In this document: one piece after another, positions 1 to 64,000 of the stretch | Numbering within the stretch: position 1 is the first letter of the stretch | How the letters are laid out: each line of letters starts with the position of its first letter | Source of the DNA: Candidatus Kryptoniota bacterium | Lineage (GTDB): Bacteria > Bacteroidota > Ignavibacteria > Kryptoniales > JAKASW01 | Length of the DNA stretch: 64,000 nt | Assembly (NCBI GenBank): GCA_024641705.1 | Contig: JAHECO010000010.1 | Location: 37,228-101,227 of the forward strand | Direction of reading: 5' to 3' | Program-made: the position numbers and the translations under genes | Notes under the pieces: model-generated | Database searches by the model: none | What the model was told of the DNA's origin: nothing | Seen by the model: only the letters and a program-made list of their open reading frames with translations

Positions 1-542
1 ACTACTATACCGGTCCGGTTTTCGAAGTAAACCTGAAGGACAAGCCGCAGTTCGGGAGTGTTGCGGGAGGAGGACGGTACGATAACCTCGTCAAGCGCTT
101 CACTGATACCGATATTCCGGCGGTGGGATTCTCAATAGGAGTTGACAGACTCCTCGCGGCCATGGACGACGGCGGTGAGGAGACAAATTTCACCGACGTT
201 GTCGTGACGATCATGGATCCCGACAAGCTCGATGAATACCTCCGGATCGCAAACGAGCTGAGAGGGGCCGGAGTGCGCACTGATCTATATCTTGGACAGG
301 AAAAAGGGTTGCGCAAGCAGCTGCAGTATGCGGACAGGGTCAGCGCCCGATTCGCAATCATAATGGGGTCGGATGAAATCCAGAAGGGGGTCGTGACGAT
401 CAAGGACCTCAAAGCCGGGGAGAGCGTAAGCAAAGATTCTGCCCAGCGTGAGGAATGGCTCAAGAAGAGCCGTCAGATTCAGAGGGAAATCCCCCGACGA
501 GAGCTGGTTCCCGAGGTTTTGAAGCTCATTTCGCAGAAATAG
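1..542 (+). CDS. hisS: Histidyl-tRNA synthetase, C-terminal part (5' truncated by window)
   Basis: Frame 3 is open from the window edge: YYTGPVFEVNLKDKPQFGSVAGGGRYDNLVKRF...AVGFSIGVDRLL, class II HisRS motif 3, followed by an anticodon-binding domain. Confidence 0.93.
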   Translation, partial: YYTGPVFEVNLKDKPQFGSVAGGGRYDNLVKRFTDTDIPAVGFSIGVDRLLAAMDDGGEETNFTDVVVTIMDPDKLDEYLRIANELRGAGVRTDLYLGQEKGLRKQLQYADRVSARFAIIMGSDEIQKGVVTIKDLKAGESVSKDSAQREEWLKKSRQIQREIPRRELVPEVLKLISQK

Positions 543-665
543 CGAAGGCCACCCTCACGACAAGTATTGAGGAGGTTTTTCCTGTACCCATCCCGGCCGC
601 CTTTCGTATAGAATAGTTACCCGCAGCATATCAGTTGGTGGAACGGAACCGTAAACAAGTCAGGA

Positions 666-1658
666 GTGGAGATGATGAGTAACCAGATAGAAGGGATGTT
701 CGTCCGGCAGCTGGAAGAAAGGAAGCGGAGGTTGCAGGATGCCGCGTCTAAATCGGTCGATCTGTCGGAATTGGATCACCTGCTTCACGATGTGGACGAG
801 GCGCTGGCGAAGATATCCGCAGGGACATACGGGCTTTGCGAAACATGTCATGAACCGATAGAGGCGGAGAGGCTCTCGGCCGATCCGCTGATCAGGTATT
901 GCGTCGACCATCTTTCCGAAACCGAACAGCATGCCCTGGAGAAGGACCTCGCGCTGGCGCGCCAAATCCAGACAGGCCTCCTCCCGAAGAAAGGGGCGAT
1001 CCTCCCTGGATGGGAGAGCGACTATCATTACGAGCCTTACGGCCAGGTAAGCGGGGACTATTGTGACATTATTATTCCGCGGGACAATCACGACTCCTTC
1101 TTTTTTATCGTGGGGGACGTAACCGGCAAAGGGATCGCCGCGTCGATGTTGATGTCGCAGCTACATGCAACGTTCAGGACACTTGCAGGCACCGGGATGC
1201 CTTTGGACCTGCTTATGCAACAGGCGAACCGGACTTTCTGCGAAGCGAGCCTGACCACCCATTTCGCAACCCTGGTTTGCGGGCTCGCCAACAGTAAGGG
1301 TGAGGTCCAGATATCCAACGCGGGGCATTGCCTTCCCCTTGTTCTTCGGGGAGGCAGCGTCGAGAGAATTTCCTCCTCCGGTCTGCCGCTCGGAGTTGCC
1401 TGCGAAGGGAACTACCAGACTATCGGGATGAAGCTGGAGAGCGGCGACAGCCTCTTCATTTACACGGACGGACTGACCGAGTCTGTCGGGAAATCCGGAG
1501 AACTGTACGGTGAGCAAAGAGTGCTCAAGCTGCTGGCGGACAAGTCTGGCTTCCCTCTTACGGGCCTGATATCGGCATGCGTCGATGACCTGAATTCGTT
1601 CGGCGGCACCACAGGACGCAACGACGATCTTACGATCATGGCGCTTCGGAGGAAATAG
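666..1658 (+). CDS. DksA/TraR-type C4 zinc-finger plus PP2C/SpoIIE-type serine phosphatase
   Basis: GTYGLCETCHEPIEAERLSADPLIRYCVDH zinc finger followed by LARQIQTGLLP...VSGDYCDIIIP...GDVTGKGIAASMLMSQLHATFR...NAGHCLPLVL...IYTDGLTES. Confidence 0.88.
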   Translation: MEMMSNQIEGMFVRQLEERKRRLQDAASKSVDLSELDHLLHDVDEALAKISAGTYGLCETCHEPIEAERLSADPLIRYCVDHLSETEQHALEKDLALARQIQTGLLPKKGAILPGWESDYHYEPYGQVSGDYCDIIIPRDNHDSFFFIVGDVTGKGIAASMLMSQLHATFRTLAGTGMPLDLLMQQANRTFCEASLTTHFATLVCGLANSKGEVQISNAGHCLPLVLRGGSVERISSSGLPLGVACEGNYQTIGMKLESGDSLFIYTDGLTESVGKSGELYGEQRVLKLLADKSGFPLTGLISACVDDLNSFGGTTGRNDDLTIMALRRK

Positions 1659-1714
1659 AAGGCCCCCACTGCACGGTCGTCGGTGCAACTGATCCCCGAC
1701 TTTGCCCGGCCGGT

Positions 1715-2605
1715 CTATTCGGCTCTCGTCGGGACCCAGCCTTCCCTCCGGATTTCTTTCAGCTTGACAACGATACTGCCGAGGAGTACTTTCAGGTCGG
1801 CACGCAGCGGAACTTCGGCTGAATCCGTCGATATCCACCCAACGAAATCGCCCGTCACTCCGAACGTTCCCTTGAAATTGATATGTCCTGACATCCGCTC
1901 CGACTCGATCGGGAAATCGAAAGCGGTTACGTCGCAGGGCTCACGCCCCTCGTTGATAGTGAGGTTAACAGAAGATCTGTCCGTGTCGGAGACTATTGGC
2001 ACTGTCATCTCCATCTTCCTCCCTTCCGAACCGCCGCAGAGGCGACGAACGTAATAGAAGAAACTCAGACCGTCGGTATAGCTGGTATCCAGCGGAAGAT
2101 CAACCTTCTTGGTTACAACCCCCTTCACAGACTGCTCCCATTCCAGTCTCTTCTGGGCATAGTCGAAGATATAGTTCGTGTGCACCCAGTCATCTCCTTG
2201 CTGTTGATCGTTGGAAGTCGCAAGGCACATGAGAGTCCTGGCATCCGCACAGGTTTCATAGACAGCGTGCAGGTGGACGAACGGGATCCCGCTGTAGGAG
2301 TCGATGAATGCCCTTATCCTGTACGCCTCCTTGCCGCGGCATTCCCCCTTTCCGAGAAGTTCGAACCTCACGCTTCCCAGCTTGAAGAAGAGATAGCTCG
2401 CTTCAAAGACGGCCACTTCGCCGGGCTGCATTATGGATTCGCCGCTTGCCGCATGCCAATCATCTTCAAAACGGGAATTGACGTCGTCGAAGAAAGACAA
2501 CGCGACGACCGATCTTAGCACAAAGAGTGAAATAACCGCGAGAAGTAGCAGGGAAGCTGCGATCACGGTACGCTTGAAGGAAGGACTTCTTTGCGACTCA
2601 CGCAT
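1715..2605 (-). CDS. DUF3108-like exported/membrane-anchored protein
   Basis: N-terminal hydrophobic segment; EVAVFEASYLFFKLGSVRFELLGKG...YETCADARTL pattern of DUF3108. Confidence 0.65.
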   Translation of the reverse strand: MRESQRSPSFKRTVIAASLLLLAVISLFVLRSVVALSFFDDVNSRFEDDWHAASGESIMQPGEVAVFEASYLFFKLGSVRFELLGKGECRGKEAYRIRAFIDSYSGIPFVHLHAVYETCADARTLMCLATSNDQQQGDDWVHTNYIFDYAQKRLEWEQSVKGVVTKKVDLPLDTSYTDGLSFFYYVRRLCGGSEGRKMEMTVPIVSDTDRSSVNLTINEGREPCDVTAFDFPIESERMSGHINFKGTFGVTGDFVGWISTDSAEVPLRADLKVLLGSIVVKLKEIRREGWVPTRAE

Positions 2606-2870
2606 GCGGAGACATCGATGGCATGTGAATTATTGATCCCGTTACCCTACCCGGACCATCGATATGGGCCGAGCCTTCTCTTGCCTCATTCACGATCAAA
2701 ATCTGTCGATCCTCCGCATTCTGAACTGTCCTTAATAACATGCTGCTCGTGGCCAAGATTCCAGCCGTCTCCACAATAATACACATCGTCCTCACGGACA
2801 AGGTCACCCGGGGGTGAGAAGACGGACCTGGTTCCCGGCTCGCGGGCAAGGTACGCAAGATGCGGGCATG

Positions 2871-3107
2871 CTACTTTGCATCGCGGACAATACGGAATCC
2901 CGCAACGTAGTTCCAGCTTGCCGGATTCAAACCGTCCCGGCTCGTAACGCGGCAATCCTCCGCGAAATCGTACCACGATCCGCCGCGTACGACGCGGGGT
3001 TGAGTCGTGCTGCCGGCTCCGCTGCCTCCCCCGTGAAACGTAGCTACAGGCAGAAACACCCAAGCGGCAAGAAGCGTCACGACCGAGAATAAGAATGACC
3101 TCTTCAT
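2871..3107 (-). CDS. Small secreted protein with a truncated formylglycine-generating-enzyme (SUMF1)-like C-terminus
   Basis: GGAGGG Shine-Dalgarno before ATG; signal peptide MKRSFLFSVVTLLAAWVFLPVA; RVVRGGSWYDFAEDCRVTSRDGLNPASWNYVAGFRIVRD resembles the SUMF1 C-terminal motif only. Confidence 0.5.
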   Translation of the reverse strand: MKRSFLFSVVTLLAAWVFLPVATFHGGGSGAGSTTQPRVVRGGSWYDFAEDCRVTSRDGLNPASWNYVAGFRIVRDAK

Positions 3108-3514
3108 TTTCCACCCTCCGCGGAATATCGCCTCTGTGTTCTCCGTATCCGAGACAGTGACAATTCCAAACGCTTCCTCGACCGGCGGCTTCCGTCCGAA
3201 CACCCGCTCCAGTCCCGGGAGCCGCGGCACTTTTTACCGGGGACCGGGAACCCCGACATTACCGGATTTAAACCTTCCCGATGTTATGAAACAAATACCA
3301 GAATCTCAATATCCGCAAGGCGCCTCAGACGCTACCGGGGGTGCGGGCCGGACGGACCCGCCGATTAGGGACTTAAAAAGAGGCATCGTGATGTTTCGTT
3401 TGTTATATTATGTCAACAAACAAGACGGCTTCAGATGCGGAAACTATGCAAAAACGAGTCTGTGCGCGCTATGCTCACACAGTCTGTACCGGTCACTAGA
3501 GGCAACGCGACTTA

Positions 3515-4504
3515 GTGGGGCTGATAAACATGCACTCCGACGACATGCTCCGTGCCGTAAGCAGGACATTCGCCCTCTCCATAGAGAGGCTCCCCGGGGG
3601 ATTGCGCGATTTCGTCACGACCGCCTATCTGTTGTTTCGGGTCTCAGACTGCCTGGAGGATAACGAGACCTTGGCTGCGCCTCACAAAGCGAACCTTCTC
3701 CGCATGTGGGCACGGGTACTCGATGATGCCATGCCGGTCTCTTCGCTCACCGGCGAGATACTCCATCTCGACGATGCCGACCCGGAAGTGTACGTTGCGA
3801 AGCACGCCGGACAGCTCCTCGAAGGACTTCGTCGTTTCCCGCAGCCGATACAGGAAATCATCACGAGCCATGTTAACGAGACTTCGCTCGGCATGGCAAG
3901 ATGGCAGGAAAACGGACCCGACGTCCGCACCGAAGAGGAGATGGACGACTACATGCACCAGGTAGCGGGACGCGTGGGCTACATGCTGACCGATCTGTTC
4001 GCATGGTACTCTCCGGTCATAAGAGAACGGAAGGAAGAACTTCTTCCTCTCTCACGCCATTTCGGCCTGGCGTTACAGACCGTCAATATCATCCGGGGGC
4101 TCCGCAAGGATTACGAGAGAGGTTGGGTATATGTCCCGCGCACGTTCTACGAACCGCTGGGTCTGACGAAGGAGAGCCTGCTTGCCACCGAGAATGCCGC
4201 GAAGGTCCTCCGGCTGGTCGACCGGCTCGCGGACAAGGCGGAGACTCATCTGCGGTACGGGCTCAACTATATCACCGATCTCCCCAAGTGGCTGCACGGC
4301 ATTCGTCTCGCGTGCATGTGGCCGCTTCTTTTCGCGGTGAGAACGCTCGCGGTAAGTCGAAACAACATCAACGTGATTTTGTCGGAAGCTAAAATCGCCC
4401 GGAGCGATGTCAGCAAGATAATACGTGACACAACCTTCCTGGGCTGGTCAAACTCCTGGCTTACAAGCTACTACAACCGGCTGCACACGATCCAAACGAC
4501 GTAA
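3515..4504 (+). CDS. Squalene/phytoene synthase family protein
   Basis: SRTFALSIERLPGGLRDFVTTAYLLFRVSDCLEDNE; LQTVNIIRGLRKDYERGWVYVPR (DxxED-like and NxxRxxxxD motifs). Confidence 0.88.
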   Translation: MGLINMHSDDMLRAVSRTFALSIERLPGGLRDFVTTAYLLFRVSDCLEDNETLAAPHKANLLRMWARVLDDAMPVSSLTGEILHLDDADPEVYVAKHAGQLLEGLRRFPQPIQEIITSHVNETSLGMARWQENGPDVRTEEEMDDYMHQVAGRVGYMLTDLFAWYSPVIRERKEELLPLSRHFGLALQTVNIIRGLRKDYERGWVYVPRTFYEPLGLTKESLLATENAAKVLRLVDRLADKAETHLRYGLNYITDLPKWLHGIRLACMWPLLFAVRTLAVSRNNINVILSEAKIARSDVSKIIRDTTFLGWSNSWLTSYYNRLHTIQTT

Positions 4505-4556
4505 TCGTCCCGCGTTCGCTCAACCCTGACGGCGGGGACCCGTGCAAGAGCGTTCA

Positions 4557-6872
4557 TCACTTCAGAGAGAAGCTGCCGGACAATCCTCCTTCAGAACTCC
4601 CTCCTACCATGACATAGAACGTACCTGCCTCCAGGTCCCATTTTCTTTCCGCGCCCCAGACCGCCAGGTCCGCCTGCTTCACGCGCAGTGTGATCTCGCT
4701 GGATTCACCCGGCATGAGGTGGACGCGCGTGAACGCCTTCAACGCCTTCAGCGGAGTCTCGACGCTTGCAATCTTCTCACGCACATAAAGCTGTGCGACT
4801 TCGTCCCCGGCCCGTTTCCCCGTATTCTTAAGCTTGAATGAGACGACGACATCCTCTCCGCTTCCTGGAGGAGGCGCGACAATATGCAAGTCGCTGTAAG
4901 CGAACGTCGTGTAGCTCAGTCCATATCCGAAGACAAACTGAGGAGAATCATCGCCGTCGATATACTTACTAAACTTGGAAGGTGCATGGTCATAGTACAC
5001 CGGCAACTGACCGACGCGCCTGGGGAACGACATGACGAGCCGCCCCGCAGGATTGTTCTCGCCGAAGAGCGTCTCGGCGATCGCGCGCCCGCCGAACTCT
5101 CCGGGGTACCACGCCTCGAGGATCGCCGGAACATGCTCCGCCGCCCACGGTATCGTCAACGGCCTGCCGTTTTGAAGCACGAGCACGACCGGCACGCCTG
5201 TGGCAACTACAGCTTCCAGCAACGCTTCCTGATTGCCCGGGAGACCCAGCTCTGACCGATCCCGGTTCTCGCCTGAGATATGGCTGTTCTCACCCAGACC
5301 CAGAATAACGACCTGTGCTCTTCGCGCTTCAGCAACAGCCTTCCGTATATTCGAGCCGTCGGCATATAGAACCCTCGTCCTGTGCGACACCATCTTCTTT
5401 ATTTGCGCAAGCATCCCCTCGCTCGTCCTGTCCGCCGGACTTGCCGAGTAATCGCCGAGCCTTGTACTGTCGACGTTCGGCCCGATCACCGCGATACTCC
5501 TGAGATCCCTTCTCAGAGGAAGCGTGTGCCTGTCGTTCTTCAGCAGGCACACCGATTGACGCGCGACCTCCAGTGCAAGCGCAAGGTGTTCAGGTGAGCG
5601 GCAAACGCGGCTATCGGTAGTCGTATCGACATATGGATGGTCGAAAAGGCCGAGAAGAAACTTCGCTCTCAGAACCCGCGACACAGCCCTGTCGAGTGTC
5701 GCCATGGAGATCTTCCCCGATTTCACTCCCTCTGTGATGGCGTTCTGGAATGTGTCGTGGTGAAAATCGTAGAACTGCATGTCGACGCCGGAGTTGATGG
5801 CAAGACAGACGGCATCTGCAGGCGAGGCCGCTACGTGGAACATGTCGTACAGCCGCTGTATCGCGCCGAGGTCCGATAAAACAAAACCATCGAATCCCCA
5901 CTCGCCGCGAAGGACATCGTTCAGAAGCCAGGAATCTGCCGTGCAAGGGAGTCCGTCCGAACTGTTGTAGGCTGCCATGATCCCCATTACGTGGCCTTCT
6001 CTCACCAGAGGTTCGAAGGGCTTCAGCATTACGCTGCGCATTTCCCTCTCTCCCACATGGACAGGCGCGGTGTTCAGGCCGCTTTCCGGGGAGCCGTAGG
6101 CCGCGAAATGCTTCGGTTCGGCGATGCAGGTGGAGTCAGTCGCCAGCGATTCGCCCTGCATCCCTTCGACATACGCGAGCCCGATCATCCCTGATAGAAA
6201 CGGGTCCTCACCGAAAGTCTCCTCCACGCGTCCCCACCTCGGGTCGCGCGCCAGGTTTACGACAGGTGAAAGGAGCATGCCGACTCCGTCGGCGCGTGCT
6301 TCAGCGCCGATAGCCGCGCCGGTTTCCCGGGCCAGCTTCATGTTCCATGTCGACGCAAGGTTCACGCTCTGGGGGAATATGGTTTTGTTCAGACCCAGGT
6401 ATCCGTGAAGTCCCTCCTCGATGAACAGGGCCGGGATGCCGAGACGGTTCGATTTGATCACCCATGCCTGCAGACTGTTGTATAGCTCGGGGCTGGGATA
6501 GATATCATGGATGGATCCGGCACCCAGATTTCCGAGCACTTCTTCGGCTTTTTGAGGGTCGAGCACCGCGCCGGGCTTCGCGTGGGTATGGTCTTCCCTT
6601 TGATCCGCATCCAGGAAATCGGAGGCACCCGAATACATGTCAAGTTGCCGGGCCTTCTCTTCGACGGTCATTCTGCCGACAAGGTCCCGTACGCGCTGCT
6701 CGACGGGGAGAGCCGGATTTTTGTAGGCCGGAATTCCCGGCTTAGCCGCAGCAGTCGAGTCGATCACCTGCGCGAAGCCGGTACTTGCTACGAGCGCAAC
6801 GCAAAACAACACGAGCGCATGGATCAGCACGAGGTTCGGCAGAGAAGTTTTCACATTCTTATGTCCCAGCAT
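4557..6872 (-). CDS. Glycoside hydrolase family 3 (beta-glucosidase/xylosidase-like), secreted
   Basis: Signal peptide; GRMTVEEKARQL; DGFVLSDLGAIQ nucleophile region; PVYYDHAPSK; FVFGYGLSYTTFAYSDL; C-terminal fibronectin III-like domain. Confidence 0.92.
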   Translation of the reverse strand: MLGHKNVKTSLPNLVLIHALVLFCVALVASTGFAQVIDSTAAAKPGIPAYKNPALPVEQRVRDLVGRMTVEEKARQLDMYSGASDFLDADQREDHTHAKPGAVLDPQKAEEVLGNLGAGSIHDIYPSPELYNSLQAWVIKSNRLGIPALFIEEGLHGYLGLNKTIFPQSVNLASTWNMKLARETGAAIGAEARADGVGMLLSPVVNLARDPRWGRVEETFGEDPFLSGMIGLAYVEGMQGESLATDSTCIAEPKHFAAYGSPESGLNTAPVHVGEREMRSVMLKPFEPLVREGHVMGIMAAYNSSDGLPCTADSWLLNDVLRGEWGFDGFVLSDLGAIQRLYDMFHVAASPADAVCLAINSGVDMQFYDFHHDTFQNAITEGVKSGKISMATLDRAVSRVLRAKFLLGLFDHPYVDTTTDSRVCRSPEHLALALEVARQSVCLLKNDRHTLPLRRDLRSIAVIGPNVDSTRLGDYSASPADRTSEGMLAQIKKMVSHRTRVLYADGSNIRKAVAEARRAQVVILGLGENSHISGENRDRSELGLPGNQEALLEAVVATGVPVVLVLQNGRPLTIPWAAEHVPAILEAWYPGEFGGRAIAETLFGENNPAGRLVMSFPRRVGQLPVYYDHAPSKFSKYIDGDDSPQFVFGYGLSYTTFAYSDLHIVAPPPGSGEDVVVSFKLKNTGKRAGDEVAQLYVREKIASVETPLKALKAFTRVHLMPGESSEITLRVKQADLAVWGAERKWDLEAGTFYVMVGGSSEGGLSGSFSLK

Positions 6873-7191
6873 TTGTCGACTCCAGTCTGTTGGTGAAAAT
6901 CAGGATCGATAACGGAATCAGAAAAAGGAACAGCCGGCCTAAGCGAGGGGCAATGTCCGATCGGAAATGCGAGAGGCGCGCGCAGGCATCTCCGTTCTTC
7001 TGATGTTCTCGGTGAATTTATCCGTTGTGCCGGTTAATATCAACCTGCGCTTCCCCATTGCAACGGATCCCCGAGTAAGCGAGCACGAAGTCCGATCAGC
7101 AGCGGATTCCAAACAACACGAAGAATACAGAACTCCTGATGCTCTTTGTTTCCTCGTCACGCGATGCTGATTATTAGAGGGAATCGTTTGC

Positions 7192-7857
7192 GTGAATAGG
7201 ACCTTCGAACATATCTATTTCCCAATTCTGATAGATTTGCGGAGATTTCCATGCCTTGTCGTAGGCGGCGGCAGGGTCGCTCTCCGAAAAGTCTTGTCCC
7301 TACTTGAATTCAACGCGAGGGTGACCGTCGTATCACCGAAAGTCTGCAAAGACCTCATGGGTCTGTCGATGCAGGGAAAGATCATCGTCATCAGAAGACC
7401 ATATTCCGCGGAATACATCGAGGACCACGGTATCGTGTTCAGTGCCACAGATAATCCCGAGACGAACAGGATCATAAGCTCGGATTGCAGGCGCGCGGGA
7501 GTATTGCTGAACGCCGCCGACAATCCATCCATCTGTGACTTCATACTCCCCGCCACTTTCAAGTCGGGATATTTGACGGTTTCAGTTTCATCTCAAGGCA
7601 AGGCCCCTTTCTATGCGAAGCACATGAAAAGGAAGCTGGCCGGGGCTGTGCCTCCTTCGACAGCCGAAATCACCGAACTGGCCGCGGAATTCAGAAAGCT
7701 TCTGCTTTCCAGCGGCAATCCTATGTCGCGCAACTCAAAGACCAAAGCATACAAGGCCTTCCTTACGACAGATTGGGAGAAGGCTCTCACCGGGGAAGGC
7801 AAAAAGGACCCGGAAACGCTCTTGAAGAAACTGGCCAGAGAACTGCGTCATGCCTGA
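7192..7857 (+). CDS. Precorrin-2 dehydrogenase/sirohydrochlorin ferrochelatase-like (siroheme synthase N-terminal type)
   Basis: YFPILIDLRRFPCLVVGGGRVALRKVLSLLEFNARVTVVSP; CDFILPATFKSGYLTVSVSSQGKAP. Confidence 0.88.
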   Translation: MNRTFEHIYFPILIDLRRFPCLVVGGGRVALRKVLSLLEFNARVTVVSPKVCKDLMGLSMQGKIIVIRRPYSAEYIEDHGIVFSATDNPETNRIISSDCRRAGVLLNAADNPSICDFILPATFKSGYLTVSVSSQGKAPFYAKHMKRKLAGAVPPSTAEITELAAEFRKLLLSSGNPMSRNSKTKAYKAFLTTDWEKALTGEGKKDPETLLKKLARELRHA

Positions 7858-8063
7858 ACAGTTCCGTAAACATGACCTGTCGAATGCCGCTCAGTTATTC
7901 ACGGCGAAGATCACTTCCCGCTCATCGATCATATGTAGGCCGGTTCCCCACGCTGACCCCTCTCCCGGATAACCTCCGGGCAAATCTAGAGCAGCGAATA
8001 CATCGCAATTAGCAACCAACATCCTGAAGCCCTTGTAGACAAACTGCCGAAGAAACGAACGAC

Positions 8064-9374
8064 ATGACACCCGCAACTGGAAAAGTATACCTCATCGGAG
8101 CCGGCCCCGGCGATCCCGGACTCATAACGGTCAAAGGTTTGGAGAAGCTGAAACAAGCGGATGTGGTCGTTTACGACAGACTTATAAATGACGACCTGTT
8201 GTCATATTGCAGAGAAGGGTGCGAAAGAGTTTTTGTCGGGAAGGAAAGCGGATACCATCCCGTCGAGCAGGAGCTGATAACCGACATCCTGATAAGAAAA
8301 TCACGACTCGGGTTGGTGGTGGCGCGACTCAAGGGAGGAAACCCGTTCGTGTTCGGGAGAGGCTCCGAAGAAGCGATTGCGCTCAAGGAGGCCGGAATAG
8401 ATTTCGAGATAATTCCGGGAATAACTTCCGGTCTCTCGGCTCCTATTTACAGCGGTATTCCCATCACGCACCGGGGACTTGTCACGCAGTGCGTCCTGAT
8501 CACAGCCCACGAATCCCCCGACAAGCCGGGAACGCAGGTGGAGTGGGATAAATTGGCCCGGCTGAAGAACACGGCTCTCGTCATTTACATGGGAGCTTCC
8601 AGGATCGAGAACATATGCAAGGAGCTGATAAGGCACGGAGCCGATCCGTCGACGCCTGCTGCCGTCATCGAAAACGGCACTTTGCCGAAGCAGCGGACTA
8701 TAACAGGGCAATTGGACAACATCGCCGGGATGTTCAAGGCAAACGGCTTCCACGCACCCGCCATTATAATGATCAGTCCGACCGTCGCGATGCGGGAACA
8801 ATTGCTGTGGTACGAAAGTCAGCCTTTGTTCGGTAAGAGAGTTGTTCTGGTTGGGGACGCCCTGGACATCGACAGGCTGCGCGCGATGATCTACGACATG
8901 GGCGGAGAAGCACTCGAGCTTTCGTCTACCGGGCAGGATCAACCCCCGAACGTCCTGCCGGGGCATGAGCTGAGCGGTGTCGAGAGCAACCTCGGCGACG
9001 GCGGAACGTTCCCGCAAGTCATCCATTACCGATTCGATGGGTTAAAGGAAGACGTGCTCCCCGCAATCACCGCACAAAGGGAACCGGCCGATATCACCGT
9101 TGGACCTCGGCCCGAAGTTCTGAAAGACATCAGAGAGAACGGCGCCCACATTTTTATTTTTTCACACTCTTCCGCCGTGGAATATTTCTTTGATAACCTC
9201 GGTTATCATGACGCGGTCGGGGTTTTGAAACACGGCATGCTCGTAGCGATGAATTATGCCGCAGCAAACTCCCTGGTGGACAGAAACATTCACAACGTCA
9301 TCGTCCCCGCCGACGGCGGGGTAAAAGACGTTCGCACTCTGCTACTCAAACACTTCCGAGATTCCGAATTATGA
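8064..9374 (+). CDS. Uroporphyrinogen-III C-methyltransferase fused to HemD-like domain
   Basis: GKVYLIGAGPGDPGLITVKGLEKLKQADVVVYDRL...VARLKGGNPFVFGRGSEEA...TAHESPDKPGT; C-terminal HemD-like part IFIFSHSSAVEYFFDNL. Confidence 0.92.
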   Translation: MTPATGKVYLIGAGPGDPGLITVKGLEKLKQADVVVYDRLINDDLLSYCREGCERVFVGKESGYHPVEQELITDILIRKSRLGLVVARLKGGNPFVFGRGSEEAIALKEAGIDFEIIPGITSGLSAPIYSGIPITHRGLVTQCVLITAHESPDKPGTQVEWDKLARLKNTALVIYMGASRIENICKELIRHGADPSTPAAVIENGTLPKQRTITGQLDNIAGMFKANGFHAPAIIMISPTVAMREQLLWYESQPLFGKRVVLVGDALDIDRLRAMIYDMGGEALELSSTGQDQPPNVLPGHELSGVESNLGDGGTFPQVIHYRFDGLKEDVLPAITAQREPADITVGPRPEVLKDIRENGAHIFIFSHSSAVEYFFDNLGYHDAVGVLKHGMLVAMNYAAANSLVDRNIHNVIVPADGGVKDVRTLLLKHFRDSEL

Positions 9375-10429
9375 ACTTATTCAACATTTACCTTCCTGTG
9401 GCAGGGATTCATTTCAACGCCCTCTTGCTGATACTGATCGGATTCTGCGTCGGTGTCATCGGAGGATTTTTCGGCGTCGGCGGCGGTTGGATAATTACTC
9501 CGGCACTCAACATCTTCGGCTTTCACATGGCTTTCGCGATAGGGACCGGGCTTTCCGACATATTCGGGCAGTCGTTGGGAGCTTTGAGAAAACATCAGAG
9601 GATGGGCAACGTCGACTGGAAACTCGGATCTATGGCGATAGTGACTTCCATCCTCGGTTTCGAAGGTGGATCCAGAGTTGTGATAGCACTCGAGAAGGCG
9701 GGCGACGTGGGGACGGTCATCAGGTGGTGTTACGTGATTTTCCTGGCCGGGCTGGGTGCTTTCATGTTCTATGATTACTTCGTGCTGCGCGGCAGGCAGC
9801 TTAAGCGCATGCAGGAAGACCCTACCGGTACGAAACATGGCTCCGGACCGGGCGGAGTAGCCGAGAGACTCCACAACATAAACATCCCGCCGATGATCTC
9901 TTTTCCGAGATCAAACATCGACAGAGTGTCACTCTGGGTGATCATGGCCATCTTCTTGTTCACCGGCTTTCTGTCGGGTGTCCTCGGCATAGGCGGAGGA
10001 TTCATAATCCTCCCGGCTCTCGTTTACCTGATCGGCCTCCCTACAGTCATAGCGGTGGGCACATGCCTGATGACCGTCCTTGCCACCGCGGCGTTCGGCT
10101 GCTTCACTTACGCCATGGAGGGCAGGGTTGAGATATTGGCAGCAATTCTCATGCTCATCGGCGCATCCGTCGGGGCCCAGATAGGCGCGACCGCGGTAAG
10201 ATTCATCAAGGGCTACGGCATCAGGCTGCTGTTCGCGATAATGATAGTCTTCACCAGCTTCTCGGTAGTAACGGAGCAATTTTACAAGATAACGCTCGAG
10301 AAGCTCTTGCAGGCTTTTTCCGGAATCATCCTCATGGGAACTGCGGTGGCCATGACCGTCATAATAATCGCAAAGCTCATAAGAGAATACAGAAAAGAAC
10401 GCAAGGTCGGGACATCCGACAATGATTAA
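9371..10429 (+). CDS. Sulfite exporter TauE/SafE family permease
   Basis: Repeated GFCVGVIGGFFGVGGGWIITPAL and GFLSGVLGIGGGFIILPALVYLIGLPT motifs; multiple TM segments. Confidence 0.88.
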   Translation: MNLFNIYLPVAGIHFNALLLILIGFCVGVIGGFFGVGGGWIITPALNIFGFHMAFAIGTGLSDIFGQSLGALRKHQRMGNVDWKLGSMAIVTSILGFEGGSRVVIALEKAGDVGTVIRWCYVIFLAGLGAFMFYDYFVLRGRQLKRMQEDPTGTKHGSGPGGVAERLHNINIPPMISFPRSNIDRVSLWVIMAIFLFTGFLSGVLGIGGGFIILPALVYLIGLPTVIAVGTCLMTVLATAAFGCFTYAMEGRVEILAAILMLIGASVGAQIGATAVRFIKGYGIRLLFAIMIVFTSFSVVTEQFYKITLEKLLQAFSGIILMGTAVAMTVIIIAKLIREYRKERKVGTSDND

Positions 10430-10448
10430 TCCACAAAAAGTGTGACAC

Positions 10449-11501
10449 ATGAACCTCTTCAATATTTATTTGCCCGTTGCCGGAATCGAGTTCAATGTCT
10501 TGCTCCTCGTCCTGATCGGATTTTGCGTAGGGGTGCTCGGAGGCTTCTTCGGAGTCGGCGGTGGTTGGATGGTTACCCCGGCTCTCAACATCTTCGGCTT
10601 CCATATGGCTTTCGCCATCGGGACACCGCTCGCTAATATTTTCGGACAGTCGATTGGGGCCGTGCGGAAACATCACAGGATGGGAAACATCGATTGGAAG
10701 CTGGGACTCATCTCGATCGTCACTTCCGTGATCGGCTTAGAGATAGGCTCGCGTGTAATACTCGCGCTGGAAAAGGCCGGAGACGTCGGTACAATCGTGA
10801 GGTGGTGCTACATCTTCCTCCTTTCCGCACTCGGCGTTTACATGATGTATGATTTCTATTCCTCACGCCCGAGGCAACTCAAATCCGCACAGGAGGAGTC
10901 CGACAAATCGCGTGCGGCCGGGTTATCGCGCGGGAACAAGTTCTCCGACAGGCTGCACAGCATCAATATCCCTCCCATGATATCTTTTCCCGCGTCGGGG
11001 ATCGAAGGGGTCTCGCTCTGGATTATCCTGCTGGTGTTCCTGATCACCGGCTTTCTCTCAGGTTTCATGGGCGTAGGCGGCGGATTCATCATCATGCCCG
11101 TCCTTATATACCTTATCGGTCTGCCGACGACGATTGCCGTGGGAACGAGTTTGGTCACCGTTCTCTTCACTGCCGCGTACGGCTGTTTCACCTACGCTAT
11201 GAAGGGACGCGTGGAGATCATGGCCGCTTTCGTCATGTTGATCGGCGCCTCGATGGGAGCGCAGATAGGCGCGACCGCGGTAAAATTTGTGAAGGGCTAC
11301 GGCATCAGGCTGCTGTTCGCGATAATGATTATTTTCGCAGGCTTCTCCGTTGTGGCCGAGCAGATATATAAATCCACGGCCAAGCCGATTTACCAGACCC
11401 TTGCGGGAATCATCCTGATGGGAACGGCCATGTCTCTTGTAGTGATAATCCTGGTCAGGCTTGTCCTCGATTCACGAAGGGAGAGGAGATTGAGGTTATG
11501 A
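10449..11501 (+). CDS. Sulfite exporter TauE/SafE family permease (tandem paralog)
   Basis: GFCVGVLGGFFGVGGGWMVTPALNIFGFHMAFAIGTPL; close similarity to the preceding gene. Confidence 0.88.
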   Translation: MNLFNIYLPVAGIEFNVLLLVLIGFCVGVLGGFFGVGGGWMVTPALNIFGFHMAFAIGTPLANIFGQSIGAVRKHHRMGNIDWKLGLISIVTSVIGLEIGSRVILALEKAGDVGTIVRWCYIFLLSALGVYMMYDFYSSRPRQLKSAQEESDKSRAAGLSRGNKFSDRLHSINIPPMISFPASGIEGVSLWIILLVFLITGFLSGFMGVGGGFIIMPVLIYLIGLPTTIAVGTSLVTVLFTAAYGCFTYAMKGRVEIMAAFVMLIGASMGAQIGATAVKFVKGYGIRLLFAIMIIFAGFSVVAEQIYKSTAKPIYQTLAGIILMGTAMSLVVIILVRLVLDSRRERRLRL

Positions 11502-11549
11502 CCCCGGAGCCGAACAGGAGTTCGCAATGCGGTCAGGAACATTAAATAG

Positions 11550-11870
11550 TTGGGAAAGGCAAAGATAATGACAGGAAGAAGAGCGGTGATTTTCTTGGCG
11601 TTCTGTCTGTTTTTCGTGAACGCATCAGGCAATACATGCTCGGCCAACACCGTCAAGAAGGAACATGCCACGTTTACTCAGCACATTGAAACCACGCATC
11701 TCTCAGGGGTTGACTTGTGGATAGCAGTGATGTACAATGGAAACAGAGTTCTTTACGCCGTGGTGGTGACACTGGTGATGGCCGTGCTGGGTACAACACT
11801 GGCCTTCTTTACCGACCTTGTGTTGAAAGCTCTCGGTATGGAGGTGTCCAGACTCTCTCACAGGGAATAG
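11550..11870 (+). CDS. Small membrane protein downstream of tandem TauE genes
   Basis: Signal peptide plus one TM (VLYAVVVTLVMAVLGTTLAFFTDLVL); co-directional with neighbours. Confidence 0.6.
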   Translation: MGKAKIMTGRRAVIFLAFCLFFVNASGNTCSANTVKKEHATFTQHIETTHLSGVDLWIAVMYNGNRVLYAVVVTLVMAVLGTTLAFFTDLVLKALGMEVSRLSHRE

Positions 11871-11945
11871 CCGTCGGGACGGTAAGCGTAGCTCATCATT
11901 GCCTTAGCCGCTGAACAATTAACAATTACCGATAGGTCAGTATAA

Positions 11946-13502
11946 TTGAAGCAGATAGGCAACTTAAAATATACCAGCATCTCAACACGCATCTCGATTC
12001 TCCTGGGCCTGATTATTCTTGTCACGATGGGGATTTTCTCCGCGGTCAGCCTCATGAAACAGGAAGAGGACTCTATTGACTCGGTGAGCCGGAGCGCGCT
12101 GCTCCTCAGCCAGACAACCGAGAAGATCCTGAGGTTCAGCATGCTCAAGAACAGGCGCGACGAGATTTCGATGGCGATCAGGGACATCGTCGGCGAGCAA
12201 GGCATCTTGTCGGTCAGGATCCTCAACCATAAGGGCGTGATAAAATTCTCTTCCCGGCAGTCGGAGGTAGACGAACATATCTCCCGTGCCAATCAGCTTT
12301 GCGCGAACTGTCATGACAAGGGCGACGACGGGGCAAGATATCCGGCCAGCAGCTTCTACCGCTACCATCTCGACAAAAGCAACGATGTAATCTACAGCTC
12401 CCTGCCTATTTACAATTCTCCGACATGTTATAACGGGGATTGCCACGCGACCGCCGCACAGGAAGCGTCGGCGGGCGCCGGCAGTTTGAGAACCGTCCTC
12501 ATCGCACATTCCGTTCATGACTCTTCACAGACTATTCTTGGATTCATCGAGATCGAAGTGTCGGCGAAGAGAATTATCTCGAACCTCGACAGAAGTCGCA
12601 CGGAACTGATCGCTTTGACAATCCTGATCGCACTCATGGCTTCCACGGTAATGTATTTTTCGATCAGGCACCTCGTTGGCAAGCCGGTGACGAAACTCGT
12701 GGAAGGAACGAAGCGGGTTGCGCAGGGCGATTTCAGTCATGAAATCTCCGCCGGCAGGGCCGAACTGGGAACCCTTGCCGAATCTTTCAACCACATGCAA
12801 AGACAGCTTCTGTCCACCCAATCACAGCTGATCGAATCTGAAAAACTCGCGTCTGTCGGCAAGCTCGCGGACGAAATCGCAAACCAAATAAACAATCCGC
12901 TTACGGGTATAATAGTATTTGCTGAGAGCTTGCTCAAACGGCCCGATTCGGGCGGGGCTGAGAAGTCGGACTACGAGACTATCCTTCGGGAGGCGTTGAG
13001 AATCAGGGAAAGCGTAAGGAATGTCCTGTCCCTCTCAAGGAGTGAGAAGCCCAATTTCATAGCGGTGGACGTCGCGGGGGTAATCAGACACGCGATTTCA
13101 GTGCTCGAGAAGTTTTCCAGCTTCCGGAACATCCAGATAATCACCGGAATGCCGAAAGCGCTGCCGAAGATTTCGGCCGACCCCGGTTTGTTGGAACAGG
13201 TCTTTCTCAACCTCCTCCTGCTTTCTTCGGAGAACATGCCCGCCGGCGGGATTCTCAATATTACGGCGACGCTCCTCGAAAAAGAAAAGCAAATCGAAGT
13301 ACGGTTTGCAGACATCGGAAAAGGTCTTCCCGACAACGTCTTGCAGGCGCTCTCCGACCAGAACGACAAACTGGAAAGCGTCGAGAGGGCCGGCATAAGC
13401 CTCGCCGTATGCAGAGATATCATTTCGCTGCACAGGGGTAAAATAATTGCAGCATCCGGGACCGGAGCAGGGACATCGATAACCATTAAATTGCCCGTAT
13501 GA
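11946..13502 (+). CDS. Membrane sensor histidine-kinase-like protein with heme-binding-type periplasmic motifs
   Basis: N-terminal TM; CANCH (CxxCH) and CYNGDCH (Cx4CH); second TM; HAMP (KPVTKLVEGTKRVAQGDFSHEI); HisKA/HATPase region with altered catalytic boxes. Confidence 0.85.
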   Translation: MKQIGNLKYTSISTRISILLGLIILVTMGIFSAVSLMKQEEDSIDSVSRSALLLSQTTEKILRFSMLKNRRDEISMAIRDIVGEQGILSVRILNHKGVIKFSSRQSEVDEHISRANQLCANCHDKGDDGARYPASSFYRYHLDKSNDVIYSSLPIYNSPTCYNGDCHATAAQEASAGAGSLRTVLIAHSVHDSSQTILGFIEIEVSAKRIISNLDRSRTELIALTILIALMASTVMYFSIRHLVGKPVTKLVEGTKRVAQGDFSHEISAGRAELGTLAESFNHMQRQLLSTQSQLIESEKLASVGKLADEIANQINNPLTGIIVFAESLLKRPDSGGAEKSDYETILREALRIRESVRNVLSLSRSEKPNFIAVDVAGVIRHAISVLEKFSSFRNIQIITGMPKALPKISADPGLLEQVFLNLLLLSSENMPAGGILNITATLLEKEKQIEVRFADIGKGLPDNVLQALSDQNDKLESVERAGISLAVCRDIISLHRGKIIAASGTGAGTSITIKLPV

Positions 13503-13508
13503 ACTGAT

Positions 13509-13901
13509 ATGAAGCGGACCGCGAAAATACTTGCAATAGACGGCGAGGACATTGTCCTCAAGTCGATATCGAAAGCACTCAGGAGCGACGGCGACACGGA
13601 GTATTCCGTCACCACTGCGAACACCGCCCTGGAAGGCCTGAAGTTAGTGCGCAGCAATATGTTCGACCTGATCCTCCTCGACCTCGCACTCCCCGGGATG
13701 AACGGCATCGAGGCATTGCGCCGAATAAAAAGCAGTTATCCTCTGGTTTCCGTTGTTGTAATGTCCGGATACTCATACGAAAGGACGTTCCTGAACGAAG
13801 CCGCAAACAACGCCGACGGTTTGCTCTCGAAGCCCTTCACCACCGAAGAAATAAAATGCCTGGTTTCCCATATATTATGGGGAAGCGAGAGGTGCACATA
13901 G
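13509..13901 (+). CDS. Response regulator receiver-domain protein
   Basis: ILAIDGEDIVLK; DLILLDLALPGMNGIEALRRI; VVVMSGYS; LLSKPFTTEE. Confidence 0.88.
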   Translation: MKRTAKILAIDGEDIVLKSISKALRSDGDTEYSVTTANTALEGLKLVRSNMFDLILLDLALPGMNGIEALRRIKSSYPLVSVVVMSGYSYERTFLNEAANNADGLLSKPFTTEEIKCLVSHILWGSERCT

Positions 13902-13954
13902 TGCGCGAAGAGAACCATGCAAGCCGTTTGGTTTAGCTTACGACCACGATACAA

Positions 13955-16609
13955 ATGTCACTGTTCGAGAAAATATTCCACCGCCAGAAGCCTGAGGCAA
14001 TCTCCTTCAAAGCAAAGCTCGATCATTTTCAGCGCCTGTTGTTTTCCAACGATGAAGCGCTAAAGCTGATGGGCGGCTTGAGCGAGCTGCTGGTTTCGGG
14101 AAGGCCTTTCTCACGGGGAGAAATATATCCGATATTCTCAGAGGTCCTGAAGAACACTCAGGAAGTCACCGAACATCTCTCGCTCATGTGCGGCGGAAAG
14201 TACAAGACGCTCATCGGCCAGGTGGACCGCATCAAAGAGGAGTGCGACCGGATCCTTGCTCCCGTACCGTTTTGTCCGGAAAGATGGGACTGCACGGAAA
14301 CAGACTGTGACAGGTGCGAGAAGAGCAGGAAGCCCTCTCCCGACACGCCCTACTCATATACTGTCGACGAGATAACCGTCAACCATACCAGAGAAGTCGG
14401 CGGAAAGATGAGCCGACTCTGCGAAGTACACAACAGGCTGAATGTTCCGATTCCGGACGGCTTCTGCCTCACGTCAAGGTGCTTCGAGGATTTCTTTTCG
14501 GTAGGAGGTCTCTACTCGAAGATTGATGAAGCCATCTCTTCTATTGATTTCAACGACAACGCGCAGGTCCAACAAGCAAGCAGGGCGATCCAGGCACTCA
14601 TCATCGCATCGCCGATACCGCAAATCATCGAGAAGACGATCCTCGATGAGTACGACCGGCTGGCGGGAAAACATGGGAACATTCTTGTTTCGGTGAGATC
14701 GAGCGCGGTCGGCGAGGACGATCTGCATCATTCATTTGCAGGACTGCACTACACTGCCCTCAACGTAAGCCGAGAAAACCTCGTCGATGCCTGCTTCGAG
14801 GTCCTTATTTCAAAGTATCTCCCCCAATCTCTCGTGTACCGTTACATAACCGGGCTCCGCGACGTAGACATGCCGATGAGCATCGGCTGCCTGGAAATGA
14901 TCGACTCGGAGACAAGCGGCGTCTTGTTCACGAGAGACCCGATGGGCAATAGGGACGACATAATCATTCAAGCGGTCAGAGGCCTGGGGACGAAAGTGGT
15001 GGACGGCAGTGTCGAGGCACAGGAATTTGTCGTCGAGCGGTCGGACACCTGCAGGATACTCGGATTCAAGCCCGGCAACCAGGACTCCATGGCGGCCCCG
15101 AGAACAACGGACGGTTTGTACGAGGAGAAGCTTCCCGATGAACTTGCCCGCAAACCTTGTTTGAACCAGGACCAGGTCCGGCGAATCGTTCAATATGCCC
15201 TCCGGATAGAACAGTACTACGACGCTCCGCAGGATATCGAGTGGGCCGTGGATAGGAATGGCAAAGTATACATCCTGCAGTGCCGGCCCCTTGCGGTAAC
15301 CGACGCAGGCGGCTCGAACGGCGCTTCGAGAATCCCGTCCGCGGAGATAGCTGCCGATCACCCGGTTCTGATCGACAAGGGCGAGTGCGCGAGCCCAGGT
15401 CTCGGTTCGGGCAAGGTTTTCCTCCTCAACAGATTCAAAGACCTCGTCGATTTCCCATCGGGCGGGATTCTCGTGGTAAAGAAGACATCGCCCGAGCTGA
15501 CTCGGGTCCTCCATAAGGCGTCGGGACTCATCGCAGACATAGGAAACACGACCGGGCATCTTGCCATAATCGCCCGTGAGCTGAAGATACCCGTTCTCGT
15601 AAATACCGTCGATGCCACGAAGCTCTTGTCGAACGGCATGCTTGTCACAATCGACGCCCTCGAGAAGAAAGTTTATCCCGGTTCGATAATGGGGTTGAAC
15701 GGTCAACAGGATGCCCTTTCGGCAACCAAGAGTATCTTCATGAAAAGCCCGATGTACCGGATCTGGAAGGACGTATCCCAGTTAATCATTCCACTCAACC
15801 TCACCGATCCGGACTCCTCGGATTTCGCTCCCGACAAGTGCAGGACATTGCACGACGTTACCAGATTCGCCCACGAGCATTCGATGATAGAAATGTTCTC
15901 ACTTTATGAGTCGGCGGAGCACGAGGACAAGCAGGCGTATCCGCTGAAGTTTCCCGTGCCGCTGGATATCTACGTCATCGATCTCGGGAACGGCCTGAAC
16001 AAGATCGAGGAGAAGAAGGTGGTTACCCCGGAGGAAATCAGCTCGGAGCCATTCCTGTCGCTGATACGCGGCATGACGACGCCTGGAATAAGGTGGGCCG
16101 GGCCATTACCGATCGACTTCAAAGGGTTCACCAATCTTCTGATGTCGAACATTGTCGACCCGGGCAGAAGCGAGCGGGCTCTCGGCAGCCGGAGCTACGC
16201 CATCATCTCGGATTGCTACCTTAACTTCTCTTCAAGGCTGGGTTACCATTTTTCGAGGCTTGATGCCTACGCGAGCGACGAGATAAACAGCAATTACATA
16301 AACTTCGACTTCCGCGGCGGCGCTGCCGATCCGCTACGCAGAATGAGAAGGGCGAAGGTGATTGCGAGAATACTTGAGCTCTCGAACTTCTCCGTTACCC
16401 TTCAGAACGACAACGTCCTGGCAACGATAAGGAAGATACCTGTTCAGGCGATACTGGAGTTGCTGACGGAGATCGGCAGGCTGATGGGCGCGGTCAGAAA
16501 CGCGGATGTGACACTGATAAACGACGACAATGTAGAGCAGTTCGTAAGCGCCTTCCTGAGCGGAGATCCCGTGCCGGCATTGAGATTTACCGAGAAGAGA
16601 CCCAACTGA
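13955..16609 (+). CDS. PEP-synthase/PPDK-like protein (ATP-grasp plus phospho-swivel), no obvious PEP-binding TIM barrel
   Basis: SVRSSAVGEDDLHHSFAGLHYTALNV; GVLFTRDPMGN; DIEWAVDRNGKVYILQCRPL; swivel His in ADIGNTTGHLAIIARELKIPVLVNT. Confidence 0.82.
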   Translation: MSLFEKIFHRQKPEAISFKAKLDHFQRLLFSNDEALKLMGGLSELLVSGRPFSRGEIYPIFSEVLKNTQEVTEHLSLMCGGKYKTLIGQVDRIKEECDRILAPVPFCPERWDCTETDCDRCEKSRKPSPDTPYSYTVDEITVNHTREVGGKMSRLCEVHNRLNVPIPDGFCLTSRCFEDFFSVGGLYSKIDEAISSIDFNDNAQVQQASRAIQALIIASPIPQIIEKTILDEYDRLAGKHGNILVSVRSSAVGEDDLHHSFAGLHYTALNVSRENLVDACFEVLISKYLPQSLVYRYITGLRDVDMPMSIGCLEMIDSETSGVLFTRDPMGNRDDIIIQAVRGLGTKVVDGSVEAQEFVVERSDTCRILGFKPGNQDSMAAPRTTDGLYEEKLPDELARKPCLNQDQVRRIVQYALRIEQYYDAPQDIEWAVDRNGKVYILQCRPLAVTDAGGSNGASRIPSAEIAADHPVLIDKGECASPGLGSGKVFLLNRFKDLVDFPSGGILVVKKTSPELTRVLHKASGLIADIGNTTGHLAIIARELKIPVLVNTVDATKLLSNGMLVTIDALEKKVYPGSIMGLNGQQDALSATKSIFMKSPMYRIWKDVSQLIIPLNLTDPDSSDFAPDKCRTLHDVTRFAHEHSMIEMFSLYESAEHEDKQAYPLKFPVPLDIYVIDLGNGLNKIEEKKVVTPEEISSEPFLSLIRGMTTPGIRWAGPLPIDFKGFTNLLMSNIVDPGRSERALGSRSYAIISDCYLNFSSRLGYHFSRLDAYASDEINSNYINFDFRGGAADPLRRMRRAKVIARILELSNFSVTLQNDNVLATIRKIPVQAILELLTEIGRLMGAVRNADVTLINDDNVEQFVSAFLSGDPVPALRFTEKRPN

Positions 16610-16698
16610 TCTGTCGGTGAATCGGCCGTCCCCGTTTTAGTAACGCGATAGGGAAAAATACAATCGGCCTGTATCCACAGGCAACACCTCTTGTTCAT

Positions 16699-17871
16699 CT
16701 AGAACCCACACTGCAGTTCCACCTCAGCCATACCCCTATTATTCTGCGTCATCTCGTTCTGCATCATGAGATAATCGGCCTGAAGCTTCACCGATGGGAC
16801 AAAGAAGTAGTTTGCTCCGACGGCATAAATGCGAGTGGTCGATCCGCACGCACTCTCATCGGAATTGTAGACATCATACCTCACGACCGCCTGTAATGCC
16901 TTGCGGACCAGAAAGCAGGAGGCTTGAGCATACCAGCCGCTTCTGTTGATCGCCCCGTCCTTTCCAGCGATGTATTCACCGGCCAGATTCAGCGACTGAT
17001 AATCATATCCCAATTCCACGCCAAAACGTGTCCTGGCATGTTCCGATGGTGGGCTCTCCCACATGTCAAAGCCGTCGTAAAATGAGCCCCCGAAGTCCAG
17101 GCCGGCAAGAGGATGCAGAACAATTCTCCCGCAGATATCCTTCGCGTTGTTGTTGTCGACAGTATTAATCCCTGAACCATCGAACACTCCGACGGCGTAC
17201 TGCAAGAGACAGCTGCCATCCTTGTTAAGAGCGCTTCCGCTCAGTTGTATCCCGACATCGCGTCCGTTCTGGTTCCCAATCACATCCCCGCTGCGGGAGG
17301 ACAAAGACTCTACAACCCGGGCGCGGTCGATGAATTCGAGTGTGCCGGAGGAATTCAGGCTCTCCCGCGAGAGGGGAATCTTGAATTGGCCGGCGGCCAC
17401 GCTGAGAAAAGTGAAAGGCGAGAAAGTGACATATGCGTCGAGCACTTTCGGGGAGACAGCAAGATCAGCCTGGACCAGGTATTGCCACTCTTTCGCCGGT
17501 TCACCGCCGAGACTGAACCTGATTCGCCTTAACTCTGCGCCGCTGTTCTTCCCCGCTTCCGGCTGAGGACTCTTCACCAGGAACTGGATGTAACCTTTGA
17601 GCTGGAATTGTTTTCCCGACGCGATCGCGAGTCCGTCCGGCGAAAGTTTCCGGGCGGGCCGAAGTGAGTCGCTTCGTGACGAATCAGGGGCGATTTCAAT
17701 GGAGGTTCCGGCTGGTCTGGCGTTCGCTTCGCCAACACCGACGAAGCCCAGCGCGAGAAGCAGGATGAATGCAACCCGCAGAAAGGACCGAGACCGGGCT
17801 GTCCCTTCTGTGATTACGGATTTTCGGGAAAGGCTGCGGTGTCGACATAGGAGCCAGGTGATGCACGCCAT
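16699..17871 (-). CDS. Phosphate-selective porin O/P-like outer membrane porin
   Basis: Signal region; KGYIQFLVKSPQPEAGKNSGAELRRIRFSLGGEPAKEWQYLVQADLA; C-terminal Phe typical of OMPs. Confidence 0.75.
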   Translation of the reverse strand: MACITWLLCRHRSLSRKSVITEGTARSRSFLRVAFILLLALGFVGVGEANARPAGTSIEIAPDSSRSDSLRPARKLSPDGLAIASGKQFQLKGYIQFLVKSPQPEAGKNSGAELRRIRFSLGGEPAKEWQYLVQADLAVSPKVLDAYVTFSPFTFLSVAAGQFKIPLSRESLNSSGTLEFIDRARVVESLSSRSGDVIGNQNGRDVGIQLSGSALNKDGSCLLQYAVGVFDGSGINTVDNNNAKDICGRIVLHPLAGLDFGGSFYDGFDMWESPPSEHARTRFGVELGYDYQSLNLAGEYIAGKDGAINRSGWYAQASCFLVRKALQAVVRYDVYNSDESACGSTTRIYAVGANYFFVPSVKLQADYLMMQNEMTQNNRGMAEVELQCGF

Positions 17872-17918
17872 CCCATCACCTGTCAGGAAGTGCCCTCGGC
17901 CCCTTGATCATCGTCGCA

Positions 17919-19103
17919 TCAAGCCGATGCGGAGAGCCGGCTCGGAGCGGTCAACTCGTCACCGGAATACTCCCGCGCCCTGCTCCTAACCGCGGCCACG
18001 TAAATCGCAAGCGGCCGATAGAGCAGATGCGCCCACTTGCCGAACGGGACTTCCACGACCAGCATGGGGACAACTATGACGAGGTGGATCATGTAAGTAA
18101 GGTATGTCGGCATAGGCATATCGAGGACCCGGAAGAGGTGGAGCAGAATGCCGGTGAGCGCCGCGAGGAGGAGTAGTATGGGAAAGAGCCAGTCAGAGAA
18201 GTGACTGAACCGGTGCATTCCGCTGCCCTTCCTCATCCGGTCTAAAACAATCCATGCCGTAGACACGAGTAGAACTGCCGTTGCATAGTAGCCGAGTAAG
18301 CTCGTCCAATGTATGCTGCTGTCGTTTACCTGGAACCAGGGAAGAAAGACGACGACGAGCGTAAACATGATCACATATCCGCTGACAAGAAAAAGGTGAC
18401 GTACCCAGTTCCTCATCCCTTCGCTGCTGCCGCATTCCTTCCATCGCTTCTGTGTAAGAAACTGCACGATCAGATGAGGAAACTGCGTGATGTAGAACCT
18501 GAGCGGGATCTTGTCGTCGCGAGTCAACCACGCGAACATGCGTGCAGCGTTGCTGAGCAGCAGCAAAGCGAGCGTGACCGCCATTATCCTGTCACCCAGG
18601 TCCACGATGCCAACGGGAGCGAACCTGTCCAGCATGACGTTCGAAAGTGCCGCGGGCCCGGATCGGCTCAGCAGTCCGAATCCGAAACCGGCGGGGAGCG
18701 TAAACGCGAGCACTATCGCGGCAGCCACCGCGGCAAGGACACCGATCTCCCAGTACACCGAACGGTACAACAGTCGGGACAGCCCGGTCCAGTCGTACTG
18801 TGAAGTCAGGTATCTCCGCATTGCCATCATTGTCTCGCCGGGATCGGCCTGCCGGGGACACCTCTTGGAGCAGTCGCCGCAATAGAAACAGAGCCAGGGC
18901 GCCGGATCTTCAAGCAGCCGGTCCTTCAAGCCCCACTGAGCCAGCAGCATCTGTTTGCGCGGGAAGCCGTACTCCCCGTCCGAAAGGGAGCAGACGGCTG
19001 TGCAGGTCGCACACTGAAAACACTTCTTGACGTCTTCGCCGCCGTTCTCCTTGAGATGATTTATGAATTGTAAATCGGGCCTTATCGCTTTTCTATTCGT
19101 CAT
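17919..19103 (-). CDS. qmoC: Quinone-interacting membrane-bound oxidoreductase subunit C (HdrC plus HdrE-like)
   Basis: CFQCATCTAVCSLSDGEYGFPRKQMLLAQWGLKDRLLEDPAPWLCFYCGDCSKRCPRQADPGETMMAMRRYL followed by cytochrome b-like TM domain. Confidence 0.92.
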   Translation of the reverse strand: MTNRKAIRPDLQFINHLKENGGEDVKKCFQCATCTAVCSLSDGEYGFPRKQMLLAQWGLKDRLLEDPAPWLCFYCGDCSKRCPRQADPGETMMAMRRYLTSQYDWTGLSRLLYRSVYWEIGVLAAVAAAIVLAFTLPAGFGFGLLSRSGPAALSNVMLDRFAPVGIVDLGDRIMAVTLALLLLSNAARMFAWLTRDDKIPLRFYITQFPHLIVQFLTQKRWKECGSSEGMRNWVRHLFLVSGYVIMFTLVVVFLPWFQVNDSSIHWTSLLGYYATAVLLVSTAWIVLDRMRKGSGMHRFSHFSDWLFPILLLLAALTGILLHLFRVLDMPMPTYLTYMIHLVIVVPMLVVEVPFGKWAHLLYRPLAIYVAAVRSRAREYSGDELTAPSRLSASA

Positions 19104-19116
19104 GGATGGTGCTTCT

Positions 19117-19902
19117 TCAGCTTTGTTGTGGTTTCACTCGCATCGTCTTCTCGCCAAAAAGACAGTATTTCAACCAGCCGAATCCGAATTTCAGCAGTTC
19201 TTCGTCATCCTTCTTGATATCGTTTATCGTCTCTTCGTCCACGTCGAATCGTTTCAGGAACGTACTCCCGAACACGAATTCTCTGAACTTGTCGATGTTG
19301 TAACAAACGGTGTAGAACATTTCCAGTTTGGCAGGAGTGAGTTGCTTCTTCTCTTTGAAGTAGTCGTGCAATGATATCTCCTTGAACAACTCCCCGTTCG
19401 CGGAATAGCTCTCGACTTCCTGGGCGTCCATCCACTCATCTACCGTCCAGCTCTTCGGTTCCAGATGCCCCTTGCAGACGGGTTCCTCTATAACGAAATA
19501 AAACTCACCGTTCTCCCCGCTTCCGGCATCCTTCGGGGATGCGACTCCGAGCGGGAACATCCGGCAGGACCAGGGTCTGTCTTTGTACACTGAACAGCCG
19601 TGTGGCCCCACAAACGGACACGATTTGTTCTCGTCGTCTTTCATCTTCAGCATCACGACGGGATGGTTCTGGTTCCCGTCGATCGGGAGGATAGTGAAAC
19701 GATCGAGGAATTCCTGTGAAGAGACCCCGAGGTTGTTCTTCAGGCGGATGATGTCGTACGGGGTCAGGAAGATGTTGACGTCTGTGCAGCACATGTTGAA
19801 ACAGCTTATGTTCGAGTGGCAGTTGAACTTGAACACGCTTTCCTTCGTCAGTCTCGGAAATTCCTTCAGCACCGCTTCTTTCAGGTTCTCCAACTCTTTC
19901 AT
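19117..19902 (-). CDS. YkgJ-family Cys-cluster (zinc/iron-chelating) protein
   Basis: CFNMCCTDVNIFLTPYDIIRLKNNLG; CPFVGPHGCSVYKDRPWSCRMFPLG. Confidence 0.82.
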   Translation of the reverse strand: MKELENLKEAVLKEFPRLTKESVFKFNCHSNISCFNMCCTDVNIFLTPYDIIRLKNNLGVSSQEFLDRFTILPIDGNQNHPVVMLKMKDDENKSCPFVGPHGCSVYKDRPWSCRMFPLGVASPKDAGSGENGEFYFVIEEPVCKGHLEPKSWTVDEWMDAQEVESYSANGELFKEISLHDYFKEKKQLTPAKLEMFYTVCYNIDKFREFVFGSTFLKRFDVDEETINDIKKDDEELLKFGFGWLKYCLFGEKTMRVKPQQS

Positions 19903-20180
19903 GGTGTCTTTTCCCGGCCTTCCTGTTCGATAATCGAATCCTTCATCGCATCCTTCGACCAGACCGGCAGTGGCCCGCTTTCGCCGTTCTCCGGGTTAAG
20001 CCGGTATCTGTACGAGATGTTCTGGTTGAATTGTTTTCTCATCCACTCCCAGCCGCGCACGAAATAGGGGCATTCGTCGTTGAAACAGACGTACTGGATT
20101 TCGGTACCCCACGAAGACTCGGGTGGGCAGCGCCACTTTTTCATCGGCTTTCCGCAATGCGGGCAATCTTCGGATTTCAT
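19899..20180 (-). CDS. Small zinc-ribbon-like protein
   Basis: CPHCGKPMKKWRCPPESSWGTEIQYVCFNDECPYFVRGWEWM; 4-nt overlap with YkgJ-like gene. Confidence 0.7.
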   Translation of the reverse strand: MKSEDCPHCGKPMKKWRCPPESSWGTEIQYVCFNDECPYFVRGWEWMRKQFNQNISYRYRLNPENGESGPLPVWSKDAMKDSIIEQEGREKTP

Positions 20181-20305
20181 GTCTTCAGAGAGAGAATTAG
20201 TGGAACATCACGTCATCCGGCGGCAGGTCTCCGATCAGCGAGCGCCCGGGAAGGTGAAGTCCTTCGAGGGGCGTTTCCCAGCCGCCTGATAATTCAAAGG
20301 CCCCA

Positions 20306-20333
20306 GAGGGGAACGGTTGTTGCCGTTCCCCTC
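20306..20333 (-). terminator. Strong hairpin just downstream of aprA
   Basis: Perfect 11-bp stem GAGGGGAACGG-TTGTTG-CCGTTCCCCTC; no clear U-tract, so it could be an attenuator or mRNA-stability element. Confidence 0.6.
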
Positions 20334-20388
20334 CGAATATCATCTCCCCCTTGGTGGTCTGGAGAAAGAGGCCTTTTCGGAAGCATTT

Positions 20389-22263
20389 CTAATCGACTAT
20401 TGAGATAACCGGTTTCGAGAACACTTCCCATTTGTTATCCTTCGGTATCCACTTCATGTTGACAAAGACCTTCCAGTCTCTCTCATCCATTGAAGGGGTA
20501 TCAGACCGGAAGTAGTAGCCGGGCCAGCGTGTTTCCTGCCTGAACAGGATCGCTCTCACGTGGGCTTCGGCCTGCCACATCCTGTGGATGTTCTCCCAGC
20601 ATCTCATCAGTTCATGAAGGTCTTCTGCTGCCAGCTTCTCGGAGTCTTCCTTCAAATACTGCAGAAGCTCCAGGCCTTTCTCGAGGAGGGCCTTGTTTGT
20701 CTTGAACTGTGAAGAGACGCCGCCGGCATACTCGTCCATGATCTTCTGCAGCCTGAACATGAACATCTTGGGCTTGATGTAATTGGGATTCACGTTCGGG
20801 TCCGTAGATGTCTTGCCAAACTGGCTGTATGCATCGAGCGGCTTCAGTATCTCGGCCTTCAACGCGTCGATCTGCGCCTGGTCGATGTTCTTCGATGCCG
20901 GGTGGTCGACGATGTAGTCGATTGCCGACTTCGCGGCTATTCTTCCCTCGGTGAACGAGCCGGAGGAGAACTTGTGGCTGGAAGCGCCGGATGCATCGCC
21001 CGCGCAGAAGATACCGTTGACCGTCGACATATTGGGATAACCCCAGAAGTAATCCTGCGGGGCTATATCCTTCGGACCGCTGACCCACGCGCCCGATGCG
21101 CCGGAATGTGAGCCGATGAAGTAAGGTTCCGCGGCTGCAATCTCGGACGGCTTCTCTTCGGGGGCCGTGTTCGTGCCTGCCCACAGGATCGCCTGCGACA
21201 CTGTCATATCCAGGAAATCCTCCCAGGCTTCGGCTTCGAGCTCTTTCAGCTTTTTCTTGGCAGCCTTCTCGTCGCCGGACTCAGACGCGATCTTCGTGAT
21301 GGCCTCTTCGGTTCTCATGTAGATCGGGCCTTTTCCGTCCATGACATCCATCATCATGAGCCAGTTGCGAAGGTTTGCCGGAACAGGTTTCACCTTTCCG
21401 TACGGGACCCACTTCTGCAGCTCGTCGCTTCTCTCGACCATGTAATTGCCGCCGAGTCCGTTCGTGGCTCTCGACTTGAACAGCAGGAACCAGGCGCCGA
21501 CGGGTCCGTAGGCATCCTTGAAGCGCACAGGGATGAAACGCACTTCCTGGCATGTCATTTCCGCGCCGGCCTTGAGCGTGAAATAGGCGCTCGAACCGGA
21601 GTTCCACGGCGGATACCAGGCGCGACCTAAGCCTTCACCGGACGACCGGGGTTTGAATACGTGCACGGCTCCGCCCATCGCCACGAGCACCGCCTTCGCC
21701 TTGAACACATATAACTTCTCTTCGCGAACGCTGAACCCGACGGCTCCGACGCAGACATCGCCGTCCATTATCGGCCCGACGATGAAGATTCTCTCGTAAA
21801 TATTCTCAGCGCCGAGGGCGTTCTTCGCGGCTTCTGCGACGATGACCTTGTACGACTCACCGTTTATCATCAGCTGCCATCTTCCCTCGTGGACGTAGTT
21901 TCCGCCTTCGTCTTTCCAGATCGGCAGTCCCCACTTCTCGAACAAGTGGACCGACGAGTCGACATGACGTGCGATATCGTAGACCAGGTCCTCGCGGGTG
22001 ATTCCCATGAGGTCGCTTCGGACATACTTGACGTAGTCCTCGACGGTATTCTTCCCGTCCTTCAGGCCCACGTACTGATTGATGGCGGAGAGTCCCATCG
22101 CCACGGCGCCGCTTCTATCGACCGCCGCTTTATCGACGAGCGTGACCTTGAGACCTTTCGGTTTCGCCCAGTGGGCGGCCTCAACTGCCGCGCCGCAAGC
22201 AGCCATGCCGCCGCCGACTATTAGCAGATCGGTCTCCACCACTTCTGTCTTGAAATTCGCCAT
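20389..22263 (-). CDS. aprA: Adenylylsulfate (APS) reductase alpha subunit
   Basis: TDLLIVGGGMAACGAAVEAAHWAKPKGLKVTLVDKAAVDRSGAVAMGLSAINQYVG; IWAGTNTAPEEKPSEIAAAEPYFIGSHSGASGAWVSGP; RWPGYYFRSD. Confidence 0.97.
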   Translation of the reverse strand: MANFKTEVVETDLLIVGGGMAACGAAVEAAHWAKPKGLKVTLVDKAAVDRSGAVAMGLSAINQYVGLKDGKNTVEDYVKYVRSDLMGITREDLVYDIARHVDSSVHLFEKWGLPIWKDEGGNYVHEGRWQLMINGESYKVIVAEAAKNALGAENIYERIFIVGPIMDGDVCVGAVGFSVREEKLYVFKAKAVLVAMGGAVHVFKPRSSGEGLGRAWYPPWNSGSSAYFTLKAGAEMTCQEVRFIPVRFKDAYGPVGAWFLLFKSRATNGLGGNYMVERSDELQKWVPYGKVKPVPANLRNWLMMMDVMDGKGPIYMRTEEAITKIASESGDEKAAKKKLKELEAEAWEDFLDMTVSQAILWAGTNTAPEEKPSEIAAAEPYFIGSHSGASGAWVSGPKDIAPQDYFWGYPNMSTVNGIFCAGDASGASSHKFSSGSFTEGRIAAKSAIDYIVDHPASKNIDQAQIDALKAEILKPLDAYSQFGKTSTDPNVNPNYIKPKMFMFRLQKIMDEYAGGVSSQFKTNKALLEKGLELLQYLKEDSEKLAAEDLHELMRCWENIHRMWQAEAHVRAILFRQETRWPGYYFRSDTPSMDERDWKVFVNMKWIPKDNKWEVFSKPVISIVD

Positions 22264-22279
22264 AACTATTTAAACCTCC

Positions 22280-22723
22280 CTAGTGCCTTAGTGTGACTAC
22301 TTCTGGAAGACCCAAAGATTCTGGTTCGGTGAAAAGCACCGGACTCTTGAGGTCAGCATTGTTTGTTTTCCATCCACCGTCCGGTACAACTTTACCTTCT
22401 TCCGTCGTCCGTATCGGGAATTTGAATCTCTTGAGCGTACCGTTGCGGAACTTGATCGTCCACATTATCGAATCGGTACTCCTCATCGGCGTGACTGTTG
22501 CCCCGAGCGGGACGAAATCGGCATAACCGCGGACTTCTATCGCCTGTGTCGGGCAAATCTTCACACAGTTGTAGCATTCCCAACACATTTCAGGTTCACG
22601 GTTGTAAGCCTTCATCAGGTCTCTGTTCAGCGCCATCAAGTCATTAGGACAAATGTGCTGGCAGGCAGTCTTGTCGAGTGCCTTGCATCCGTCGCATTTA
22701 TCAGGGTTCACATAACTCGGCAT
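22280..22723 (-). CDS. aprB: APS reductase beta subunit
   Basis: MPSYVNPDKCDGCKALDKTACQHICPNDLM...EMCWECYNCVKICPTQAIEVRGYADFVPLGATVTPMRSTDSIMWTIKFRNG. Confidence 0.97.
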   Translation of the reverse strand: MPSYVNPDKCDGCKALDKTACQHICPNDLMALNRDLMKAYNREPEMCWECYNCVKICPTQAIEVRGYADFVPLGATVTPMRSTDSIMWTIKFRNGTLKRFKFPIRTTEEGKVVPDGGWKTNNADLKSPVLFTEPESLGLPEVVTLRH

Positions 22724-22761
22724 GAAATGTCTCCTTTACGGTTTCACTTGATTGATAGAAT

Positions 22762-22919
22762 TTCTGAGAATTCAATGAACTCACAAACTCTAAACAATGT
22801 TCAAAGCTCGAAATCCTGCATGCCCGGGAGATCCCGGCTCTTCCTAAGCTTGAAACTGTCGCGTACTGATTTTTGAACATTTGAATTTGTTTAGGATTTC
22901 GTGTTTAGAGTTTAGAATT
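22762..22919. repeat. Imperfect nested palindrome between sat and aprB
   Basis: AATGTTCAAA (22796-22805) pairs with TTTGAACATT (22872-22881); flanking ACTCTAAAC pairs with GTTTAGAGT; AT-rich GAATTTGTTTAGGATTTCGTGTTTAGAGTTTAGAA. Confidence 0.6.
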
Positions 22920-22926
22920 GGTTCCT

Positions 22927-24168
22927 CTATTTCTTGGCGTTCCCGGAGGTATCACCGGTCGCATATTGGTGCATCTTGATTTCCACTTTCTCTTCCAGCT
23001 TCGAATAGTAATCGCGCAGTACCGCAAGCACCTCGGGGCGACTGAACTCCGGAGGCACATCCTGTCCTTCCGACAAGGCTTTGCGAAGAGCCGTACCACT
23101 CAGGAACAGTCTGTCTTCCTTCTTGTGCGGACATGTCTTCATCGATGCCATCCCTCCGCACTTGAAGCACCAGAACGTCCAGTCTATCGGAAGCGGCTTC
23201 AGAAGAAGCGCATCAGGCGGTATCTCGAAGAAAATCTTCTGCGCATCGAACGGGCCGTAGTAATTTCCCACGCCGGCATGATCGCGTCCGACGATAAGAT
23301 GCGTGCAGCCGAAGTTCTGCCTGAACAGGCCGTGCAACAGCGCTTCCCTCGGTCCCGCGTATCTCATGTCCAGAGGATATCCGCCGCACAAGACCGAATC
23401 CTTGACGAAGTAGTTGTCCACGAGGACATTTATGCACTTCGCTCTGACCTCGGCCGGTATGTCGCCGGGTTTCAGCTTCCCGACAAGCTGGTGGATGTAC
23501 AGGCCGTCGCTCACCTCGAGGGCAATTTTGGCCAGGAATTCGTGCGACCTGTGCATCGGATTGCGAAGCTGGAGCGCCGCTATCGTCCGCCAACCCTTCT
23601 CCGCGAACATCTTCCGGCTCTCTTCCGGCCTCTGGTACAATCCCGCAAACTCCGTCGGGAACGTGCTCTCGGACAGTACCTTTACCGTTCCGCCTATGTT
23701 CCACTCCTTCTGCTGCATCACCATCTTCACGCCGGGATGCTCCGGGTCGTCGGTGGTGAACACCTGCTTGCATTCGAAGCCCTTGTCGATCTGGTACTTG
23801 TCCTCGACCTTCATCGTACCCATTACTTCTTCCGTCTCGTCGCTGACAAGCGTTATCTCCTGACCGACCTTCAGCGATTTCGCGTCCTCGTCCGTTACGG
23901 ACAGCGTTATCGGGATCGGCCAGAACAGGCCGTTCGACATTTTCATATCGGAGCAGACGCCCTGCCAATCGTCGTGCCCCATGAAACCGATCAGCGGAGT
24001 GAAGCCGCCTATCCCGAGCATTATCAGGTCGCCGGTCTCCCGGCTCGTCATGCAGATCTTCTTAAGGCTTTCTGCCTTCTTAAGCTCTTCTTGCTTTTCC
24101 TTTCCGCCCAAAAGAAGCACTTTCAGCTTGTCGCTTCCGTGCGGTCGTATCAAATTGGCTCCTGGCAT
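22927..24168 (-). CDS. sat: Sulfate adenylyltransferase
   Basis: [98 protein letters not shown]. Confidence 0.97.
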
Positions 24169-24529
24169 AATTTCCCTTTCGTTAAAGAATATTATGTTTG
24201 TCGTTCTGTATTCTGAGATTTACTGAAGATGCCTTCAGCCGTTTTGTTCTGCGGGATGAGTATCGAGTTCTCATCGAACCCTTTATAAGTTCTTCTCTTT
24301 CCTGATACACAAGCCGGGATGTGCTTCGGAAAATCCCGCCCGACATTTCAGAACTCTGCCGATACACATCGTACCAACTCCAAAAAAACATATCGGAACG
24401 CAGAAGGAGAATCAACGAGGACACGATGTTCTGTAATCAAGCTGTTGGTGTTTCAAGCCTCGGTCCGGACCGCATAACTCAGCATCTTCGGCACGTTATC
24501 TGCGCCCTTAGATGATTCCACTCTTCGCA

Positions 24530-26770
24530 TCACATTCCCTTGTACGGGTTGGGGCCGATCCCTCTCATCTCTTCGACGAACTCGTTGAATATCGCCGGGA
24601 TCTTCCCGTATTCATCGATCGACAGCGTCACGAGCTTGACTCGCTCAGGCTCGAGGACAAGCTGCTTCAACTTCTCCCGGACATTATCCATCCTCTTGCT
24701 TGCCAGCTCACTCCCTCTTACGAAGTGGCACTGATAGTCGTCGCCGAACTTGCAGCCGATCATCAAAATTCCGTCGAAGCCTTTTGAGAGTGCATCTGCA
24801 ATCCAGACGACGTTGACCGACCCGAGGCAGCGCACCGGGATTACCCGGATGTTGGGATCGTATTGCATCCTGTTCTTTCCCGCAACATCCAACGCAGGAT
24901 AAGCATCGTTCTCGCAGAGAAACGCGAGGATCCTCGGTTTGTCCTCGTCTTCGTCGGGTATTTCGATCGCCTTGATCATAGACGAGATCATCGGGATCGA
25001 ATAGTCCTTGAACGAAATGATCCTCTCCGGGCAGGCGCCGAGGCATATGCCGCACCTCCTGCATCTGTTGAGGTTCGGGAGCGGCGTGCCTTTCTCGTCC
25101 TCGTCCAGCGTTCCGAACGGACATTCCTCAGTACAACGTTTGCATTGCGTGCAGCGCTGCAGGAAGAAATCGGGATAGGATTGATCTCCTGACCTCGGAT
25201 GCACGGCCTTGCCTGCTTTCACGGAGTATATGAGTTGGATTGCTTTCAAAGCGGCGCCGTAAGCGTCGTCCTTGCTCGATTGGAAGTCCATCGGTGCACG
25301 CACAGAACCCGCGGCGTAGATGCCGGTCCTCCTCGTTTCGTAAGGAAAACATATGAAGTGCGAATCGGGAAAACCGTATTTCAACGTCGGCAGGTCGGTA
25401 CCCTGTCTATAGGTGAGGTTCAGGATTTTGGCACCGGCTTCTGCGGAAGCAGCCGCCTTCTTTCCGTTGAGGATATCCTCGACCGGGGCGGGGTCCGAAT
25501 CGGCCGACTCGACTTCGCCGACAAGTGTGGACGGGACCATCCCGGTCGCCAGAACGACAAGGTCGGATTCGATCTGTATTTTCTCGCCGAGGAGGGTGTC
25601 GTCGACGTCGATAAGCAAGGAACCGTTTTGCGATTGGCTCACGTCGACGACATCTCCTTTGGTAAGGAAAATGTTGTCTTCGCTCTGAACCCGTTTGTAG
25701 AACAACTCATGCTGGGCAGGCGTCCTCATATCCCTGTAGATGATGTAGATGAGTGCATCCGGATATTTCTCCCTGATATACAAAGCCTGCTTCAACGAAG
25801 CCGAGCAGCAGACGGAGGAGCAATAAGGCAGGTGTTTTTCATCCCGCGAGCCCGCACAGAGTATGAACGCCGCACTTCTGACCGGCTTGCCGCCGAGGAT
25901 CTGTCCGTCGCTTCCGTTTCTAAAAAGCTCCTCGAGCTGATTCCCGGTAATCACATTCTCGGATTTGCCGTATCCGAGATGTCCGAGTTTCTTGGGATCA
26001 TATGGCTTTGAGCCGGTCGCCTGGACTATGGCGCCGACAGTAAGCAATTGCGTCCGCGCCCCGCCATTTATTCTCAGGACCACGTTGAAGTTACCGGGCT
26101 GACCGGAAATCTTCTCGATCGTACAGCACGGGATCACGGTTATCTGCGTATTGGATTCCACTTCGGAAATCAGTTCATCTGTCTTCGGGAATTGCGGTTC
26201 GGTGTAGGGAGGCTCGTACGGCGCGATCATGTGACACTTATTGAGCCATCCGCCAAGCTGGCTCTCCTTCTCGGCAAGTACTACAGGGAACCCGGCCTTT
26301 GCTGCGGCCAGCGCCGAAGTCATCCCCGAAATGCCTCCGCCCACTACAAGAATGGTCTCGTTAGTGTCGCTCTTGATGGGTTCGGGCGGCTCGCTGTTCC
26401 TCACTTTGGCGATTCCCATCCGGAGGTAGTCCTCCGCCAGCATCTGCGTGTCTTCATCGTTAGGCTTGTGAGTCCAGGCGACATTCTCCCTCAGGTTGAC
26501 ACGATCGACCATGACCTTATCGCCGAACGTGAACACGTCCGACAGGAACCTCTGCGAACAGGCCCCGACTACCACGCGATTCAGACCTTCGGTCAGAATG
26601 TCCGTCCTGATCCCCTCGACACCTTCTTCACTGCAGAGCCAGCCATTGACCTTGCATACGGGGACCTTGTTCTCTCCCGACGCCAGCTTCGCCAATCCGT
26701 CACAATTGATTGCTTCCCCGATTCCGCAACCGGAGCACAAATAAACTCCGACTTTCGTCTCTATCGCCAT
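24530..26770 (-). CDS. qmoB: Quinone-interacting oxidoreductase subunit B (HdrA plus MvhD-like)
   Basis: MAIETKVGVYLCSGCGIGEAINCDGL; ETILVVGGGISGMTSALAAAKAGFPVVLAEKE; two 4Fe-4S motifs; C-terminal ILAFLCENDAYPALDVAG / GCKFGDDYQCHFVRG MvhD-like domain. Confidence 0.95.
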   Translation of the reverse strand: MAIETKVGVYLCSGCGIGEAINCDGLAKLASGENKVPVCKVNGWLCSEEGVEGIRTDILTEGLNRVVVGACSQRFLSDVFTFGDKVMVDRVNLRENVAWTHKPNDEDTQMLAEDYLRMGIAKVRNSEPPEPIKSDTNETILVVGGGISGMTSALAAAKAGFPVVLAEKESQLGGWLNKCHMIAPYEPPYTEPQFPKTDELISEVESNTQITVIPCCTIEKISGQPGNFNVVLRINGGARTQLLTVGAIVQATGSKPYDPKKLGHLGYGKSENVITGNQLEELFRNGSDGQILGGKPVRSAAFILCAGSRDEKHLPYCSSVCCSASLKQALYIREKYPDALIYIIYRDMRTPAQHELFYKRVQSEDNIFLTKGDVVDVSQSQNGSLLIDVDDTLLGEKIQIESDLVVLATGMVPSTLVGEVESADSDPAPVEDILNGKKAAASAEAGAKILNLTYRQGTDLPTLKYGFPDSHFICFPYETRRTGIYAAGSVRAPMDFQSSKDDAYGAALKAIQLIYSVKAGKAVHPRSGDQSYPDFFLQRCTQCKRCTEECPFGTLDEDEKGTPLPNLNRCRRCGICLGACPERIISFKDYSIPMISSMIKAIEIPDEDEDKPRILAFLCENDAYPALDVAGKNRMQYDPNIRVIPVRCLGSVNVVWIADALSKGFDGILMIGCKFGDDYQCHFVRGSELASKRMDNVREKLKQLVLEPERVKLVTLSIDEYGKIPAIFNEFVEEMRGIGPNPYKGM

Positions 26771-26774
26771 GTTA

Positions 26775-28031
26775 CTAATTCCCTTTAATTGACTGAATGG
26801 CCTTGAGAACCGCGCCGGTTGCTTCCTGAACAACCGAGGCAACATCCTTGGGCTTTGTGTTTACACCACAGCCGATAATCCCTGTTCCGTCGGAAATGAG
26901 GAAGCCGTTGCCGTCCACGGCCGAAGCATCCAGCGGCAATTCCCGAACCGTCGGCTTCATTCCCGTCGCCAGGACGACCAGGTCGACTGCCTTGTGCATG
27001 ATCGTGCCGGACAACGAGTCTTCGGCTTCGACGATCAGCTTGTCCGAGGACGGATCGCGGGTTACTCTCGCTACCTTTCCCCTGTGGAAATGCACCTTGT
27101 CATCCCTGCGCACGTTCCCGTAGAAATCCTCCAGAAGACCGTTCGCGCGCACATCGATGTAATGGATGTGTATCTCTGCGTCGGGATATTGTTCCCTGAT
27201 GTACCTCGACTGCTTCAGCGACGCCAGGCAGCAGACCGAAGAACAGTACTCGAGATGGGTCTCATCCCTCGAGCCTGCACACTGAACGAAAGCAACGCTG
27301 CCTATCTTCTGTTTTGTCGAAGGCCTCAGGACTTGTCCGTGTGTCGGACCGTCGGCGGCGGCAAGCCTTTCCATCATCACGTTCGTGATAACATCCGGGA
27401 ATTGCCCGAAACCCAGGACGTCCAACTTGTTCGCATCGTATGGTTCCCAACCTGTCGCCCAGATGATCGAGCCCGCTTCGATCGCAATCACTTCCTCTTT
27501 TTCGGCCAGGTCTATCGCCCCGTACTTGCAGGCGTCGACGCATTTGTTGCAGCTGCTTCCTTTGCAACTTCCTGCATCGATCACGTACTTCTGGGGATAC
27601 GCGTTTTCGTAGGGGATGTAAACAGAAGCGGTCTCATCCATCCCGTAATTGAAATCGTTCTTTCTTGTTTCCGGACAAACCTTCACGCAGTCACCGCAAG
27701 CCGTGCACCGGTTGTTCACGTACCTGGGCTTCAGGCTTACATCGGCCTTGTATCTTCCCCCCTCTTTCGAGACGGCGATGACTTCGGCCTGCGTGTACAG
27801 CTTCACCATCGGATTGGATCTGAGCCGCCGGATATTTATTTCCAGGCCGCAGCCGGGAGGACACAGTTTCGGGAAGTACTTGCTGAACTGCGCGACTTTC
27901 CCACCGATATACGGCCGTTTCTCGAGCAGGATCACATTCAGCCCGGTTTCCACGGCTTCAACGGCAGCTGTAATCCCCGCCACTCCCGCACCAATCACAA
28001 GGAGGTCGGATGAAATTTGTTTCTCAGTCAT
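26775..28031 (-). CDS. qmoA: Quinone-interacting oxidoreductase subunit A (HdrA-like)
   Basis: SSDLLVIGAGVAGITAAVEAVETGLNVILLEKRPYIGGKVAQFSKYFPKLCPPGCGLEINIRRL; CAGSRDETHLEYCSSVCCLASLKQSRYI. Confidence 0.95.
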   Translation of the reverse strand: MTEKQISSDLLVIGAGVAGITAAVEAVETGLNVILLEKRPYIGGKVAQFSKYFPKLCPPGCGLEINIRRLRSNPMVKLYTQAEVIAVSKEGGRYKADVSLKPRYVNNRCTACGDCVKVCPETRKNDFNYGMDETASVYIPYENAYPQKYVIDAGSCKGSSCNKCVDACKYGAIDLAEKEEVIAIEAGSIIWATGWEPYDANKLDVLGFGQFPDVITNVMMERLAAADGPTHGQVLRPSTKQKIGSVAFVQCAGSRDETHLEYCSSVCCLASLKQSRYIREQYPDAEIHIHYIDVRANGLLEDFYGNVRRDDKVHFHRGKVARVTRDPSSDKLIVEAEDSLSGTIMHKAVDLVVLATGMKPTVRELPLDASAVDGNGFLISDGTGIIGCGVNTKPKDVASVVQEATGAVLKAIQSIKGN

Positions 28032-28048
28032 AGGATTCCATGTTTGAT

Positions 28049-28879
28049 TTACTCGTAAAAGCTCACTAGTGATTTCTTCACCTCAATTGTTTTCACGCCT
28101 TCAACTTTTGAAAGCACTGCTCTGATATCGCTCTCCCACATCCCCGCCCCGACTCTCGGACAGTTGCCGGTCACGACCAGCGAGCCGGTCGTGGAATCGG
28201 CATCGATCTCGACTTCGCTCCCTCTCGTTCGCGGCGACTGCTGCAGATAGACTTCCGCCAGAGAAGCCAGGTGCAGGTTCCTGAGCATCGTCGTAGCTTC
28301 GGTAGTCGATTGGAATTCCTTCGCCGCGACTGCCTTCGTAATCAGATCGGCGGCAAGATCCATACTCACTCTCTCTATGTTGATGACCAGGTCGTAGTGC
28401 GAAGGGTCTTTCCAGTTCACGCCGTACAGAAACTGCGACCATTTCAACCTGCGTTCATCGATCGCTTTTATCCGGGAGATGACTTCATCCCTCGACTTTC
28501 CCCCCTCTTCCATAAGAGTCCTGATCCTGAATTCGGTGGAAGCCGTTAGTAGAACCCGGAGCACGTAAGGGATCTTGGACAGGAGGAACTGCGCCAGGTG
28601 ACCGTGGTAGATTAAGTCGCCTTTGAGCGCAAAGTCGAAGAGCGCCGTCTGGAAGCATCCCAGGTACTGCCTCTTCGTGTCGCCCATCTTGTCGAGAAGA
28701 CGCGGTGACTTTTCGACGAAGGACAGTTCGCCCAGCCCCGTCTCCTTGATCCCGTATTTCTCGGCAGCCTTGAGGACATCCTCTCTCGTGACGACCGGGC
28801 ATTTTATTCTCTCCGAAACTCTTTTCGCGAGCATCTCCGTCGCGCTCAAGGATCCCCTCGAAATGGTTATGATCGGCAT
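28049..28879 (-). CDS. Cytidylate-kinase-like family protein with C-terminal BON-like segment
   Basis: MPIITISRGSLSATEMLAKRVSERIKCPVVTREDVLKAAEKYGI...YHGHLAQFLL; GGGAGGT RBS upstream of ATG; C-term LVVTGNCPR...VEGVKTIEVKKSLV. Confidence 0.75.
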   Translation of the reverse strand: MPIITISRGSLSATEMLAKRVSERIKCPVVTREDVLKAAEKYGIKETGLGELSFVEKSPRLLDKMGDTKRQYLGCFQTALFDFALKGDLIYHGHLAQFLLSKIPYVLRVLLTASTEFRIRTLMEEGGKSRDEVISRIKAIDERRLKWSQFLYGVNWKDPSHYDLVINIERVSMDLAADLITKAVAAKEFQSTTEATTMLRNLHLASLAEVYLQQSPRTRGSEVEIDADSTTGSLVVTGNCPRVGAGMWESDIRAVLSKVEGVKTIEVKKSLVSFYE

Positions 28880-28931
28880 AAGACCTCCCGGCTGTAAAGC
28901 CCGTTTATCCTGTGGCAAGTTTTCCCGGCAA

Positions 28932-30629
28932 TCATGAGTGCGTTTCCAGTTGTTCCGAGAATTTCTTTATTCTATTGTACAGCAAATTTCCGCCGCCAAG
29001 ATAAGAGGCCTCCCTGTGTCCTGACTTGAGAAGCACCCTGGTGGCTTCATAAGACCTGGGACCTTTCTCGCATATGAACATGACCGGCCGATGCGCATCC
29101 AACTCGTTGACTCTCGATTTGAGGTCCGATAACGGTATATGAACCGATTTCTCCGGGAACGGTACAGACCCGACTTCCGCCGGTTCCCTCACGTCGACGA
29201 ATATTCCCCGAAAAGCCGGAACCTGGAGCGGGCTGACATTCGCTACACCGTCAGTTTCCTGGCTGTCTGCCATGAATCCGAGATAATTCAGAGGAGAGAT
29301 CGGCGATGAATGTGCCGGCGTGTACGCGTGTTCCGCTTCCGACAGGTCCGCGATGGTCTTGTTATGTGAGAGCAATTCCGAAAACACATCGATGTATCTC
29401 GTCACTTCGCCCTCACCGATCAACTGCAGACCGAGCAGCCTCAGCCCGGGCTTTTCATAAACGAGTTTCCCTACGATCACTTTTGCATCCGGATGGTATT
29501 CCGGCCTGTCCGACCAACAGCCGATCACACTTCCGGTCTCATAGCCGAACTGCCGCGCTCTCTTTTCCGTCAGTCCGGCGGCGCAGACAATGTTGCTGAA
29601 CAGTTTCAGCGAGACGGCGCCTGCTGCGCCATTGAACGAAGCCTTTCTTCCCGCTATAGAATCGGCGGCGACTCTGCCCATCCGGTTGGAAAGGGATCCG
29701 AATGAAAAAGACTCCTGGGCTTTCGTAACGAAGTTCTCGACTTCTGCACAGTCACCGGCGGCCCAAATATTGGGTACGCTCGTCCTCATTTGTTCATCTA
29801 CGAGGATCCCCCCGCTTCTGCCCGTTACTACGCTCGATTTCCGGGCAAGTTGGGTGTTAGGCCTGACGCCCAGACAATAGAACACATAGTCGGCGGCGAT
29901 TCGCTGCCCATCTTCGAGTGAAACAACCGGCAGCCCTTCGCTGTCGGTCTCAATCCCCTCGACGCCAGTCGAAAGCGACAGATGAACCCTTTCAGACTTG
30001 ATACAACTCTCAAGATAAAGCGACAACTCCGGATCGAGAGAACCGGACAGGAGGCGTTCTTCTTTTTCTACGAGGACAGTTTCGATGCCCCAGAGCGAGG
30101 TCAGCGCTTCGATCATCTCACATCCCACGAACCCGCCCCCGATAACGACTGCTTTCCGGACACTCCCTTTCTCCGCGATCTTTCTGAAATTTGCGGCGTC
30201 CGACGGGGAGTGGAAGGGCGAGACCCGAGTGGAGGAGGGATAATGAAAACCGGGCCTCACCGCCTCCGAACCTGTTGCGATGAGGAGGGAGTCGTACGGA
30301 AGTACGAACGTTTCCCCCTTGTCAATATTCCTGCATTTGACTTCATTCCGATCGGCGAGGATCGCATCAACTTCGGTATTCAGACGAATCTCTACCCCTT
30401 TAACATCGCGAAAATATTTCTCATCGCGAGGCACACCGTAAGCGGTTTCGCAGAGATCGTCAACACTGTCGATCTCGCCTGCCGCGTACAAAGGCAGGCC
30501 GCAGCTGCTGAACGATATGAACGGCCCTCTTTCAATTATTGTCACACGAAAATCCCGGGAGAGCCTGCTCAATCTGGAAGCTGCTCTGCAGCCAGCCGCC
30601 ATCCCCCCTATGATTACTACATTATGCAC
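28932..30629 (-). CDS. CoA-disulfide reductase-like flavoprotein with C-terminal rhodanese domain
   Basis: VVIIGGMAAGCRAASRLSRL; SFSSCGLPLYAAGEI redox Cys; rhodanese C-terminus with RPVMFICEKGPRSYEATRVLLKSG. Confidence 0.9.
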   Translation of the reverse strand: MHNVVIIGGMAAGCRAASRLSRLSRDFRVTIIERGPFISFSSCGLPLYAAGEIDSVDDLCETAYGVPRDEKYFRDVKGVEIRLNTEVDAILADRNEVKCRNIDKGETFVLPYDSLLIATGSEAVRPGFHYPSSTRVSPFHSPSDAANFRKIAEKGSVRKAVVIGGGFVGCEMIEALTSLWGIETVLVEKEERLLSGSLDPELSLYLESCIKSERVHLSLSTGVEGIETDSEGLPVVSLEDGQRIAADYVFYCLGVRPNTQLARKSSVVTGRSGGILVDEQMRTSVPNIWAAGDCAEVENFVTKAQESFSFGSLSNRMGRVAADSIAGRKASFNGAAGAVSLKLFSNIVCAAGLTEKRARQFGYETGSVIGCWSDRPEYHPDAKVIVGKLVYEKPGLRLLGLQLIGEGEVTRYIDVFSELLSHNKTIADLSEAEHAYTPAHSSPISPLNYLGFMADSQETDGVANVSPLQVPAFRGIFVDVREPAEVGSVPFPEKSVHIPLSDLKSRVNELDAHRPVMFICEKGPRSYEATRVLLKSGHREASYLGGGNLLYNRIKKFSEQLETHS

Positions 30630-30638
30630 CGTAACAGC

Positions 30639-31796
30639 TTACGCTTCTGATTCCATTCGTATCGAAAGGACCATTTTGTAGAATATCGTTATTAAGAAGA
30701 ACCCTATGGCCCAGACACCGAGCGTGATCAAAGACTCCGGTATCGTAGGCCAGTATTGGACTACTTTTCCAAAAGGCGAAGGTATAAATCCGGTTATAAC
30801 GAGGCCGAGTCCCTTGTCAATCCATATCGATAGGAAAACCGTGATACAGGCTACGAAAAAAGTCCTGTGGTTCTCGCGGGTCTTGGGTACGATAAGCAGG
30901 ACAAGAGACACTACGGCAAGAGCGACGGAAGCCCACATCCACGGGACCAGCTTTCCTTTTCCTTCAAACCCAAAATAGAGATACTGCATATGAGAAACGT
31001 CCGAAGGAATCCCGCTGTAGAAAGTGGTAAAGAACTCCATCAGGATGAAGAATACATTCACACACATAGCATACGTTATGATCAAGCCGAGCTTTTTGAG
31101 GGCCTCGTCACCCGCGTCAAAGTCTGTCAACTTCTTCATCACGAGGCAGAGGACTACCAGCAGCGCCGGGCCTGCGGAGAACGCGGATGCCAGAAATCGG
31201 GGAGCCATAATAGCGGTCAACCAGAAAGGTCTCCCTGCGAGACCGGACAGCAAAAACGCAGTGACCGTGTGGATGCTGACAGCCCACGGAATGGAAACGA
31301 TAATGACCACCCTGATCCACTTCGGAGGAGCTGTAGATTTATGTTCCGCATCCAGCGTCACTCGCGTGATGACAACATTAAGCAGAAGGTAGCCGCTCAG
31401 CGCAATGACATCCCAGAACAACAGAGAATGAGGCGTGGGATACAACATTAAATTCAGCAACCGAAAAGGCTGGCCGAGGTCGACGAACACAAAAATCATG
31501 CACATTATAACGGAGGAGATAGCCAGGAACTCCCCAAGTATTGTAATCTTCCCGAAGGCTTTGTAATCGTGCAAATAATACGGGAGGACGACCATGACTG
31601 CAGACGCCGCCACGCCCACCATGAAGGTGAACTGGGCAATGTAAAGACCCCAGCTCACATTTCTGCTCATGCCCGTTATTCCCAGACCGTAATTGAACTG
31701 TCTCATATAGAAATAGAATCCTGTCAGGATTATCAAAGACAGAAAGACGAGCCAGCTCCAGTACCGCTTATTTCCTCTGAATGCATGTTCTATCAT
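30639..31796 (-). CDS. dsrP: DsrP, NrfD-family integral membrane subunit
   Basis: GITGMSRNVSWGLYIAQFTFMVGVAASAVMVVLPYYLHDYKAFGKI; position after dsrJ/dsrO. Confidence 0.93.
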   Translation of the reverse strand: MIEHAFRGNKRYWSWLVFLSLIILTGFYFYMRQFNYGLGITGMSRNVSWGLYIAQFTFMVGVAASAVMVVLPYYLHDYKAFGKITILGEFLAISSVIMCMIFVFVDLGQPFRLLNLMLYPTPHSLLFWDVIALSGYLLLNVVITRVTLDAEHKSTAPPKWIRVVIIVSIPWAVSIHTVTAFLLSGLAGRPFWLTAIMAPRFLASAFSAGPALLVVLCLVMKKLTDFDAGDEALKKLGLIITYAMCVNVFFILMEFFTTFYSGIPSDVSHMQYLYFGFEGKGKLVPWMWASVALAVVSLVLLIVPKTRENHRTFFVACITVFLSIWIDKGLGLVITGFIPSPFGKVVQYWPTIPESLITLGVWAIGFFLITIFYKMVLSIRMESEA

Positions 31797-31805
31797 ATGT
31801 GCGCC

Positions 31806-32609
31806 TTATACGAGATAATAGATTTCAGGACTTGTACCCAGGCCGGGTTTTCGCCTTATGGAGAAATTGTCTTTCAGCAGCTGCCTCACCTCTGAGCCGG
31901 GATCGTTGAGGTTGCCGAAGACAAGCGCCTTTCCGGGGCAGACGTCGACACATATCGGCGACAGTCCCTGCGACACCCTCTCGTCACACCAGGTACATTT
32001 CTCGACGACTCCTTTCATACGAGTCGGGAAATCCGGATTGATATCCTTGATGAAAGGTCTCGGGTCTCTCCAGTTAAAGCTCCTCGAGCCATACGGGCAG
32101 GCTGCCATGCAGTATCGGCATCCGATGCACCTGTGCCAGTCGATCATTACGATCCCGTCGTCGCGTTTGAAAGTCGCCTGCGTCGGACACACTTCCACGC
32201 ACGGAGGGTTGTCACAGCTATTGCAGAAGACCGGCACTTTTTTGTTCTTGAACTCGTCCTTCATATAGAAGTTTTCCTGGTCGAGGAAGGCATCCTGATA
32301 AGGTTCTTTCCAGATCCACTTTATTTCATCCTTCGATTCGCCGAAGTCCGGGATGTTATGCGCCTTGTTGCAAGCGTCGATGCACTTTGTGCACCCTTGC
32401 TCGGAAACACATTTCCTGAGATCCACCACCATCGCCAGGCGTACCTTTTGCGCCGGCTTCGTTCCTGCCAGACGCTTTCCGGCACCTATCGCTTTGGCGA
32501 CCAGTTTTGCGGAGGTGCTTCCCGCGTGAACGCTTACATATTTTTCGGCCGTCACACCAAGTGCAGTCAGACCGACCAGTTTCAGAAGGGTCCTTCGACT
32601 TATGCTCAT
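31806..32609 (-). CDS. dsrO: DsrO, periplasmic 4Fe-4S protein with Tat-type signal
   Basis: MSISRRTLLKLVGLTALG twin-Arg start; CVSEQGCTKCIDACNKAHNIPDFG; multiple CxxCxxxC motifs. Confidence 0.94.
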   Translation of the reverse strand: MSISRRTLLKLVGLTALGVTAEKYVSVHAGSTSAKLVAKAIGAGKRLAGTKPAQKVRLAMVVDLRKCVSEQGCTKCIDACNKAHNIPDFGESKDEIKWIWKEPYQDAFLDQENFYMKDEFKNKKVPVFCNSCDNPPCVEVCPTQATFKRDDGIVMIDWHRCIGCRYCMAACPYGSRSFNWRDPRPFIKDINPDFPTRMKGVVEKCTWCDERVSQGLSPICVDVCPGKALVFGNLNDPGSEVRQLLKDNFSIRRKPGLGTSPEIYYLV

Positions 32610-33001
32610 TGTATGCTCAAATTCCGAGGTTTGTTGTGACAGTCCCAGCAGTAAGGAGTTACACCGACGTAGCTGTGGCACTGGTCGCAGAACTGCGAGG
32701 TGTTCGGATGGCAACCCAGGCAGGTCTTTGTAAACCTCATCTCATATTCTTTACCGTTGTCCGAGCTGAAATAGGTTTCTCCCTTCCTTACGACCTCGTA
32801 TCTCCAGTCATTCAGCAGCCTCATGTGGTCCCGGCGCATGAACTCTGCGGCTGCGACGCATTCTTTCTGGTTTTCCTTGGAGGGTAGAACAAGATCGGGT
32901 CTTTGCAGAGCTTTGCCGTTGAGTACGTCATACCACACCGGGGAGGTGAACAACGCGGCGAAGATTATCAGCCCGGCTATTATTTTCCCGCTATCATACA
33001 T
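32606..33001 (-). CDS. dsrJ: DsrJ, triheme cytochrome c
   Basis: N-terminal membrane anchor; CLGCH, CDQCH, CWDCH; ATGA overlap with dsrO. Confidence 0.95.
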   Translation of the reverse strand: MYDSGKIIAGLIIFAALFTSPVWYDVLNGKALQRPDLVLPSKENQKECVAAAEFMRRDHMRLLNDWRYEVVRKGETYFSSDNGKEYEMRFTKTCLGCHPNTSQFCDQCHSYVGVTPYCWDCHNKPRNLSIQ

Positions 33002-33041
33002 TATAATTCCCTTCGAGTGGATATCCGATTGTCAACACTAA

Positions 33042-33455
33042 TCATCTCGCCCTCAGCTTCCACTTCGATCTCTCGATAATCGAGGAGAGTATCATTTCCA
33101 GTTCATCGGCTTCCCGGATCAGCGTCTGTGCTGCATCGGCGTTATCGAGTTCATTTGTTTCATTAATGAGCCTGAGCCAGTACCGGCTCTCCTTCACTTT
33201 CTTCCTGCTTATCTTTGCCCTCACCATGAAATCTTTGCCGCTCAGCGCTTCGTTAGCTTCGATATAACTCGCCCCGGCACACCCGGACGAGTTCACCAGC
33301 TGCTTGCCGTCTTCGACATTGGCCATAGTCTTCGGAAGCGCCTTCGCGAAAATCCTTACAGCCTTCGAGAATTGGAAAGCCCTCTCCTCGAGATCGGCCG
33401 CACACCGGCTCTCGGGCGGATAAGATTGGGTCCCGTCCATCTCAGTCTCCCCCAT
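33042..33455 (-). CDS. Four-helix-bundle protein (23S rRNA intervening-sequence-protein type)
   Basis: RAFQFSKAVRIFAKALP...SSGCAGASYIEANEALSGKDFMVRAKISRKKVKESRYWLRLI matches the IVP/four-helix-bundle pattern; exact start uncertain. Confidence 0.85.
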   Translation of the reverse strand: MGETEMDGTQSYPPESRCAADLEERAFQFSKAVRIFAKALPKTMANVEDGKQLVNSSGCAGASYIEANEALSGKDFMVRAKISRKKVKESRYWLRLINETNELDNADAAQTLIREADELEMILSSIIERSKWKLRAR

Positions 33456-33531
33456 TAGTGTACAGGATTCTGTTTGTTTGAAACGATACGATGCTGAAAC
33501 AGGATTCAGAGTCCATTTGTCTGCAGGTCGG

Positions 33532-35151
33532 TTATTCAGCCGCGGTTCCATTCGTCTCCAATGGATCGCCGCGCAGGTCTGTCGTCCTTTCCTTCTCGCC
33601 CTTCATGACGAGGGCGTTGCCGACCAGCTCATGCACGCCGCCCACGTCCACTCCTCCGACCCAGTATTCCATAAGAGGCGGAAGGGTGGCCTTGTCGATC
33701 GCGCATATGCATCCGAGGAAATTGACGGCATGTTTTTCCTTTACAAACTTCACGGCATTGGCTCTGGGCAGGCCGCCTCGCAACCGCATTTCGAGGTTCT
33801 CGTCGGTCCCGAGCCCGGCCCCGCTTCCGCAGCAGAACGTCTGCGCTTTGATCGTGTTCTCCGGCATCTCGAAGAAGTGGTTGCACGAGTTCCTGATTAT
33901 GTAGCGTGGCTCTTCGATCAGCCCGAACGCCCGGGCAGGATTGCACGAATCGTGGAAGGTCACTCTGCGGTGATCGTTGCGACTCTTATCCAGCGTTATT
34001 TTGCCGTTTTTTATCAGATCGGACGTAAACTCACATATGTGTACCATCTTCGTCGAGCGGGCGTTTTCGAATCTCGTTCCCGTAACGGGGGATACGGGCT
34101 CCTCGAGAAAATCGGCGGGGCCGTTCATGGTGTCCATGTACTGGTGGACCACCCTCCACATGTGGCCGCACTCGCCGCCGAGGATCCATTTCACGCCAAG
34201 CCGCCTCGCCTCAGCATACATTTTTGCGTTGAGGCTCTTCATGAGATCGTGGGATATGAACGACCCGAAATTCCCTCCTTCCGACGCGTATGTGCTCCAC
34301 GTGTAATCCAGTCCTATCTCGTGGAACAAAGCGAGGTATCCGAGCAGAGTGTAATAATGCGGACTGCCGAAGTAATCGGCGGACGGGGTAATGAAAAGGA
34401 TTTCGGCCCCTTTCTTGTTGATCGGCGCCTCCACCCTGATTCCCGTAATCGACTCCAGTTCGTCGACCGCGAAATCGATACTGTCCTTGAAACCGTGCGG
34501 CTGGATACCGAGGTGATTGCCCGTCCTGAAACTGTTGGCTACAGGAGTGACAATCCAATCGATATTGACGCCTATTAAGCTCAGAAGCTCGCGGACCAGT
34601 ATGGTTATCTCCGCGGTGTCGATGCCGTAGGGACAGAAGACGGAACATCGCCGGCACTGTGTGCACTGGTAGAAATAGTAAAACCACTCCTTTATCACGT
34701 CGACCGTCAGTTCGCGCGCTCCGGCAAATTTGCCGAGGATCTTCCCTGCGAACGTGAAATCGTTTCTGTACACAGACCGCAGAAGCTCCGCTCTCATGAC
34801 CGGCATGTTCTTCGGATCGCCCGAGCCTATGAAGAAATGACATTTGTCCGCGCACGCACCGCACCGGACACAGACATCCATGAATATCTGCAGCGATCTG
34901 AACCTTTGCAGTCTGTCCCGAAGGCCTTCAAGTATGATTTGTTTCCAGTTCTCCGGCAGTTGCCAATCGGGGTCCGTAGGCTGCCACTTCCTCGGATTCG
35001 GCAGTTGCAGATACTCGGCGCTCTTCGGGGTCCCGCTGTAATTGTAAGTGCCATGCTTGAATTCGACCGACGGTTCCGTCGGGCGCTTCCGCGGAATCTC
35101 ATGACTGATCTTACCGGCAAGCTCTTCAGGTTTTAGTTTTGGTCCGGACAT
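33532..35151 (-). CDS. dsrK: DsrK, HdrD-like Fe-S subunit
   Basis: CVRCGACADKCHFFIGSGDPKNMPVMRAELLRSVYR; CTQCRRCSVFCPYGIDTAEIT; FHDSCNPARAFGL; FCCGSGAG. Confidence 0.96.
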   Translation of the reverse strand: MSGPKLKPEELAGKISHEIPRKRPTEPSVEFKHGTYNYSGTPKSAEYLQLPNPRKWQPTDPDWQLPENWKQIILEGLRDRLQRFRSLQIFMDVCVRCGACADKCHFFIGSGDPKNMPVMRAELLRSVYRNDFTFAGKILGKFAGARELTVDVIKEWFYYFYQCTQCRRCSVFCPYGIDTAEITILVRELLSLIGVNIDWIVTPVANSFRTGNHLGIQPHGFKDSIDFAVDELESITGIRVEAPINKKGAEILFITPSADYFGSPHYYTLLGYLALFHEIGLDYTWSTYASEGGNFGSFISHDLMKSLNAKMYAEARRLGVKWILGGECGHMWRVVHQYMDTMNGPADFLEEPVSPVTGTRFENARSTKMVHICEFTSDLIKNGKITLDKSRNDHRRVTFHDSCNPARAFGLIEEPRYIIRNSCNHFFEMPENTIKAQTFCCGSGAGLGTDENLEMRLRGGLPRANAVKFVKEKHAVNFLGCICAIDKATLPPLMEYWVGGVDVGGVHELVGNALVMKGEKERTTDLRGDPLETNGTAAE

Positions 35152-35153
35152 CT

Positions 35154-36146
35154 TTATTCCTTATCTAAGGGTAAGCCAGCTGCTTTCATTTTCTCCCTGA
35201 ACTCATCTTCATACTCCCCGTAAGTGTGGACTCTGACGGGATGGTCCCACGGGTTGACGTGCCTCTTCATGCGGCTGTTGTTCGCAAGGTTCCTTGTCGG
35301 CGAGAGAAATATCCCGGGCATGTGAAGCAGCTTGCTGAATGGGAAATACACGAGGAGCGTGCAGACGAGAAACAGGTGTATATAAAACAGGACACCCGTA
35401 ACCTGCGGCACCACCGGGTGAAATGTGAACAGTCCGATTGCAAGTTCCTTTACGTTTACCAGGTCGATCCTGAAGAAATATCGCATCAGGATCCCGGTCA
35501 CCGCGATACTCAGAAGCAGGAACAGCGGGAAGTAGTCGGCCGACAATGAAATATACCTGAGCCTGGCATCGACCAGGCGACGCAGTACCAGGTATGACAG
35601 CGCGGCCAGGATCAGGATGTCGGTGATGTAAAGCCCGGGAAGTCCGACCTGGAAGAACCCATCGATCCCCTGGATCGCGAAGACAAAGGACGGGACCGGC
35701 TCCATGAACAGCCTCAGGTGCCTCAAGACAATAATCAGCATGGACCAGTGGAAGACGATCGCACCGAGCCACAAGTACTTGTTGCTGCCGTAAACCAGCT
35801 TCGGTCCGTTTCTCAATTCCATCTTGGTATTTCTGAAAAGCGAACGAAAGAACAGAATTTCCAGAGCCATCCTGCCGATAACTCCGAGCGTCGTGTGTGG
35901 GCTCTCCAGTCTGCTGTTCCTGATCCATGGAAGGGATTTCTGTTGGCCCGCTACTGTGGGTATATGGAACGGCACGGGCGATTTTGCCCATTTGACAACT
36001 CTTGATACAATCCCGACAAGGAAGACGGCTATCGAGGCGTACGGGATAATGACCCCGAAGAGGAAATACAGCTTAGCGACACCCGCTCCGAGAACAGCCG
36101 CCGCTATGACTACCAATATTGCAAGAAGCGAGAAGACGATGTTCAT
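35154..36146 (-). CDS. dsrM: DsrM, NarI-like cytochrome b subunit
   Basis: Multiple TMs; GRMALEILFFRSLFRNTKMELRNGPKLVYGSNKYLWLGAIVFHWSMLIIVLRHLRLF; adjacent to dsrK. Confidence 0.95.
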   Translation of the reverse strand: MNIVFSLLAILVVIAAAVLGAGVAKLYFLFGVIIPYASIAVFLVGIVSRVVKWAKSPVPFHIPTVAGQQKSLPWIRNSRLESPHTTLGVIGRMALEILFFRSLFRNTKMELRNGPKLVYGSNKYLWLGAIVFHWSMLIIVLRHLRLFMEPVPSFVFAIQGIDGFFQVGLPGLYITDILILAALSYLVLRRLVDARLRYISLSADYFPLFLLLSIAVTGILMRYFFRIDLVNVKELAIGLFTFHPVVPQVTGVLFYIHLFLVCTLLVYFPFSKLLHMPGIFLSPTRNLANNSRMKRHVNPWDHPVRVHTYGEYEDEFREKMKAAGLPLDKE

Positions 36147-36257
36147 TAATATTCCCTCTGCCGAAATTCTCTTATTAGTTTATATCTCAAAGCCACAGCT
36201 CCCTCCCGGGTTGTGCATGACCGTGTAAATCCCGGGGAGAAACCGGGAGGCGATAGA

Positions 36258-36317
36258 CACAAAAGGCACCGATAACATTCCTTGTTTTTCTTTCTCTGTG
36301 TCTCGGTGCCTCTTGTG
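36258..36317. repeat. 15-bp inverted repeat of the CACAGAGGCACAGAGACACAGAG-like type
   Basis: CACAAAAGGCACCGA (36258-36272) and TCGGTGCCTCTTGTG (36303-36317), one mismatch; intervening TTTCTCTGTGTC. Confidence 0.65.
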
Positions 36318-36342
36318 ACAAAATCTTTCTTTGGCAGCCGAT

Positions 36343-36858
36343 TCAGTCATCCTGTCCGACTCCGCCGTTCTGCACCATCGCCTGCAACGAACGCGATTTC
36401 AATTCATTCATGCGGATTTGAAAGACCTTTTCCCGCGCGCTCATGTACGAGTCAAAAGCGCTTAAACCCAGATTGTCGATCCTGAAATCAAGGTCCTCGA
36501 GCTCACCACAGTGTCCAGATTCACGAAGATCTTTTCCGATGACGTCCTGTATAGCTTCTTTCAAGTCGAAGACAAATCTGATCGCCTGAGACGGCGAGAA
36601 ATCCTGCACTGCTCTGATCCTGACGATCTCGGTTACAAGCGACTCCGCCACACCCGTATCGCTCTCGCCGAGGAGTTCATCGAATATGGCTCCGGCGTTG
36701 CTCGTTATCGTGCAGCCAATAGGGTTGGCGAATCGATCTTTCTGGGACGTCAGGAACTTCAGGCTGTCTGACGGATAGGAGCCGAGTATTCTCCGGACCC
36801 AGTTGTCGACGATAACCGATTTTTGTCTTGTAAGTAGTTCTTTCAGCATAATGCTCAA
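36343..36858 (-). CDS. RsbRD N-terminal-domain-like protein
   Basis: MLKELLTRQKSVIVDNWVRRILGSYPSDSLKFLTSQKDRFANPIG...SPSQAIRFVFDLKEAI; upstream of dsrM as in known sulfate reducers. Confidence 0.8.
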   Translation of the reverse strand: MSIMLKELLTRQKSVIVDNWVRRILGSYPSDSLKFLTSQKDRFANPIGCTITSNAGAIFDELLGESDTGVAESLVTEIVRIRAVQDFSPSQAIRFVFDLKEAIQDVIGKDLRESGHCGELEDLDFRIDNLGLSAFDSYMSAREKVFQIRMNELKSRSLQAMVQNGGVGQDD

Positions 36859-37035
36859 GAATAGCTATAGGGGCTTTGACCGGCCCGGATTTCTCGAGGA
36901 TTGGTTGCCTTTCCGGGACCTTGAATGGATGAATCGTTCGGTCGTCATGACCGCTTCCCGGGCAGACGCGGTCTGCCCGGATTCAAGGAAGTTCGAGGGA
37001 AGGTGAACCGCTCGGGGTCCGGAACCCGGAAACTG

Positions 37036-37353
37036 TCAAACGCAGCCGGTCGGTTTCGCCAGACCCGCCACCTTACAGGCACCTTTCGCCGGACCCGACG
37101 GGTACAGGTCGTAAATTTCCTTCAGAGAAAAGCCGGTTTCTTTGCAGACCTTTCTCACCATAGGTGCGATTCCGTACTGCTTGTAATAATCACGAAGGTA
37201 GTAGACGATCTTCCAGTGAGCCTCTGTCATCTCTTTCACGTCTTCAGTCGTAGCGAGTGCCTTTGCTACGTCTTCGTTCCAATCCTCAGGTTTCTGCATG
37301 AAACCGTCTTCATCGACTTCAATCTTGACATTTTGATATTCGAAGGTCGGCAT
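37036..37353 (-). CDS. dsrC: DsrC/TusE-family protein
   Basis: DEDGFMQKPEDWNEDVAKALA...ITEAHW-like region; C-terminus GACKVAGLAKPTGCV with both conserved Cys. Confidence 0.96.
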   Translation of the reverse strand: MPTFEYQNVKIEVDEDGFMQKPEDWNEDVAKALATTEDVKEMTEAHWKIVYYLRDYYKQYGIAPMVRKVCKETGFSLKEIYDLYPSGPAKGACKVAGLAKPTGCV

Positions 37354-37426
37354 GGTGTTGTCCTGTCAATTGTTTATGATTTCTTGATCTTCATCGGTCG
37401 TTACAGTGTATATGATTTCTGACAAG

Positions 37427-37482
37427 GGAATAATGGGTTAATGGAATGTTGGACGGGTCAAAGATGCTTCTTCCATTATTCC
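37427..37482. repeat. Palindromic repeat between dsrC and dsrL-like gene
   Basis: GGAATAATGG (37427-37436) perfectly inverted in CCATTATTCC (37473-37482); further TGGAATGTTGG / CCGACGTTCCA complementarity. Confidence 0.65.
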
Positions 37483-37506
37483 GACGTTCCAGAATTCCGA
37501 TATTCC

Positions 37507-39192
37507 TCATTTCATCTCGATGTATCCGCACGGACAATTTTCCGCACATTTGTTGCACCCTTTGCAAAAATCCAGCTTGAATTTGTACGCCTGGTACTTG
37601 ACGAGAGGCTTGACTATCGCCTGGTCCTGACAATAGCTCCAGCAGGTTCCGCAGTCGAAGCATGACCCGCAGCTCATGCACCTCTTGGCTTCGCTGACAG
37701 CCTGCTCCTGCGTCAGCGTGGAAGTGATTTCAAGATCCGGATCCTTTAACCTCTCTTCGGGCGCTATCCGCGCCGGCTCGCTCCTCAGCTTGCTTTCGTA
37801 GTAGCTCAGGATGATCTTGTCGTGCGTGATCACGGGCGGTTTCTGCTCAGGTACGGGTTGAGTATTTTGAAACCTGTTATGGATCGCCTCAGCCGCTTTT
37901 CTCCCGTTGAAGATGGCTATGGTGACCAGGCCCAGCTCCAGCACGTCCCCGCCCGCGTAAGTGCCCTGTATCTTCGTGGCGCCGCCGGCGTCGGCCTTCA
38001 TCCACTCTTTGCCTTCATGCAAGATGTCCAGCCCGGTGAAATCCGGCTCCTGACTGATCGCGGCGATGACCATCGAAGCGTCCAGTGTGAAATACGAATC
38101 CGGAATCGGCACGGGTCTGCGCCTTCCCGACGCATCGGGCTCGCCGAGCTCCATCCTCTGGCATTTCATCTTAGTTACCCTGTCGCCGTCTCTCTCAAAA
38201 TCGACGGGAGCGGCCAGGAACTCCAGTTTGACGCCTTCCTCTTCGGCGCCCACAATCTCTTCTTCTATTGCCGGCATTTCTTTTCTAGTCCGCCGGTATA
38301 CGATGGTCACTTCGGCCCCGAGGCGTCGCGACACGCGCGCGGCATCTATCGCGGTATCTCCGCCGCCGACCACAAGGACCTTGTTTCCTACTTCGGGTGC
38401 TTCGCCCGAATTCACCTTGTTGAGGAATTCGGTCCCGGTCAGGACATTTACTGCTTCTTCGTTCGGAACACCAAGCAGCTTTCCCTTGTGCGCACCGATC
38501 CCCACAAATATGGCGTCGTAGTTCTTCTGCAGGTCTTCATACGGAATATCTCTCCCCACTATCTGACCGCACTTGATTTCCACGCCAAGGCGTTCGATTC
38601 TTCCGATCTCTTTGTCCAACACGTCGGCAGGAAGTCTGTAGTTCGGAATACCATATCTCAACATTCCGCCGGGCTTGCTGAAGGCCTCGTATACGGTCAC
38701 GCGATAGCCTTTCCTGGCCAGCTGATACGCACAGGATAAGCCGGAAGGACCGGCTCCGATAACCGCGACCTTCTGTGGATAGGAGTCCGCGGAGATCCGT
38801 TTGAGCTCGAAGCCTTTTTGAAGCGCGTAGTCACCGACGAATCTTTCAAGGTTGTTAATCCCAACAGCGCCGTCCTTGTGGGTCCTGTTGCATTCGCCTT
38901 CGCACGGATGCGGACAGACTCTCCCGCATGTCGAGGGAAGAGGGTTTTTCTCCGTCAGGATATCCCACGCCTTCTGAAGCGAATCCTCATAACTTCTTCC
39001 GGAGTCTTCAGTCTGGCTGATGGTGGTTATGAATTCCCGTATGTTGGTCCCGTTTGGACACGCATTTGAGCACGGGGGTGTCTTGAGAACATTGACGGGC
39101 CGTAAGGAGGAGGTCTCTACGGAGGAACTACTGCCCGACATCGATCTCAGGCTTCCCAGCGGCTTCGCGACTCTTTTTACGATTTTCGCCAT
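37507..39192 (-). CDS. dsrL: DsrL-like NAD(P)H-dependent flavoprotein with ferredoxin C-terminus
   Basis: PPCSNACPNGTNIREFI; CGRVCPHPCEGECNR; KVAVIGAGPSGLSCAYQLARKGYRVTVYEAFSKPGGMLRYGIPNYRLP; C-terminal CKGCNKCAENCPCGYIEMK; position in dsr operon. Confidence 0.88.
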   Translation of the reverse strand: MAKIVKRVAKPLGSLRSMSGSSSSVETSSLRPVNVLKTPPCSNACPNGTNIREFITTISQTEDSGRSYEDSLQKAWDILTEKNPLPSTCGRVCPHPCEGECNRTHKDGAVGINNLERFVGDYALQKGFELKRISADSYPQKVAVIGAGPSGLSCAYQLARKGYRVTVYEAFSKPGGMLRYGIPNYRLPADVLDKEIGRIERLGVEIKCGQIVGRDIPYEDLQKNYDAIFVGIGAHKGKLLGVPNEEAVNVLTGTEFLNKVNSGEAPEVGNKVLVVGGGDTAIDAARVSRRLGAEVTIVYRRTRKEMPAIEEEIVGAEEEGVKLEFLAAPVDFERDGDRVTKMKCQRMELGEPDASGRRRPVPIPDSYFTLDASMVIAAISQEPDFTGLDILHEGKEWMKADAGGATKIQGTYAGGDVLELGLVTIAIFNGRKAAEAIHNRFQNTQPVPEQKPPVITHDKIILSYYESKLRSEPARIAPEERLKDPDLEITSTLTQEQAVSEAKRCMSCGSCFDCGTCWSYCQDQAIVKPLVKYQAYKFKLDFCKGCNKCAENCPCGYIEMK

Positions 39193-39270
39193 TTATCTCG
39201 CTCTATTCAAAGTTGTTGTGATGAGGTTTCTTCGTTGTACACTTTCACTGGCTTTGTCTGCCTGCGTCAT

Positions 39271-40701
39271 TCATCCCACAGCCAAACTCGCTGCTTTCTT
39301 TGAGTCTCTGTATCTTCTCGCACAGCGAACCATTCCATCCACCCATTCGGGAGACGATGCCGCATGGAGATGGATGTAGCTCGCGAAAACATTCTTGTAA
39401 GTCAGTCCGTCCCTCTTATCGAAACATCCGACGCCGCGTGAGAGGGAATACGAAGTTCCGATCGCGGGATCGTGCTCCACAATTTCGGAGTAATGGAATT
39501 CGTGCCCTTTGACTACTGCGCCCAATTTGAAAAACGGGTTCTCTCTGTCTACGACGGCTTCAGAGTATCCATGGCCGCGCGGCTCATCGTTCATGCGCAC
39601 CTTGATCGGGAGCACGTCCGAAAGAGGATATTCATTCCCGTTCCACACGATCGCTCTTGCCAGATAAATCAGTCCGCCACATTCGGCATAAATGGGCAGA
39701 CCGTTCTCCGCCGCTTCCTTCACGGCCGAAATCATCTCCCTGTTCGTAATGAGAGCCGTGAGGTTCATCTCCGGGAAGCCGCCGCCGATGTAAAGCGCGT
39801 CAAGGTCGTCGCGCAGCTTACCGCGTGCCGGAGAAATCGGGATCAGCTCCGCCCCGGCAGCCTCGAGCATCTCCAGGTTCTCGGGATAATAGAACGAGAA
39901 CGACTCATCCTTGAAATATGCTATCCTGACCTTATCCTGCACCGTTTCGACTTGTTCAAAAATTTTGTCATCGTCGTTCGGCACTTCACAGTCAAGAGGA
40001 GGCGCGGCCTTGGCAGCTGCGAGAATCTGCGCGATGTCGACGTTGTTTTCCATGATGCTTTTTGCTTCCCGGAGGAACAACAGACTCCGCTCAAACTCAC
40101 CGGGAGTGATCAGGCCGAGATGCCTCGACGGCAGGATGGACTTCCCCGACAGCCTGGGGATTGCCCCGAGGACCGGGATGCCTGTAACATCCTCGATAGC
40201 ATCACCCACCACTCTGGCGTGTCTCTCATTTGCCACGCGGTTCAGGATGACGCCCGCGACTCTTATTTCCGAATCTAGCTCCACGCATCCAAGAATGGCC
40301 GCCGCGGCCGTGCGCGTAACCTTGGAAACATTCTGGACAATGACGATAGGCGCCTGAAGCACCTTGGCAAGCTCCGCGGTGCTGTGCGTCCCATTCAGGT
40401 CGACTCCGTCGAAGAGTCCCCTGTTTCCTTCGATTACGTTCACGCCGTCATGGATGGCTTTATTTACGAATGACTGTCTGGCGTCTGAAAATCCCATCAA
40501 GTAAGTATCGAGATTCCTTGCGGGCTTGCCCGAAGCCAGGCTCAGCCAGGCTGGATCGATATAATCCGGACCTTTCTTGAAAGCAGCGACAGCGATACCC
40601 CTGTCTCTGAGATAATCGAGTAGACCGCAGGATACAACCGTCTTACCCGAATCACCTGAAAGACCGGCGATGACAATCCTAGGATAACTGCCGCGAAGCA
40701 T
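39271..40701 (-). CDS. dsrN: DsrN, cobyrinate a,c-diamide synthase-like amidotransferase
   Basis: IVIAGLSGDSGKTVVSCGLLDYLRDRGIAVAAFKKGPDYIDPAWL; LYIGGGFPEMN; YAECGGLIYLARAI. Confidence 0.95.
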   Translation of the reverse strand: MLRGSYPRIVIAGLSGDSGKTVVSCGLLDYLRDRGIAVAAFKKGPDYIDPAWLSLASGKPARNLDTYLMGFSDARQSFVNKAIHDGVNVIEGNRGLFDGVDLNGTHSTAELAKVLQAPIVIVQNVSKVTRTAAAAILGCVELDSEIRVAGVILNRVANERHARVVGDAIEDVTGIPVLGAIPRLSGKSILPSRHLGLITPGEFERSLLFLREAKSIMENNVDIAQILAAAKAAPPLDCEVPNDDDKIFEQVETVQDKVRIAYFKDESFSFYYPENLEMLEAAGAELIPISPARGKLRDDLDALYIGGGFPEMNLTALITNREMISAVKEAAENGLPIYAECGGLIYLARAIVWNGNEYPLSDVLPIKVRMNDEPRGHGYSEAVVDRENPFFKLGAVVKGHEFHYSEIVEHDPAIGTSYSLSRGVGCFDKRDGLTYKNVFASYIHLHAASSPEWVDGMVRCARRYRDSKKAASLAVG

Positions 40702-40734
40702 ATTGCATGGACCTATCTTTACCTGAGTGAATGA

Positions 40735-40983
40735 CTAGTTCTCGGCACCTTCTTTGTGAGGTATCTCGATAAAACTCCCGCCGAAATATGTGTAGACACA
40801 TTTTCCGCTTTCGATCAATTCCCTGATCGCGGATTTGGCAAGCGTCTTGTCGCATCTTTCGCCGAACAACTCCGTCACCGCCTTAGTCAAATCAGTGGCC
40901 TTCCATTTCTTCTGGCCCATGCTGTCTCTTATCATCTTGAACATTGCTTCAGAGACTTCTTCAACCGTAGCCTGCTCAGCCAT
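40735..40983 (-). CDS. dsrD: DsrD
   Basis: Small winged-helix protein KKWKATDLTKAVTELFGERCDKTLAKSAIRELIESGKCVYTYFGGSFIEIPHKEGAEN directly downstream of dsrB. Confidence 0.93.
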   Translation of the reverse strand: MAEQATVEEVSEAMFKMIRDSMGQKKWKATDLTKAVTELFGERCDKTLAKSAIRELIESGKCVYTYFGGSFIEIPHKEGAEN

Positions 40984-41077
40984 AACAGTCTCCTTAATCT
41001 TCTCCGGCGAGACCCGGTCCCGCCGGCATTCGTTTCAGCGGGCCGATCCAGAGGATCGGCCGACATCAATATTTCGT

Positions 41078-42160
41078 TTAATGAGTCAAGTGCGTTGATC
41101 GCTTGAACGTCAATCCCGCATGCTTGAAATCATCGATATGTTCCTTCTGGAACGGGATCCCGGTCAGCTGGAAGAACTTCGGCCACCCGATGCGGTCGAT
41201 CCACTCGCCCATTCTCTCGTATGGCCTTGCATTCCTGGCCCAGACTTCCACAAGGTTCTTCACTGCCTCGACGACCTCGGGCCATCTCGGCGGGTTGTTG
41301 GGCAGGAACGGGATAGCCAGCTTGGAGAACATCGGTTCGCTTCTCGCGTTTGAAACCTTGCCGCCGACCCAGATCGACACGCCGTCGTTCAACGGATCAT
41401 TCAGCTTCATAGCCGGGCAAACCGTGTAGCAGTTCGCGCAGAACATGCATCGCTCTTCGATGACCTCGACCGACGGTACACCGTCGACCGTGGCAGGTCT
41501 TACCGCAGCGGTCGGACACGCGGAGACGACCGACGGGATCTCGCACATCGCCTTCAGTTTGTCGCGCTCAACCTTCGGCGGACGCCTGTGGATGCCCAGG
41601 ATCGCTATGTCGGAACAGTGGACTGCACCGCACATGTTGAGGCAGCAGGCGAGCGCTATCCTCATCTTGGCGGGGAGCTTCATCTCCGTAAAGTACTCGA
41701 TCAGTTCGTCCATGACCGACTTCACGATACCCGATGCGTCCGTGGCCGCAGAATGACAATGCACCCAGCCCTGCGTATGGACGATGCTCGATATCGAGTT
41801 GCCCATTCCGCCGACGGGATGTCCCAGGGCCTGAAGGTCCCTGATCAGCGGGTCTATCTTCGACTCGTCGGTAAGCAGGAACTCGACGTTGTGGCGACTG
41901 GTAAATCTCAGGTAGCCGCCGCAGTACTTGTCGGCCAGGTCCGCATACAGCCTTATCTTGTCGATGCTCAGGAGTCTCGGTGACCCCGCGCGAACCGTGA
42001 ACAGTTTAGCCCCGCTCTCCGAAACGGTAACCATGACTCCGGGTTTCAGAATCTCGTGATGTTTCCACTTACCATAGTTTTCCTTTATGATCGGAGGCAG
42101 AAACTTCTCGTAATGTGGCGGACCTATATCGGTCTTTCTCTTCGGTTTCACTTCAGCCAT
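41078..42160 (-). CDS. dsrB: Dissimilatory sulfite reductase beta subunit
   Basis: [88 protein letters not shown]. Confidence 0.97.
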
Positions 42161-42217
42161 TTCAATATTCCTTATTGAATGCAGTTTTGAATTCTATTTA
42201 TCGGCCGGCAACACGGA

Positions 42218-43435
42218 CTACTTGGGTGCCTGTTCGTCGGAACCGTCGGATTCTTCTTCAAAGAATTCCTCGTAAAAGACGTAGGGGTTTTCCCTCGGAT
42301 GAGCAACCATTTCGGGAATCGGTTCGACGCCGATCGCCTCGAGGAAATTGCCCATTCCTACTCTCTGGATGAATTCGCCGATTCTCTCCCGGTTCTTGCC
42401 GTTCTCGGACCAGACTTCATGGATCCTGTCCACCAGCTCTATGAGCTCCGTGTACGGCGGCTCGAGTTTTATAAACGGAATCAAAACGGAAGAGAGGAGC
42501 GCACCCTCGATGATGGGGGCCTTGGATCCTATGAGGATGCAGGCACCGCGATCTTTGCCGGGAGCGAGCGCCTTCGGCATGACGTTTATGCAGTGCATGC
42601 ATTTCACGCATGACTTGTTGTCGATCTTGATTTCCTTGCCGTCCCACGCCATGCATTTGGCCGGACAATTGTCGACGACGTCTCTCTGTATGTTCATGCC
42701 TGACTTCGCATACTCTGCGACGGCAGCTTTGTCGACCTGGATATCGTCTCTCCACGTCCCGATGATGGACATGTCGGATCTAGCGATCGACGCGACGCAG
42801 TCGTTCGGGCAGCCGGACATTTTGAATTTCCATTTATACGGGAACGCCGGCCTGTGCAGCTCGTCCTGATAATGCATGGTCAGAAAATAGGTCAACGCCA
42901 TCGTATCGTAACATGCCCATTCACACCGGGCTTTCCCGCAGCAGCAGCTCGGCGTTCTCACGTCGGAACCGGAGCCGCCGAGGTCAAATCCTAACTCGGT
43001 CAATTCCTGGAATATGGGTTCCAGCTCTTCCGTCCTCGTCCCAAGGAACACCAGGTCTCCGGTGGAGCCGTGCATGTTTGTCAGACCCGAGCCGTGCTTC
43101 TCCCATATATCGCAGAGCTTCCTCAGGACATCAGAAGTGTAGAACCACCCTGCGGGTTGATTAATGCGAAGCGTGTGAAAGTGAGATACGTTGGGAAACT
43201 CTTCAGGAAGGTCGGAGTATCTTCCTATGACGCCGCCGCCGTAACCGAGAACGCCGACTATGCCGCCATGTTTCCAATGGCCGATCCTATCCTCGTACGA
43301 ACGCTCGAGCTGCCCCAGCAGGTCGTCAGCCATCGGGTTCTTTTCGGCCGACGTTTTTATCTCCTTTACGAAACTGGGCCACGCACCTTTCTCGAGCTGA
43401 TCCAGTTGAGGCGTCTTTCTTTTCTTTCCAGCCAT
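42218..43435 (-). CDS. dsrA: Dissimilatory sulfite reductase alpha subunit
   Basis: [100 protein letters not shown]. Confidence 0.97.
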
Positions 43436-43928
43436 CTTAGCTCCTTTGATTCTTAAACCGATGTGTCTTCTTGTCCCATGAGCCGGAGAACTACTCCCTG
43501 TCGGCGGATATTCTCACCGAATGAACAGAGGAGAGAATAACCGTCATCGGCCGGGTCGAAGTTCGTCGACCGTCGGCCGTAATGCTCAAGGGTTTGTTCG
43601 GGAATCTTTCAAGTTGAAATCCATCTGAACGTTTTCGGATTAGATGAACACAGAATGAACATAAACTTGAGTGAAGGGAGAAACAAGAAACAGCAGGGGT
43701 TTTGTATTCTGAGTGTTGAATGTCGAAGTCGAGACACCGCACGCACACAGACAGCCGAACAATCCTTCGACACTCCGCTTTGTCCGACGGGTCTAACTGA
43801 GCAGACAATTCGCTGTCAGCCTATCACGATTTCGAACCTGATGTTATGAACGGCAGGATACGGCTCCGCGATGGGCAGCAAGCATACATGGCTACTGCCC
43901 CGGGCATGTGACACAGGATCGCGTGAGA

Positions 43929-45059
43929 TTACTTGATCGGAATTTGCAGCGACCTTACCGCTAATTCCACGATGAAAGTCTTCATTTCAGGGCTGTCGAT
44001 CTGGACGTCCAGGGGTTTGGGCAGCGTACCACAATTGAAGTTCGTGAAATGAGTTTCACATGGACGCTGAAGGTAAAGTGAAAGGCGGCTGAACCCGATC
44101 GGAAGAGGCTCCAGCATCCACCATGCGATCCATCCGTTTATCACGGGATACGGGTCGTACTTGATCATGTGAAACTTCTCGAACCTTTTGTGGAAAGCCG
44201 CCAGCAGACCTTCAAACCGCGTCGAAGGGGTCTGGTTGACCCTCTCCTGAAGCCGCTTGAGAAAGCAATCCCTCGAATTGAGTACGAGCTGCTTCACCCT
44301 CTTGTCCTTGAATATCACCAGGTAGTCCTCAAGCATGCATGGACCGTTATTCATGCGGGCTATCATTGCCTCCTGGATCAATTTCTTCGCATCCACGGAA
44401 TGATGGAGCTCATCCTTCAATTCTCTGTCATAGCAGGTCCTGGTGAAGTTGTGAAGCGTCACCGAGTAAGGAAAGACAACTTTCAGAGCGTCTTCGATTA
44501 CTTTGAACCCGTAAGACATGAAAGTGGGACATACGACTCCCCTGCAATTCAGTCGATCCAGCAAGGTTATCCAAATATCCTCCGATTCACACTCACCAAT
44601 CTCGAAACCGAGCACAACGGTCGACAGCGCATCTATCGCCATCGCCAGATACATCGAGTGCCCGTTGGAATCGTCCGAGTTGGCCTTGAACTTTTCACCG
44701 ACAAGGTGGATCAACCGGGACTCGTGTTTCGGCGTGCAAGCATCGAGGTAGTCCTCCCAGAAGGAGCAGCCCCCGAGGTATTCCCGGATCTTCTGGTTGA
44801 TCCTGATCGGAGAACTCTGGTAAACGGAGCGGAGATCGCGGTAGGAACATCCTCCGAGGTACTCTTTGGCCAAACGGCCAAAGTTTGGAGTCTGCCTCCG
44901 CGGCGGATTCTTCACCCAGGTTTTCTTGCACCGAATACACCTGTAGCGAAGGTTATTGGCCGAAGTCTTTCCGTGTTTAACTACTTTTGAACTGTGACAA
45001 AAGGGACACACTACACTTTTTTGAATCTCGAAACATGAAGTTGCTAGTTGTGGAGTCAT
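43929..45059 (-). CDS. Transposase-like protein with N-terminal zinc ribbon; DDE region looks degenerate
   Basis: CPFCHSSKVVKHGKTSANNLRYRCIRCKKTWV zinc ribbon; YLAMAIDALSTVVLGFEIGECESEDIWITLLDRLNCRGVVCPTFMSYGFKVIEDALKVVFP resembles IS256/mutator-type cores. Confidence 0.7.
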   Translation of the reverse strand: MTPQLATSCFEIQKSVVCPFCHSSKVVKHGKTSANNLRYRCIRCKKTWVKNPPRRQTPNFGRLAKEYLGGCSYRDLRSVYQSSPIRINQKIREYLGGCSFWEDYLDACTPKHESRLIHLVGEKFKANSDDSNGHSMYLAMAIDALSTVVLGFEIGECESEDIWITLLDRLNCRGVVCPTFMSYGFKVIEDALKVVFPYSVTLHNFTRTCYDRELKDELHHSVDAKKLIQEAMIARMNNGPCMLEDYLVIFKDKRVKQLVLNSRDCFLKRLQERVNQTPSTRFEGLLAAFHKRFEKFHMIKYDPYPVINGWIAWWMLEPLPIGFSRLSLYLQRPCETHFTNFNCGTLPKPLDVQIDSPEMKTFIVELAVRSLQIPIK

Positions 45060-45302
45060 CGGTTTTCACCTGCCATTGCCCGGATGTGTTATTGTGCCCC
45101 AAACAGCCCCGATTGCTTTTTAAATGCCCTAAAGTTTGCGGCAAAAATCCCGCGGAGTTTGATGATGTTCTAAATCGATCTGCACATACACACGTATAAG
45201 CCACTTTCTGCATCACTCCTTCTGACCGACTACTAATAGTCCAATCTACATGCCGAAATGTAATTCCATCACTTTGGAGCTGATGAAGCCTACGTGCACG
45301 AC

Positions 45303-45331
45303 CGAAAGTGTTTAACTCGACAACACTTTCG
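45303..45331. repeat. Perfect 10-bp inverted repeat, 9-bp spacer
   Basis: CGAAAGTGTT-taactcgac-AACACTTTCG, between transposase-like gene and NrfD-cytochrome gene. Confidence 0.7.
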
Positions 45332-45590
45332 AGCTACCGCGCGTTAATAATTCCTACGACTCGGGGGGATTGCTGTCGTGGGACGAAGGATGGAGTCAGT
45401 TTTCTCAGATTGGAAGGGTGATGCCGACCGTGGCTTGTCTTAAATGATGAAGACAATTAACCCACATGCCGGATACAATGAGGCAAGATTGGTCGCTCTG
45501 CTGCGGAAAAAGATTCAGCGGGATACGATTCAAGCGGCGTGATTGAAAGGCGGCTATCGAATCAAGCGGATCGAAATGTCACACGGGCAG

Positions 45591-47507
45591 TCACTTGACG
45601 CTCAGCCCGACATCCGGCAGAACCACGTTATCGAAATGCGGGACACTGATATCCCATTTCATTCCGGCCCTGAGATTCGGAGGCGTTCCTACTCTATGAC
45701 ATGTGGTGCAGAGAGCCAGGTCCTGTTTATCCTTTACCACTTTAGCTTCGACGACGTGGCAGGAGACGCACATCTTGTGCATGGCATCCGTGTAGGACAG
45801 TATATGGTACGCCGGTGTAGCGCCAACTCCGATCGTTGTGAATTTGTAAAAGGGATGGCACGCCGTGCACTTTTTTGCCGATTGGGCGGTTCGAGTTACC
45901 CCGGCGGTGTGGCAGTCATCGCATTTGAGCTTGGCTCCAGCAGGCGATGCGTGCCAGTCATGTCTGAAGAAGTCCGCTTGCGCATACATGCTTGCATGAC
46001 ATTCCCAGCATTCGCTTAGACGTTCTCCCGGAAGGTTCAGGTGATGACAGACACTGCAACTATCCTTTCCCGCCAGCGCGAAGCCGCTGGTGTCGTCTGC
46101 CGGGCTTGTCGGTATTTTATGTGTTCGGATCCACGAGATGTGCGCCTGGTGAGGGAATTCGACGAACTGATCATCCCTGTTGCCATCGATGCACAGCGTA
46201 TCGATACCCGTCGCGCGGCTGACCGTCACACTGTCTATACCTTCCGCATGCAATTTTCTCCCGGGCATGAACGCCATACCGACGGCGAAGCTTAACACAA
46301 ACGCGAGTGTGTGCTTGGTCAGTGATGCGATCCTCGGTACCCCTAACCACGTCCTCGAGGAATAGTCGAACGACGGAGGCGTATGCGGCAAGGATTGCGG
46401 ATCTTCGGGACGTATTTCCCAGATGTGGAAACGTTCGGTTACGAACAGGAAGGCAAGGGCTGCTGCCGACACGATGCCCAGGCTTATCGCGATTTCCATC
46501 CATGACGGCGTATATGACGCGGTGGAGTCAAGCATCGCCAGTCCTCCGACGTCGATCCGGTTGAGCACCATTCCAATCACCACCATCGAGGAGCCGACCC
46601 ACTGAACCTTGCTGTTCCTTCGCAATTTCGGGACTGCGAACAACGCCATAGGTATCAAGGTCGACACCAGGATTTCCACTATGAAAAGATCGCTCTGCCA
46701 GTTACCATTGAATATCAATCCGAATTTTCCGGCCGCCACGATATCGGTCATCTTCACTATGAAATAGACGGCGAGGACCCATACAGCGGCCCCGCACAGT
46801 TTTCCGACCAACGGCGTTTCCGGTTCACGGCGGTAGAGCCAGTGGGATATAAGACTTTCGAAAGCAACCATCATCAGGCCAAGCGCCACGGCAGAAATGA
46901 AGAATTGGATCGGAAGTATATGTGAATACCACAGCGGAAAAAGCCTGTATGGCATGATCAAAAACAAGGTCCCAAGAGACGATTGATGAAGTGTCGAAAG
47001 CATTATGCCGAGGAGAACGAGCGGGAACCGGAACCTCATGAGAAAATTCCTGACCCTGGCGTAGCGGCTGGATTCTTCAAGCGGGACCGGACTGAATTCG
47101 AGCAACAAGACGGTCGTGTAGAGCATGACGCACCAGCCGACCTCGAACAACGGCGAATGAGGATTCCAGTAGATTATCATGTGCCAGATATTCCACGGCA
47201 ACCCAAGGTCGACGAGCAAACCTGCCACTACGGCAAGGTAGCCGAGGAAAGCTGTCAACACGGCTGGCCGAACCAGCGGGTGAAATTCTTCCCGCTTCAT
47301 GATATAGAAGATCGCCGTCGTCACGAACCCTCCGGCAGCCAGGGCAACTCCCGCCATCACATCGAAACCTATCCAGAAGCCCCACGGCGTCTTGTCGTTC
47401 AGATTGGTCGTAACGCCCAACCCGAAGACGTACCGGTTCAGCGCTATCGCAGCGGCGAAGCCTGTCATGAGCCACAAGACTAGTTTTGTATTCTGCACCC
47501 TATTCAT
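45591..47507 (-). CDS. NrfD/HmcC-like membrane subunit fused to a hexaheme cytochrome c domain
   Basis: N-terminal multi-TM NrfD-like region (KTPWGFWIGFDVMAGVALAAGGF); extra TM HTLAFVLSFAVGMAFMPG; then CSVCH, CWECH, CDDCH, CTACH, CVSCH, CTTCH. Confidence 0.9.
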   Translation of the reverse strand: MNRVQNTKLVLWLMTGFAAAIALNRYVFGLGVTTNLNDKTPWGFWIGFDVMAGVALAAGGFVTTAIFYIMKREEFHPLVRPAVLTAFLGYLAVVAGLLVDLGLPWNIWHMIIYWNPHSPLFEVGWCVMLYTTVLLLEFSPVPLEESSRYARVRNFLMRFRFPLVLLGIMLSTLHQSSLGTLFLIMPYRLFPLWYSHILPIQFFISAVALGLMMVAFESLISHWLYRREPETPLVGKLCGAAVWVLAVYFIVKMTDIVAAGKFGLIFNGNWQSDLFIVEILVSTLIPMALFAVPKLRRNSKVQWVGSSMVVIGMVLNRIDVGGLAMLDSTASYTPSWMEIAISLGIVSAAALAFLFVTERFHIWEIRPEDPQSLPHTPPSFDYSSRTWLGVPRIASLTKHTLAFVLSFAVGMAFMPGRKLHAEGIDSVTVSRATGIDTLCIDGNRDDQFVEFPHQAHISWIRTHKIPTSPADDTSGFALAGKDSCSVCHHLNLPGERLSECWECHASMYAQADFFRHDWHASPAGAKLKCDDCHTAGVTRTAQSAKKCTACHPFYKFTTIGVGATPAYHILSYTDAMHKMCVSCHVVEAKVVKDKQDLALCTTCHRVGTPPNLRAGMKWDISVPHFDNVVLPDVGLSVK

Positions 47508-48270
47508 CGGAGGGTTCCTTCTTCTTGCCTTGTTCCTTGTCCATTTTCATCCTGCGGCGGATAATCCAGCTGAGCCCGAGCATCACCCCTCCCATGCCGA
47601 CGAATGCATACGGCACCGATTCCATTGCCGCCGCCGTCTCTTTGGGAAGCGCCGCGCCGTTCGGCCTGGTCGGATAAGTGAGGAAGTCGAGATCGATGTC
47701 CGACAAGTATAAAACGGAAGTGCCGCCCACCTCATGTTCACCCCACACCCTCTTGATGTATTTGGACGGGTTCTCATTTATTCGTCTGTGAGCCACCTTA
47801 AGAAGTTCGTCGCGGTCCCCGAACATCGTCGCCCCCGTCGGACAGGCCTGTGTGCATGCCGGCTGCTCGCCTATCCTGATCCTGTCATAACACAGGATAC
47901 ATTTCTCCACATGCGGGACTGTCTTGTCCCAGTCGTAACGCGGGATGCCGAACGGACACGCCATCATGCAGTAGCGGCATCCGAGGCATTTGGCGCTGTC
48001 GTATGTCACCGCGCCTATCTCCGTCTTGTGCAATGCCCCCACCGGGCAAACGGAAGCACACGCCGGCTCGAGACAGTGACGACATTGTTTGCGGACGTAA
48101 CGATCGCCGTCCTTGCGGATTACCGAGGTCCAGTTTTCCGCGGACAGCCCGTCATTCTTATCCCACACTCTCGGCACGTCCATTTCCAGGTTGTGCGCTA
48201 CCTTGCAGGCAGAAACACACTTAAGGCAGCCGATGCATTTTGTAACATCGGTCAGAATCGCTTTACTCAA
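47500..48270 (-). CDS. 4Fe-4S ferredoxin-type subunit (HmcB/HybA-like) with C-terminal TM
   Basis: CIGCLKCVSACKVAH; CRHCLEPACASVCPVGAL; CLGCRYCMMACPFGIPRYDW; CILCYDRIRIGEQPACTQACPTGA; C-terminal VPYAFVGMGGVMLGLSWIIRRRMK; TTG start after GGGAG. Confidence 0.92.
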   Translation of the reverse strand: MSKAILTDVTKCIGCLKCVSACKVAHNLEMDVPRVWDKNDGLSAENWTSVIRKDGDRYVRKQCRHCLEPACASVCPVGALHKTEIGAVTYDSAKCLGCRYCMMACPFGIPRYDWDKTVPHVEKCILCYDRIRIGEQPACTQACPTGATMFGDRDELLKVAHRRINENPSKYIKRVWGEHEVGGTSVLYLSDIDLDFLTYPTRPNGAALPKETAAAMESVPYAFVGMGGVMLGLSWIIRRRMKMDKEQGKKKEPSDE

Positions 48271-48977
48271 ACCGGTGCTCCCTTTTTATTAAGCGTGGTG
48301 CAAATGTCATCATCGGTCTCGGGCGGAAACTTCCAGGCTAATGCACAGACGACCTGAGACAATGGTGCCAGCACGCAGTGCGCTATCTTCGAGAAAGGTA
48401 TTAGGACGAATATTAATTCGGCAGACAAAACATGTACTAGCATGAGAACCTGATAGCTCCCGGGCCCCACATCCACGTTTGCGCAGATGAACCCGGTCAC
48501 GAAGGGGACCAGGAGCAGAAGGAGCCATAGATAGTCCCGGCCAAGGCTCAGGGCACGCATTGCCTTCACCGTCAAACGACTGATGAGGAGGAACAACGCG
48601 GAGGCTATGGTGCAGATCGTCAGCCAGAAGGCCCATGAGTACGGAAGCGCCGGCCAGGAAATTCCGACCGCTTCCTTCCAGAGATTGACGTGAGCGAAGA
48701 AAAACAACGGGACAATTATGAGCCCTATGTGAAAGACTATGGACAACAAAGAATACACGTGCCGTTCCCGGATCACTCTCTTCACAGGGAAAAACCATTC
48801 GAAAGACCGGCTGAAGATAAGCTTCCACGGCATTTTCTTGTCCGTCGTTCTGCGGTAGGCTCTGTACATCCCGATAATGTCAAGAAACAGAAGACGTGCC
48901 AACCCGAGCACCATAATCGCGAAGGTAAGCCGAAAGAGCGGGCCACGGGCAAAATCCAGAAGGGCTCCCATATTCAT
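48267..48977 (-). CDS. DsrM/HmcE/NarI-like cytochrome b membrane subunit
   Basis: RSFEWFFPVKRVIRERHVYSLLSIVFHIGLIIVPLFFFAHVNLW; VHVLSAELIFVLIPFSKIAHCVLAPLSQ. Confidence 0.88.
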   Translation of the reverse strand: MNMGALLDFARGPLFRLTFAIMVLGLARLLFLDIIGMYRAYRRTTDKKMPWKLIFSRSFEWFFPVKRVIRERHVYSLLSIVFHIGLIIVPLFFFAHVNLWKEAVGISWPALPYSWAFWLTICTIASALFLLISRLTVKAMRALSLGRDYLWLLLLLVPFVTGFICANVDVGPGSYQVLMLVHVLSAELIFVLIPFSKIAHCVLAPLSQVVCALAWKFPPETDDDICTTLNKKGAPV

Positions 48978-50437
48978 TTCTCCTTCTCGATTACTTGCGC
49001 TTCCTTCTCGACGCGCAGCGATTCATCAAAAATGATCGCCTTGTAGATCAGGTCATGGAATCCGACGACACGGCAGTTCAATCCCTGGTCTTCAACCAGT
49101 TCTCTGAGCTGTTTCTTGCAGTTCGCACACGGAGCGACGAGGATTTCACAACCCGACTTCCGGATCTGGTCCGCTTTCAATTTTCCGCCGATCGTCGTCC
49201 TGTACGGCCTGACCTCATCAATCGAGACCGTCCCGCCCCCGCCGCCGCAGCAGATGTTGTCTTCACCGGTGGGTGTCATCTCGACATAATTCCTGCAGAA
49301 TGCCTTCAGGACTTCGCGGGGCTGGTTCACTATCCACCTGTTCCGGGCATAGTTACACGGATCATGGTATGCGACTTTCTCCGTCACGATGTCCGGGTCG
49401 AGCTTGAGTCTTCCCTCTTTCCACACCCTGTGAGTGTACTCGAGGATGTTTACAACGGGAGTCGCGTCGCTTCCCCCGCAGTATGTCGGTATGAACTGTT
49501 TGGCGGTGCGGGACGCATGCCCGCATTCGCCGATGAGAATTTTCCTGCCGTGAAGCCTGTTGGTCTCTTCGTCGACTTTCCTGACCACTCTTTCAATTAT
49601 CCGGTCGCTGTAGAACAACCCGTAGTTGATCCCGTCGTAGTATCCCGTGCCGATTGTCCAGGAGTCACCCGTCGCAGTGAACACGGCGGCAATTCCCATC
49701 AGCGATTCCGCCTCCATGAGGTAGTCACTGACAGCCGGGAAGAACACATGTTCGCTCCCGTCGACGTCGACGGGGAACCTGATCCTTACGCCTTTTTCCT
49801 CGAACATATCGCCTTCGAGAAACTCGAGTGTGTCTTTCAGCGCGGGTACCGGTATCGCCGACGTGTTCTTGAAGGGACCTTCGAGTTGTGCGCGCGTGCT
49901 GACGACAAGTGCGCGCGGGACGATACCGATCTCGCTCAGTATGTAACGGCCGAGATGAGTGATCAGACCGTGGTCCAGTCCGAGCGGACATTCAAGGGCG
50001 CACCTGCGGCAGGCCGTGCAATTCCAGAATGTGTCTGCCATCTCCTGGATTTTCTCATCCGTCAGATATCCGTTGCCGGTAATCCGCCCTCTCAGAAGGC
50101 CCCCGAGCGTGAAATGACGGCGATAGACATCGAGCAAAAGTCCGGAACGGTAGCACGGGATATCCTTCGGGTCACCGGTTGCCTGGTAGATCTGACAGGC
50201 GGCGGCACACCGCAAGCACCTGGCGGTCATTCGTATGAAATGGTCCAGGACCATTTTGTAGTTGGAGTGTTTCAGGATCGCCGCGAATGCTTCCAGGAAA
50301 CGCCGGGGGCGATCGTTCACGTCGATATCTTCAACGTGATACCGGACGTTCAATTTTTGTCTTTCCACGACCTCCGGTTTCTTGGTTGTGGAAAGAGCTT
50401 TCTTACGTTCCTCTTCGGTTAGAATCGTGGTTTTCAT
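48974..50437 (-). CDS. DsrK/HmcF/TmcB-like (Fe-S) HdrD-type subunit
   Basis: CLRCAAACQIYQATGDPKDIPCYRSGLLLDVYRRHFTLGG; CTACRRCALECPLGLDHGLITHLGRYIL; YHDPCNYARN; CCGGGGGTV; CANCKKQL. Confidence 0.92.
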   Translation of the reverse strand: MKTTILTEEERKKALSTTKKPEVVERQKLNVRYHVEDIDVNDRPRRFLEAFAAILKHSNYKMVLDHFIRMTARCLRCAAACQIYQATGDPKDIPCYRSGLLLDVYRRHFTLGGLLRGRITGNGYLTDEKIQEMADTFWNCTACRRCALECPLGLDHGLITHLGRYILSEIGIVPRALVVSTRAQLEGPFKNTSAIPVPALKDTLEFLEGDMFEEKGVRIRFPVDVDGSEHVFFPAVSDYLMEAESLMGIAAVFTATGDSWTIGTGYYDGINYGLFYSDRIIERVVRKVDEETNRLHGRKILIGECGHASRTAKQFIPTYCGGSDATPVVNILEYTHRVWKEGRLKLDPDIVTEKVAYHDPCNYARNRWIVNQPREVLKAFCRNYVEMTPTGEDNICCGGGGGTVSIDEVRPYRTTIGGKLKADQIRKSGCEILVAPCANCKKQLRELVEDQGLNCRVVGFHDLIYKAIIFDESLRVEKEAQVIEKEK

Positions 50438-50563
50438 TCAATTCCTGTAAGCTAAGCGCAGAGATGTTTTCAACGCGGTTGATCCCCAAATTGCGACGCA
50501 TGAAAACGATGACGGAATCTCATTCCTGATGCGGCGACATTCGCGTGCCGACCGCGCATATGT

Positions 50564-50639
50564 GTATGTTCGCAAGAAATTAGAGCCGTATGGAAACAGA
50601 AACAAAGCAGACACGAATCGTTGTATCCAAGATGTGTCT
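50564..50639. repeat. Direct repeat copy A upstream of DsrK-like gene
   Basis: gtatgttcgcaagaaattagag...cgttgtatccaagatgtgtct; matches copy B at 51391-51466. Confidence 0.7.
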
Positions 50640-50756
50640 TCGCAGAATCATCTGATTGGATATATGCTGAGGCAGCTTGCGTGACCACCGTAAGGCCGCT
50701 GCAGCATCTGCTGCATGCGGCTTATGAATGCTTTATTGAAGCTGCCGCCTGATATG

Positions 50757-50874
50757 CTAGTGCTCATCCAACTATCATTTGCTAATCCCGTCGAAGAAAA
50801 ATCTGGCGAGGTGCTCATTCCAACGATAATTTTAGCCGCACGTTGTTTGCTAAAATTAGTTGGAATGGCACTAG
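50757..50874. repeat. MITE-like element with imperfect terminal inverted repeats and an internal hairpin
   Basis: Ends CTAGTGCTCATCCAACTA / TAGTTGGAATGGCACTAG; internal GTGCTCATTCCAACGATAATTTTAGC pairs with GCTAAAATTAGTTGGAATGGCAC. Confidence 0.65.
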
Positions 50875-51221
50875 CTGTCGGCCTTCCGCCTTGCTCTGGT
50901 TATCAGTCTCCTCAGCCATGGCGGCGGTTCACAAAGGCAAGACGACTCCGGATAAATCCCTTTGCGACACATGAAGAAATGTGCGCCGATCAGGGTCAGG
51001 AAGAGAAAGATGCCGATCAGATCTGCCAAAGATAAAGCGGGCCGGGAATTCGCGACGGGAGACGAACCGGTTCTGCCCACCGTGTTCTGGCCGGAGACGG
51101 CGGCCAGGGCCGCGGTCGGAGTAACGGTACCTGAATAACCTGCGTGATTATGTCGTGCAAAACCGGCCGGATTCAGAAGCAGGACAACTGCCACCGTTGT
51201 ACAGAGCACCCTTCCAATCAT
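50871..51221 (-). CDS. Small membrane protein upstream of the Hmc/Tmc-like operon
   Basis: Signal peptide MIGRVLCTTVAVVLLLNPAGFA; TM LADLIGIFLFLTLIGAHFFM; stop TAG falls in the MITE-like terminus. Confidence 0.55.
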   Translation of the reverse strand: MIGRVLCTTVAVVLLLNPAGFARHNHAGYSGTVTPTAALAAVSGQNTVGRTGSSPVANSRPALSLADLIGIFLFLTLIGAHFFMCRKGIYPESSCLCEPPPWLRRLITRARRKADS

Positions 51222-51390
51222 CGTCGATTCTCCTTAAGAAGGAAGCTGGATGCTGCGACAATCTCCAACAGGACAACCGGGATCAACACTTTGTCACTCA
51301 GCCACTTCAGACTTCTTTTTGGATTTTAAATTCATCCAAATACGACTTTCAAAAGACCAGAATGCCGATATGTCATCGATATTCATAGGA

Positions 51391-51466
51391 GTATGCTTCC
51401 CAAGAAATTAGAATAGGCGAAAAGATGGAACAAACGGATATAATCTGTTGTATCCAAGATGTGTCT
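51391..51466. repeat. Direct repeat copy B upstream of small membrane-protein gene
   Basis: gtatgcttcccaagaaattagaa...tgttgtatccaagatgtgtct. Confidence 0.7.
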
Positions 51467-51486
51467 GATCGAATGCAGCTGTAACG

Positions 51487-51511
51487 AAAAGGGGGAGCCG
51501 AAGCTCCCCCA
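51487..51511 (-). terminator. Rho-independent terminator of the C1 peptidase gene
   Basis: On minus strand GGGGGAGC-TTCG-GCTCCCCC-TTTTCG. Confidence 0.88.
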
Positions 51512-51548
51512 ATCTGGGCCGAAAACGCGGCGATTGTGCCGATGCCGG

Positions 51549-52781
51549 TTATTTGTTCATCTCACCGACTATCTCTGGAATCGCACTCTTCGGAAGCATA
51601 ACTCCGAGCATCTTCAGTTTAACATAGTCCTCGCTGTAGAAATAGTAGCCTGGATGGGTGCTGTTTCTCGATCCCGAGCCCGAGTCCTTGATCAGATACC
51701 AATCCTTACCGTCCTTATGGGTATAGCCGATAAGATGAATTCCATGGTCATCGGTCGTCGTTCGGTTATAGAACCTGAAGATCCGCGCGCTCGCATCTAT
51801 GTATTGCGACGGAATATCGAAGGTCGGCACTACTGCAATTCCTGCGTGCCCATCTATCCCGGGTTCCGAGACATCGCCCCATATCGCCATCGTGCAACCA
51901 GACCTGACGGCGTGTTTGATGGCGCCCATGAATTCACCCAGGGTGACGTTGAAGTAGTCTTTGCTGTGCCACCAGTTGTCCGGCACGTTGTACTCGACCC
52001 ATGTATGGTATGGACGATCCGAAAACGAGACAAGCGCGACGTAATCGTCGAGATTCAATTTTACGACATCTTCGAAATACTCTTTCGGCGTCATCAGCTT
52101 GCCGTCTACGTCGATTTTCTCGGGTGGTACCCCCATGTAATGATTCAGAATAGACTTAACCGTGCTCTCGACCACGCCCTCATCCCACGCATCCGAGGCT
52201 TTCACAGACTTCAGGTATGAATCGAGCTCGGCAAACATTTTGGAGTGATCATGAAAGGGTTGTCCGGGCAATAATCCTGTGTAATCTTTTTCGGGAACAA
52301 CACCGTGATCTTTCCATGCACGGAGTACGGCATTTGCTTCCGAACCTTCGCCGAACTCCTGGTTCCCTCTGGACCGAACATATCCAAGCGCTTTCTCGAC
52401 ATATTCCCAATAGACGGTATACATCTCGGAGAACTTCATCTCTCTCTTCGTCAGTCGGCATACTTCGGATTCAAGGAAGGAAGTCGTCGAAAAACACCAG
52501 CATGTTCCAGTATTGCCCTGGGATATCGGCGGATTATGCCAGTACTGAGTGAAATCGTCTACCGACTTCGGCGCGTCGTAACGGCTGAAATCGGGCCGGA
52601 TTACTTTTTCGGGGCTTGCCTCCTTTGGATGATAGTACTTCTCAAGAGAAGCTTTGATGGAGTCATAAAACTCGTTCCTGGGTTGGACAAATAGAGCGGT
52701 ATCGCGATGCGCAATTTGGGAAAATGAATTCCCACAGAGTGTCAGAAGAACAAACAATGAGATTGTACTGAAAGCTTTCAT
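51549..52781 (-). CDS. Exported C1-family peptidase (aminopeptidase C/bleomycin-hydrolase-like)
   Basis: Signal peptide; PPISQGNTGTCWCFSTTSFLESEV; DDHGIHLIGYTHKDGKDWYLIKDSGSG. Confidence 0.87.
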   Translation of the reverse strand: MKAFSTISLFVLLTLCGNSFSQIAHRDTALFVQPRNEFYDSIKASLEKYYHPKEASPEKVIRPDFSRYDAPKSVDDFTQYWHNPPISQGNTGTCWCFSTTSFLESEVCRLTKREMKFSEMYTVYWEYVEKALGYVRSRGNQEFGEGSEANAVLRAWKDHGVVPEKDYTGLLPGQPFHDHSKMFAELDSYLKSVKASDAWDEGVVESTVKSILNHYMGVPPEKIDVDGKLMTPKEYFEDVVKLNLDDYVALVSFSDRPYHTWVEYNVPDNWWHSKDYFNVTLGEFMGAIKHAVRSGCTMAIWGDVSEPGIDGHAGIAVVPTFDIPSQYIDASARIFRFYNRTTTDDHGIHLIGYTHKDGKDWYLIKDSGSGSRNSTHPGYYFYSEDYVKLKMLGVMLPKSAIPEIVGEMNK

Positions 52782-53171
52782 AGCTGCTACCTCTGGTGAT
52801 TAACTGATGTAAGTTTTTGATGATGGAAGGAGAGCCGATGCACTGCGGATGTCTGCGCGGATCAATCATTCCCGAGAGAAATCTCAGATGGGATTCTGCA
52901 ATTCTGTGAGTCTCCGCTATCGGGACTGACCACAACAGTCGGCATGATACACCTGCTTTTAATGGAAAAAATTTATCCGGTTTGGGAAGAAATGTCAAAC
53001 CCTATCATGGACCCGGCCGCAGGAGGCTGCTCTGAGTCCAGTCGAATGTCATCTATTGCAGTAGAACCGAAAGCAGCAAGGTCGCCTGCTGAGACCGGGA
53101 GGTCTGACATACTCGGGACCGCATACCAACGGGACATTTGACAGTGCCTCCTGCTGGTGCCGCGTCAGGCT

Positions 53172-54977
53172 TCATTTAAACTCAAATGTCTCTATTGCGT
53201 TATGGCCGAGTTTGATTTGTATCCGGTCGTTTCTTACAGGAAGAGTGCCTTCCTCCGATTCGATTAAATTCGTTTGCCTGGCCTGATGAATGGCGTTGAA
53301 ACTTCTGAAACTTACTGTTCTGTCCTTCCCCTCCATATCGACGATCCGCGCTATCACCTCGTTTCGGTCATCGGCTTTCTTCACTGTCGACACGAGCACG
53401 TGCGCACTGTCCGTGCGGAAAAAACTCATTGATTCGGGAAGCGAAGCATCGGCGTAACGCTGATCGGCCCAGACACCCATCAGATTCTCATTTGCACCGC
53501 GACCGAAGGCGGCGCCGTCGAGCCACCCCGGCTTGTGGGAAGTAATGGAGAACCGGAAGTGGTGGTCCCCCGTCTGTAAATACTCGTTGCCCTCGGGGTG
53601 GCAGCTCCTCCTTGACGCGAGAAGGATCGGCTGCAAGATCGGGTACGTGGTAGATGTGTCGGTAGGATCGATCCAGTCGGCCGCGGCCACGGACGAACTC
53701 ATCGTCACTCCGAAACTGGACCCGCTCGCGCTGATCCAGTTCTGAATACTTCTCGGGTGAACTTCACTGCAGGGCGTCGTATAGCGTTCACCTGCGGCGT
53801 CGGCTATCTCACCCTTTCCAACTTCCACTGCGCCGAATGGGACTTCGTAGGCAACCCGGCCGTGGGTCATGTTCAGCGGCAGCGCCATCCTGAATTCACG
53901 GTAGAGCACGCCCTGCCAGTTCAGCAGCGCCACATCGAAGTCAATTCTCTTCAGCTGATGGTAGACCCTGACGCGCTCGTCCACCACGGCATAACGAATC
54001 TGCCGGCGATATTCGTACGTGGTATAAACATCTCCGTTCTCAATCACCTTCCAATCGGTCTTGTAGTTTCCGGTCCGGTCGAAACCCGCCGTGTCGGGCT
54101 GCTGGATATCGGCAAATTCACCGGCACCGTTCCCCTCTGAATGCATCGTAAAAACTTCGCCCGCCGCGAACTTCCTGGAATTGACAAGCTCGACATTCAG
54201 CTGTTTGTCAAAGATAGACGACAGGCCGCCGTTTGTGAATTTCAGTTTGTAGAATCTGGTTTCCGCTTCGCCGGTGAACGGAGAAGCCTCCTGCCGGTCA
54301 GGCCTCTTCTCTGCCCGCATGTAGAATGTTTCGTAACCGATAGGCGGAACGTTGTCCGCGACAAAATGTATTTTCGCCGTCCTGATCGAGCCGTCGGAGT
54401 AGTCCCTTCTGTGGCTAAGCTGCGACTTAACCTCCGCTCCTTTGGCATCGAACAGTCTTATGCCGGCGGCCTGGCCCTCACCGAACCTGACATCGATCGA
54501 CACTGGATCACTTCTGTCCGCGTTCATGCCGTTGAACACAACGAGGGGCCGGCCTTCTTTCGGGTTGGTGAGAATTTTAGAAGCTAACTCATCCAGGTTT
54601 TCGTGAAGGATCTTCTCACCTTCGCTTCTGGCAAAATCAAACTTCCGCCGGAAGAGATCGTCGGTAATGTCCCCGTGTTTACCGCCCCAACCGTGGTCGG
54701 GAAACACCTTCGCTTCCCAGGCTTTTTTTAGTCCGGCTTCCGGGTAATTTCTAAATGTACCGTCGACGAGGGCGTTGGCGGTGGCAAACTTTTCGGCCTC
54801 AGTGAGGAGTATGTCTCCCTGCCGGCTTGCCGTCAGCGCTTTTTCGTGTGAAGGACCATGAATGTAAACCCAGACATCCGGGCGCTCGCCGGAAATACTC
54901 TTCAGCTTTGGTCTCGCGGAAAGCAGGGCGCTGAAAAATTCCGGCGCGGTCGCAATCTTAAACTTCGGCAGACTCAC
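53172..54977 (-). CDS. GH38 alpha-mannosidase-like, C-terminal portion (frame split from 54974..56839)
   Basis: FKIATAPEFFSALLSA; beta-sandwich C-terminal domain LKFTNGGLSSIFDKQLNVEL; continues 54974..56839 in another frame. Confidence 0.82.
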   Translation of the reverse strand: MSLPKFKIATAPEFFSALLSARPKLKSISGERPDVWVYIHGPSHEKALTASRQGDILLTEAEKFATANALVDGTFRNYPEAGLKKAWEAKVFPDHGWGGKHGDITDDLFRRKFDFARSEGEKILHENLDELASKILTNPKEGRPLVVFNGMNADRSDPVSIDVRFGEGQAAGIRLFDAKGAEVKSQLSHRRDYSDGSIRTAKIHFVADNVPPIGYETFYMRAEKRPDRQEASPFTGEAETRFYKLKFTNGGLSSIFDKQLNVELVNSRKFAAGEVFTMHSEGNGAGEFADIQQPDTAGFDRTGNYKTDWKVIENGDVYTTYEYRRQIRYAVVDERVRVYHQLKRIDFDVALLNWQGVLYREFRMALPLNMTHGRVAYEVPFGAVEVGKGEIADAAGERYTTPCSEVHPRSIQNWISASGSSFGVTMSSSVAAADWIDPTDTSTTYPILQPILLASRRSCHPEGNEYLQTGDHHFRFSITSHKPGWLDGAAFGRGANENLMGVWADQRYADASLPESMSFFRTDSAHVLVSTVKKADDRNEVIARIVDMEGKDRTVSFRSFNAIHQARQTNLIESEEGTLPVRNDRIQIKLGHNAIETFEFK

Positions 54978-56839
54978 CGGTACCAGATTGCCCCCCCATC
55001 CTGCCGTTCACTTACATCGTCCCATTCATTAATAAGCCGGCTGTAATCTTTAGCCGGACTCATGTCCCAGTCGGACAGGACGGGCATGATCGGGGAGGCC
55101 GTTTCCGGCGAGTAGAATTCCTGCCAGTAGAGAGAATTCGACGCCAAATAACCGGAGGCCGCATAGAATCCTTTTTGAAGAGGCGTGAAAGCATCGGCAT
55201 AATGGCCGGGCGAGAACATTGTGACGTACGAGCCGTCGGGACTGTACCATCTGTACAGTCCCTTTTCCATGCGGCTGATCATCATATATTTTACGCCCGC
55301 CCTGCTCAGTATCTGCATCATTTGGGGCGTCCTACCGGGAACGTCCTCGCTCCAATATACGGTTGCGTCATACCCCAGCTCATCCTTCAGCCATTTCTTG
55401 CCGAAGTAAAGCTGGCGTGCCAGCGATTCACCCGAATACATATCCTCATAGGGCTGGGTAAAGTTAGCACCGCAGGAAATGCGACCATCGGCAAGCATTT
55501 CCTTCACGATATTCTTCTCGCCCGGATGACGCCTGATAAATTCGTGGAGCATAAGCGATTCCTCCAGATCGAAGCGGTAGCTCGTGTCGATCTGAGCCTT
55601 ATGCAGCAAGGGAGTCAGCAGCATCGTGTCGCGATCTATCTCGCATTTCGCCGGCGAGTCCATCCATGCGATGTCCTGATGACTGGAGTTCATCAGGTAT
55701 ATTTTCCCCCGGCTCAGGTTAGAATCCGATAACAGCACCATGTCGGAGACGAGTTTGGGCCGGTAGCTGCGCTGGGCGGTGATCTCTATTCTACCACCTT
55801 CATCTTTACTCTCGTTGACCAGGATGGAGTTTTCCAAAAGGCAGGTCGTTCTCGAATCCTCGCCAAGCGACTTGATTACGAAGACTTTTCCATGTGCATC
55901 CGTCAGAGCGAACGACCTGTTCAAGGCGGAAAGCGGGAGGTTGAACTCTCCGACCACCTGGTCGTTTCGCCGGGTCAGGCGGGTCTCCTTGCGATCGTTA
56001 CCGGAGACGACATTCACGGTTTCATCGGCCACCGTGACAGCCGCCTGGACGCTAGCTGCAAGCACGTCGCCCTTTCTCTGCAGATCGATCTCCATCCACG
56101 CGTCGTTCGCCACCGAATTGTGCAGGTAGGACAGTGCATCGCGAGCCTGGAACACAATGATCCAGGTGCTTTGATTCTCGGCCCTCCCGGTGATGCTTAT
56201 GACCTGCCCCGCCCCTTTACGCAACCACGATGCAGGAGCCATCAGGGACATATATCCGTGTGCGTCGCCGTATTGGTCGGTTTGGACCGTCGTGAACGCA
56301 AGCCTTCCGCCGTCGCCGGTTGTCAATTGCCAGTTCTTCCGGTTCGACGCCGCGATCTCAAAACGCTTCACTCCATTGACATTGACATCGAACGTCCCCG
56401 GCTGCGCAGTCAAATTGACGGCAGCCATCCACAAGAAGCCGGCTTCGTTTTGACCCCAGTCAGCCGGAAGTTTCGCAGTCTCCCATTGAATCGTCATCTT
56501 CCCGTCGGTGCAGCGGGTAAGCAAACCTTTCGACACATCGCTTCGAAGACTGAAGTAGGAAAACTGGTTTCCTCCCAGGTTTTTCTCAAAGCCCTCGTAC
56601 CAGCCTTTCGTGTTTCCCGAGAGTTCCAGCACTTCCTTGATCTGTCCGAAGGCGGCAGCCTGAAAGCCTGTGCCAATGAGAAGTACTGTCAGGATGAGCG
56701 CCCCGATAATGATGCGACTCCATTGCCGGCCGTGCAGGGGCTTGCTGTATCTCCTGACCGGCACTCTCGACGCGCGGCGGCGCCGGATGCAGATCGACGT
56801 ATCTATGAAACCGCCCAGGAGATTATCGGTGTCAGTCAT
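54974..56839 (-). CDS. GH38 alpha-mannosidase-like, N-terminal catalytic portion
   Basis: KIYLMNSSHQDIAWMDSPAKCEIDRDTMLLTPLL; YWSEDVPGRTPQMMQILSRAGVKYMMISRM; ends DGGAIWYR* just after a G7 tract. Confidence 0.85.
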   Translation of the reverse strand: MTDTDNLLGGFIDTSICIRRRRASRVPVRRYSKPLHGRQWSRIIIGALILTVLLIGTGFQAAAFGQIKEVLELSGNTKGWYEGFEKNLGGNQFSYFSLRSDVSKGLLTRCTDGKMTIQWETAKLPADWGQNEAGFLWMAAVNLTAQPGTFDVNVNGVKRFEIAASNRKNWQLTTGDGGRLAFTTVQTDQYGDAHGYMSLMAPASWLRKGAGQVISITGRAENQSTWIIVFQARDALSYLHNSVANDAWMEIDLQRKGDVLAASVQAAVTVADETVNVVSGNDRKETRLTRRNDQVVGEFNLPLSALNRSFALTDAHGKVFVIKSLGEDSRTTCLLENSILVNESKDEGGRIEITAQRSYRPKLVSDMVLLSDSNLSRGKIYLMNSSHQDIAWMDSPAKCEIDRDTMLLTPLLHKAQIDTSYRFDLEESLMLHEFIRRHPGEKNIVKEMLADGRISCGANFTQPYEDMYSGESLARQLYFGKKWLKDELGYDATVYWSEDVPGRTPQMMQILSRAGVKYMMISRMEKGLYRWYSPDGSYVTMFSPGHYADAFTPLQKGFYAASGYLASNSLYWQEFYSPETASPIMPVLSDWDMSPAKDYSRLINEWDDVSERQDGGAIWYR

Positions 56840-57037
56840 GTTTCATTCCTTTCTCAATTGCCGTTTCAGTTTATACTCATCGGGCGTGAACACCGAAGGG
56901 AAGACATGCACCACACGACCGGCCCTTGCGAAATTAGTGATCCAGCCGAGAAATAACAAACTTTTGCGAACATAAGCGCCCGGACCTAGATTGCTTTGGG
57001 CAACGCCCATCGCGGTAACGACTGTCTTGCTACGTAC

Positions 57038-57090
57038 AAACATTGGTAAGGTTTTGGTGGGTGAAGTACCTGGTGGTATGAGGCGGTACC
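57038..57090. repeat. 53-bp GGT(A)-rich iterated element, copy 1
   Basis: aaacattggtaaggttttggtgggtgaagtacctggtggtatgaggcggtacc. Confidence 0.55.
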
Positions 57091-57163
57091 GATGTTCGTG
57101 GGGAAATGAAGGTGCCGGGTCAGGCCGGGGGGCCGACAAGCCGGTTGCCTTCGAAATGCTCTC

Positions 57164-57574
57164 TCAACTTTCGGTTGGATTCACTACGACTTCGTTACCG
57201 TCCTTCTGAAGACGCAAGCCGAGAGCACTTGAGACTTTCTCTTTCAGCACATTCTGATCGACCGGCTTCACAAGAAAATCATTTACGCCCAAGGTAGCGG
57301 CCTTCATAACATTGTTCAGGTCGCCGAACGCGGTGAGGATAATTACCGGCGTGCCCCTATTCGAGCCTTCCGAACGGATACGTCGTAGAACCTCGAACCC
57401 GTCTATCTCAGGCATCATGAGGTCCAGGAGGATTACATCGAACTTCGATTTATCCGAATGCTTGAGCGCCTCAGTTCCGTTAGCGGCAGTCGAAACTTCA
57501 AACCCCATCTTTCTGAGGTGAATTTCGATAAGTCTTCTTATCATCGAAACGTCGTCTGCAAGCAATGCTTTCAT
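57164..57574 (-). CDS. CheY-like response regulator
   Basis: MKALLADDVSMIRRLIEIHLRKMGFEVSTAANG; VILLDLMMPEIDGFEVLRRIR; VIILTAFG; FLVKPVD. Confidence 0.93.
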   Translation of the reverse strand: MKALLADDVSMIRRLIEIHLRKMGFEVSTAANGTEALKHSDKSKFDVILLDLMMPEIDGFEVLRRIRSEGSNRGTPVIILTAFGDLNNVMKAATLGVNDFLVKPVDQNVLKEKVSSALGLRLQKDGNEVVVNPTES

Positions 57575-57899
57575 ATCTTCACATTACGCTTATCTAATCA
57601 TAGAATTCCCGAGGCTGTGCGGCCATGGGTTTATGAAAAAAAGGTCTTGATGTTCAACGTCACGTCGGTGACTATAGAAGCTGTTCCTATTTCATGGGGC
57701 AGATTCATCGATCGCTCAAAAGCTTTCGGTCCTAGCCCAAAGGCTCCGTTGTACTTCGGTTCCCTTTTGTGAATTTCAACAACTCTGGAATTTTGCCAAC
57801 GCCTCAATCACTAGCAAGTTACTCATCCGCTCAGGCATTGGCAAACCGATATGGAATAATACTTTAAGAAATGCCCAAAACGTACCATATTTCAAGGAA

Positions 57900-57994
57900 G
57901 CGGAGGGGGCGGAATTGTCGAAGACCCGGCTTGCCTCGCGAGACGTGGTCGTAGATCCCGTTTACGGGGGTAGACGCACTGGACTCAAAATCCG
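57900..57994 (+). other. tRNA-Leu(CAA)-like broken fragment
   Basis: GCGGAGGGGGCGGAATTG and, 51 nt later, GGTAGACGCACTGGACTCAAAATCCG; no recognisable variable/T arm or acceptor 3' strand follows. Confidence 0.35.
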
Positions 57995-58088
57995 AAAACT
58001 AGCTGTACCATGATACAAAAAGCTCGGATCTAAAACGATTTGGGCATTTTTATTTTTGCATCACGGTAAGAATTACCTGGTTTGAACC

Positions 58089-58141
58089 AAACACTGGTAA
58101 CGTTTTGGTTACTCTGGTATATGGTGGTACAGTGTGGTACC
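58089..58141. repeat. 53-bp GGT(A)-rich iterated element, copy 2
   Basis: aaacactggtaacgttttggttactctggtatatggtggtacagtgtggtacc; same length and phase as copy 1. Confidence 0.55.
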
Positions 58142-58179
58142 CGCTGTCGTTATGATTTGGTGACTCCTGCAAAACAAAA

Positions 58180-58214
58180 AACCCGTCACAGGTTTATTAC
58201 TCCTGAGACGGGTT
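58180..58214 (-). terminator. Rho-independent terminator of the pilus operon
   Basis: Minus strand CCCGTCTCAGG-AGTAATAAA-CCTGTGACGGG-TTTTTTG. Confidence 0.88.
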
Positions 58215-58272
58215 GATGTATAGACCAGAAACCGATTGGGGAGACTTTCAGTCGTGCCCCCTTTGCATCAAT

Positions 58273-58749
58273 TCATCTGACCAATGTCCAACTCGTATCT
58301 TTGTCTTGGTAGCGGTATACCACCTCTTTATCTGCCACTTTCAATATCTTGACGCCCTCAAGCGTGTCGCCCTCCGAAAGGAAATAGGTCTCACCTGACC
58401 GACCGTCCAGAATCGCTGTTCTTTTCCCATCGCCAAGGATCACTCCTGCAAGCGAAACAGGAGGCGGAGTCCAAAGGTGAACAATCAGCGGTACGGGGTT
58501 GCGCGTCTTTTTCACTTTTGGAGCCGGTGTGAAATAAGCAAAGGGATCACGCACTCTCGCGTTGAAATTGAAATGTTCGCTATGAGGACTTTTCTGGTCA
58601 GAGATAGCCTGCGAACCCGACTCGGAAACTTCTCCGGCAGCCTTCTTAATAAACAGTTGATATCCGATTCGACCCCAGATGGCTGCCAGTAGGAAACCGA
58701 GCATCCACACGAGAAGCCTTGTATGTTTTAGCCTAATAATATCCTTCAT
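58273..58749 (-). CDS. PilP/GspC-like pilus/secretion accessory protein
   Basis: Single TM; DPFAYFTPAPK; VSLAGVILGDGKRTAILDGRSGETYFLSEGDTLEGVKILKVADKEVVYRYQDKD. Confidence 0.7.
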   Translation of the reverse strand: MKDIIRLKHTRLLVWMLGFLLAAIWGRIGYQLFIKKAAGEVSESGSQAISDQKSPHSEHFNFNARVRDPFAYFTPAPKVKKTRNPVPLIVHLWTPPPVSLAGVILGDGKRTAILDGRSGETYFLSEGDTLEGVKILKVADKEVVYRYQDKDTSWTLVR

Positions 58750-59266
58750 AGAGGGACGCGGTCGCTTGAATGGTGGTCTTTAGGGTCGCTTCGCCTATTG
58801 GATCTGAGGTTATCTCAACGGTTCTTATGTCAAAAGGGATCGTCTCCTTTTCGAGTCCATCGATCAGTGACCCAACCTGACCAAATCTCGAGACGACGAG
58901 GATGCTGAAATCGAATTCCTTTGACTGACCTATCGTCGCTTCCTTTCCTGGGGAGAATGCCTTCACTGTTACGTTACATCGGTGAGCATTGTCAGTGACA
59001 CACTGAATGACTCCGATTTGGTTCTGCTCGTAACCGCGTCGTGCTGTGAGTAACTTTCGCGAGAGTGAGTCCCTTTCCAGAGTAAGCAACTTCAATCTTT
59101 GCCTTAACGAAGCAGGATCTAGGTCTCTGGCTTCCCGGGCACTTATGTCTCTATATGTCCAAAGAGTCTGATCGTAACGAGCATACACTTCCGTCAGGAG
59201 CAAGTAGGCAAAGACAAAGCTAAACAAGCCGGTTAAAATCAGATAGGGCCTTTTCATTCCCGACAA
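58733..59266 (-). CDS. PilO-like pilus assembly protein
   Basis: Short N-terminal TM, coiled coil, C-terminal LVVSRFGQVGSLIDGLEKETIPFDIRTVEITSD; operon context. Confidence 0.7.
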   Translation of the reverse strand: MSGMKRPYLILTGLFSFVFAYLLLTEVYARYDQTLWTYRDISAREARDLDPASLRQRLKLLTLERDSLSRKLLTARRGYEQNQIGVIQCVTDNAHRCNVTVKAFSPGKEATIGQSKEFDFSILVVSRFGQVGSLIDGLEKETIPFDIRTVEITSDPIGEATLKTTIQATASLYEGYY

Positions 59267-60675
59267 CTCAACCTTACCTCAAATGTCGTAAACGAGTGCA
59301 TCTTATTACTGCCAAAAGAAGCGAGCTCGGTTTGGGTAGGGACCCCTACACGTATGACCTGTACGTTCGAGAACATTGGATCCCTCTGAAGTGATCCCAG
59401 GTAAGATGCAGCTTTTTCGCTTGTCTCCGCGTATCCCGTCAGATCCAAGGATTTCCCTGCTTTTGCTCCATTTGTACACAGAAGTCTCTGCAGCCAGACT
59501 CCTTTCGGCGTTGCCTCGGCAACCTTTTGCGGGACTTTGGCAACGTCAGAGCGGTGCTGAACCTCGTCATTGCCGCTCAATTCGGTTCGGAGGGCTCTTA
59601 CCTGGCGCTCAAGGACATTCACCTGTGAATACACCGGTCCAATCACCGAAAGCTTGGCATCGAGCTTATCAGAGATCCCCTGTAGATATGATTGGACCCC
59701 GAGCTGCAGGCCTAGCAAAAGGAGGACGAGAGTCCCCAGTGCCAGAACGGTTGACTTCAAAAGAGACTTGTCCTTCTCTTCAGTCGATTTCTGTCTCACT
59801 ACCTCCGGACGGAAATCGAACGAGCCTATCTCCGGAAGGTAACCGCGAACGGCAAGTCCAGCTGCAAGCGCATAATCTGAGGCCAGGCCAAGCGGATTTA
59901 GAACTCTGATTGCCTCGCCCTGAATTTCGTTGGCGCTGGGACCGGTGATGACAATCTCATCCAGACTCTCTTTCAACGAGTGCAATTCCCCTTCTAAAGA
60001 CTCGCGGTGCAACTTTTTCAACGGTCCCGGTGCTCCATCCGCACAGGTGCGACAGACCATTTCAGTCTCGTCTGCGTAAATAAATCCACGTTTGCCTTCG
60101 CCGAAATTACCGACATCCACTATGAAAACACATTCGGAATCTCTCACATCAAGGCCTAGGTTGAGCAAATGCAGCCCCGCGCATTGGATTAGTTCAACAA
60201 TATCGTCCCTTTCGGCGGCCCGAACGAACGCGATTTCGCAACGAGCGGAGTCGGCGCCAACTGAATTCACGTTGACGGAGAATGCAAGGTCCTTGAGAGG
60301 TACAGGGACCCGGATGAGTTTCTCGTAATTCTCGCCAACCCAAGCATGGACGTCGTCTACGTCATTTGGGATTTGAGCCGTCGCCGTCCTGGAGTTGGAG
60401 GATCTGACAGTGGATACACAGAAGCGTGTCTTGATCCTTCTGTTTTCAAGCTCGGTTGCCAGTATTCTGCCACGCTCGGTGGTAGACGATTCAGCCGGGA
60501 AATCGACATCGAACCAAGCAATGGCCTTGAACTTAGATTCAAATTTGTTAACGATGCCGCCCAATGACTTCAGTTCGACAACGCGCGCAAGATCACGAGA
60601 CAGGTCGATACCCAGCACGCTCCGAATTCCGGAGAGCTTCAGAGTGTTCAGCCTATCGAATCGAAAGCTGATCAT
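59254..60675 (-). CDS. PilM-PilN-like fused pilus assembly protein
   Basis: VLGIDLSRDLARVVEL (PilM/actin-like) followed by TM and PilN-like coiled coil QVNVLERQVRALRTEL...GVWLQRLLC. Confidence 0.7.
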   Translation of the reverse strand: MISFRFDRLNTLKLSGIRSVLGIDLSRDLARVVELKSLGGIVNKFESKFKAIAWFDVDFPAESSTTERGRILATELENRRIKTRFCVSTVRSSNSRTATAQIPNDVDDVHAWVGENYEKLIRVPVPLKDLAFSVNVNSVGADSARCEIAFVRAAERDDIVELIQCAGLHLLNLGLDVRDSECVFIVDVGNFGEGKRGFIYADETEMVCRTCADGAPGPLKKLHRESLEGELHSLKESLDEIVITGPSANEIQGEAIRVLNPLGLASDYALAAGLAVRGYLPEIGSFDFRPEVVRQKSTEEKDKSLLKSTVLALGTLVLLLLGLQLGVQSYLQGISDKLDAKLSVIGPVYSQVNVLERQVRALRTELSGNDEVQHRSDVAKVPQKVAEATPKGVWLQRLLCTNGAKAGKSLDLTGYAETSEKAASYLGSLQRDPMFSNVQVIRVGVPTQTELASFGSNKMHSFTTFEVRLSCRE

Positions 60676-62723
60676 TGCTCTTTGTCCTTGTCCGGTAACG
60701 AAGCATCCCTGAACTCGTCACCGTAGGAAATGTGAGGCGTTATGTAGATCATGAGTTCCGACTTGTTGTCTGATTTGGAGGTTGATGAGAAGAGTGCACC
60801 AAGAATCGGTATGTCACCGAGAATCGGTGTGGCCGTTTTCGTCACTGACGTCGTGTTCTGAATCATCCCGCCAAGAACGATTGTCTCTCCGTCCTTCATT
60901 TCGAGTGTCGAACTGAGCGACCTGTGCTCAATGGTGGGAGGCACATTGGGCGAGAGCTGTCCCACGGGACTTTCAAAATCAGGCTTGATGTCGACGACAA
61001 TCATGCCATTCTCGCCCACATAAGGAGTTATCTCAAGCTTCACATCCGCCTCAATTTTCTGGAAGCTCTGGCTCTGCTGGAAAACCGTCGTATTATTCTG
61101 GCCATTATAAGGGATCGTCGTAGTGAGCTCGTAATACTGTGTCGTGCCAATGCTGAGTGAAGCGGGGTAGCCATTGAGCGTTGCAAGAAGCGGCCGCGAC
61201 CTGATATCCGCCACCCCTTTTTGTTCAAGTGCCTGCAGGCTTAAGTAGAAGTTGGAGGGGAGTATGCCCAAGTTCGCTATGCCAATGCTGGTGCCAAACA
61301 GGTTAATGGTCCCTATATTCTTCAGTGTGGCGTTGATTGATGCTCCATGCGTCGTGTAATTGATTCCCGGGATGACTGTATAATCCTGGCTTGAAGTATC
61401 CGGCGAGTTCTTGATACCTGCTCCTACACCCAGCTGACTGCTCTTGGTGAGGTTGTAATCCACGACAAGCGCTTCTATGAGAACCTGCGGGACCGGTTTG
61501 TCTATTGCTTTGACAAAGCTATCGAATTGGGAGATAACATCGCTTGTCGCCATGATCACTATGCCATTGTCTTCCCGGACCGGTTTTATGGTAGCATCGG
61601 CGGAAATAGAATTGGGAAGCATCTCAATAACTTTCTCTGGCCTCAGGTAGTTTAGCTTAACCAGCTGAACGGAAGTCATGGTCTTATCCGTTTTATCCCC
61701 AATGAAATACTTCCCGTGCGAAATCCTATATGTCGCCTTGGTATTCAGCAAGAGGAGATCCAGAGCCTGGGTTATGGGCACATTTGTTACCCTTGCTGTA
61801 ATATCACCGGGGACGTGGTCGTAGAAGATGGCATCTGAGTTCGTCTCATGGACAAGATCCGATATTACCCGCTCGACGGGCGCGTTCGTGACATCGATAG
61901 TAACAAGGGAGTCTTTCGCGGTGATCCAATAAGGACCGGAACCAGCGTGATTATTTTTATCCCCTTCACCTTTTACATAGTGTTGCAGCTGGCTCACTAT
62001 ATAGATCCCATCCCTCTTTTCGACAGCAAATCCGTTATTGTTCATGATCTGCGTGAATCCAATCTCGAAGTTGACATCGTTCAGCTCACCCGTCACCGGG
62101 CCAGATGTGCCTGCCATGACCAGAATGTTCCTTCCACTCTTGTCGCGTATTCCCTGGATTACATCCTGCAGGTCGTCGCTCCTGGCGTCTATCCATAAGT
62201 CACCTCCTGCGTATGCAACATATGGAACATGCTTGGGTGGCGGAATTAACTTAGGCGGCGGTGGAGGAGTTATTTCAAAAATCCCGCCTTTGAGCGAGAG
62301 ATCAAGCCCATTTTGTTCACACAGGAACTTAATAGCATCGTAAACGCGCACCTGATTCAGCGATATCGTGACCTTCTTATCTATCGAATTATCCACGAAA
62401 ATGTTCAGGCCATGCTGGTACGCGAGTCCGCGAAATATGTCTCGAATATCCGTGTTCTTGAAACTGAGCGTCGTAGTGTCTTCTGCACCGACCGGTAGCT
62501 GCGCCATGCGAACGCTTGTTGTATCCTTTGAGAAGATCACTGAATCCGGTTTTAGCGTGTCAGCGGACACTGATGAGGATGTTGTCACGGTGTCCTGGGC
62601 AAATGAAGGTGAAACAACAGATAATATGCCTATTAGTCCTGCGACTGTCACAGAGAGTCTCATTTGAGTACCTTTGCTAAACTGCCGTTTCGCGGAGCAC
62701 TTCCTCCAGTGAGGTTTCGCCAC
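60672..62723 (-). CDS. Type IV pilus/type II secretion secretin (PilQ/GspD-like)
   Basis: Signal peptide; STN-like LSFKNTDIRDIFRGLAYQHGLNIFVDNSI; VPQVLIEALVVDYNLTKSSQLGVGAG; GETIVLGGMIQNTTSVTKTATPILGDIPILGALFSSTSK. Confidence 0.93.
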   Translation of the reverse strand: MAKPHWRKCSAKRQFSKGTQMRLSVTVAGLIGILSVVSPSFAQDTVTTSSSVSADTLKPDSVIFSKDTTSVRMAQLPVGAEDTTTLSFKNTDIRDIFRGLAYQHGLNIFVDNSIDKKVTISLNQVRVYDAIKFLCEQNGLDLSLKGGIFEITPPPPPKLIPPPKHVPYVAYAGGDLWIDARSDDLQDVIQGIRDKSGRNILVMAGTSGPVTGELNDVNFEIGFTQIMNNNGFAVEKRDGIYIVSQLQHYVKGEGDKNNHAGSGPYWITAKDSLVTIDVTNAPVERVISDLVHETNSDAIFYDHVPGDITARVTNVPITQALDLLLLNTKATYRISHGKYFIGDKTDKTMTSVQLVKLNYLRPEKVIEMLPNSISADATIKPVREDNGIVIMATSDVISQFDSFVKAIDKPVPQVLIEALVVDYNLTKSSQLGVGAGIKNSPDTSSQDYTVIPGINYTTHGASINATLKNIGTINLFGTSIGIANLGILPSNFYLSLQALEQKGVADIRSRPLLATLNGYPASLSIGTTQYYELTTTIPYNGQNNTTVFQQSQSFQKIEADVKLEITPYVGENGMIVVDIKPDFESPVGQLSPNVPPTIEHRSLSSTLEMKDGETIVLGGMIQNTTSVTKTATPILGDIPILGALFSSTSKSDNKSELMIYITPHISYGDEFRDASLPDKDKEQ

Positions 62724-64000
62724 GCGCTGCCTTTTTAAGTGCGGACTCCCACAGAGTCTTCATGCCGGATTCGCGCGCGTTTCTTCTCAATTCGGATGAA
62801 ACTGGATTGCGGGAGACAAGGTCAGAAAAATCATTATTGACGGTTTGAATTTCGTATACCGCCGTCCTCCCTTTATACCCTGTGTTATTGCAGGAGCGGC
62901 AGCCAACCGGTCCGAAGAATGCGCTATCAGATTCCAGGTGGTCAAGGTCGAAAGCTTCTCTATCCTTAGGGGTCGGCTCATAACTTGTTTTGCATTTGCC
63001 ACATAACCTCCTGAGAAGCCTCTGAGCGAGAATCATCTTGACTGAAGATGCGACGAGAAACGGCTCAACGCCCATATCGATCAGCCTTGTCACGGCGGAA
63101 GGAGCATCGTTGGTGTGCAGAGTCGAAAAGACAAGGTGCCCTGTGAGAGCCGCACGGATGGCGATTTCTGCCGTTTCGGAATCTCTGATTTCACCGACCA
63201 TGATGATGTTGGGATCCTGGCGGAGAATGGATCTCAAGGCTGCTGCAAAGGTTACACCGATTTCAGGCTTGGCCTGCGTTTGATTGATGCCAGTAAGGTT
63301 GTACTCTATGGGATCTTCTATTGTCGTTATGTTCACCTTCGGATCATTGATGTGCTGGAGGGCTGCGTATAGTGTCGTGGATTTTCCGGACCCTGTCGGA
63401 CCCGTTACGAGGACCATGCCATACGGCAGGCGAATCGTTCTCTCGAATGTCTCAAGATCCTCCGGTTCAAAGCCAAGTTTTGTCAGATCAAGCTGGAGCT
63501 GGGACTTGTCGAGGATCCTGAGTACAACTTTCTCCCCGAAGTCGGTGGGAAGCGTCGAAACCCGTATGTCTATAGTCCGACCATTGCCCCCAGTGGAATC
63601 CCCACCCTGTCGGACCCTGATTCTGCCGTCCTGCGGCCTGCGCTTTTCTGCTATGTCGAGTTCGGACATTATCTTGAGCCTTGATATGATCGGCTTTGAT
63701 TTTTCCAGGGCAAGTTGCTCCACTTCATGCAGTACGCCGTCAAGCCTGTATCTGACCCTGAGAAACGATTCATACGGCTCTATATGTATGTCGCTCGCTC
63801 CAAGTCTGATTGCTTCAGTCAATACCCGGTCGACCGTGGCCACAACCGATGTTTCAGCAGTGAGGTCTTTCCTTCTGTTGTTTCCTGTAACCGTAACCGC
63901 ATCAGAGTCTAGAGCTTTTGCCTTTAGTCCTGATGGTTCATCCTTCACAAGATTCGACTTGGCAAGATCGATCTCACTCACGTCATAATACCGTTGAAGC
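62677..64000 (-). CDS. PilB/GspE-type secretion ATPase (N-terminus cut by window edge)
   Basis: GLVLVTGPTGSGKSTTLYAAL-type Walker A; QDPNIIMVGEIRDSETAEIAIRAALTGHLVFSTLHTNDA; CGKCKTSYEP and CRSCNNTGYKGR zinc motifs; frame stays open beyond the nominal GTG at 63981 (LQRYYDVSEIDL). Confidence 0.95.
   Translation of the reverse strand, partial: LQRYYDVSEIDLAKSNLVKDEPSGLKAKALDSDAVTVTGNNRRKDLTAETSVVATVDRVLTEAIRLGASDIHIEPYESFLRVRYRLDGVLHEVEQLALEKSKPIISRLKIMSELDIAEKRRPQDGRIRVRQGGDSTGGNGRTIDIRVSTLPTDFGEKVVLRILDKSQLQLDLTKLGFEPEDLETFERTIRLPYGMVLVTGPTGSGKSTTLYAALQHINDPKVNITTIEDPIEYNLTGINQTQAKPEIGVTFAAALRSILRQDPNIIMVGEIRDSETAEIAIRAALTGHLVFSTLHTNDAPSAVTRLIDMGVEPFLVASSVKMILAQRLLRRLCGKCKTSYEPTPKDREAFDLDHLESDSAFFGPVGCRSCNNTGYKGRTAVYEIQTVNNDFSDLVSRNPVSSELRRNARESGMKTLWESALKKAARGETSLEEVLRETAV

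Follow-up and report, generated by a model that had tools for sequence, protein, structure and literature searches.

A gene that joins an NrfD-type membrane subunit and a hexahaem class III cytochrome c in one reading frame has been identified in a Candidatus Kryptoniota bacterium, within the whole 64,000-nucleotide stretch of DNA analysed here (the window). The fusion is real and apparently undescribed, as no description of an NrfD and hexahaem fusion was found in the literature searched, which included the NrfD review (PMC8076601), most subscription papers lying outside the search; the complex is of a known kind, Hmc-like, in compact form. Together with the products of three preceding genes, here called F, E and B, the fusion probably builds a compact Hmc-like transmembrane redox complex (F-E-B-Fusion), of which it would be the quinone-site and cytochrome subunit, and it is read as an HmcC and a shortened HmcA that became one polypeptide. 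The fusion, its conservation, the operon, the cofactor motifs and the distribution in a single clade are the parts of this picture that the sequences show.

Domains, conservation and distribution of the fusion

The fusion protein, an HmcC/HybB-like NrfD domain followed by an additional helix (TM11) and a hexahaem class III cytochrome c, is encoded by a single ATG-started open reading frame of 638 codons on the minus strand (45591..47507), read from 47507 to 45591. The preliminary description had one 638-aa frame with a multi-TM NrfD/HmcC-like region, an extra TM and six CxxCH motifs; Pfam, AlphaFold2 and the motif positions agree and its coordinates are right, to which the strand, absent there, is added, stops interrupting the plus-strand frame over 45591-47507. 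The domain search that it had proposed places both parts above the cut-offs: Pfam NrfD (PF03916) matches residues 34-318 with 68.1 bits (cut-off 25.8), while the C-terminal third matches Cytochrom_CIII with 31.9 bits (cut-off 22.9) and the protein matches Cytochrome_C7 with 26.5 bits (cut-off 24.8). The best NCBIfam match is HmcC, at 314.6 bits under the equivalog cut-off of 550, followed by a HybB-type model, also under its cut-off. Pfam, NCBIfam, AlphaFold2, Foldseek and charge counts support an NrfD/HmcC-like domain at residues 1-368 (46404..47507, minus strand), with ten predicted membrane helices and the N-terminus inside. The AlphaFold2 model, built on a 42-sequence alignment (pLDDT 71, pTM 0.66), has ten long membrane helices, then a helix at residues 391-413, which holds most of the hydrophobic segment noticed earlier, and then a poorly modelled cytochrome region with pLDDT mostly 35-79. 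In Foldseek, the membrane part matches ActC of alternative complex III (E 2.4e-8) and more weakly PsrC (E 1.6e-3); the ActC/PsrC-like fold with ten helices and the PF03916 score above the gathering cut-off place it in the NrfD family.

The cytochrome domain (residues ~440-606, 45690..46190, minus strand; Pfam Cytochrom_CIII/Cytochrome_C7) is by sequence closest to HmcA and NhcA, and its structure-profile matches are 1z1n (E 1.8e-16), 2e84 and 19hc. Along the minus strand its haem motifs are CSVCH (residues 484-488, 46044..46058), CWECH (500-504, 45996..46010), CDDCH (529-533, 45909..45923), CTACH (547-551, 45855..45869), CVSCH (580-584, 45756..45770) and CTTCH (600-604, 45696..45710); in the fourth, C550 and H551 are invariant and C547 is present in at least 90% of the sequences. 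Outside these motifs the alignment has exactly six invariant histidines in the domain, H453, H456, H489, H516, H519 and H577. Six CxxCH motifs and six further invariant histidines provide the number needed for six haems, which suggests that all six are bis-His ligated; the Cytochrom_CIII match above cut-off, the six motifs and this putative ligation fit a class III multihaem cytochrome.

A search for the same fusion in other genomes, suggested in the preliminary description, recovered full-length homologues with the same junction on 43 contigs outside the window (41-82% identity; counted from the neighbourhood table after a scan of the genome collection and a search of relatives, redundant copies left out). 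Six CxxCH motifs occur in 42 of these 43 proteins, L046 having five. Since the junction is common to homologues on 43 contigs, the window contig aside, an assembly or frameshift artefact is in practice excluded. One Kapabacteria contig (L048, 4012-5434) has a homologue with a break, probably a sequencing error, that falls within the NrfD part and away from the junction.

In a quick tree of 104 NrfD domains, computed without a mixture model, the 44 fused proteins group together in a single clade (SH-aLRT 100), outside which fall HmcC of Hmc operons and unfused Fe-S/NrfD pairs. The contigs of the fused clade are labelled Bacteroidota, Ignavibacteriota, Zixibacteria, Calditrichota, Acidobacteriota, Myxococcota, Bdellovibrionota, Chloroflexota and Fibrobacterota, of which single labels may be wrong because nearly all carrier contigs are metagenome-assembled. 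The simplest reading is apparently that the genes fused once and that the product then spread or was lost. The fusion is no peculiarity of the window genome: its clade spans nine phylum labels, and for most of it no dsr genes are in view. Within the phylum the fusion is rare, as a survey of 297 genomes at E <= 1e-110 found it in the window's own genome only.

Partner subunits and relation to known complexes

The operon reads F-E-B-Fusion, with the fusion gene last and overlaps of 4, 4 and 8 bp. F (48974..50437, minus strand) is an HdrD/DsrK/HmcF-like cytoplasmic Fe-S protein with a CCG-type cluster motif (C361, C396-C397, C437, C440); E (48267..48977, minus strand) is a TmcC/HmcE (NarI-like) cytochrome b in which His 83, 96, 182 and 200 fit two b haems. 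Both are related to their namesakes, TmcC/HmcE and DsrK/HmcF, and keep the conserved histidines and CCG motif, with scores under the equivalog cut-offs. B (47500..48270, minus strand, TTG start), which overlaps the fusion gene by 8 bp, is an HmcB/HybA-like protein with 16 conserved cysteines, as for four [4Fe-4S] clusters, a C-terminal membrane tail and no signal peptide. Of the 43 outside loci, 42 have B next to the fusion (gaps of -17 to +42 bp), 40 have E and 32 have F, some of the absences being contig ends.

With Hmc of Desulfovibrio (HmcABCDEF) the complex shares an HmcC-type NrfD protein and a tail-anchored HmcB-like Fe-S protein, its cytochrome b and HdrD protein are related to HmcE and HmcF, and HmcA structures are the best matches of the fusion's cytochrome domain. 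However, this cytochrome is six-haem and joined to HmcC, whereas Hmc has a separate 16-haem HmcA; complete B subunits of the fused family have the C-tail but no Tat signal; and the small hydrophobic protein HmcD is missing from the F-E-B-Fusion operon, where the overlaps of the four genes leave no room for it. The HmcA model scores 20.8 bits on the fusion against a cut-off of 400, and the scores for HmcA, B, C, E and F are all under their cut-offs. On these grounds the complex stands outside strict Hmc. The nine-haem Nhc complex equally combines an NhcA-like class III haem domain with an NrfD subunit, but NhcA is a separate protein, and NhcABCD is listed without HmcE/F-type subunits (PMC8076601). 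DsrMKJOP likewise unites a DsrK-like protein (F scores 278 bits), a b-type cytochrome, an Fe-S protein, an NrfD protein and haem c in one complex; its DsrJ is, however, a separate triheme protein, and a canonical dsrMKJOP is encoded apart in the same window. The fusion's NrfD domain scores 31 bits on DsrP (cut-off 350), B scores 104.9 on DsrO (cut-off 200) and the fusion has no DsrJ match in NCBIfam. A DsrP-DsrJ fusion was rejected, as the NrfD and cytochrome parts match the HmcC and HmcA types and separate dsrMKJOP is present.

That cytochrome and NrfD subunits are separate in Hmc, Nhc, Tmc and Dsr, as stated at the outset, holds in the papers searched. The inclusion of Tmc is apparently a slip, since Tmc is not known to contain any NrfD subunit. 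In the modules of an Fe-S and a HybB-like protein (PMC10924467), a tail-anchored Fe-S protein equally lies directly upstream of the HybB/NrfD protein and a signal-less variant has been described, but the cytochromes are separate and the partner of the signal-less variant is an FeFe hydrogenase that travels through Tat. Another recurrent locus (L117, 5464-7500; L119, 5448-7491; L067, 7147-9110) pairs a signal-less tail-anchored Fe-S protein with a HybB-like protein that is not fused, and a sensor kinase, a regulator and a GcvH-like protein are encoded nearby. Geobacter CbcL, with nine haem motifs and six TMs in one chain, resembles the fusion as a functional analogue in which a quinone-linked membrane domain and a multihaem cytochrome share a single chain, but its haems are N-terminal, and a HydC/FdnI-like b-type cytochrome takes the place of NrfD in the membrane (PMC6295460).

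Proposed wiring and competing readings

In the proposed complex, the NrfD part would take the standard orientation, N-in, with the quinone site near the periplasmic face, and TM11 (residues 391-413, 46269..46337, minus strand; a helix in the AlphaFold2 model), a linking helix or retained signal-like segment, would carry the class III hexahaem domain into the periplasm. Electrons would move among menaquinone, B with its four clusters and the haem chain on its covalent tether, while E with its two b haems would connect the membrane to cytoplasmic F, the CCG cluster of which would handle a thiol/disulfide substrate. The placement of the haem domain in the periplasm by the extra TM, already put forward in the preliminary description, agrees with the charge counts: lysine plus arginine averages 17.3 on predicted inside loops vs 3.5 outside, with the same sign in 42 of 42 sequences, which puts the N-terminus inside and the haem domain on the outer side, the one needed for the attachment of haem c.

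The best internal evidence supporting this wiring is the covariation of F with the haem ligands of E. Four histidines (83, 96, 182, 200) are normally conserved in E, and by analogy with NarI, H83 and H200 would bind the haem that lies closest to the cytoplasmic partner. Seven E proteins, from acidobacterial L023 and from six Myxococcota loci, lack H200, and the six also lack H83; F was undetectable in the fetched DNA of all seven (L023, L038, L041-L044, L052), its absence being uncertain in L042 and L043, where only about 1.2-1.8 kb upstream of E was available. The Myxococcota loci that retain F (L034, L037, L040) retain all four histidines. In L031 all four are kept and F was not seen in the only 1.3 kb upstream, so its absence there is uncertain. 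Loss of H200 only in loci without detectable F supports an electron link between F and E, with the E haem serving F.

The junction still resembles a signal peptide. A421 (46245..46247, minus strand) is a candidate -1 position of a signal peptidase I-like site, the residue being A, S or G in 38 of 42 homologues with mostly L, I or V at 419, and in the window protein a positively charged flank precedes a short hydrophobic core, so that cleavage as in cytochrome b/c1 (fbcH-type) precursors is possible. Such a precursor is a precedent for a fused gene product cut after synthesis. Applied here, TM11 would be an internal signal peptide whose removal by signal peptidase I frees a hexahaem cytochrome that docks like HmcA, and the fusion would fix stoichiometry and secretion without tethering the electron path. 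We regard this as rather unlikely, since four members carry R, N, K or E at 421, charged residues often stand just ahead of the candidate site, and small residues of TM11 are kept by position (406 in 39, 408 in all and 410 in 36 of 42 homologues), which suggests that the helix is packed and not discarded as a signal would be. Of the direct tether between cytochrome and quinone-site subunit proposed earlier, the genuine gene fusion thus stands, while the signal-peptide-like junction makes a single mature chain less certain.

The location of B is equally debatable. No complete B of the fused family has a Tat or Sec signal, each starting directly ahead of the first cluster motif, whereas HmcB-type proteins at L083, L084 and L085 carry RR (twin-arginine) signals, and a signal-less B is at odds with a topology that needs periplasmic clusters. 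As the operon encodes no Tat-bearing partner and signal-less FeS-NrfD pairs also occur alone, B might be cytoplasmic, its four clusters on the inner face relaying electrons between F and the membrane and the hexahaem domain taking electrons directly from P-side quinol. This arrangement appears doubtful, because two conserved arginines, R239 and R240, come after the C-tail of B and positive charge is greater after than before the TM in 39 of 41 proteins, which predicts a C-in tail with clusters outside, and because the NrfD part keeps its standard orientation. Moreover, B could cross the membrane through Tat with a partner, as proposed for a signal-less tail-anchored Fe-S relative that would hitchhike with FeFe hydrogenase (PMC10924467). 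A broader claim, that the carriers in nine phyla share an undescribed respiratory complex family in which a quinone-site subunit with its own hexahaem wire and an Fe-S subunit without export signal connect cytoplasm, quinone and periplasm unlike every characterised NrfD complex, is judged improbable at present.

Multihaem cytochromes fused to or associated with membrane quinol modules are typical of extracellular and iron-linked respiration, for example CbcL (PMC6295460), and carriers outside Bacteroidota show no dsr genes near the fusion in the fetched flanks. The complex might thus be a quinol:cytochrome c oxidoreductase that feeds periplasmic cytochromes, a functional analogue of Geobacter CbcL with an incidental dsr link; yet this is quite unlikely, as most loci conserve an HdrD-like F and a dihaem E, which indicate a thiol partner in the cytoplasm, no outer-membrane conduit was recognised beside the fusion in the neighbourhoods read, and co-occurrence with dsrA in the window's genus is exact.

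For the compact Hmc-like complex, the fixation of cytochrome and quinone subunit in one chain and the minimal four-gene set make a good structure target, and natural forms without F and without the E haem ligands offer a built-in comparison for the roles of F and of that haem. The mode of electron exchange between NrfD complexes and periplasmic cytochromes is debated, as is whether these complexes pump protons.

Association with sulfate reduction genes

A complete-looking dissimilatory sulfate reduction island of a Bacteroidota-type genome extends over 17919-43435 of the window (minus strand) with aprAB-, sat- and qmo-like genes, dsrMKJOP (36146-30639), dsrC at about 37039-37338 (minus strand), dsrL-like and dsrN-like genes and dsrAB. 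Between dsrAB and the fusion operon lies a 376-aa frame (43929-45059, minus strand) that begins with a zinc ribbon (CPFCHSSKVVKHGKT...) and has the appearance of an IS1-like transposase; a similar frame occurs near the fusion operon of L012 (15255-16391).

In the window's genus dsrA and the fusion occur in the same 7 of 13 genomes (7/7 with dsrA vs 0/6 without), a pattern with an unadjusted chance of 1 in 1716, for which joint inheritance or transfer is an alternative to joint function as the fusion and dsrAB are mostly linked. In this genus, where the complex accompanies dsrAB, the substrate of F would plausibly be the DsrC trisulfide or disulfide, and the complex would be a second, cytochrome-c-coupled route beside DsrMKJOP. 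The window genome also has NiFe hydrogenases, with small subunits that begin with RR-type signals, as possible periplasmic electron donors. The complex is also part of the respiratory equipment of those Bacteroidota with sulfate-reduction genes. In the fetched flanks no dsr genes stand beside the fusion outside Bacteroidota, so that a role with DsrC cannot be general and in other carriers the cytoplasmic partner must often differ; a sulfur-specific role for the whole fused family was rejected, as dsr genes adjoin Bacteroidota members only.

A link to defence systems was dismissed, PADLOC giving no match. Two copies each of the fusion gene and dsrA occur in one 84% complete genome (G012:C39 and G012:C1), where the duplication may stem from binning. 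Fusion operons often have as neighbours response regulators with PAS kinases, NifX/FeMo-cofactor-like proteins or MinD-type ATPases (L011, L012, L016, L017, L020, L027, L046, L047), and a second DsrMK-like pair is present in the flanks of L011, L012 and L017.
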